Shown piece after piece: positions 1-33,033 of a DNA stretch of 33,033 bases. Source of the DNA: Salinivenus sp. (GTDB lineage: Bacteria; Bacteroidota; Rhodothermia; Rhodothermales; Salinibacteraceae); assembly GCA_018609755.1 (NCBI GenBank), contig JAHENZ010000236.1, positions 1 through 33,033 of the forward strand. Reading direction: 5' to 3'. The translations under genes were made by a program, and so were the position numbers. The notes beneath the pieces were generated by a model. That model was not told the DNA's origin and searched no databases. It was given only the letters and a program-made list of their open reading frames with translations. Position 1 is the stretch's first letter. Each line of letters begins with the position of its first letter.

Positions 1-2
1 AC

Positions 3-3000
3 GTGATGCGGGCGGCGGCGCAGTTGCCAGGCGGCGATCAAAACGACGTCGCCGTGGAAGATGTCGACAACGATGGAAATCTCGATGTACTCATTCCAGG
101 AGAGAATACGGGGAGAAGTTCATCTTCCGCCCTATATTACGGAGACGGAAATGGAAGCTTCACGAAAGCCCCCCTTAATCTCGTAAACGTTCGATACGGC
201 TCGGCTACCATCGCAAATCTCGACAATGAGGACCCAAAGGAGCTGATTATTTCCGGTTCATCGCCAAATGCGGGGGGCATAGCGGGGGGCGTAACCCGGG
301 TGTACATGAATGACGGTTCGGGATTTCAGGAAACGACCCCACTTCCGTCAGACAAGTTCTACACCATCTTGGCTCGTGACCTCGTGGGAGACGACAACCT
401 GGATCTGTTCCTCGTGGGGGGACGGGACGTGAATTCCGATTACGCAGCACGGCTATACGAGGGCCACGGAGACGGGACATTTACGGAAGTCCAAGATATC
501 GGGATCACAGAGACTGAAAAAGGAGATGCAGCCATTGCGGACGTGAATCGAGACGGGCACCAGGATATCCTCATTGCCGGATCGGCTGTTGAAAATCGAG
601 GAGGAGGACAATACCGTTCCATAGAGGTAACAGAATTATATTATGGAGATGGAGCCGGAAACTTTTCGAAGGCCAACGCGAATCTCCCAGGCATGTGGGG
701 AAGCTCGGTTGCAGTGGCTGACGTCGCCGGTGATGATCATCTGGATCTCTTACTGACTGGCAACCACGATGACAACCAGGAGTTTGCTGCCCTTTATGTG
801 GGGGACCAGAACGGCAGCTTTACGAAGGCCAATGCTGGCCTCACGGGATCGTGGTATGGATCGGCGTCCATCGCAGACGTCGTGGGCTCGGATGCGAAGG
901 ACCTCCTTCTTACAGGAAATGGAATGGCCACGCTGTATGAAAACGAAGGCAGCAAGACCTTCAACTCGGTCGACGCGGGACTTTCGGGCGTGTACGCTAG
1001 TTCCGCCGAGATCGCAGACTTCGGGGGGGATGGTGACCCCGATCTGTTCGTAAATGGGGCACATCCTGTCGTGGGCAATGCTACGAAAGTCTACGTGCAT
1101 CGAACGAACCAGTCGCCTCCCAACCAGGCGCCGCGGTTTGATCATCGCTTTGGCGACCAGGTCATGGCGCCGGGCCTGACGCTAAATAAAATCATAGAAG
1201 CGGGGGACCCTGACGGGGATCGGCTCTCCATGTCCCTGGCACAGGGCGGGGCCAACAGAACCATCGATCACGCAGGAAACGGCGTCGGGAAGGTCACCTT
1301 TACCCCACAACGCAGCGATGGCGGGACGACCGTCAACTTGACGGTGGAGGCTACCGAGACGGCCGCATCGGCCCGATCGGCCTCCTACCCGGTATCTGTC
1401 GAGGTGCCCCCCTACGTCGCCGCCGTATCGAATCCGTTTCCGGGCCGTGAACAGGCCGCCGTCGCGACTGCGGATGTGGACGGCCAGCATGGGGCGGATG
1501 TGTTACTCACAGGGGACGGGTCGAGTGACCCGGCGGCGGACCTCTATCTGCGTCAGTCGGACGGGTCCTTTTCGAAGGCCTCATCCTCCTCGACCATCGA
1601 TGGGGTTCAGAATGGAGACGCTGTCTTTGCCGACATTCTCGGGACGAGTCACCTGGATCTCCTTGTGGCCGGTTCCGGATCGGCGACTCTTTACGAAGGC
1701 GATGGGACCGGATCGTTTACCGAGTCCAGCGTCTCCTCGACCCTGACTGGAGTCGACTACAGTGCCGTGGCGGTTGGAGATGTCGACGATGATTCGCGGA
1801 CGGATCTCCTCATTACGGGCAACGACGGCTCGGACCCATCCACGACGCTCTACCTCCAGGAATCGGCGGGGTCGTTCTCGGCGGCGTCGGTGTCGCTGCA
1901 AGGAGTTGAACATGGGGCGGTGACGATTGCGGACATCACGGGCACTAACGACCCGGACCTTCTTGTGACGGGCGAAGGGCCGAACTTCGACTCGAAACAT
2001 GCCCTCGTCTACGAGGGTGACGGCACCGGCTCGTTTTCTGAAGCCCCGTCTGTTTCCTCAACCCTAACCGGGGTGAACCGAAGCACCGTCGAGACCGACG
2101 ATGTTGATGACCAGCACGGCGTAGACCTTCTCGTTGCTGGAGACGACGGGTCTGGGGGCTCCGCAACCCTGTACCTACAGGAATCTGACGGTTCATTTTC
2201 GAAGGCCTCGGCGGGTCTGTTCGGGACCGAGAACGGTTCGGCCTCGATCGCGGATGTGACTGGAAATGGTCACTCTGACATCCTCCTCACCGGGGACAAT
2301 TCGGCTGCGCTTTATGAGGGGGACGGGACGGGGGCGTTTGCGAAGCGGACGCTCGGGTTGGCCGGAGTGAATTGGTCCGCCTCGTCGATCGTCGATCTCG
2401 TCGGCGACGACGAGCTGGACTTACTGGTGGCGGGCGACGGGACGACGTACCTCTACGAGAACCTCTTCGCCAATCCCCTCCCGGTCGAGCTGGCAAGCTT
2501 CGACGCCGCGACCGAGAACGGACAGATCCACCTTTCCTGGACCACTGCCTCGGAAACAAACAACGCCGGATTCGAGGTGCAGCGTCGCGCGTCTGAGGAC
2601 TCCGGGTGGGCCACGCTCGGCTTCGTGGACGGCTCCGGCACGACATCCTCGCCGCAAACCTACCGGTTTACCGACGCGGACCTGCCGTACGACGCCGAGG
2701 CGGCGACGTATCGGCTCCGACAGGTCGACACCGACGGCACGACGCATCTCAGCAAAACCGTTACCGTGGAGCGCGGGGCGCCGGAGGCCCTTCGGCTCCT
2801 GAAAACAACCCCGAACCCGGCGCGTCAGCAGGCGACGGTGCGCTACGCGGTGCCGCAACGCCGGTCGGTGACGCTTCGCCTCTACGACGTGCTGGGGCGG
2901 TCGGTGCGAACGGTTCGGCCCGGCCCGAAGAAGGGACGCCGAGAATTGCAACTGGACGTGTCGGATCTGTCGAGTGGAACGTACTTCCTGCGGCTTCAGG

Positions 3001-3044
3001 CCGGGGCCGAAACGGAGACCCGGCAGTTGACCGTCGTGCAGTAA
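3..3044 (+). CDS. VCBS/FG-GAP repeat surface protein with T9SS sorting domain (5' partial)
   Basis: The open frame runs from the window edge, so the true start and signal peptide are probably missing. The protein is built from about 13 repeats with Asp-rich, calcium-binding-like cores such as DVNRDGHQDILIAG and DITGTNDPDLLVTG, as in VCBS/FG-GAP beta-propeller proteins. The repeats form two blocks, separated around residues 375-470 by an Ig/cadherin-like segment containing DPDGDRL. After the second block comes the module beginning PVELASFDA, common before T9SS signals. A type A sorting domain follows, with TPNPARQQATVRYAVP, LRLYDVLGR and SGTYFLRL. In such proteins this C-terminal domain directs outer-membrane transit and surface anchoring. 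It is probably a secreted or surface adhesin-like protein; the ligand cannot be seen. The next gene also encodes a T9SS cargo protein. Confidence 0.85.
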   Translation: MMRAAAQLPGGDQNDVAVEDVDNDGNLDVLIPGENTGRSSSSALYYGDGNGSFTKAPLNLVNVRYGSATIANLDNEDPKELIISGSSPNAGGIAGGVTRVYMNDGSGFQETTPLPSDKFYTILARDLVGDDNLDLFLVGGRDVNSDYAARLYEGHGDGTFTEVQDIGITETEKGDAAIADVNRDGHQDILIAGSAVENRGGGQYRSIEVTELYYGDGAGNFSKANANLPGMWGSSVAVADVAGDDHLDLLLTGNHDDNQEFAALYVGDQNGSFTKANAGLTGSWYGSASIADVVGSDAKDLLLTGNGMATLYENEGSKTFNSVDAGLSGVYASSAEIADFGGDGDPDLFVNGAHPVVGNATKVYVHRTNQSPPNQAPRFDHRFGDQVMAPGLTLNKIIEAGDPDGDRLSMSLAQGGANRTIDHAGNGVGKVTFTPQRSDGGTTVNLTVEATETAASARSASYPVSVEVPPYVAAVSNPFPGREQAAVATADVDGQHGADVLLTGDGSSDPAADLYLRQSDGSFSKASSSSTIDGVQNGDAVFADILGTSHLDLLVAGSGSATLYEGDGTGSFTESSVSSTLTGVDYSAVAVGDVDDDSRTDLLITGNDGSDPSTTLYLQESAGSFSAASVSLQGVEHGAVTIADITGTNDPDLLVTGEGPNFDSKHALVYEGDGTGSFSEAPSVSSTLTGVNRSTVETDDVDDQHGVDLLVAGDDGSGGSATLYLQESDGSFSKASAGLFGTENGSASIADVTGNGHSDILLTGDNSAALYEGDGTGAFAKRTLGLAGVNWSASSIVDLVGDDELDLLVAGDGTTYLYENLFANPLPVELASFDAATENGQIHLSWTTASETNNAGFEVQRRASEDSGWATLGFVDGSGTTSSPQTYRFTDADLPYDAEAATYRLRQVDTDGTTHLSKTVTVERGAPEALRLLKTTPNPARQQATVRYAVPQRRSVTLRLYDVLGRSVRTVRPGPKKGRRELQLDVSDLSSGTYFLRLQAGAETETRQLTVVQ

Positions 3045-3226
3045 TCCTACTGCAACGGATTGTCGTCCCGGCTCCCTCTGAACGAAATGGACGCCCCCGC
3101 ACCGACTGTATCGAGAAATTGGAGCGTTTTAATTTATCGAACCCTCCATTATCCTGGTTTTATGTGAGGGGTGCGATCAAGATGTGTGTCAACGCCGGTT
3201 CTTTCTTGAGAGAACGACGGTACAGT

Positions 3227-5242
3227 ATGGCAGCCGATTGGGTCGACGCTCGGGCTTCTGAATACGCGGGTGCAGTTATGGCCGCGCTTCTCGTGCTGGC
3301 GGGCCTCCCAATGAACGGATGGGCCCAACAGTCCCCCAATCCGTTTCTGCTCGACCACCAGCCCAAAGAGGCCACAATCCCCGAGCACGAATCCTACGAC
3401 GAGCCCGGCGGTCCTGCGGGCGTCACGGTGCGCGTGCAGACCGAGGACACCCTGGCCCGCGTCTCGCGCTACCTCTACGGCAACAACATCAACCCGTACA
3501 TCGGGGACATCCACCAGGAGGAAACGCTGATCGAGCACGTCACCAGGCTGTCGCCGAACGTCATTCGCCTGCCGGGCGGCAACCTCAGCAACGTCTTTTT
3601 CTGGAACGCGTCGCCAGGCAACTTGCCGCCGGGCGTGCCAGACTCGCTGGTCGACGGCGACACCGGCGAAAAGTATGAACTGTCCCCCTGGCACGGGCGC
3701 TCCAGCTGGTCGCTGGACATCGACGGCTTCTACGAGTTCATCGAGCAGACAGACGCTACGCCGATCATATCAGTCAATTACAGCTACGCGCGGTACGGCA
3801 AAACCGAAAATCCGGTGCAGCAGGCCGCGCACTACGCCGCCGAGTGGGTGCGCTACGACAACGGCCGCACCACATTCTGGGAAATCGGCAACGAAAACTA
3901 CGGCACGTGGCAGGCGGGCTACCTCATCGACACCACCAGCAACGAGGACGGGCAGCCGCGCCGGATCAACGGGGAGCTCTACGCCCGGCACGCGGAGGTC
4001 TTCATCGACTCGATGCGGGCAGCGGCCGAAGAGGTGGGCACGGAGATCTACATCGGGACGCAGGTGCAACTCAAGGAGCCGCCGAGCTACGAGCCGAGCG
4101 TCATCCAAAACTGGACCGAACGGTACTTCGAGGGGACAAATGGGAACGCTGACTTCTTCATTCACCACGACTATTTCACGGACTACCAGACGGACGCCCC
4201 GCCCTCACACATCTTCAACTCGGTGGACCGGCAGTTTAGCGCCATCGAGGACTACTACCCGGAGCAGATACAGGCGCACGGGGGAGAGGCGAAGCCCATC
4301 GCCCTCACGGAGTGGAATATCTTCTCGACGGGCTCGCGGCAGCAGGTCTCGAACGTGTCCGGCATGCACGCGTCGATGGTGCTGGGCCGACTGGCGGAAA
4401 CGCCCGCCTTCGGCCTTGGCGCGCGCTGGAACGTGGGAAATGCCTACGACGGCGGCAACGACCACGGGATGTTCAAGGTGGAGGAGCAGTCGGAGCCGCC
4501 GGTGGGGGTGCCCCAGTGGAATCCGCGGCCGGACTACTTCCACATGTACTACTTCCAGCGCGTCTTCGGCGACCATTCCGTCCAGACCGACGTGGAGGGC
4601 GATGGGGTGCACGCCTACGGATCGGTCTTCAGCTCCGGCGAAGCAGGAATTGTCGTGGTAAATACGTCGACCTCGCCGCAGGTCGTCGAGATCGTCCCCG
4701 AAGACTACGGCGTGGGCGATCGCTACTACTTCTACTCGCTGGTGGGGGGCGAGGACAATCCGCCGTTCTCCGGCCGCGTCCACGTCAACGGACGCGAACC
4801 AGACTACGACCGCGGCGGCCCCATCAGCCAACTGGACTCGATTCCCGCCCGCTCGTCCCCCACCCAGGACGGCATCCGACTCCGGTCGCCCGCTCACTCG
4901 GCGCAGTACGTTCTGCTCGACCACACGCCCGGCGGCACTATTGGCCAAAGCGAACCGCCCCCGTCCGAATTTTCCCTCGGCAAGAATGCCCCCAACCCCG
5001 TCGCCGGCGAGACGCGAATCGCGTACGACCTGAAGACCTCCGTTCCCGTCACGCTCCGCATCTACGACGTGCTGGGGCGCGAGGTCACGACGCTCGTCAA
5101 CCGCCGCCAGCCGGCAGACGACTACCGGGTGACGTGGGAAGGCACGGACGCGCAGGGCCGTCCAGTGAGCAGCGGCGTGTACTTCTACCGACTGCAAGCG
5201 GGCTCGTACTCGAAGACGCGAAAGATGGTCGTGGTGCGGTAG
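3227..5242 (+). CDS. Secreted clan-A glycoside hydrolase (arabinofuranosidase-like) with T9SS sorting domain
   Basis: This is a 671-residue predicted exported glycosidase. The ATG at 3227 gives a plausible signal peptide with hydrophobic core AALLVLAGLP and cleavage after GWAQ. An in-frame ATG at 3182 would lengthen the n-region to about 30 residues, and one at 3278 would leave it very short. The catalytic part has RLPGGNLSN near 114, FWEIGNENYGTW with the likely acid/base Glu223, and IALTEWN with the likely nucleophile Glu362. This layout fits (beta/alpha)8 clan GH-A enzymes close to GH51/GH39 alpha-L-arabinofuranosidases. The C-terminus is a T9SS type A domain (NAPNPVAGETRIAYDL, LRIYDVLGREV, SSGVYFYRLQAG). 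The likely substrate is an extracellular arabinose-containing or related polysaccharide; the exact GH family and substrate are inferred. The frame stays open upstream into the previous gene, but that part is a shadow. Confidence 0.8.
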   Translation: MAADWVDARASEYAGAVMAALLVLAGLPMNGWAQQSPNPFLLDHQPKEATIPEHESYDEPGGPAGVTVRVQTEDTLARVSRYLYGNNINPYIGDIHQEETLIEHVTRLSPNVIRLPGGNLSNVFFWNASPGNLPPGVPDSLVDGDTGEKYELSPWHGRSSWSLDIDGFYEFIEQTDATPIISVNYSYARYGKTENPVQQAAHYAAEWVRYDNGRTTFWEIGNENYGTWQAGYLIDTTSNEDGQPRRINGELYARHAEVFIDSMRAAAEEVGTEIYIGTQVQLKEPPSYEPSVIQNWTERYFEGTNGNADFFIHHDYFTDYQTDAPPSHIFNSVDRQFSAIEDYYPEQIQAHGGEAKPIALTEWNIFSTGSRQQVSNVSGMHASMVLGRLAETPAFGLGARWNVGNAYDGGNDHGMFKVEEQSEPPVGVPQWNPRPDYFHMYYFQRVFGDHSVQTDVEGDGVHAYGSVFSSGEAGIVVVNTSTSPQVVEIVPEDYGVGDRYYFYSLVGGEDNPPFSGRVHVNGREPDYDRGGPISQLDSIPARSSPTQDGIRLRSPAHSAQYVLLDHTPGGTIGQSEPPPSEFSLGKNAPNPVAGETRIAYDLKTSVPVTLRIYDVLGREVTTLVNRRQPADDYRVTWEGTDAQGRPVSSGVYFYRLQAGSYSKTRKMVVVR

Positions 5243-5337
5243 CAGAACCGGTTTGCGGTCGACCCCGAGGCATTCTAAACTGTCGGTCCCGTTTCCCCCA
5301 AAAGCCCACTGCCATCGCACAAATCGCCCCCCGTCGC

Positions 5338-7053
5338 ATGTCCCTCCGCCCCCTCCTTCTCTTACTCCTCCTGATTCTCTCCGGCTGCGCCTCCGGCCCT
5401 ACGGCCGACCTCGTGCTCAAAAACGGCACGGTGGTGACGCTCGACGACTCGCACGGCACCGTCGACGCCCTCGCCGCCGCGGAGGACACGATTCTGGCCG
5501 TTGGCTCCACGGCGGATGTTGAGACGTACGTCGGCCCGGACACCCGCGTGATTGACCTAAACGGACGCATGGCGATGCCCGGCTTTATCGAGGGCCACGG
5601 CCACTTCATGGGCATGGGCGAGGCGCAACTGCAGCTCGACCTGCTGGGAACGTCGTCCTGGGAGCGGATTGTGGCGATGGTGGACTCGGCCGCAGCGGCC
5701 GCTACGTCGTCGATCTGGATCGAAGGCCGTGGCTGGCATCAAGAGAAGTGGAGCGAAACGCCCGACCGCATGGTCCGCGGCTTTCCCACAAACGCTCGCC
5801 TCAACGAGGTGGCGCCGAACACGCCCGTCTACCTGACCCACGCGAGCGGCCACGCCGCCATCGCCAACGACGCCGCTCTGGAGCGAGCGGACATTGGACC
5901 GGACACGCCGGATCCGGACGGCGGCACGATTGTGCGCGACGCGCAGGGGCAAGCCACCGGCGTGCTTCTGGAGAATGCCGAAGGACTGGTGCAGGACACC
6001 ATCGAGCAGTCGCGGAGCGACCGGTCGCCGGCAGAGCAGCGGGAGCGGCGCAAGAAGCAGGTCCGCCTGGCCGCTGAGGAAGCCCTTGCGCACGGCGTCA
6101 CGAGCTTCCAGGATCAGGGGGCCTCGTTCGAGACCATCGAATTGTACCGCGAAATGGCCCGAAACGACAATCTCGGCATTCGGATGTACGCGATGGTTTC
6201 GCAGAATGAGGTGACGCCAGAGACGCGAGACTCTCTTGCCGCCCTCCGTACGGTCGGCGCCGCGAATCACCACTTCACGGTGCGCTCGATCGGGGAAGTC
6301 ACGGCGGACGGGGCGCTCGGCTCCCGTAGCGCCTGGATGCTCGAGCCCTACGATGATGCCCCAAACGAGACCGGCATCAACGTCACGCCGATGGACCGCA
6401 TCCGCGAGATTGCCGAGATTGGGCTCGCGGAAGACTACCAGATTGCCGTGCACGCCATCGGCGACCGGGCCAACCGGGAAACGCTGGACCTCTACGCCGA
6501 TCTCTTCCAGCAGCAAGAGGTAGATGGAAATTCGCTGCGATGGCGCATCGAGCACGCCCAGCACCTGCACCCGGACGACATTCCCCGATTCAACGACCTT
6601 GGGGTGATCGCCTCCATGCAAGCCATCCACGCCTGCTCCGACGCGCCCTACAATTACCAGCGGCTCGGGGCCGAGCGGGTGGAGCAGGGCGCGTACGTCT
6701 GGCGCACGCTCTGGAACGACGGAGCGGTGGTCGGCAACGGGACCGACGTGCCGGTCGAGGCAATCGACCCGCTGGCGAGCCTCCATTGCACCGTCACGCG
6801 GCAGGTGCCCGGCACGGACTCCTCCTTCACCGAAGAGGAAACGCTGTCGCGACGACAGGCCCTGGAGTCGTACACGATAAACAACGCCTACATGGCGTTC
6901 GCGGAAGACGAAAAAGGCACCCTCACCCCCGGCAAGCTCGCCGACGTGGCGGTGCTTTCCAATAACCTCCTGGAAATCCCCACGGACAGCATCCGAGAAA
7001 CGACCGTAGATTACACGATTGTCGGGGGGACGGTGGTATACGAGCGGGAATGA
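5338..7053 (+). CDS. Lipoprotein amidohydrolase (YtcJ-like, amidohydrolase family 3)
   Basis: This 571-residue protein is a predicted metal-dependent amidohydrolase. The ATG at 5338 starts a lipoprotein signal with a Leu-rich core and lipobox LSGC (Cys17), so the enzyme is probably anchored in a membrane facing the periplasm. The N-terminal beta-sandwich has ADLVLKNGTVVTLD, followed by MAMPGFIEGHGHF with the metal-binding HxH (His87, His89). Further metal-site candidates are the HAIGDRANRE stretch and NGTDVPVEAIDPL near the C-terminus. This order is typical of amidohydrolase_3/YtcJ proteins, which hydrolyse exocyclic amides or related bonds. The substrate cannot be read from sequence. The gene follows the glycosidase by 95 bp with no clear terminator between them, so cotranscription is possible. 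Confidence 0.85.
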   Translation: MSLRPLLLLLLLILSGCASGPTADLVLKNGTVVTLDDSHGTVDALAAAEDTILAVGSTADVETYVGPDTRVIDLNGRMAMPGFIEGHGHFMGMGEAQLQLDLLGTSSWERIVAMVDSAAAAATSSIWIEGRGWHQEKWSETPDRMVRGFPTNARLNEVAPNTPVYLTHASGHAAIANDAALERADIGPDTPDPDGGTIVRDAQGQATGVLLENAEGLVQDTIEQSRSDRSPAEQRERRKKQVRLAAEEALAHGVTSFQDQGASFETIELYREMARNDNLGIRMYAMVSQNEVTPETRDSLAALRTVGAANHHFTVRSIGEVTADGALGSRSAWMLEPYDDAPNETGINVTPMDRIREIAEIGLAEDYQIAVHAIGDRANRETLDLYADLFQQQEVDGNSLRWRIEHAQHLHPDDIPRFNDLGVIASMQAIHACSDAPYNYQRLGAERVEQGAYVWRTLWNDGAVVGNGTDVPVEAIDPLASLHCTVTRQVPGTDSSFTEEETLSRRQALESYTINNAYMAFAEDEKGTLTPGKLADVAVLSNNLLEIPTDSIRETTVDYTIVGGTVVYERE

Positions 7054-7140
7054 TTTTACTGGAATGGTGGAAACGTCACCGGGGGGTGGGAGATACCTTC
7101 TCTTCCGTATTGTCTCTCTTTCTCCCAACCCTCCTGATTG

Positions 7141-8514
7141 ATGGACGCGGTCTCCGCCAATTCCGTTCAGCCCGCTGACGTTCGCGAACTGCTGTCGAGA
7201 CACCTTCTCACGAAAGGGATGATGCCCCTGGTGCTCGACATGGACGAGAGCCAGGGCGTTCGGCTCCGCGACGAAAAGACCGGCCGCTCGTTCATCGATC
7301 TCTTCGGGTTTTACGCCTCCAGCCCGCTCGGGATGAATCACCCGAAGATGACCAAAAATGCGACCTTCATGGAGCGGCTGAAGGACGCGGCGCTCAACAA
7401 GGTCACCAACTCCGACGTCATGACCGGGCACATGGCGCGGTTCGTCGATACGTTCGACCGCGTGGGCATTCCGGAGTATCTGCCGTACGCCTTCTTCATC
7501 TCGGGCGGGGCGCTGGCCGTGGAAAATGCCCTCAAGGCGGCCTTTGACTGGAAGGTGCGCAAGAATTACGAGAAGGGGTACCGGCGAGAAGTAGGCCACC
7601 AGGTGCTCCACCTGGACCACGCCTTCCACGGGCGCACCGGCTACACGATGTCGCTCACCAACACGGATCCGGTCAAGACGAAGCACTTCCCGCAGTTCGA
7701 CTGGCCGCGCATTTCGACCCCGGCGGTTCAGTTTCCGCTGGACAACGACGAGGTGAACCGGGTCGCCGCCGAGGAGGAAAAAGCCCTCACCCAGGCCAAG
7801 CGGCACTTCCACGAACGAGAAGACCAGATCGCGGCCGTCATTCTGGAGCCGATCCAGGGCGAGGGCGGCGACAATCACTTCCGTCCCTCCTTCCTGAAGC
7901 GCCTGAAGAATCTGGCCCACGAGAACGACGCCCTCCTCATCTTCGACGAGGTGCAGAGCGGCGTCGGCATCACCGGCGATTTCTGGGCCCACCAAACGCT
8001 CGGCGTGCGGCCCGACATTCTCGCGTTCGGAAAGAAGGCACAGGTCTGCGGCATCCTGGCCGGGCGCAAGCTCGATGAGGTGGACGACCACGTCTTCCAG
8101 ACCCCCAGCCGCATCAACTCCACCTGGGGCGGTAACATCGTGGACATGGTGCGCTTCGACCGCATCCTCGAAATCATGGAAGAAGACGCGCTCGTGGATC
8201 ACGCAGGCACGGTGGGACAGCACCTCCAGGAGCGCCTGCACGAGCTCGCCGGTCAGTACGAGGCCGTGCAGAATCCGCGGGGCAAGGGCCTGATGTGTGC
8301 GTTCGACCTGCCCTCCCGGGCGTACCGCGACCACGTGAAGGAGCAAACCTACGAGGAAGGCGCGATCATTCTCGGCTGCGGGGAGAGCACGATCCGCTTC
8401 CGCACCCCGCTCACCATTACCACCGACGAGGTGGACGAGGGCGTGGCCTGCATCCGGCGGGCACTGGAGTCGGTGGCGAGCGAGCACGGCGCTCACGTTG
8501 CGGGCGGAGCCTAA
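7141..8514 (+). CDS. lat: L-lysine 6-aminotransferase
   Basis: A class III PLP-dependent aminotransferase of 457 residues, the usual length for LAT. It would transfer the epsilon-amino group of L-lysine to 2-oxoglutarate, giving aminoadipate semialdehyde (cyclising to piperideine-6-carboxylate) and glutamate. Visible motifs are GFYASSPLGMNHPK near 56, SGGALAVENALKAA near 121, HGRTGYTMSLTNTDP near 163, LEPIQGEGGDNHFRP near 235, LLIFDEVQSGVG near 265, and the PLP-lysine region ILAFGKKAQVCG (Lys298 or Lys299). The FGKKxQVCG stretch is characteristic of LAT rather than of ornithine or GABA aminotransferases. The ATG at 7141 is preferred over the adjacent TTG. No lysine-catabolic or ectoine genes are adjacent. 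Confidence 0.9.
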   Translation: MDAVSANSVQPADVRELLSRHLLTKGMMPLVLDMDESQGVRLRDEKTGRSFIDLFGFYASSPLGMNHPKMTKNATFMERLKDAALNKVTNSDVMTGHMARFVDTFDRVGIPEYLPYAFFISGGALAVENALKAAFDWKVRKNYEKGYRREVGHQVLHLDHAFHGRTGYTMSLTNTDPVKTKHFPQFDWPRISTPAVQFPLDNDEVNRVAAEEEKALTQAKRHFHEREDQIAAVILEPIQGEGGDNHFRPSFLKRLKNLAHENDALLIFDEVQSGVGITGDFWAHQTLGVRPDILAFGKKAQVCGILAGRKLDEVDDHVFQTPSRINSTWGGNIVDMVRFDRILEIMEEDALVDHAGTVGQHLQERLHELAGQYEAVQNPRGKGLMCAFDLPSRAYRDHVKEQTYEEGAIILGCGESTIRFRTPLTITTDEVDEGVACIRRALESVASEHGAHVAGGA

Positions 8515-8568
8515 AGCCCCCTTTTCATCCCGGTCGCCCCGAAACCCTTCCCCTGGGCTCATGTATTC

Positions 8569-8584
8569 ATCGTACATCTACGAT
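8569..8584. promoter_or_regulatory. Palindromic candidate operator upstream of sigZ
   Basis: A perfect ATCGT-N6-ACGAT inverted repeat lies 43 bp before the sigZ start, followed closely by another ACGAT-like half-site (AACGATAAT). Its symmetry and position fit a dimeric repressor site, but no regulator gene is nearby. Function is inferred from geometry alone. Confidence 0.3.
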
Positions 8585-8627
8585 AAACGATAATGCATTC
8601 CTGATCGACTTCTTCGTCTGAGCTGCT

Positions 8628-9257
8628 ATGAACGCTTCCGATTCTCGTCTTGAAGAAACTGCCTCTCCAAAGAATTCCGACGCGGCCGTCTGGCGCCCGT
8701 TCGTCGAAGGGCTCCGGTCGTTCATCAGGAGCCGCGTGCCCGCCGCCGACGCCGAGGACGTGCTCCAGGACACGTTGATTCGATTGCACGAGAATGCCTC
8801 GTCGCTCCGGGACGCCGACCGGGCCGAGGCCTGGGTGTTCTCCATCGCCCGGCGGGCCATTGCCGATTACTTCCGGCAGGAGGACCGGCGCCCGGTGGAC
8901 ACCACTGTGGACGACCCGACGGTCGAAACGGACCCGCCTCCCGAAAATCTGGCCCCGTACGAGGGCGACCACGACACTCACGAAGAGGTGCTCTCTTGGC
9001 TGCGGCCCATGGCCGAGGAATTGCCCGAGATGTACCGGCGCCCGCTCGTCATGGCCGACTTCGAAGGCCACACGCAGCAGGCGGTGGCGGACGAGATCGG
9101 GCTCTCCCTATCGGGCGCCAAGTCGCGCGTGCAGCGAGCCCGTACCAAGTTGCGGGAGATCTTGACGCGCTGTTGCGAGATCGAGTTTGGCCCCGAGGGA
9201 CGGGCGGTGGCCTTTCGGCGGCGGGAGACAACCGCCTGCACCTCTTCTTGCAATTGA
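8628..9257 (+). CDS. sigZ: SigZ-family ECF RNA polymerase sigma factor
   Basis: A 209-residue ECF sigma factor. Region 2 is visible at VPAADAEDVLQDTLIRLHENASSL and in the core-binding/-10 part AWVFSIARRAIADYFRQ. Region 4 has ELPEMYRRPLVMADFEGHTQQAVADEIGLSLSGAKSRVQRARTKLREIL, the -35 recognition helix-turn-helix. The C-terminal RCCEIEFGPEGR is typical of SigZ. No anti-sigma factor gene lies next to it. Unusual for a sigma factor are the vicinal Cys182-Cys183 and the terminal CTSSC pair (Cys204, Cys208), which could bind a metal or metalloid or sense thiol redox state. It faces a convergent methyltransferase gene and lies near an ArsI/CadI gene, so control of a metalloid response is a reasonable but unproven idea. 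Confidence 0.85.
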   Translation: MNASDSRLEETASPKNSDAAVWRPFVEGLRSFIRSRVPAADAEDVLQDTLIRLHENASSLRDADRAEAWVFSIARRAIADYFRQEDRRPVDTTVDDPTVETDPPPENLAPYEGDHDTHEEVLSWLRPMAEELPEMYRRPLVMADFEGHTQQAVADEIGLSLSGAKSRVQRARTKLREILTRCCEIEFGPEGRAVAFRRRETTACTSSCN

Positions 9258-9311
9258 GGCATTCTCTCCTTCTAGACTCGGCAAAGGCTGCCGGCAGGTT
9301 CCACAAAAACG

Positions 9312-9968
9312 TTAAGCCGTCACGGTTTCAGGGCGCTCATACAGGGCCACGTGCCACAAGAAGGTCTTCACGTGATAGAACCGACGGAAGCCTGCCGACT
9401 GGATGGCCCGGTCCACTCCTTCGTGCAGATAGATGCGAAAATCCATGTCCTTCCACCAGCAGTAGAGGTCGGTAACCGGCTTTGCCCAGCGGAGAAACCA
9501 GCGCGTCCGGGGATACGTGACGCCGTACCACCGCGTAGCTTTGGCGGTCGAGGCCTGTACCAGCTCGTTCATGTGCGGGTAGCAGCAGATTACCCGATCC
9601 AGCGTCACGAGGTCGGCCTCCGGCAGCTCCGGTGCCAGGTCGACGAAATCCCCGTGTTGGAAGGTGGCGCGATCCGCCCGCCCACGGCGCCGGGTTTCAT
9701 TTTCCGCCACCTCCAGGTACGCGGGCGAGGCCTCGACCAGCGTCGCCTCCGACACGCCCTCCGCCATCAGCTCATGCTGAATCATGCCGACGCCCCCGCC
9801 CACGTCGAGCAACGTCGCGGACGAGAGATCCAGCGTCCTCAGGCCGTCGATGAGGAGCCGAGTAGACTTGTTGGGAGGGCCGTCCTTTCTATACTGACGC
9901 AGCTCGGTGCGCGCTTTCTCATCGTTAAAGAACTCTCCAGCCTCTTGACAATGCCTGCAACACGTCAT
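9312..9968 (-). CDS. Class I SAM-dependent methyltransferase with Cys-rich N-terminus
   Basis: A 218-residue Rossmann-fold methyltransferase. SAM motif I is LLDVGGGVGMIQHEL (residues 53-67), motif II is ATLVEASPAYLEVA, and the acidic motif is TFQHGDFVDLAPELPEADLVTLDRVICCYP. The ATG at 9968 puts the start immediately before CCRHC (Cys3, Cys4, Cys7). The frame remains open upstream, but that extension has no family features. A second vicinal pair is Cys128-Cys129. The protein belongs to a broad group of small bacterial methyltransferases, and its substrate is unknown. It differs from ArsM in overall sequence, so calling it an arsenite methyltransferase would go too far. It is convergent with sigZ (54 bp apart) and divergent from the ArsI/CadI-like gene. 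Confidence 0.8.
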   Translation of the reverse strand: MTCCRHCQEAGEFFNDEKARTELRQYRKDGPPNKSTRLLIDGLRTLDLSSATLLDVGGGVGMIQHELMAEGVSEATLVEASPAYLEVAENETRRRGRADRATFQHGDFVDLAPELPEADLVTLDRVICCYPHMNELVQASTAKATRWYGVTYPRTRWFLRWAKPVTDLYCWWKDMDFRIYLHEGVDRAIQSAGFRRFYHVKTFLWHVALYERPETVTA

Positions 9969-10192
9969 CGGAAACAGAGGGAATTGAGAGGAATGAGGAC
10001 GATCCGTGGCTAGAGGCTCGTCAAAACGTGGGCCAAGGACAATTCTGAACGAGAGGACATCACCAGTCGATCCTGCGGAGCAAAACACCACTTCTGTGAG
10101 GAATGAAAGAACCAGTGCGTCTTTTTCGGCATTCGCCCGACTACCAGGGTGAACGAGGGAAAGAACCCGCTCTCGACGCACTTTTTCATTCA

Positions 10193-10615
10193 ATGAGTTC
10201 CTCCCATGAACGAATGCACGTCATGCTGCGCGTGAAGGACCTCGACACCGCCACGCGCTTCTACTCCACCCTCTTCGAGACCGCCCCGACCGTTCAGAAA
10301 TCGGACTACGCCAAATGGATGCTCGACGATCCACGCGTGAACTTCTCGGTGGCCGAGAAAGAGAACGAATTTGGCATCGAGCACCTGGGCATTCAGGCCG
10401 AAACGCCGGAGGAGCACGACGGGCTCCGCGAGCGGATCGGGCGGGCCGACGGGGCCGTGACGAACGAGGGTGAAACCACCTGCTGCTACGCCAACCCCGA
10501 CAAGACGTGGGTGGCGGACGCACAGGGCGTGGCCTGGGAAGCCTTCCACAGGAGCGGGGAGGCGGACACGTATCGGGGCGACGACGCATCGGTCTGCTGC
10601 ACGGAAGAGGCGTAG
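10193..10615 (+). CDS. arsI: ArsI/CadI-family VOC metalloenzyme
   Basis: A 140-residue vicinal-oxygen-chelate protein. The sequence MHVMLRVKDLDTATRFYSTLF opens the first beta-alpha-beta-beta-beta unit. IEHLGIQAET and ETTCCYANPDKTWVADAQGVAWEAFH form the second, giving probable metal ligands His9, His64 and Glu116. The TTCCYA motif (Cys97-Cys98) is the trivalent-arsenic-binding pair of ArsI, the Fe(II) dioxygenase that cleaves the C-As bond of organoarsenicals. A second CC pair lies at residues 135-136, as in other ArsI/CadI proteins. The ATG at 10193 is chosen; an ATG at 10214 (MHVML) is also possible. Oxygenase activity is inferred from the family. No arsR, arsB/acr3 or arsC gene is visible in the window. 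Confidence 0.85.
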   Translation: MSSSHERMHVMLRVKDLDTATRFYSTLFETAPTVQKSDYAKWMLDDPRVNFSVAEKENEFGIEHLGIQAETPEEHDGLRERIGRADGAVTNEGETTCCYANPDKTWVADAQGVAWEAFHRSGEADTYRGDDASVCCTEEA

Positions 10616-11129
10616 TACGGCCCTCATTGCTCTGGGCCCAATGGTGTGAAGTTGTTTTCGGAGGGATCGCTTGGTCGTACCCAAACGGCCAATCTGTTCC
10701 TGCTTCGTAGATTCGGCAATCACATTTTACGAAAATGGCTGCGTTCTTCCTGGTCCGGTGTCCATCCCGAAAGCCTTCGCGGATGGACGAAAAGGACATG
10801 GCTGGCAGAAAATGGCCTGAGGCCCGCGTGTGCTACACTGCAATTTCTCAAACTCGCCCGCGTCAATCTAGATTGACATCGTCGTGCTCGGACATGAGAA
10901 ATTTCAGTCGTTCCGCGCCGTCGGTCCTCCGGGCGGCCATTTTCTGAAGGCCGGAGGAGTCGATGAACGATTATTTTTGAGTTTCAACTGGTGAGACTCC
11001 CCCGGTCCGAGCAACTTCACACTGTTGCTCTGGGTCCCCAGACAAAGACGGCGGACGGCGGACCGCTGCCAAGAATTGCAGGCGGTCCGTCGTCTGCGGT
11101 CCGTCGTTGGTTTGAAAATACAGTTTAAA
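10616..11129. other. Gene-free stretch with inverted repeats
   Basis: No convincing gene is seen in this 514-bp gap. It contains an 11-bp inverted repeat GTGTGAAGTTG (10644-10654) / CAACTTCACAC (11012-11022), suggestive of an ancient 380-bp transposon remnant. It also holds a GAGCAAC...GTTGCTC hairpin at 11009-11030 and GGCGGACCG/CGGTCCGTC repeats near 11050-11105. Short reverse-frame peptides are interrupted by stops. Confidence 0.4.
11009..11030. terminator. Hairpin between the convergent arsI and amidotransferase genes
   Basis: GAGCAAC-N8-GTTGCTC forms a perfect 7-bp stem. It lies between two convergent genes but has no U-tract in either direction, so the terminator role is only a possibility. 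It overlaps the right arm of the longer GTGTGAAGTTG inverted repeat. Confidence 0.25.
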
Positions 11130-11828
11130 CTACCCAATCAGCTCTGCCCACCGACCGAAGACCGTGCGTGCGGTCGAGCGCAATTTGTCTTCGTGCGTCA
11201 AGGCTGCGCGGCGAATGTCGGCACCGTCGAGCCCCTCCTCGGCCAGCTCGTCCTGGAAGGCCTTCGTCATCCACGCCACCGTCTTCGGTGTCACCTCCAG
11301 GTGAAAGAGGAGACCGTAGGCCGAGTCGCCGTACCGAAAGGCCTGATGCTCCGTCTGCGCCGAGCGGGCCAGGCGCGTCGCGCCATCGGGCATCTCGAAG
11401 ACGTCGCCGTGCCAGTGGAAAGCCGTGAACGGATTCCCAATGTCTCGAAACAGCGGATCGTCCGCGGCAGCGTCGGTCAGCGTCACCTCGTCCCAGCCGA
11501 CTTCCTTCTGCGGCCCCGATCGCACCTCGGCCCCAAGGACGTGGGCCAGCAGTTGACTGCCGAGACAGACGCCGAGCACCGGCCGGTCGCCCCGCAGTGC
11601 CTCTTCTACGAGCTCAAGCTCGGCCTGCAGATGCGGGCGATCCTCAATATCGTCCACGCCCATCGGTCCGCCCATCACAACGAGGCCATCGGCGTCGAGC
11701 GTGCCCGGCACCGGCTCATCCCGGAAGATGCGCACGGTTCGGTGCGATACGTCATGTTCGTCGAGCGCCTCGGCAATGGTGGCGGGCGGCTCGGGGCGAA
11801 CGTGCTGAAGAATGAGAACGTCGGGCAT
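11130..11828 (-). CDS. Class-1 glutamine amidotransferase (GMP synthase-like GATase domain)
   Basis: A stand-alone 232-residue class I GATase. The oxyanion strand is LVVMGGPMGVDD (near 49). The nucleophile elbow is PVLGVCLGSQLLAHVLGAEV with Cys88, and the completing dyad is in YGLLFHLEVTP with His176 and Glu178. FHWHGDVFEMPDGA is typical of the stand-alone GuaA-like GATases (COG0518). There is no synthetase domain and no partner gene nearby. Family members hydrolyse glutamine or, in some branches, related gamma-glutamyl compounds. The ATG at 11828 is chosen because MPDVLILQHV is the usual beginning; upstream in-frame residues look non-coding. The natural substrate is unknown. Confidence 0.85.
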   Translation of the reverse strand: MPDVLILQHVRPEPPATIAEALDEHDVSHRTVRIFRDEPVPGTLDADGLVVMGGPMGVDDIEDRPHLQAELELVEEALRGDRPVLGVCLGSQLLAHVLGAEVRSGPQKEVGWDEVTLTDAAADDPLFRDIGNPFTAFHWHGDVFEMPDGATRLARSAQTEHQAFRYGDSAYGLLFHLEVTPKTVAWMTKAFQDELAEEGLDGADIRRAALTHEDKLRSTARTVFGRWAELIG

Positions 11829-11894
11829 ACGTGCTGTACCGGACGTGATTCGTAAAATCGAGCGAGTGAGGCTCCGCGAGATCCGGAAAGGAAC

Positions 11895-11915
11895 CGTGAC
11901 GCGTGAATGCGTGAT
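11895..11915 (+). repeat. CGTGA heptad repeat cluster
   Basis: Three imperfect CGTGAnn units lie in the divergent intergenic region (CGTGACG, CGTGAAT, GCGTGAT). Similar units in both orientations occur at 13043-13108. Confidence 0.35.
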
Positions 11916-12063
11916 TGGGAACGAGACTTTCCTTTCGGTCAATAAGCAGACCTCGAAGTACACAAGTGTAACGATGCCTGTGGGTTTTTCTCCAAATAGA
12001 ATCGGAGACGCGCATCAAAGGTTAGACCCTTTGTTCACGTTTTACGCATCACGTCCCATCGCC

Positions 12064-12360
12064 ATGAAAGCCGTTCTGAATGATGCCGTCATTGCCGAAA
12101 GCGACGATACCGTCGTCGTCGAGGGCAACCACTATTTCCCCCCCGGGTCGCTGAACGAGGCGTACCTGACGCCGAGCGACCACCGAACGACCTGTCCGTG
12201 GAAGGGCGAGGCCCACTACTACGACGTAGAGGTAGACGGGAAACGCACGGATAACGCCGCCTGGTACTACCCGGATCCGTCCGACGAGGCCAGCCACATC
12301 AAGGACCACGTGGCCTTCTATACTTCGAAGGTGGAGGTGACGGAAGAAGCCGCGGTGTAA
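12064..12360 (+). CDS. DUF427 domain protein
   Basis: A 98-residue protein that is essentially one DUF427 domain. Characteristic pieces are VVVEGNHYFPPGSLNEAYLT, DHRTTCPWKGEAHYYDVEVDG, AAWYYPDPSDEASHIKDHVAFY and a closing valine-rich strand. DUF427 proteins are small beta-rich cytoplasmic proteins of unproven function. The ATG at 12064 matches the family start MKAVLNDAVIAES. The divergent neighbour is the amidotransferase and the downstream neighbour is a methionine sulfoxide reductase; neither clarifies its job. Confidence 0.85.
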   Translation: MKAVLNDAVIAESDDTVVVEGNHYFPPGSLNEAYLTPSDHRTTCPWKGEAHYYDVEVDGKRTDNAAWYYPDPSDEASHIKDHVAFYTSKVEVTEEAAV

Positions 12361-12533
12361 GAATTGCCGGATTCCCACCCGTTTCAGACACACCGGGACC
12401 GACCACAGGCAGGTGCACTTCACCCGGCCGTCCGAAACTCTCCCCCGCGACGGCTCGTGACCGATCGGGAACGCCTTCTGAAGTGCCACGGTAGAGACTC
12501 GCTCCCACCATCTACACCTGACCGACTGTCGAG

Positions 12534-13037
12534 ATGTCCGATTCTATCACTGTTGCCGCCGACAAAGCAGAGACGTATGCCGACGCCCGCCGCCGGATCG
12601 ACTCGCTGCTCGATGGCGAAACGGACTGGATTGCGGCAATGGCCACGGTCGCCTGCGAGCTCCACCAGTCCTTCGAGTATTACGACTGGACAGGCTTCTA
12701 CCGCGCGGTCTCGGACGATCATCTGATCGTGGGGCCGTACCAGGGCCCGCACGGGTGCCTCCACATTGATTTCGACCGGGGCGTGTGCGGAGCGGCGGCT
12801 CGGACGCGAGAAACGCAGCTCTGGCCCGACGTGTCCGACGCACCGGACCACATTGCCTGCCAGTCGTCCACCCAGTCGGAAATCGTCGTCCCGATCACAA
12901 CGCCCGACGACCGCCTGCTCGCCGTCCTGGACGTGGACTCCGACACCCTCGGGGTCTTCGACAATTCCGACCGGGAGCACCTGGAGGCGATCTCTCAGGC
13001 ACTCGGCGAGCAGTTTGCAGAAACGGAGGTGCTATAG
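12534..13037 (+). CDS. msrC: Free methionine-(R)-sulfoxide reductase (GAF domain)
   Basis: A 167-residue single-GAF protein of the fRMsr/YebR family. It reduces free methionine-(R)-sulfoxide using thioredoxin or a similar thiol donor. The sequences YYDWTGFYRAV, LIVGPYQGPHGCLHIDFDRGVCGAAART and HIACQSSTQSEIVVPI are diagnostic. They contain the three conserved cysteines, Cys75, Cys85 and Cys109, that form the catalytic and resolving set. LLAVLDVDSDTLGVFD closes the GAF fold. Length and start agree with the family. It probably acts in cytoplasmic repair of oxidised methionine. Confidence 0.88.
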   Translation: MSDSITVAADKAETYADARRRIDSLLDGETDWIAAMATVACELHQSFEYYDWTGFYRAVSDDHLIVGPYQGPHGCLHIDFDRGVCGAAARTRETQLWPDVSDAPDHIACQSSTQSEIVVPITTPDDRLLAVLDVDSDTLGVFDNSDREHLEAISQALGEQFAETEVL

Positions 13038-13042
13038 AGATA

Positions 13043-13108
13043 CGTGAAGCGTGATCCGTGATGGAACGGCACTTTTGCATTCACGCCTCACGACTCACGC
13101 CTCACACA
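13043..13108. repeat. Inverted heptad repeats (CGTGAnn)3 / (TCACGnn)4
   Basis: Directly after msrC, three tandem 7-bp units (CGTGAAG CGTGATC CGTGATG, 13043-13063) face four inverted units (TCACGCC TCACGAC TCACGCC TCACACA, 13081-13108). The two arms can pair into an imperfect stem of about 18 bp. It could be a dispersed intergenic repeat or an atypical terminator. Related units occur at 11895-11915. Confidence 0.5.
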
Positions 13109-13157
13109 CCGCTTCCCCTGGGCACGTCGCACTCGATCTATCCCCACCAGCCGAAGT

Positions 13158-15704
13158 ATGAGCTCTTCCTTTCCCTGGATCCTGAAGATGGCGTGGCGCG
13201 ACAGTCGGGGCAGCCGACAGCGTCTCGCCTTGTACCTCTCGGCGATGGTCCTCGGCGTGGCGGCCCTCGTGGCCATCCGCGGCTTCGGCGACAACATGAG
13301 CCGGACCGTCGACCAGGAGGCAAAGACGCTTCTGGGCGCCGACCTCCGGCTGGAATCCGAGCAGCCGTTCGACGACTCGACGGAGGTTCTGATCGACTCG
13401 ATCGGCGGCACGCAATCGCGCCGCATCTCCTTTGGCTCGATGGCCGTCTTCCCCAAGAGCGGCGGCACGCGCCTCACGGCGGTGCGGGCGGTGGAGGGCG
13501 GCTTTCCGTTTTACGGCGCGCTTATCACCCGCCCCGACACCGCCTCTCAGGTGTACCAGACGGGGCGTCGGGCGCTCGTGTCCGGCACCCTCATGAACCA
13601 GTTCGAGGCCGAGGTGGGCGACTCCGTCCGCATCGGGGGCGTATCGTACCGCATCGCCGGCGAGATTCAGCAGGCGCCGGGCGAATCGTCGTTTAGTTCG
13701 GCGGCCCGTCCGCCCATTTATATTCCGAAGACGGAGCTCGACACGAGTCTCCTGAGTCGCGGCAGCCTGGCGGAGTACGAGGTCTACTTCAAATTTGAGG
13801 ACGACCGCGACATCGACCAGCTCGTGAGCGACATTGAGCCGTTTGCGGAGCGGCGCGACCTCGACACCGACACCGTAGAGGAAGAGGCCGAGGACTGGCG
13901 GGAGGGCCTCGGCAATCTATATCGCTTCTTGAGCCTCGTGGGCTTCGTGGCACTGCTCCTGGGAAGTCTCGGGGTGGCGAGTGCCGTGCACGTGTACGTG
14001 CGGCAGCGTCTCGGCTCCATCGCGGTGCTGCGATGTCTGGGCGCATCCGCCGGGCGCACATTCCAAATCTATCTGGCGCAGGCCGGCGTGCTGGGCCTGC
14101 TGGGCGCGGGCACCGGCACCCTCATCGGTGTGGGTCTGCAGGCCTACGTGCCCCGATTGCTGGCGGACTTTCTGCCCTTCGAGGTGGCCTTCGGGATCTC
14201 GTGGACGGCCGTGGGACTGGGCTTTGGCGTCGGGGTCGGGGTGACGCTGCTCTTTGCGCTGTGGCCGCTGCTGGAGGTGCGGGGCGTCTCTCCGATGCGG
14301 GCGCTCCGCACGGACGTGGACCCAACCACGGGGGGATGGCGTGACCCAGCGCGGTGGGCGGTCGCAACCCTCATCGCGGCGGGCGTGACCGGCGTGTCGA
14401 TCCTGCAGGCCCCCTCCTGGGAGATTGGGCTCGGCTATGCGGGCGGCGTGGCGGGCGTCTTCGGCGTGCTGGCGCTCGTATCGTGGGGCATCGTGACGGG
14501 GGTCCGGCGCTTCTTCCCCACCTCCTGGTCGTACCCGTGGCGGCAGGGCCTGGCCAACCTCTACCGCCCCCAGAACCAGACCACCGTGCTGATGCTGGCG
14601 CTCGGCCTCGGCACCTTCCTCATCGTGACGCTCTTCCTCACCCAGCAGACCCTCCTGGAGCAGATCAAGGTCACCGGGGGCGAAGGTCAGCCCAACCTCG
14701 TCCTCTTCGACGTGCAAAATGACCAGGCCGAGGGGGTGAAGGACATCGTCAACAATGCCGGGCTTCCGCTGATGGCCGACGAGCCGATCGTGACGATGCG
14801 CATGCACAGCGTGAACGGCCTCACCATCAAGCAGCTCCGGCAGGACACCACCCGGCGCGTCGACTGGGCGCACGAGCGCGAGTACCGCGCCACATATCGC
14901 GACCACCTTACCGACAGCGAGACGATCATAGAGGGCGAGTTTGTGGGGGAAGTGGACGGCAATCCGTTGCAGTCCGGAGCGGCCGTGCCAATCTCACTGG
15001 AGCAGGAGATCGCACGCGAAGACCTGAACGTGAGCATCGGCGATACCCTCACGTTCGACGTGCAGGGCCGACTGGTGACGACGTACGTGTCCAGCATTCG
15101 CCAGGTCGACTGGCAGCGCATCGGCACGAATTACTTCGTGGTATTTCCCAAGGGGGTGCTGGAGACGGCCCCGCAGATGCACGTCATCCTCAGCCGCTCC
15201 GAGAACGACGAGGCCGCCGCCCAGGTGCAGCGAGACGTCGTGCAGAAGTACCCGAACGTCTCAGCCATCGACCTCTCGCTCGTCCTCTCCACGTTCCGCG
15301 ACTTGTTCGGCCGGCTGGCCTACGTGATCCGCTTCATGGCCCTCTTCAGCATCATTACCGGCCTCATCGTGCTGGCGGGCGCCGTGGTCGTCAGCCGCTA
15401 CCAGCGCGCGGAAGAAAGCGTGCTGTTGAAGACGCTCGGGGCTTCCCGCAACACGGTATTGAAAATCATGACGGTCGAGTACCTCTTCCTCGGCGTCTTT
15501 GCGGCGGCCACGGGCATCGTACTGGCCCTCGCGGCGGCGTGGAGCCTGTCCTACTTCGTCTTTGAGGGGCCGTTCGTGCTGGCGCCCTGGTCTTTGCTCG
15601 GGGCATTCGTAGTGGTGACGCTCCTCACCATCGGCATCGGCCTCTTCAACAGCCGCGGCCTCTACGACCGCCCGCCGCTCGACGTGCTGCGAGCGGAGGT
15701 GTAA
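13158..15704 (+). CDS. FtsX-type ABC transporter permease (YbbP-like)
   Basis: An 848-residue permease with the double-FtsX layout of YbbP. An N-terminal membrane segment (LALYLSAMVLGVAALVAI) precedes an extracytoplasmic MacB-like domain of about 210 residues. Then comes the first FtsX block (LVGFVALLLGSLGVASAVHVYV onward, four helices) and a middle pair of helices. A second soluble region of about 200 residues follows, then the last FtsX block (FMALFSIITGLIVLAGAVVVS to the C-terminus). The motifs RLGSIAVLRCLGAS and AEESVLLKTLGAS are the cytoplasmic coupling loops. In other bacteria these permeases pair with a YbbA/LolD-like ATPase to move or extract lipids or proteins. No ATPase gene is adjacent, so the partner must lie elsewhere. 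A GC-rich hairpin follows the stop. Confidence 0.88.
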   Translation: MSSSFPWILKMAWRDSRGSRQRLALYLSAMVLGVAALVAIRGFGDNMSRTVDQEAKTLLGADLRLESEQPFDDSTEVLIDSIGGTQSRRISFGSMAVFPKSGGTRLTAVRAVEGGFPFYGALITRPDTASQVYQTGRRALVSGTLMNQFEAEVGDSVRIGGVSYRIAGEIQQAPGESSFSSAARPPIYIPKTELDTSLLSRGSLAEYEVYFKFEDDRDIDQLVSDIEPFAERRDLDTDTVEEEAEDWREGLGNLYRFLSLVGFVALLLGSLGVASAVHVYVRQRLGSIAVLRCLGASAGRTFQIYLAQAGVLGLLGAGTGTLIGVGLQAYVPRLLADFLPFEVAFGISWTAVGLGFGVGVGVTLLFALWPLLEVRGVSPMRALRTDVDPTTGGWRDPARWAVATLIAAGVTGVSILQAPSWEIGLGYAGGVAGVFGVLALVSWGIVTGVRRFFPTSWSYPWRQGLANLYRPQNQTTVLMLALGLGTFLIVTLFLTQQTLLEQIKVTGGEGQPNLVLFDVQNDQAEGVKDIVNNAGLPLMADEPIVTMRMHSVNGLTIKQLRQDTTRRVDWAHEREYRATYRDHLTDSETIIEGEFVGEVDGNPLQSGAAVPISLEQEIAREDLNVSIGDTLTFDVQGRLVTTYVSSIRQVDWQRIGTNYFVVFPKGVLETAPQMHVILSRSENDEAAAQVQRDVVQKYPNVSAIDLSLVLSTFRDLFGRLAYVIRFMALFSIITGLIVLAGAVVVSRYQRAEESVLLKTLGASRNTVLKIMTVEYLFLGVFAAATGIVLALAAAWSLSYFVFEGPFVLAPWSLLGAFVVVTLLTIGIGLFNSRGLYDRPPLDVLRAEV

Positions 15705-15725
15705 CGTCCTCTTCTTTCCTTCGCT

Positions 15726-15750
15726 GGGGCACGGAGTACGGACGTGCCCC
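15726..15750 (+). terminator. GC-rich hairpin after the permease gene
   Basis: GGGGCAC-N11-GTGCCCC forms a perfect 7-bp stem starting 22 bp after the permease stop. The following sequence is pyrimidine-rich (CTACTTCTCC) but has no clean T-run. A transcription terminator is the likeliest role. Confidence 0.5.
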
Positions 15751-15782
15751 CTACTTCTCCTGGATCGATTCCGCGCGGCCTT

Positions 15783-15943
15783 AGAGACTGTTTTGATTTC
15801 ACACGCTGGCGTTATGAGTCTCGCGTGACGACTGCAATTTGGTCAATTCCAACCGTTCGTCGCTCTCACAGTCCTCGCGAGTCTCTTTGGGAAAACGGAG
15901 CGACCTCGTGAATAAACACGATCCAAAAATCAAAACAGTCTCT
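15783..15943. mobile_element. MITE-like element with 17-bp terminal inverted repeats
   Basis: The ends AGAGACTGTTTTGATTT (15783-15799) and AAATCAAAACAGTCTCT (15927-15943) are perfect inverted repeats around a 127-bp core with no gene. Ends starting GAGACTG and the near-matching flanks TTA/TTG resemble the IS5-family IS427 group, which duplicates TNA. The element is too short to encode a transposase and would need one in trans. Confidence 0.65.
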
Positions 15944-16126
15944 TGGTGGTGCGTCACGTTTTCCGTGTCGAGTAGAACGTTTATCGACGGACTGTATTCA
16001 GGCTATTAGTACTACAGTTGCAGTTAGCTGGTATCACGGGAGGCGTTCCCGGATCTTCGCTGGTAATGGCATTTCTGGGCCTGATGCTGATGATGGCGTC
16101 GCCACAGAGACCAGCGGATCACAGTA
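15944..16126. other. Gene-free spacer left of the IS630 copy
   Basis: No gene is supported here. A 71-codon frame beginning with TTG at 16018 runs into the insertion sequence and has a hydrophobic stretch (LVMAFLGLMLMMA), but no start signal or family features. It could be a fragment of a gene interrupted by the insertion. Confidence 0.3.
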
Positions 16127-17351
16127 GTACCGCGTCAGGGGTGATTGTTAACGCCGTAGATCGCATATTGGCAGGCCCCAATCCTTCTGCCTTCTCCGTG
16201 AGCTGTTATGTCCAGAAAGACCTATTGTGTTGAATTGAGCGAATCAGACCGCAAGTGGCTGCTTGAGTTTATTGGCCGCGGCGCCGCTCCGGCCCGTGAG
16301 TAGACCCGAGCCCGCGTTTTGCTGAAGTCGGAAGGGCCAGAGGGACCGGCCTGGTCTGACGAGCGAATCGCAGAGGCCCTCGAACTGTCCGTAGGCGGCA
16401 CCAAGGGCATTCGTCGACGCTTCGCAGAGCGGGGCCTGGAAGGATGCGTCAAACGGAAGAAGCCGGACCGGGAATACGAGCGGTTGCTTGATTGAGAGCA
16501 GGAAGCCCGGCTTGTACAAATAGTTTGCTCTGAGGCCCCAGACGGACAGAGCCATTGGAGCCTTCGTCTCCTTGCAAGCCGACTTGTGGAGCTTGAGATC
16601 GTCGATTCAATCAGCCACGAAACCGTTCGACAGACGCTCAAAAAAACCGACTCAAGTCGCATCGAAGCCGACAATGGGTGATTCCGCCGGAGCAAAACAG
16701 CCGCTTCGTCGCCAAGATGGAAGACGTACTTTCTGTCTATCGGCGGGCCTACGACCCAGATCGGCCCGTGGTCTGCATGAACGAGATGTCTCGCCAACTG
16801 CTCCAGCAGGTGCGTTCTCCGATCGAGATGCGCCGAGGCGCGCCTTACCGAGAGGATCATCATTACCGGCGAAACGGGACTGCCAGCCTCTTTACGCTCT
16901 TCGAGCCGCTGTCGTCTTGGCGGACCGTAACGGCTCGGAGGCGCCGAACGAAGATCGATTGGGCAGAATGCATTCGCAGCCTGCTTGTCGACCACTACCC
17001 GATGGCCGAGACGGTTGTGCTGGTGATGGACAACTTGAACATCCACTGTCTGTCGAGTCTCTACGAGGCGTTCGGTCCGGCGGAGGCACGAGGGCTGGCC
17101 GCGCGTTTGGAAATTCACTACACACCCGAACACGGAAGTTGGCTAAACATCGCGGAAATCGAGCAAAGCGTTCTGGCCCGACAAGCCCTCGGGCGTCGGA
17201 TCCCGACGCTCGCGGCAATGCAGAGAGCCGTGACCGCATGGGCAGAACGTAGGAACCGAAACGGCGCCTCCGTCGATTGGCAGTTCACGACCACTGATGC
17301 CCGCATCAAACTGAAGCGCCTCTACCCAAAGATTGACGACTGACACGGTAC
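16127..17351 (+). mobile_element. IS630-family insertion sequence, decayed
   Basis: The ends GTACCGCGTCAG (16127-16138) and CTGACACGGTAC (17340-17351) are inverted repeats matching at 11 of 12 bases. Each is flanked by TA (16125-16126 and 17352-17353), the target duplication of IS630/Tc1-mariner elements. The 1225-bp unit contains one transposase reading region, which is broken. The right-hand TA is also the left TA of the adjacent MITE. Confidence 0.8.
16208..17343 (+). pseudogene. IS630-family transposase, inactivated
   Basis: The conceptual protein (about 378 residues) starts MSRKTYCVELSESDRKW. The N-terminal helix-turn-helix part is readable only across an in-frame TAG at 16301-16303 and a TGA at 16493-16495. 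A frame change occurs at a run of seven A (16640-16646), after SHETVRQTLKK. The remaining frame reads RQWVIPPEQNSRFVAKMEDV, the mid-region of IS630 transposases. The DDE motif is also damaged: the first Asp, normally in a C-L/M-D-E context, is Asn in VVCMNEMSRQL. VLVMDNLNIH and the Glu in GSWLNIAEIE remain. The A7 run would permit -1 slippage giving KKNR, but the two stops and the lost Asp make this copy non-functional. Confidence 0.85.
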
Positions 17352-17353
17352 TA

Positions 17354-17462
17354 AGTAACTTCAATCATGGAATTGGGCTTTTCTCCGCTAAAAATCGGCT
17401 CTGATAGCCGCTGCGAGCCGTTTTTCTAGACGCCAATCCCCAAGTTTTCGATTGAAGTCACT
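17354..17462. mobile_element. 109-bp MITE with TA target duplication
   Basis: The ends AGTAACTTCAATC (17354-17366) and GATTGAAGTCACT (17450-17462) are inverted repeats with one mismatch. Each is bordered by TA (17352-17353 and 17463-17464). A palindromic centre and TA flanks are typical of non-autonomous IS630/mariner-type MITEs. The terminal sequence differs from that of the neighbouring IS630, so another transposase would have moved it. It sits just upstream of the Wadjet-like operon. Confidence 0.7.
17390..17425. terminator. Terminator-like hairpin in the MITE centre
   Basis: AAAAAT-CGGCTC-N13-GAGCCG-TTTTT gives a 6-bp GC stem followed by five T, with five A on the other side. It could therefore stop transcription in both directions. 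It lies 82 bp before the jetA start and would shield the operon from IS-derived read-through. Confidence 0.55.
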
Positions 17463-17506
17463 TAGGCTCGAATAGCGTTTAAAACACAGCCCATCGTGAA
17501 GCGGAA

Positions 17507-18736
17507 ATGAGCACACCCGACATCAAGGCCTTTTTCCGGCTGGCCCACCAGCACTTCGACGCACTGGAGGCCCTGTTTAACTCGCGGGAGGGAATGCGAG
17601 AAACCGAGCTTCGATCGCGTCTTGACGACGGCTCGCATCACACTGCCTCTTCCGGACACGTCTTCCGGGAACTCCAGGCGCACCGCCTGATCGAGCCCCG
17701 CCCGGAGGAAACCGCCTCGTTTGAGCTCACGCCGCCGGTGCGCGACCTTTTCCGGGAGTTTCGCCGAAAGCAAAAGCTCAGCACGCCGAAGGCCATCCAA
17801 GCCTATCTCGACCGGCTCGAAGAGCTCATGGAGCGACTCGAGGATCGCGTGGAGCAGTCTGCCCGCGCCGGTGTAGGGCGCGTACTTGAGGACATCGATA
17901 CCGAGATCGAAAAGATTCGCACGCTCTCCCGCTCGAACCGAGAGGCGGTTCTAAACCGCGTCACTGAACTCCGGGCCGAGACGCACTCCGATTCTGTTCG
18001 GGAACGCTTCAGAATGATTAACGAGCTTCTGGAGGACTACGTGACGCCCTTGAAGAACATTGTCCAGAATCGAGGAGCATTCGAGACGCTCTTCTCTGAG
18101 CTGAGGGCTGCCTTGAGCGAGGCCCAGACCTCCTTCTCCGACGACGCGCCGATGGTTCGTGCTTTCACGTCAACGAAAGCGCGGCTCCAGCGGGTTCGGC
18201 GAGCGGTGCTCGAAAACTTCGAGGCTGCTCGCCAGGAAACCACCCGGCTCTACGAACAGCACGAGACGAACAGCGACATGCTCGAAGGGGCGTCCTCGCT
18301 CCTCAGCCGGATTCATCACCAGGGCCCGGGTGCATTGAACCTACCCAATGAAATGAAGCTGGCGAGCTTCACGATGCGAACGGTCTTCCAAGACGAGGGC
18401 CTCAGTTCGTATCTGCACGAAATGGTTGGCTACGAGCCCCCCGATCCAGAGCCCATACAGGAACCCTCTTCTTCCCCGGCCCCGCCAGTGCTCGATCGGC
18501 AGGAACTCATTGCAGATGTGCGCCGGGCCTGCCCCATTCCTGATGCGATGGACTGGCTTATCGGTGCCCTGGATGAGAGTGCGCCCCGCCGCACCTTGCG
18601 GGCGTACCGCTACCTCCTGCAAAGCTCCAAGCTCTCGTCCACGTTCCAAGACACAAGGAAGGAATACGACCTCGGGGACACGATGCTGTCGGCTACCCCG
18701 GTTCAGGTGACCGTTGATGAGAACGCCTCATCTTAA
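17507..18736 (+). CDS. jetA: Wadjet/Mks kleisin-like subunit (JetA/MksF-like)
   Basis: A 409-residue, mostly helical protein, the first of four genes in JetABCD order. The N-terminal ~90 residues (FFRLAHQHFDALEALFNSREGMRETELRSRL to TPPVRDLFREF) look like a winged helix. A long charged helical middle follows (about 95-290; EELMERLEDRVEQ, LNRVTELRAETHSD). A Pro-rich linker (PPDPEPIQEPSSSPAPP) leads to a C-terminal helical or winged-helix part. This is the architecture of MukF/JetA kleisins, which bridge the SMC head and neck and bind MukE/JetB dimers. Sequence identity to named families is not obvious, so the call rests on operon position and architecture. The gap to jetB is 56 bp. Confidence 0.7.
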   Translation: MSTPDIKAFFRLAHQHFDALEALFNSREGMRETELRSRLDDGSHHTASSGHVFRELQAHRLIEPRPEETASFELTPPVRDLFREFRRKQKLSTPKAIQAYLDRLEELMERLEDRVEQSARAGVGRVLEDIDTEIEKIRTLSRSNREAVLNRVTELRAETHSDSVRERFRMINELLEDYVTPLKNIVQNRGAFETLFSELRAALSEAQTSFSDDAPMVRAFTSTKARLQRVRRAVLENFEAARQETTRLYEQHETNSDMLEGASSLLSRIHHQGPGALNLPNEMKLASFTMRTVFQDEGLSSYLHEMVGYEPPDPEPIQEPSSSPAPPVLDRQELIADVRRACPIPDAMDWLIGALDESAPRRTLRAYRYLLQSSKLSSTFQDTRKEYDLGDTMLSATPVQVTVDENASS

Positions 18737-18792
18737 GGCCCCAATCTCGCTCGGCCCTACCAGGTCTTTTGTCACTCAAACTACCCGCAGGC

Positions 18793-19446
18793 ATGGACTC
18801 GCTTCCTCATTTGGAATCTATTTTCAACGACCTTCGGCGGGGCTACCACTTCACCCCCGAAGACGGAGAGATCTTCCGCCCCCTATGGAATCGATTCGAC
18901 GAATATAAGCGCCTCTTTAACAGTCTCGGGCTCGACCTACGAAAGCATCCGCAAAACGTGGTCTATTTGGTTGCGAACGACAACGTGCAGCCGGGCAAAC
19001 AGGCACGAAAGATGGGCCTCTTCATGATGGTGCTAATCGAACACTTTGGGGAGACCCATTCGTCGATTGTCCCCTCACTCTTCGACGCGGTATTTCAGGT
19101 TGAGAAACTACCCCACCTGAAAAAGGCCCGCTACGAGGAGTACATGAACGCCATCGGCGTCCACGACGCCAGCGATCTGGAAGGCATCGTGCGATCTCTG
19201 ATTCGCTTCGGTTTTGCAGAAGAGCGCGACAACGGATTCACGTTTCGAAGAGCCACCTACCGGTTTTTGGATCTTTGCCGGGAAGCCTCAACCCTCGGGG
19301 AGAAGGATCCCGACGACGAGAAGGATTCGAGTCCTGGCGGCAAGCCGAGTCCCTCCTCCATAGCCGGCGACTCGGATCTACCCTCAACCAACTTGGAAGA
19401 CGAGCTGCAGTCAGCCGAACCGGAAGAAGGGTCCCCCCGCCCGTAA
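18793..19446 (+). CDS. jetB: Wadjet/Mks MukE-like subunit (JetB/MksE-like)
   Basis: A 217-residue protein between the kleisin-like and SMC genes. FNDLRRGYHFTPEDGEIFRPLWNRFDEYKRLFNSLGLDL and NVVYLVANDN are followed by ARKMGLFMMVLIEHFGE, and then by a winged-helix-like part (SDLEGIVRSLIRFGFAEERDNGFTFRRATYRFLDLCREA). This fits MukE/JetB (DUF4194-type) proteins, which bind kleisin and DNA. The last ~50 residues are acidic and low-complexity. The ATG at 18793 is preferred to a TTG at 18769. The partners are inferred to be the flanking jetA and jetC products. Confidence 0.7.
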   Translation: MDSLPHLESIFNDLRRGYHFTPEDGEIFRPLWNRFDEYKRLFNSLGLDLRKHPQNVVYLVANDNVQPGKQARKMGLFMMVLIEHFGETHSSIVPSLFDAVFQVEKLPHLKKARYEEYMNAIGVHDASDLEGIVRSLIRFGFAEERDNGFTFRRATYRFLDLCREASTLGEKDPDDEKDSSPGGKPSPSSIAGDSDLPSTNLEDELQSAEPEEGSPRP

Positions 19447-19543
19447 GACCCGCCCGCCTTCCCTGAGTCCCCCAGTGGAGGAATCCGGAGAAAGACCTAC
19501 GCCGGACGGTTCCATACGCTTTTTTGTACATTTCCCTCTCTCA

Positions 19544-22360
19544 ATGCCCACGACCGGACCGACACGACTCATTTTCATCGGCGCGGCAAAGTTCAGCTAT
19601 GCCGAGGTGGACCTCACAACGCCCCTCCATCTCGTAGGACCCAACAACGTCGGCAAGACGACACTGGTGAACATCCTCCAGCTTCTCTACATCGATAAGC
19701 AGAGTCACATGTCGTTTCCCGGATACAGCTGGCGGGAGACAAAGGCGTATTACTTTCCTGATCGCAGGAGCTACGTGCTCTTCGAGTGCATGACGCCAGA
19801 GGGGTTGCAGGTGATTGGGGCCTACGGGAAAGGTCCTGCGGAGGGACACGACATTCAGCGGTTTGCGTTCTCGGGTGGGTTCGAAACGGAGGACTTTTTC
19901 GACTCTACCGAGGAGGGCCCAGTGCCGCGAGAGGTAGAAACGGTCAAGCAAACGCTCAGCCTGAAGAAGTTCAGGAAACTGGAGGTGCGAAATCTTCGAG
20001 CAGCCCTTACAGGCATCGGAGAAAGTGACGGACTCAACCTGGGGCTCATTCCAGTGCGAGACCACAACGGATACTCGAAATTCCGAGAGCTCTTCAAGGG
20101 TCTTATCCGACTCCGCCAGCTCGACCAGAGCGCATTGAAAAACACGCTCTGTAGCACCTACGCCTCGGAGGTGGAAGCCTTGGAGGTAAACCTGAAGGAG
20201 GCTCACGCCGAGGAGTTCGAAACGTTGCAGCAACACCGGAAGGACATTGAGGATCTAGAGCGCTTCGAGCCCGACATCGAGGAGGCCCTGCGTGCTGCAC
20301 AACAACAATCTACGCTCCGCCGCCAGCTGGCAGAGACGTGGATTCAACTCCTTCAGGCTCAGAGCCGACTCAGAATCCATATTCGAGGAGCCAGGGAGAG
20401 GCTTCAACGCCAGATCCAGGAGACGGAATCTGCGCTTCATAAGCATCAAAAGCGAAAACAATCACTTGAAGAGAAGCGGGACAAGCTAAACCGCACTCTC
20501 GGCCGTCTGGAGGGGGAAAAAGAAGAGCTCACCGATCTCATCGATCAGGTTTCCGGCTTTGACCCAGAGGAGGCCGACTCCCGGATCGACGAGCTCGAAA
20601 ACAAGCGGTCGCAAATTCTGGCCGATATCAAGTCGGTAGATGCCGATGCCCCCGAGCAGATCCGGAAGCGGCGCGACCGGGTCGGAAAAACGATTCAGCG
20701 ACTCCAGAAGCGACTGAATGGGATTCAAGACCTCTTGGGGCCGCTTCTGAAAAAGCGTCTTGGGAAGGTGCGCCTGCAGCGCCTGTTCCAGATTCTAAAC
20801 CCGTGCCTTCTGGATCTAAACGCGGGTGGAGAGGACATCGTATTGAGCGATCTAGATGAGCTTCTTCAAAGCATCAAGAGTCAGGACAACCGGTTCGAGG
20901 AGGGTCAATGGCACTTCCCGGGCGGGCACGTCTCCCTAGAGGCCCTCCCAGAGCCCGATCTGGCCGACTACATGGATCCAGATCGTATCCGGGAGAAGCT
21001 CAACCAGCGCCGCAGGGAGCATGAGCGGCTCGACCATCGCTTAGAAGTTGCACAGGACGTGAGTTCAAAGAAGGAAGAGGCCGAAAAGATCGGCCGGCGC
21101 GTCGAGCAGATTCGAGCGAAGCTGAACAAATATGAGAAGGCCGTAGAGGCTGAGGAAAAGCTCCAGTCGGTCCGTTCCAAAATGGCTGATCAAAAGGACG
21201 AGTTGGAGGCTACGAAAGAAACCCTGGTTGACGAGGAGTCGAAAACTCAGCGCCTGAAGCAAGAGCGTCGTAAGCGCCGTTCTCAGCTCACGCGTTTGAA
21301 GGAGGAGGCCGAGATGCTCGATGAGCGAATCGAAGCGCTTCGTTCGCCTCCCTCAGCGTGGACCCTGCACCTGACGGTCGCCGCCGGCAAGGACACCGAT
21401 TCACAGGCAGATCAGTCTCCAGTTCTCACGCCGAGTGGCGCGCAGGAGACTGAGGAACTCATTTTGCCGCTTCTCGACCGATATGAGGAGGCGAAGGACA
21501 AGGAATCTCGAACGTCCAGTAGGCTCGAAAACATCCTGGGTCGTATTCACGAGGGGACGTACGAGGAATACAAACAAAACACGAGGAAGGAAACCCTCGA
21601 TGAGCTCCGCAATGAAAAGGAGGGACTTCCGGCTCGACGCCGCACGCTCGAAACGCTGTGGGAGGAACTTATGACCGGACTCGGTCGGAAAATCAACGAC
21701 CTCCTCTCGAGTCTTGAAGCCATACAGAGCGTCGTCGACCGGATCAACCGGCGGCTTCGAGGCACGTCCGTTTCGGATTTGGAACGCCTTCGGCTGGAGG
21801 TTACCCCAATCAAGCCGACGGTGGATCTCCTGGAGCGGTTTGCAGAGCAGGACGCAATGCCGCTCTTCAGTAGAGAGGGGAGGCGTGAGGAAGATTTTGG
21901 TCAGCTCCGGTCGCTTTTCCAGGACCACCCTCGGATCCATCTCACAGATCTTTTCAATGTTGGGTTTGCGGTCACGACGGCCGATGGGGAAACCGAACGA
22001 TATGATGGTCTCGACAACATCCAGTCGAATGGCACGTCGATCACCATCAAGGTGCTCGTCCACCTGGTTCTTATCGGCGACCTGCTTCGAGACGATGATC
22101 TAAGGCTTCCGTTTTACCTCGATGAGGCGTCGAGCCTGGACGAAAGCAACCTGGCGGGAATTGTCCGAGCTGCCACAAACATGGGATTTGTGCCCGTCCT
22201 TGCGAGCCCCACCGAGTCGACAGCCGTTCCGCATCTCTACTACCTGCAATCCGAGGGGGAGCGGATGTACCTTGGCCCGGAGCACCGGGTCGAACTTCGA
22301 AAGAAGGAGAGCCGTCCAAATAGAGGACCTCACGGGCTTACGTCCAACGCGCAGTCGTAG
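19544..22360 (+). CDS. jetC: Wadjet/Mks SMC-like ATPase (JetC/MksB-like)
   Basis: A 938-residue SMC/RecN-type ATPase. The Walker A motif is GPNNVGKTT at residues 32-40. A very long charged coiled coil runs from about 215 to 720, with a central low-charge region near 405-480 that would be the hinge. The ABC signature region appears as SNGTSITIKV (828-837) instead of a classical SGGE. Walker B is LPFYLDEAS with Asp860-Glu861. This head-coil-hinge-coil-head order identifies an SMC protein; the neighbours make it JetC/MksB. Known Wadjet JetC proteins extrude DNA loops using ATP. The ATG at 19544 gives the family-like start before RLIFIGAAKFSYAEVDL; a GTG at 19475 would add 23 residues with no family features. 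Confidence 0.85.
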   Translation: MPTTGPTRLIFIGAAKFSYAEVDLTTPLHLVGPNNVGKTTLVNILQLLYIDKQSHMSFPGYSWRETKAYYFPDRRSYVLFECMTPEGLQVIGAYGKGPAEGHDIQRFAFSGGFETEDFFDSTEEGPVPREVETVKQTLSLKKFRKLEVRNLRAALTGIGESDGLNLGLIPVRDHNGYSKFRELFKGLIRLRQLDQSALKNTLCSTYASEVEALEVNLKEAHAEEFETLQQHRKDIEDLERFEPDIEEALRAAQQQSTLRRQLAETWIQLLQAQSRLRIHIRGARERLQRQIQETESALHKHQKRKQSLEEKRDKLNRTLGRLEGEKEELTDLIDQVSGFDPEEADSRIDELENKRSQILADIKSVDADAPEQIRKRRDRVGKTIQRLQKRLNGIQDLLGPLLKKRLGKVRLQRLFQILNPCLLDLNAGGEDIVLSDLDELLQSIKSQDNRFEEGQWHFPGGHVSLEALPEPDLADYMDPDRIREKLNQRRREHERLDHRLEVAQDVSSKKEEAEKIGRRVEQIRAKLNKYEKAVEAEEKLQSVRSKMADQKDELEATKETLVDEESKTQRLKQERRKRRSQLTRLKEEAEMLDERIEALRSPPSAWTLHLTVAAGKDTDSQADQSPVLTPSGAQETEELILPLLDRYEEAKDKESRTSSRLENILGRIHEGTYEEYKQNTRKETLDELRNEKEGLPARRRTLETLWEELMTGLGRKINDLLSSLEAIQSVVDRINRRLRGTSVSDLERLRLEVTPIKPTVDLLERFAEQDAMPLFSREGRREEDFGQLRSLFQDHPRIHLTDLFNVGFAVTTADGETERYDGLDNIQSNGTSITIKVLVHLVLIGDLLRDDDLRLPFYLDEASSLDESNLAGIVRAATNMGFVPVLASPTESTAVPHLYYLQSEGERMYLGPEHRVELRKKESRPNRGPHGLTSNAQS

Positions 22361-22422
22361 CATCGAAGACAGTCCAATTCAAGTTCTCCCGGCCCCCTTT
22401 TCTGCGCAAACGAACTGTCGCG

Positions 22423-23289
22423 ATGGCAGACGGATTGATCAACACACTGATTCAGCTTCTCGAGAAAGGAAGTGTCCCCTGGAGCAGCGTAAGTGACCGG
22501 CAACGCGATCGGCTCCGATCACTTCGGGAAACCGGTGTGCTAACGGTAGAGCGATCCAGAGGAGGCCGGCGCCTCGTCGTTCAGAATAGGGGGGTGGTTC
22601 AGCGGTTTGCTGAAAGAGAGTATCCGGCAGGGCTCGATGCTGCTCGAGAGGCAGACGAGGAAGAACGCCTTCCAGCCTCCGAAGCCGCGCTGCATTTCCG
22701 TGATGCCAAAAGAGGATCGGCCGGAAGCGAAGTGCTTTTGTTTCGAGGAACGCCCGGCACCGAGATTATCTGCAATGGCACGCCGCTTCCGATCGGGAAG
22801 TTGACACGAACAGCCGGGGTGGGGGCAGCGCTTCTTGCTTCAGACACCACGATCGTGATCGAGAACACCCTGGCGGTTGTCGAGAACCAGGAGGCCTTTT
22901 TCCGATTTGACGAACTGGACACGACGGCGGAGCTGGCATGCTTTGCGGGTGGGCGCCTCTCCAATCGAACGCTAGAATGGCTTGGCTCGCTTGACGTAGG
23001 TCCCGGTCAAATCATCCACTGTCCCGACTACGATCCAGTAGGGTTGAGTGAATTTCAGCGTATTCGGAGTGCTTGTGGGAAAGGAGCCCAACTGTTTTGG
23101 CCCGATCAGCTGGCGGCACTGATTCAGAAATACGGGAAAGCCGACCTCTACAAAGATAGCTCCGAGCTTCTTGACGGCCTCACGGACGCCTCGCAGCCCC
23201 AAACCCAAAAGCTTCTCGCTCTCTTGCAACGATATGGACAGGGACTTGAGCAGGAGATTCTCTTGAGCGACTGCTCACCACCTGAATGA
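22423..23289 (+). CDS. jetD: Wadjet/Mks TOPRIM nuclease (JetD/MksG-like)
   Basis: A 288-residue protein closing the four-gene operon. The first ~65 residues (LINTLIQLLEKGSVPWSSVS, GRRLVVQNRGVVQRF) look like a winged helix. The rest carries a TOPRIM fold with IVIENTLAVVENQEAFF (Glu147) and IIHCPDYDPVGLSEFQRI (Asp202, Asp204), the acidic metal-binding set of DUF2220/topoisomerase VI A-like nucleases. In characterised Wadjet systems JetD cleaves the plasmid trapped by the SMC motor. It is roughly 100 residues shorter than many described JetD/MksG proteins, apparently lacking an N-terminal arm region. The gap to jetC is 62 bp and the strand is the same. Confidence 0.82.
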   Translation: MADGLINTLIQLLEKGSVPWSSVSDRQRDRLRSLRETGVLTVERSRGGRRLVVQNRGVVQRFAEREYPAGLDAAREADEEERLPASEAALHFRDAKRGSAGSEVLLFRGTPGTEIICNGTPLPIGKLTRTAGVGAALLASDTTIVIENTLAVVENQEAFFRFDELDTTAELACFAGGRLSNRTLEWLGSLDVGPGQIIHCPDYDPVGLSEFQRIRSACGKGAQLFWPDQLAALIQKYGKADLYKDSSELLDGLTDASQPQTQKLLALLQRYGQGLEQEILLSDCSPPE

Positions 23290-23748
23290 CTCGGTTTTGA
23301 ACTTCTATGGAGATCTCGGTGCAGCGAAATGTTCGGCCTCGGTTCGTCGAGAGACGGGCCGGGGCCTTTCGGGTTGCCCCCCAATCTACCGGGCGTTCGA
23401 CCGAGGGACAAACTTACACGATCCTTTGACTTTGTCCACGAGCGTCGGGCCTCCTTCTCACAGGATCGTTTGGGAGTTGCCGGGCAGAACGTGGACCGCT
23501 TCCACTGGCAATCCAGCGGTGCGAATCGGTAGAACTACACTGGTTGTTTTGGTTGGAGACCGTCCGTACTTCTCCGGTTCATTAATCCGGGGAAGGCCGT
23601 GGAATCAGGTCCCGATTGCGGCTGATTCTCGGTGGAGATTTTTAGAGCCGATAATGAGGACTTCGCAGAAAACTAGGCGTCTCGGAGTGGAGAGGACCGA
23701 AGAAAAAGCGGCAAGCTCTCAGATGGATACAGGGACCTTGCCTGGATC

Positions 23749-23982
23749 GTGGTGGGAAGCCAAAAGCTTTGCCTGCCGATCCCGAAGCTCGCGAGAAAGT
23801 ATGCGTGCTGGTTCTACGCCCACGCCGAGAGGCGGGAAGAGAAGGGCGGCCGACGAGAAACGAGGGAGGGGCGAGAAGAGGAGATCGAAAGGGTAAAGAG
23901 GGAGGCCGAGAGGGCCATCGAAGAGCTCGAGTCGAGATGGAAGATCACAAATCCTGATCACTACCTCGCAGATGAAGATTGA
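23749..23982 (+). CDS. Hypothetical small charged protein downstream of jetD
   Basis: A 77-codon frame beginning with tandem GTG codons and having no ATG. The product has KLARKYACWFYAHAERREEKGG followed by a highly charged helix (about 30-65; EEEIERVKREAERAIEELES) and ends NPDHYLADED. The coding strand is nearly pure purine from 23825 to 23945, so part of the charged character may reflect base composition. It could be a real coiled-coil protein or the end of a decayed gene. No family is recognised. Confidence 0.35.
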   Translation: MVGSQKLCLPIPKLARKYACWFYAHAERREEKGGRRETREGREEEIERVKREAERAIEELESRWKITNPDHYLADED

Positions 23983-24109
23983 CTTTGTTGTCTGCGGCGA
24001 TTTGGATCTTCTGGTGCTTCGGGTCTACATGGGAATTCCGATTCTCACTCCGCGGGAGCCGTCGAACGCGGGAGCCGTCGAACAGGTCGGGGAAGCGTCC
24101 GAGGAGTAG
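23972..24109 (+). CDS. Hypothetical 45-residue ORF overlapping the previous frame
   Basis: The ATG overlaps the last codons of the preceding ORF in another frame, which would allow translational coupling. The product starts MKIDFVVCGDLDLLVLRVYM and ends in an acidic tail. A perfect 16-bp tandem duplication (GCGGGAGCCGTCGAAC, 24052-24067 and 24068-24083) lies inside it. Its length is not a multiple of three, so it shifts the frame between copies. No family is recognised; coding status is uncertain. Confidence 0.25.
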   Translation: MKIDFVVCGDLDLLVLRVYMGIPILTPREPSNAGAVEQVGEASEE

Positions 24110-24165
24110 TCCAGGCCGAGGGTCCTCTCTCACCGGTTGTATTTCAAAACGAAACGCCCAGTGAA

Positions 24166-24336
24166 ATGCTCGTTGTCGAAGTGACCACCACGGACCTGCG
24201 AAAGACCAGATACCAGGTCGAATCGAAAGACGACATCCGGAAAACCCGACAGGGATACAAGATCGAAACGGCCGGTGGGGAGACCGCGCGTTTTTCGGAA
24301 GAGGAAGTAGAGTCGATCAGCGTCGTGGAGGAGTAG
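24166..24336 (+). CDS. Hypothetical 56-residue acidic protein
   Basis: The ATG at 24166 opens a 57-codon frame. The product alternates predicted beta strands and charged turns: LVVEVTTTDLRKTRYQVES, YKIETAGGETARFSEEEVES and ISVVEE. The balanced amino-acid composition and acidic end look more protein-like than its surroundings. It follows the two other small ORFs on the jet operon strand. The function is unknown; a phage- or plasmid-derived accessory protein is one possibility. Confidence 0.4.
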   Translation: MLVVEVTTTDLRKTRYQVESKDDIRKTRQGYKIETAGGETARFSEEEVESISVVEE

Positions 24337-24520
24337 GAACGCGATAGTCGATCTACCTGCCGGGTCGGCCCGATTGGCCCTGGATTTCTGGGGGCAATTG
24401 TAACAACCGATAAGGCGAACATCCGGTGCGAGGTCCCATCTCTGGACCTGGTCTACTGACTTGCGGGGATTGCCCAAAAGCGAAACTCACCGTACCGAAC
24501 GACTGACTGAAGCAGCTGTG

Positions 24521-24538
24521 TCGGCTTACTGAAGCCGA
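24521..24538 (+). terminator. Perfect 7-bp hairpin, possible terminator
   Basis: TCGGCTT-ACTG-AAGCCGA is followed at a short distance by TTGGGTAATGGTTTTT. It may end transcription from the jet operon side, 185 bp after the last small ORF. The T-run is displaced from the stem, so confidence is low. Confidence 0.3.
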
Positions 24539-25101
24539 TTGGGTAATGGTTTTTCGTGCCAGTACCGAAACGCTGTAACTGGTTTCGGGCCGATGTGCAT
24601 TTTCAGAGATGCCGATTTTTCCCTGAAGACGGTAAGAGAAGATTCAACAGGGCCAGGGAAGTGCGTTGAAGCGACGAGTCATTGGCTCCCACTGATAGAC
24701 CATCTCCTCTGGCCGCTCAGGGACGGTCTTTGACAGGTCGTTGGTCTCGGTTCGGTTCGCGTCCATGTCGTGCAGCTCCCACGGCCGGGCTCCCAGGAGG
24801 GCTTCCAGGAGCTGGCATCGGGGATGAGGAGGACGGTTCGTTACTGGAGGCGGGCTCGTCGTAGCAAGTATTATTGCCAGTTCCAGGCCTGTATGACATA
24901 CCCGTTGACAGGCTTTTCAGTCGAGACCTGCCTCATCGTGGTTTCGTGGTGGAAGGTTTTACTTCGGTGAAACTCCGCTAACACTAATGGTAAACTAGAA
25001 AATTTCTCAACCCCGATCAGTGGTGGTTTAATTCCCATCAATCGAGATAGGAGCGAAAAGATACAAGTCTAATTTACCTAAAGTACTACTCCAAAACGAA
25101 A

Positions 25102-25314
25102 CTAAGGTACACTTTCGTAAAGAGCATCGAGTAAACGTGTTGCATCCCAGAAGAAATCCGAAGGCGACTCGATCAGAGAACAGTGGGCCAGTATCCAAAT
25201 CGGTGTGGACATATCACTGATCGCGCAGATGAGAATGCCCGCGCAGGTTCCCGACCAGAGCCGACCGGAAGGTCGTCCCGATAGCTGTTTGACGACCTCT
25301 CGTCGAGCTTGCAT
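25102..25314 (-). CDS. Hypothetical 70-residue ORF
   Basis: A reverse-strand ATG frame with a basic N-terminus (QARREVVKQLSGRPSGRLWS), a hydrophobic middle (CAGILICAISDMSTPIWILAHC) and an acidic end. It has no visible ribosome-binding site and no recognised family. It could be a small membrane-associated protein or a chance frame. Confidence 0.25.
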   Translation of the reverse strand: MQARREVVKQLSGRPSGRLWSGTCAGILICAISDMSTPIWILAHCSLIESPSDFFWDATRLLDALYESVP

Positions 25315-25443
25315 TGCGATGCGATTGGTCTGAGCCGGCTCGACACTTTCTCTGATTGAAAATCCTTCTAGATAGCTCGCAGAGACCTACTTGCGATATT
25401 CCGCAGGCGACCCGCTAAGCGTCGCACACCGAAGGTATTTCCA

Positions 25444-26316
25444 ATGCCAGAACCGCTGCTGATCAATTTTACGCCCACGGGAATGGTCCCGACCAAAGAA
25501 ATGACTCCACACGTCCCCATTTCTCCCCGCGAGATTATTGAGGACGTGCGAACGGTCCACCAGATGGGGATCACCTCCGTTCATCTGCATGCGAGGGATC
25601 CAGAGACGGGACAGCCGACCTGGAAGCGAGACGTTTTCGCCGACATCATCGAAGGCGTACGCACAGTTGCCCCCGAACTTGTCATCTGTGTCTCGCTCAG
25701 TGGGCGAGACTGGAGTGCCCTCGAAAAACGCACCGATGTCCTCCAATTGAAGGGAGAGCGCAAGCCGGACATGGGGAGCCTGACGCTTTCTTCGATGAAT
25801 TTCACCAGCGAGGCGAGCGTGAATAGCCCCGAAATGGTCGAATCACTCGCCCGGACAATGAAGCGCAGGGGGATTCTGCCCGAGATCGAAGCGTTCGACC
25901 TCGGGATGGTAAACTACTCCCACTATCTTGAGGACAAAGAATTGTTGGATCCACCGCACTATTTCAATCTTTTGCTTGGAAACATCGCAACGGCTCAGGC
26001 CGATCCCGTTCACGGCGGAACGATGATTCGAGACCTCCCCGACGATAGCGAATGGGCGCTCGCCGGGCTTGGAGACGCGCAGCTCCCTGCTAACAGTCTT
26101 GCGATCGCAATGGGAGGTGGTGTCCGGGTCGGTATCGAGGACGCGATCTACTACGGTGCCGAACACGAACGGTTGGCAACGAACGCAGAGCTAGTTGAGC
26201 GGGTGCATGAATTGGCTACGCTCAACCAGCGGGACATCATGGAACCGGCAGAATTCCGCGATCGACTGAATCTGAAAGAAGGCAATGGGGAATATGGCCG
26301 GATCGAGTGTTGCTAG
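25444..26316 (+). CDS. BKACE family enzyme (beta-keto acid cleavage enzyme, DUF849)
   Basis: A 290-residue protein of the 3-keto-5-aminohexanoate cleavage enzyme family. BKACE enzymes condense a beta-keto acid with acetyl-CoA and cleave the product to acetoacetate and a new acyl-CoA, using a Zn ion in a TIM barrel. The start LLINFTPTGMVPTKEMTPHVPISP is typical. VHLHARDPETG supplies the Zn ligands His47 and His49. PEIEAFDLGMVNY and the C-terminal GGGVRVGIEDAIYYG (CoA site) complete the signature. A GAAGG sequence lies about 8 nt upstream of the ATG. The actual beta-keto acid is unknown: substrate specificity varies in this family and no pathway genes are adjacent. Confidence 0.88.
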   Translation: MPEPLLINFTPTGMVPTKEMTPHVPISPREIIEDVRTVHQMGITSVHLHARDPETGQPTWKRDVFADIIEGVRTVAPELVICVSLSGRDWSALEKRTDVLQLKGERKPDMGSLTLSSMNFTSEASVNSPEMVESLARTMKRRGILPEIEAFDLGMVNYSHYLEDKELLDPPHYFNLLLGNIATAQADPVHGGTMIRDLPDDSEWALAGLGDAQLPANSLAIAMGGGVRVGIEDAIYYGAEHERLATNAELVERVHELATLNQRDIMEPAEFRDRLNLKEGNGEYGRIECC

Positions 26317-26397
26317 CTCCACAATCTCATCATGGGAGACTAGGTCCTGCGCACAGGCCCTCGTAGCAAAAAATCGGCGCTGTGGGTTGTGGGTGAG

Positions 26398-28035
26398 TTA
26401 ATAGCCGATGGCTTGTCCGTCGAGTCGGGGGTCTGATCCTCCAATCAAGGTCCCCTCGGGGGTTCGGTATATGCACTGTCCCCCGCCGAACGAATCACCC
26501 GCGTCGTAATGCGTCTGTTCGTCGACAATCCGGTGTCCCCGCCCCCGAAGATTGGTAATGACTTCGGATGGAATTCGTGTTGTTTCAAGCGCCACCTTTC
26601 GGCCTGACCGCCATCGGAACCGCGGGGCATCGAGAGCAGCCTGAGGATTGAGCCCGGAATCGATCAGGTTGACTAAAAACTGTAGGTGGCCCTGTGGCTG
26701 CATCGGCCCTCCCATGATTCCCCACGCTGCCCGAAACTCCCCGTCTGCCCGGAGCATTGCCGGCGTATTGGTGTGGAACGGACGCTTGCCCGGTTCGAGG
26801 ACATTGGGATGGTCGGGATCGAGGCTGAACGCCGCTCCACGATTCTGGAGCGGGACCCCCCGAACGACGATCCCGCTCCCGAAGGGGTAATAGATACTGT
26901 TGAGAAACGAAACGGCGTTCCCGTCCGCGTCAACGGCCACAACGCACACTGTATCGGACCCTGTCTCTCCAATCCTCGGCTTGTAGCAAGCAGCACGGTG
27001 GCGAATCTCGCTCGCCCGCTTCTTCGCATGCTCCGACGAAAGCATCTGGTCGAGGGGAATGTCACTTGTCTTCGGATCGCCGATTGTAGCGCGGCCATCC
27101 GCAAAGGCCATTTTCATTGTTTCGATGAGATGGTGGAGGCGATCTGGGTCGAGGGGGTCTGCCGAGAGATCAAGTGTCGCGGCGATATTGAGGGCCTCAA
27201 GCGCGATGAGACCCTGCGTATTCGGGGGATGCTCGAGTACCTGGACGCCGTGATATTGCGTCGAGACCGGATCGTCCCAGGTCCCCTCGAATGCGTCGAG
27301 ATCTGCAAGTGACAGTACTCCCCCCTGATCGTTCACCGCCGCAACGATATCTGATCCCAATTCTCCTCCATACAGAACGTCTGGGCCCTCCGAAGCAATC
27401 CACTCCAGCGTGTTGGCGAGTTCTCGATTTGTAATTTGGTCGCCGGGGGACACGCCCTCCTCATCTGACTGAAAGATGCCGGCGGCTGTATCATCCAATC
27501 GAATCCGACCTGCATGCCTCGAGAGCTGATGCGCGATGAGTTCCGTCGCGGGAAACCCGTTCCGCGCATGTTTGATGGCGGGCTGGAGCGTTTCGGCAAG
27601 GGACAGGGTTCCGTATCTGTCGATCAGTCGCTGCCAGGCATCGAGGGCCCCCGGTACGGTGACGGGCAGGCCCCCCGAGGTTGGGATTACGGGCGTACCG
27701 TCGTCCGACGTGTAGTCGGTCTTCTGGCGGTAGCGGTCGAGGCGAGCGTTCGACGGCGCTGGGCCACTGCCGTTGAGAGCAGCATATTCCCCGTCAAAGT
27801 GGGTGAGGGCGAAGGCGTCTCCTCCAATCCCCGTCATGTGGGGCTCGACGACTCCGAGAGTCGCAACGGCCGCAATCGCAGCGTCCGCAGCGTTTCCTCC
27901 CGACTGTAGAATGTGGACTCCGGCCTGCGCAGCCAACGGCTGACTCGTCGCGACCATTCCCTTCTGGGCCATAACTGCCGAACGCCGCCCCTCAAACGAC
28001 CACGGATAGTCGAAGTCTGTGTCTTGTCCCTTCAT
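26398..28035 (-). CDS. ggt: Gamma-glutamyltransferase family protein
   Basis: A 545-residue Ntn-hydrolase proenzyme. The large-subunit hallmarks are GMVATSQPLAAQAGVHILQSGGNAADAAIAA, GIGGDAFALTHF and LPVTVPGALDAW. The small subunit would begin at Thr362 in GSDTVCVVAVDADGNAVSF, the autocleavage nucleophile. The region LRADGEFRAAWGIMGGPMQPQGHLQF follows. No signal peptide is seen, unlike classical periplasmic GGT, so it may be a cytoplasmic YwrD-like branch acting on glutathione or another gamma-glutamyl compound. It is convergent with the BKACE gene (81 bp apart) with no obvious terminator between them. Confidence 0.88.
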   Translation of the reverse strand: MKGQDTDFDYPWSFEGRRSAVMAQKGMVATSQPLAAQAGVHILQSGGNAADAAIAAVATLGVVEPHMTGIGGDAFALTHFDGEYAALNGSGPAPSNARLDRYRQKTDYTSDDGTPVIPTSGGLPVTVPGALDAWQRLIDRYGTLSLAETLQPAIKHARNGFPATELIAHQLSRHAGRIRLDDTAAGIFQSDEEGVSPGDQITNRELANTLEWIASEGPDVLYGGELGSDIVAAVNDQGGVLSLADLDAFEGTWDDPVSTQYHGVQVLEHPPNTQGLIALEALNIAATLDLSADPLDPDRLHHLIETMKMAFADGRATIGDPKTSDIPLDQMLSSEHAKKRASEIRHRAACYKPRIGETGSDTVCVVAVDADGNAVSFLNSIYYPFGSGIVVRGVPLQNRGAAFSLDPDHPNVLEPGKRPFHTNTPAMLRADGEFRAAWGIMGGPMQPQGHLQFLVNLIDSGLNPQAALDAPRFRWRSGRKVALETTRIPSEVITNLRGRGHRIVDEQTHYDAGDSFGGGQCIYRTPEGTLIGGSDPRLDGQAIGY

Positions 28036-28116
28036 TGACCCATTTTGCCAGTTGGAGGCAGCTGATTGAGACTCCTTGTCTGCGTGTTGCTCTCGAACGG
28101 ATTTCGAAGTGGCCTG

Positions 28117-28291
28117 CTAGTGGGCTTGCACAACTGAATTGCCAGACATCGTCAACGGCCTAACGGGATCTCCTCCGCCCCCTGCAGCCTGCGATGGGGG
28201 CCTAATCAGTTAGAAAGGCCCAAAAGGCTCAAGATTCGACTGACGACGATAAAGGTTCGCATTTGTCAGAGTAGTTGTGCAAGGTCACTAG
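28117..28291. mobile_element. 175-bp MITE-like element with 19-bp inverted repeats
   Basis: CTAGTGGGCTTGCACAACT (28117-28135) and AGTTGTGCAAGGTCACTAG (28273-28291) are inverted repeats with two mismatches. The outer CTAG on both sides could be a 4-bp target duplication, as made by several IS5-group elements, leaving 15-bp termini. The core has no gene. The element fills most of the spacer between the ggt start and the end of the asparagine-synthetase-like gene. Confidence 0.6.
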
Positions 28292-28316
28292 TAACTTCTA
28301 AGCTTCGAATCCGAAA

Positions 28317-30218
28317 TTACTTTCCAGCAATTCGTCGTGCGACGGGAGTCTCCAAAAGCGTAACCAATGTGTAGAGCGACTGCCAATCGTTATCCCCGTC
28401 CAAATGATTCTGGTAACATTCCCTTACGGCATCACCGTCTAAAAACGGTAGGCTGTCGATTACGTCCCTGTTTCGTTCAATTGCTTCCCCAACGAAATTA
28501 TGGTTGCGTATCAATTCGTTCTCGTCAATCCAAGGACCGTGATCTAGATATGGTTTGGGGACTTCATCTAAAAAATTTTCCTTCCCGGCATCCTGGGAGA
28601 ACGTGCTCATACTCTCATATTTTGATTTCGCGTACTCTGGAAAATTGAGATATTGATTCGATATTTCGTGCACAGCATTGTTGATGGGTTTCTTATCTGT
28701 ACCTGGGTGCGGAATTTTGGCGAGATCCGGAGAAAGCTGGGCCAGGGCCCTGTTGATTAGGTTATGGTCAATCCGATCTCGAATGGGGATCGACAGGGAA
28801 ACGTCAATCAGCCTGCGATCGAAGAATGGAGACCAGTGACCCGTGATCTGGCGAACACTGTCCGTATTGGCGAACGCAAACTGGTTCGTTAGTGGGTAGT
28901 AATCGCAGAGTTGCAGGCTCCGGAAGGAAGGGTAGCCGACACCGTGATGATGGATGGACTCGGATTCGACACTAATATTTTGTCTCATCACCTCGACTAC
29001 GTTAGGAGCGTCGAGGAAGTCGAGGGGGGCGTCTGGATATCGATCAAGGTACTGGCTTATAAATTCTGATACTGACTTGGGGGTGGACTCCCGCTTATGC
29101 CTTGGGTAAAACAACGGATGTTTTAGTCGTGTTTTTTGCATCTTAATGTGTAAAGGGTATTCTCCAAACATGGTATCGCCGAGGTATCCTGTCAGGACAA
29201 CGTCGACGGACCCGAGTTGCTCAGTAAATCCCGACGCCATGTACTCGTCGAAGGCTCCTATAAAATTGGAGACGGGAGGCACCTTCTTGAGCAGGTGTTC
29301 GTGATAATCAGCCTCTCGTCGTAACAACCGGAACGGTGCGCCCACTTCCATCGCTACCCGCTCGGCCGTCCGCGCCTCCTTGCTCATCCAACTGCTTATG
29401 TGAAATGCCGTTGGGTTCATCCCCAGGTCTTTCATCACCCCGAGAAGTAGTCTCGAGTCGCTCCCGCCGCTGAGTAGCACTCCGTAGTCAAGCTCCTCCC
29501 ACACCCGATCCTCAATTACTTCCTTAAACGACTGGACGATGTCTTGGCCGATGACTTCCGGTGGACGGTCCCGGGGGCGATATCTTGGTTGCCAGTACGT
29601 TTGCTGATCTCGCAGAGAGCCGTCTAGACGGGTCGAAAGGATTGAGGCAGGAGGGACCTTGTGCAAGTCAACTAGCGGCGTCGCGGTCCCGAGCGCTTTT
29701 TGCAGGGCGAAAAACTCTGCGAGATACCGTCGATCGAATGCCGAATTGATGCCCGGATGCAATCCGATCGCCTGGATTCTCGACGAAAAGAATAGGGCCG
29801 TTTCGGTCTGCGTGTAAAATAGGGGCTTAGATCCAATCCGATCGGTAAATAGGTGCGCCTCTCGGCTCTGCTGATCAAGCACGAGTCCGGAAAATTCACC
29901 GTTCAATCCGTGGACGAAATCAATTCCGCATCTATCAAACAGATCGGCACAATACTCGGCGTTGGGAACCGAAAAGTCAGTTCGAGACTCGTAGCCGACC
30001 TCTCCGTCAAAGCCATAGACTGTACCGAATATCCAGATTAGTGAGCCGTCCGCAGCGGTCGCCGGCTGATTTTCGTGGCGTTGGGGCTGCACGCTCTGAT
30101 AGACGGCCACGTTCTCCCCGCGGTACTCGCTGGTCTGTCGGTCAGAGTCGGGGATCGCTTCCTTGAGAGAGGCGAACCCGGAATTGTACGCTCCGATAAT
30201 GCCGCAGAAGTCATTCAT
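28317..30218 (-). CDS. Asparagine synthetase-like amidotransferase
   Basis: A 633-residue protein with two domains. The N-terminal class II glutaminase-like domain (about 1-200) has CGIIGAYNSG, GLNGEFSGLVLDQ and LFTDRIGSKPLFY. The C-terminal synthetase domain has the ATP PP-loop GVLLSGGSDSRLLLG (Ser250-Ser255) and GYLGDTMFGEYP. The ATG at 30218 is supported by GGAGG 9 nt upstream; a longer frame to 30392 lacks homology. In class II amidotransferases the nucleophile is Cys2, exposed after Met removal. Here Cys is residue 5 (MNDFC), so glutaminase activity is doubtful unless extra processing occurs. The gene looks more AT-rich than its neighbours. It could modify a cell-surface glycan or peptide rather than make free asparagine; this is inference. 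Confidence 0.8.
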   Translation of the reverse strand: MNDFCGIIGAYNSGFASLKEAIPDSDRQTSEYRGENVAVYQSVQPQRHENQPATAADGSLIWIFGTVYGFDGEVGYESRTDFSVPNAEYCADLFDRCGIDFVHGLNGEFSGLVLDQQSREAHLFTDRIGSKPLFYTQTETALFFSSRIQAIGLHPGINSAFDRRYLAEFFALQKALGTATPLVDLHKVPPASILSTRLDGSLRDQQTYWQPRYRPRDRPPEVIGQDIVQSFKEVIEDRVWEELDYGVLLSGGSDSRLLLGVMKDLGMNPTAFHISSWMSKEARTAERVAMEVGAPFRLLRREADYHEHLLKKVPPVSNFIGAFDEYMASGFTEQLGSVDVVLTGYLGDTMFGEYPLHIKMQKTRLKHPLFYPRHKRESTPKSVSEFISQYLDRYPDAPLDFLDAPNVVEVMRQNISVESESIHHHGVGYPSFRSLQLCDYYPLTNQFAFANTDSVRQITGHWSPFFDRRLIDVSLSIPIRDRIDHNLINRALAQLSPDLAKIPHPGTDKKPINNAVHEISNQYLNFPEYAKSKYESMSTFSQDAGKENFLDEVPKPYLDHGPWIDENELIRNHNFVGEAIERNRDVIDSLPFLDGDAVRECYQNHLDGDNDWQSLYTLVTLLETPVARRIAGK

Positions 30219-30652
30219 CACCAGCGACCTCCATACTGTATCAGGGAGGAAGATCTGAGGTTCAGGTGTCCCCGAAAAGCTGAACTGGACATTTTTGGAC
30301 GCATCTCGATCGGAGAAAGGCCGTAGACCTGTTCTCCGATTGTGACGAAAAAAGAAGGGACTTTTGAAGCCTACGTAGTCTTTTCCCCACACTCGCCTTG
30401 GGGCTTTGGAGTCCCGTACTCTTGTGACGATATTTTTGTGATGGGGGAGGCTAACCCTCCCGGCAGGGTTGCGTCAACTATGTTGGCAATTTGACTTGAT
30501 GGACCTCTTCGGACGTTGATACTTTTCCCCGTCCTTTACGAACTAATCTCATCCGTTATACGGCACTTGCCTTGACTGGGAAAGAGATCGTATATAAGTT
30601 TATTGTCAGAAATTTCCAGCCTTCTCACAGGCAGACTGGTAAAATCAGCGAC
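30219..30652. other. AT-rich divergent intergenic region
   Basis: No gene is supported in this 434-bp region between divergent genes. It contains a GGGAGG-N5-CCTCCC hairpin at 30445-30461 and AT-rich sequence around 30585-30610 that could hold a promoter for the small membrane protein. The in-frame upstream extension of the asparagine-synthetase-like ORF lies here and looks non-coding. Confidence 0.35.
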
Positions 30653-30844
30653 ATGTGGACTGTTGCTCTCTTCGCCGGGATCATCTTGCTCGTTTTTGGA
30701 GCTTTGAAACGGAAAACGGATTGGGGAAAACCCGTTGCTGTGGTGGAAATAGTCGCGGTCGGCGTTTCGTTGTTTGTTGCCGGACCTGATATGCTTGATT
30801 CATTCCTCGCCGTTCGAAGAAGGCGCCGTATAACCCTGCTCTAG
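30653..30844 (+). CDS. Small membrane protein
   Basis: A 63-residue protein with two hydrophobic segments, TVALFAGIILLVFGAL and PVAVVEIVAVGVSLFVAG. They are joined by a short basic loop (KRKTDWGK), and the tail is strongly basic (RRRRR). The ATG at 30653 places the first membrane helix right at the N-terminus. No family is recognised. It may be cotranscribed with the small membrane protein and lipoprotein downstream. Confidence 0.5.
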   Translation: MWTVALFAGIILLVFGALKRKTDWGKPVAVVEIVAVGVSLFVAGPDMLDSFLAVRRRRRITLL

Positions 30845-31054
30845 AGGGGATGCCGGCATCGAGCGAGGTCTATCAAGCGGCTTCGACTTCGCTTGTCGGG
30901 AACGACGACGCTGGGAAATGAAAACTACGCCACACATTGTCATTTTGGTCGGTCCGGGTTCTCCGCAGCGTTTTCTCGTCCTCCGCACACATCGGACGGC
31001 GCGGCGCTACCGACTGCTTTTCGATTCACCACGATTTTTGACCTATTTCCCGAT

Positions 31055-31222
31055 ATGCCTGGTGCGTTCTTTTTCCTCATCATCTACGCGCTCCTCTCCA
31101 TCGGTGCAATCGTTGCTGTGGTGTTGACCATCAAAGCACTCCGGCGCATTGCTAGAAATCTCGAGAGGTCAGTAACCCTGCTGGAGGACCTCCTTCAACG
31201 ACAGAGTGAACGTGAACAATGA
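31055..31222 (+). CDS. Small single-helix membrane protein
   Basis: A 55-residue protein with one N-terminal membrane helix (FFFLIIYALLSIGAIVAVVLTI). A charged amphipathic helix follows (LRRIARNLERSVTLLEDLLQRQSEREQ). The ATG at 31055 is chosen because the helix follows directly; a longer frame from 30893 has no protein-like features. The stop overlaps the ATG of the lipoprotein gene (ATGA), so the two are probably translationally coupled. The function is unknown. Confidence 0.6.
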   Translation: MPGAFFFLIIYALLSIGAIVAVVLTIKALRRIARNLERSVTLLEDLLQRQSEREQ

Positions 31223-31692
31223 TTGTCTTGCCCCCCCGATGCTGGCTCCCGACAGTATTCCTTCTTGGATTGGCCCTGGCGGGCTGCGGCCCCTCCACGG
31301 AGGCATTGATGCTCGGCCCCCAGTCGGCCCCCCGCGCCCCGGTGCCCGAGCGCGAGGTCGCCGTGTACCGGGATCCGTCGGCGCTGTCGTGTGATTATGA
31401 GCGCGTCGCCCTGATCGAGTCACAGACGGAGAACCAGTCGCCCTTCGGCAGTGTATCGCAGATCGACCTCATTCGCGTAGCTCGGGCAAAGGCGGGTGCT
31501 CTCGGGGCGAATGCTCTTCTGGTAGAAAGCCTCGGCACAGACTCGTATGTCGAAACGGAGGTGACGGCCGACTCGACCACGTACAGCCGGGAGGAGACGC
31601 GACGGTCCTGGGGACAGGGCCTGTTTCTGGCGGTCTACGAAGCCCGTCCGTGCTCCACCTCTGCCCAATCCAAAACGGAAGCCCCCCGCTGA
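31219..31692 (+). CDS. Lipoprotein, RcsF/DUF4156-like
   Basis: A 157-residue predicted lipoprotein with lipobox LALAGC (Cys23). The folded part has VAVYRDPSALSCDYERVALIES, then IRVARAKAGALGANALLVESLG and a final strand SWGQGLFLAVYEARPC. The RAKAGALGANALLV helix-strand is typical of RcsF/DUF4156-like proteins. Conserved-looking cysteines (CDYERV and ARPCS) could form a disulfide. It is probably located in the cell envelope. Its start overlaps the preceding gene by 4 bp. Confidence 0.7.
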   Translation: MIVLPPRCWLPTVFLLGLALAGCGPSTEALMLGPQSAPRAPVPEREVAVYRDPSALSCDYERVALIESQTENQSPFGSVSQIDLIRVARAKAGALGANALLVESLGTDSYVETEVTADSTTYSREETRRSWGQGLFLAVYEARPCSTSAQSKTEAPR

Positions 31693-31746
31693 TTGACGCC
31701 CGGCTCCCGCTGCAGCCGACGCAGCGCACGGGCCTCGCCACCGCCG

Positions 31747-32763
31747 CTACTGCCCCACGAACAGGAGAAGGACGCCCGGCCGCGGCGTGATCTGGAGGGC
31801 CGGAGCAGGCAGGTGATACCGGTTCAGGAGATCGCCCATCGTGCGCCCGATCCACGAGTCCCGGGGAATGATCTCGCGCCAGTCCACGTCCACGCTAATG
31901 TGGGTCGAGAGGTATGCATCTGGATCTGGGTACTCTTCCCATCTGTTTAGCGACACGCCGGCCGAGAGCTGAAGAAACCGGGGCCAGTACGGTTGCACCG
32001 ACGCCGGCAGGAGATCCCAGACGCGCATGCTCACCCAGTAGACGTGCCCCGAGTAGTCGTTGGTAAAGGGGGTGATGTCCTTCGACTTGTTGAACGGCGG
32101 GGCGTTGGGGTGCCAGTACGAAAGCCGAACGTCGAACCGTCGGAGGGCCGGCACGCGCTCGTGAGCGTAGAACCAACTCACGCCCAAGACATTGGCGAGC
32201 TGATCGTACACGTCGAAGCCCCACTGGGCGTTGAAGCCGTCGTGGACCTCCACGTTGGTTTGCCCGGCGAGACTCATCAGCGACGCCCAGAGCGCTGCTT
32301 TTGACGACGACACGCCCGACCACTCCAGAAGCCGCGCATTCGTCATGGCCTGAATTTCGGCCCCGTAGAAGTGCGCCATCTTGTCGAGGCCGTGGGCATA
32401 CTCAATCTTACTGTCGAAGTGAAAGCCCACCGTTTCCTGCGACCACCACTTTTTGCGCTCGATTACGTACTGGCTGGTGTACGAGGTCGTGAGAATCCCC
32501 GACACGAGGGCGAATCGTCCCCACCGAACGCCCGAACGAGGGGAGATCGTCGACACGTGAACCGGATTCAGGGAAGCGGACGACGGAGGCCCGAGAGCGT
32601 GATGCGGAATCGGCGCTTGTATGGGAACGGGCTTTATAACGTGTCCGTCCTCCGAAGAGACGGCCTGCGCTTGTACAGGGAGGAGTGGACCAAAGAAAAA
32701 ACCGGCAGCAAGCCCGAAGCCGATGAAGAGGAGGGGATGCAAACGACGAGGACCGAAGACCAT
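31747..32763 (-). CDS. DUF2279-like exported protein
   Basis: A 338-residue protein. The ATG at 32763 gives a clear signal peptide (LHPLLFIGFGLAAGFFFGPLLPVQAQA); the frame upstream is open but non-coding in appearance. The central region FHFDSKIEYAHGLDKMAHFYGAEIQAMTNARLLEWSG fits DUF2279. The aromatic segments EVHDGFNAQWGFDVYDQLANVLG, YWHPNAPPFNKSKDITPFTNDYSG and YWVSMRVWDLLP also fit, as does the beta-rich C-terminus. The family is periplasmic or outer-membrane and its function is unknown. It is convergent with the lipoprotein gene; 54 bp separate their ends. Confidence 0.75.
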   Translation of the reverse strand: MVFGPRRLHPLLFIGFGLAAGFFFGPLLPVQAQAVSSEDGHVIKPVPIQAPIPHHALGPPSSASLNPVHVSTISPRSGVRWGRFALVSGILTTSYTSQYVIERKKWWSQETVGFHFDSKIEYAHGLDKMAHFYGAEIQAMTNARLLEWSGVSSSKAALWASLMSLAGQTNVEVHDGFNAQWGFDVYDQLANVLGVSWFYAHERVPALRRFDVRLSYWHPNAPPFNKSKDITPFTNDYSGHVYWVSMRVWDLLPASVQPYWPRFLQLSAGVSLNRWEEYPDPDAYLSTHISVDVDWREIIPRDSWIGRTMGDLLNRYHLPAPALQITPRPGVLLLFVGQ

Positions 32764-33033
32764 CCGATCGAAGGAAAACACAAACACGTCGAGGCCGCAC
32801 CAGAGAAGGAGATTGGACGACAGCTCACACCTCCGCAGAACAGAAGACAGACACTGCTGAACCGGTTCTGAAGGCTGTCTAAATGAGTAGCGCCTGTGTA
32901 ACGAGAGACAAGCCTCGGAGATCCGGGGAGCCACGCGACTCGGCCAGGCTGCCCTGCTGGCAACGTCAGACGAACCGAGGTGCAAGAAGCAGCTCTCCTC
33001 AAGAGGCCGTGTCCCGCCCCGGCAGCCCGAACG

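Follow-up and report, generated by a model that had tools for sequence, protein, structure and literature searches.

Does an operon with the gene order of the anti-plasmid system Wadjet defend a salt-loving bacterium against foreign DNA, or does it encode a second machine for organising the chromosome? The question arises from four same-strand genes in a stretch of 33,033 bp, called the window below, which is one whole contig (G000:C236) of a 5.0-Mb genome in 328 contigs with 4.96% contamination. A first-pass annotation had read them as a possibly divergent Wadjet-like operon. The interest of the locus lies in its pairing of subunits resembling the condensin MksBEF with a nuclease: common annotation does not flag nuclease-bearing operons with MksBEF-like subunits, and the family in the window combines both.

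Gene content and conservation of the operon

The features on which the analysis rests are listed in Table 1. Measured from homologue-supported ATG starts, the intergenic gaps are 56, 97 and 62 bp, matching the spacing of 56-97 bp first given for the four genes. The proposed succession of kleisin, MukE-like protein, SMC and TOPRIM protein, as in Wadjet, also recurred: the kleisin-KITE-SMC-nuclease order is kept in all complete related loci, which span three phyla as well as plasmids. Compared with one copy from a Salinibacter plasmid and one from Salinivenus, each gene had a dN/dS of roughly 0.09-0.23 with zero stops, and selection on all four is purifying. Because no complete related locus departs from this arrangement of orthologues and the genes evolve under this constraint, the operon is not a product of chance; it is real and conserved and, judging from these sequences, probably functional.

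Table 1 Coordinates of the operon and its motifs in the window.
Feature	Position	Strand	Basis or remark
Four-gene operon	17507-23289	+	all ORFs intact, co-directional
Gene 1, kleisin (MksF/JetA-like), 409 aa	17507..18736	+	NF040857 match and AlphaFold2 model like MukF
Gene 2, KITE subunit (MksE/JetB-like), 217 aa from ATG 18793	18793..19446	+	ORF opens at TTG 18769
Gene 3, SMC ATPase (MksB/JetC-like), 938 aa from ATG 19544	19544..22360	+	ORF opens at GTG 19475
Walker A GPNNVGKTT, SMC residues 32-40	19637..19663	+	sequence; GPNN.GKT invariant in 21 sequences
ABC signature-like motif SNGTS in ESNGTSITIKVL	22025..22039	+	sequence; S828, G830 and T831 invariant
Walker B PFYLDEA (FYLDEA, residues 857-862)	22109..22129	+	sequence; Y858, L859, D860 and E861 invariant
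Gene 4, minimal TOPRIM nuclease (MksG/JetD-like), 288 aa	22423..23289	+	winged helix ~2-81, TOPRIM ~100-284
E154, predicted metal ligand (VEN motif)	22882..22884	+	invariant in 19 sequences; pairs with JetD type I IEN glutamate
D202-Y203-D204, TOPRIM DxD	23026..23034	+	invariant; pairs with JetD type I DxD
LEQE (275-278)	23245..23256	+	invariant in 19 sequences; pairs with LEQE of JetD type I

Gene 1 matched NCBIfam NF040857, a 412-position model of an Mks subunit, over residues 15-394 (3e-12). The best structural matches of its AlphaFold2 model (pLDDT 71.7) were MukF (3rpu, Z 14.9, rmsd 9.6, 253 aligned), above the helical-bundle background; the Wadjet-II JetA 9qe0 appeared further down the list (Z 11.2). 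The rmsd is large, probably owing to different domain placement; the case for likeness to MukF rests more on the layout over the full length, the MukF-type match 9gm7_C covering residues 1-398 of the model. By sequence, the gene 1 profile found no MukF or JetA match. The first-pass annotation had named a kleisin, and a model lacking that fold would have counted against it; the modelled fold is that of a MukF-like kleisin. It had also called the first two proteins weakly recognisable, which does not hold for gene 2: this protein matched Pfam MksE (PF21980) at 1.1e-21 and NCBIfam NF040858 at 9.9e-21, and its family profile reached the MukE structure 7nyw at 2.4e-6, in agreement with the MukE-like assignment.

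Gene 3 matched NCBIfam NF040859, a 926-position model of an Mks SMC, at 3.3e-56 over residues 28-912 of the open reading frame. The Walker A and Walker B motifs picked out at first sight are both present and essentially invariant across the 21 sequences that we compared, and the motif SNGTS in ESNGTSITIKVL is, from its position, the putative ABC signature. Two other kinds of coiled-coil ATPase were considered and rejected. RecN/Rad50-type proteins, whose presence would have spoken against the original SMC assignment, are out, as Rad50/SMC models match the coiled coil only, against a full-length match to the Mks model; Lamassu (LmuB) gave coiled-coil scores only. A gene 3 profile yielded no JetC match by sequence among PDB chains at E up to 0.1. 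The sequence composition indicates short arms and a central non-coiled segment, a small hinge, of ~80-100 residues. Hinges without a channel have been linked with long arms (PMC12647877), so that a channel, or none, in the hinge of a short-armed SMC would be informative, and we treat the predicted combination of small hinge and short arms as a lead.

Gene 4 matched DUF7281 (2.5e-5), PADLOC JetD1 (4.9e-5) and JetD_C (0.0056). Its AlphaFold2 model (pLDDT 83.9) resembled Corynebacterium glutamicum MksG (8b7f, Z 13.1, rmsd 2.8, 153 aligned), topoisomerase VI-A (1d3y, Z 12.8) and Pseudomonas aeruginosa JetD (7til, Z 11.8), with all matches limited to the TOPRIM half of the protein. A single winged helix takes the place of the long N-terminal part of JetD, of which ~100 residues are missing. 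In an alignment with the JetD-I profile the EN glutamate, the DxD and LEQE paired in order; this alignment is weak (E 0.0015), so the homology is carried by the fold match, and a gene 4 profile found no JetD match by sequence among PDB chains at E up to 1. On the same alignment, LEQE would answer to the glutamate pair that has been discussed for JetD/MksG. In MksG the equivalents of these three motifs are the metal-binding E236/D279 and the E349/E351 pair (PMC10123090). The DYD motif first noticed in this protein is the DxD itself, essentially invariant in the family.

Placement among Wadjet, MksBEF and MukBEF

The operon has the gene content of the broad Mks/Wadjet group and a nuclease with the MksG/JetD-type TOPRIM fold, including the glutamate, the DxD and the C-terminal glutamates. 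Within that group it stands apart from type I. With a canonical type I operon as positive control (L113), PADLOC Jet models scored 766, 365, 1523 and 589 bits, against at most 33 bits for the four proteins of the window. Genes 1-3 had no match to JetA1 (DUF3375) or JetB1 (DUF4194), and JetC1 gave coiled-coil scores only. Compared as profiles, the SMC proteins of the family scored 696 with the plasmid members from proteobacteria, 55 with JetC-I and 48 with MukB. Trees of SMC head domains split it from JetC-I and MukB with support of 100/99 in the first and 100/100 in the second, from which the Phocaeicola sequence described below was left out as a rogue long branch and in which JetC-I lay on one side of a 98/98 branch; a nuclease tree split the gene 4 family from JetD-I at 100/100. 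These trees are unrooted with long branches and thus show separateness, not sister relations. From these comparisons we judge that the operon is not Wadjet type I, and the phylogeny called for at the outset, as far as it concerns type I, agrees with the suspicion of a divergent member of the group. It shares with type I (JetABCD; C. glutamicum MksBEFG) the gene order, subunit classes, TOPRIM fold and E/DxD/LEQE residues, but its SMC (~938 against ~1130 residues), kleisin (~409 against ~485) and nuclease (288 against ~390, with a single winged helix) are all shorter.

The named models closest to the kleisin, KITE and SMC proteins, which match them over most of their length, are NF040857, NF040858 and NF040859; by our own reading these would represent the P. 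aeruginosa MksBEF complex. The initial naming as JetABCD/MksFEBG stands for the kleisin-KITE-SMC-TOPRIM operon, with the correction that the named models nearest to its first three subunits are those of the MksBEF condensin and not JetA, JetB and JetC. Short coiled-coil arms are a further feature common to the SMC of the window and MksB (PMC4255302). On the other side, the matches, though long, reach only 46 of 750, 74 of 400 and 191 of 1900 bits of the NCBIfam equivalog cut-offs for MksBEF, and every complete locus of the family carries a TOPRIM nuclease gene. Two of these models seem to carry labels at odds with the literature: NF040857, kleisin-sized with 412 positions, goes by 'MksB', and NF040859, the SMC model of 926 positions, by 'MksF'.

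Escherichia coli MukBEF shares the MukF-like kleisin fold, MukE homology and a distant similarity of the SMC head. The window operon differs in carrying a nuclease, in a much shorter-armed SMC (938 against 1486 residues) and in its separate tree branch, and so is not the nuclease-free operon with a long-armed MukB that defines MukBEF. Wadjet types II and III have the same subunit classes, and a type II JetA was in the gene 1 fold list; compared through sequence models only, JetC2/JetC3 and TIGR02680 gave coiled-coil-level matches and DUF3584 a sub-threshold one. The JetC2 model hit none of 198 genomes and the JetC3 model one, at a locus without Jet-like neighbours by size. Searching plasmids with JetD-I gave operons of type I appearance wherever the locus was classifiable.

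Recent literature still recognises three Wadjet types (PMC12647877). A 2025 survey built profiles iteratively for all of the Wadjet group, across 254,733 bacterial genomes, with size filters into which operons of the window type fit (PMC7617805); the branch may therefore already be catalogued there, though unnamed. We conclude that the operon probably belongs to a rare and unannotated branch of the Wadjet/MksBEFG plasmid-defence group, which may be kin to the nuclease-free, chromosome-folding MksBEF. P. aeruginosa MksBEF has been suggested to derive from JetABCD by loss of the nuclease (review, PMC10586767). A bolder proposal, which we hold only tentatively and consider on balance doubtful, is that the family is a further Wadjet type beyond I-III, with a short-armed MksBEF-like motor and a minimal JetD, and the nuclease-bearing sister or ancestral state of MksBEF. 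If true, it would be direct evidence that a housekeeping condensin arose from a disarmed immune system. For testing how extrusion triggers cutting, the family is also attractive in that its nuclease is small and tractable and its SMC motors are the shortest among those compared.

Distribution, probable function and alternatives

The distribution of the operon is patchy and rare. A GTDB-wide scan returned 22 loci in records of Salinibacteraceae, Desulfobacterota/Deltaproteobacteria and Elusimicrobiota, mostly MAGs. The nuclease gene was retained at every locus long enough to show it; among the incomplete loci, L019, L020 and L034 break off inside the SMC gene or shortly beyond it, and L036 is fragmented. 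Carriers made up 3 of 12 congeners, 1 of 14 other family members, none of 33 order members and about 4 of 297 genomes in the Desulfobacterota-type phylum. Plasmid-borne copies were found on Salinibacter ruber pSR76, in Halioglobus, Polaromonas and Neptuniibacter and on two Pseudomonas megaplasmids, a handful among 72,556 plasmid records. In annotated plasmid records the family bears the label 'hypothetical protein', and the PADLOC defence models that we used miss it.

Neighbours of the relatives include ResIII helicase, HsdM, Fic and AbiEi genes, given here as a list of neighbours and not as an enrichment; for plasmid copies the list adds a WYL regulator and ABC-three-component genes. Around the window copy we recognised an IS630-like transposase and metabolic genes, with no defence gene among these neighbours. 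The transposase ORF (DDE_3; 16678-17343) ends ~160 bp before gene 1. Congeners offered no syntenic empty site for comparison, as their counterparts of the flanking gamma-glutamyltransferase were only ~43% identical.

By analogy with characterised complexes, we put at about 0.7 the probability that the operon encodes an Mks-type Wadjet system acting on foreign circular DNA by extrusion and cleavage. In type I, it is the completed extrusion of a DNA circle that activates JetD (PMC10586767, PMC12647877). The same extrude-and-cut cycle is the most economical account here, given the retained ATPase motifs, the MukF-like kleisin, the KITE protein and the TOPRIM residues. Homology suggests that SMC, kleisin and KITE would assemble into an ATP-driven loop extruder, which would load on DNA and reel in a loop. 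If the biochemistry of JetABCD/MksBEFG applies, extrusion would be completed on a small circle, and the stalled complex would open or position a TOPRIM nuclease dimer, in which E154 and D202/D204 would hold the metal ions for cleavage of both strands. In this way the cell would rid itself of incoming plasmids or other foreign DNA circles. The N-terminal part of JetD is proposed to hold an autoinhibited state; because the nuclease of the window does without this long part, its autoinhibition and docking probably differ from those of type I. A defensive role is supported by the accessory distribution, the retention of the host's ScpA, the defence-gene neighbours in relatives and the plasmid copies; counterpoints are the faint response of the PADLOC Wadjet models, the metabolic surroundings of the window copy and the shortened nuclease N-terminus.

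The plasmid copies and the transposase beside the window copy would also fit a weapon of mobile elements, in which the operon is mainly cargo of plasmids or islands, removes competing replicons and possibly acts on phage DNA too. We consider this unlikely: most sampled copies lie on contigs that are not callable as plasmids, plasmid carriers are as scarce as stated above, and two scans of viral contigs found no relative of the operon. Its molecular activity would in any case be identical to that of the Mks-type Wadjet system, and only the beneficiary would differ.

The similarity of all three SMC-complex subunits, and of the SMC proteins of relatives, to the NCBIfam Mks condensin models raises a different explanation, namely that the operon encodes a further condensin for organising the chromosome, as in P. 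aeruginosa MksBEF, with the TOPRIM protein as a regulated helper on chromosomal DNA instead of a weapon. ScpA is present in the genome of the window and in every other family member tested, so that in this family the operon comes on top of ScpA. In four carriers sampled from the Desulfobacterota side (G424, G425, G426 and G565) ScpA gave no hit, which keeps the condensin explanation alive; however, 81 of the 297 genomes of that phylum have no ScpA hit and few carry the operon, so the absence looks like lineage background. With a patchy distribution, occurrence on plasmids and strictly conserved nuclease motifs also against it, we rate a condensin role as rather improbable. A non-functional remnant or assembly artefact, to which the fragmented and slightly contaminated assembly and the confinement of the window to a single contig might point, is very hard to credit given four intact reading frames under purifying selection and closest relatives in the same genus and on the complete S. 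ruber plasmid.

Several related loci have features of their own. In three Salinibacteraceae loci (L011, L012 and L013) a ResIII/helicase gene of ~585 aa follows the nuclease gene on the same strand; this gene was not seen in the window. On S. ruber pSR76 (L068) the annotated SMC coding sequence begins at 17676, past the Walker A motif near 17505, and that of the nuclease at 20554, losing most of the winged helix; both reading frames remain open further upstream, spanning 17415-20315 and 20374-21249. One locus (L095:5329-6011, G661) has ~680 bp between the SMC and nuclease genes, against the tight spacing elsewhere. The operon on a Phocaeicola plasmid (OY725996.1, 4360-9450; L073) is of another kind: beside a KITE-like gene it encodes an SMC of 1215 aa and a TOPRIM protein with the motif DFDIAG. 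Its branch is very long in both trees, and it may stand for yet another Mks-like group.
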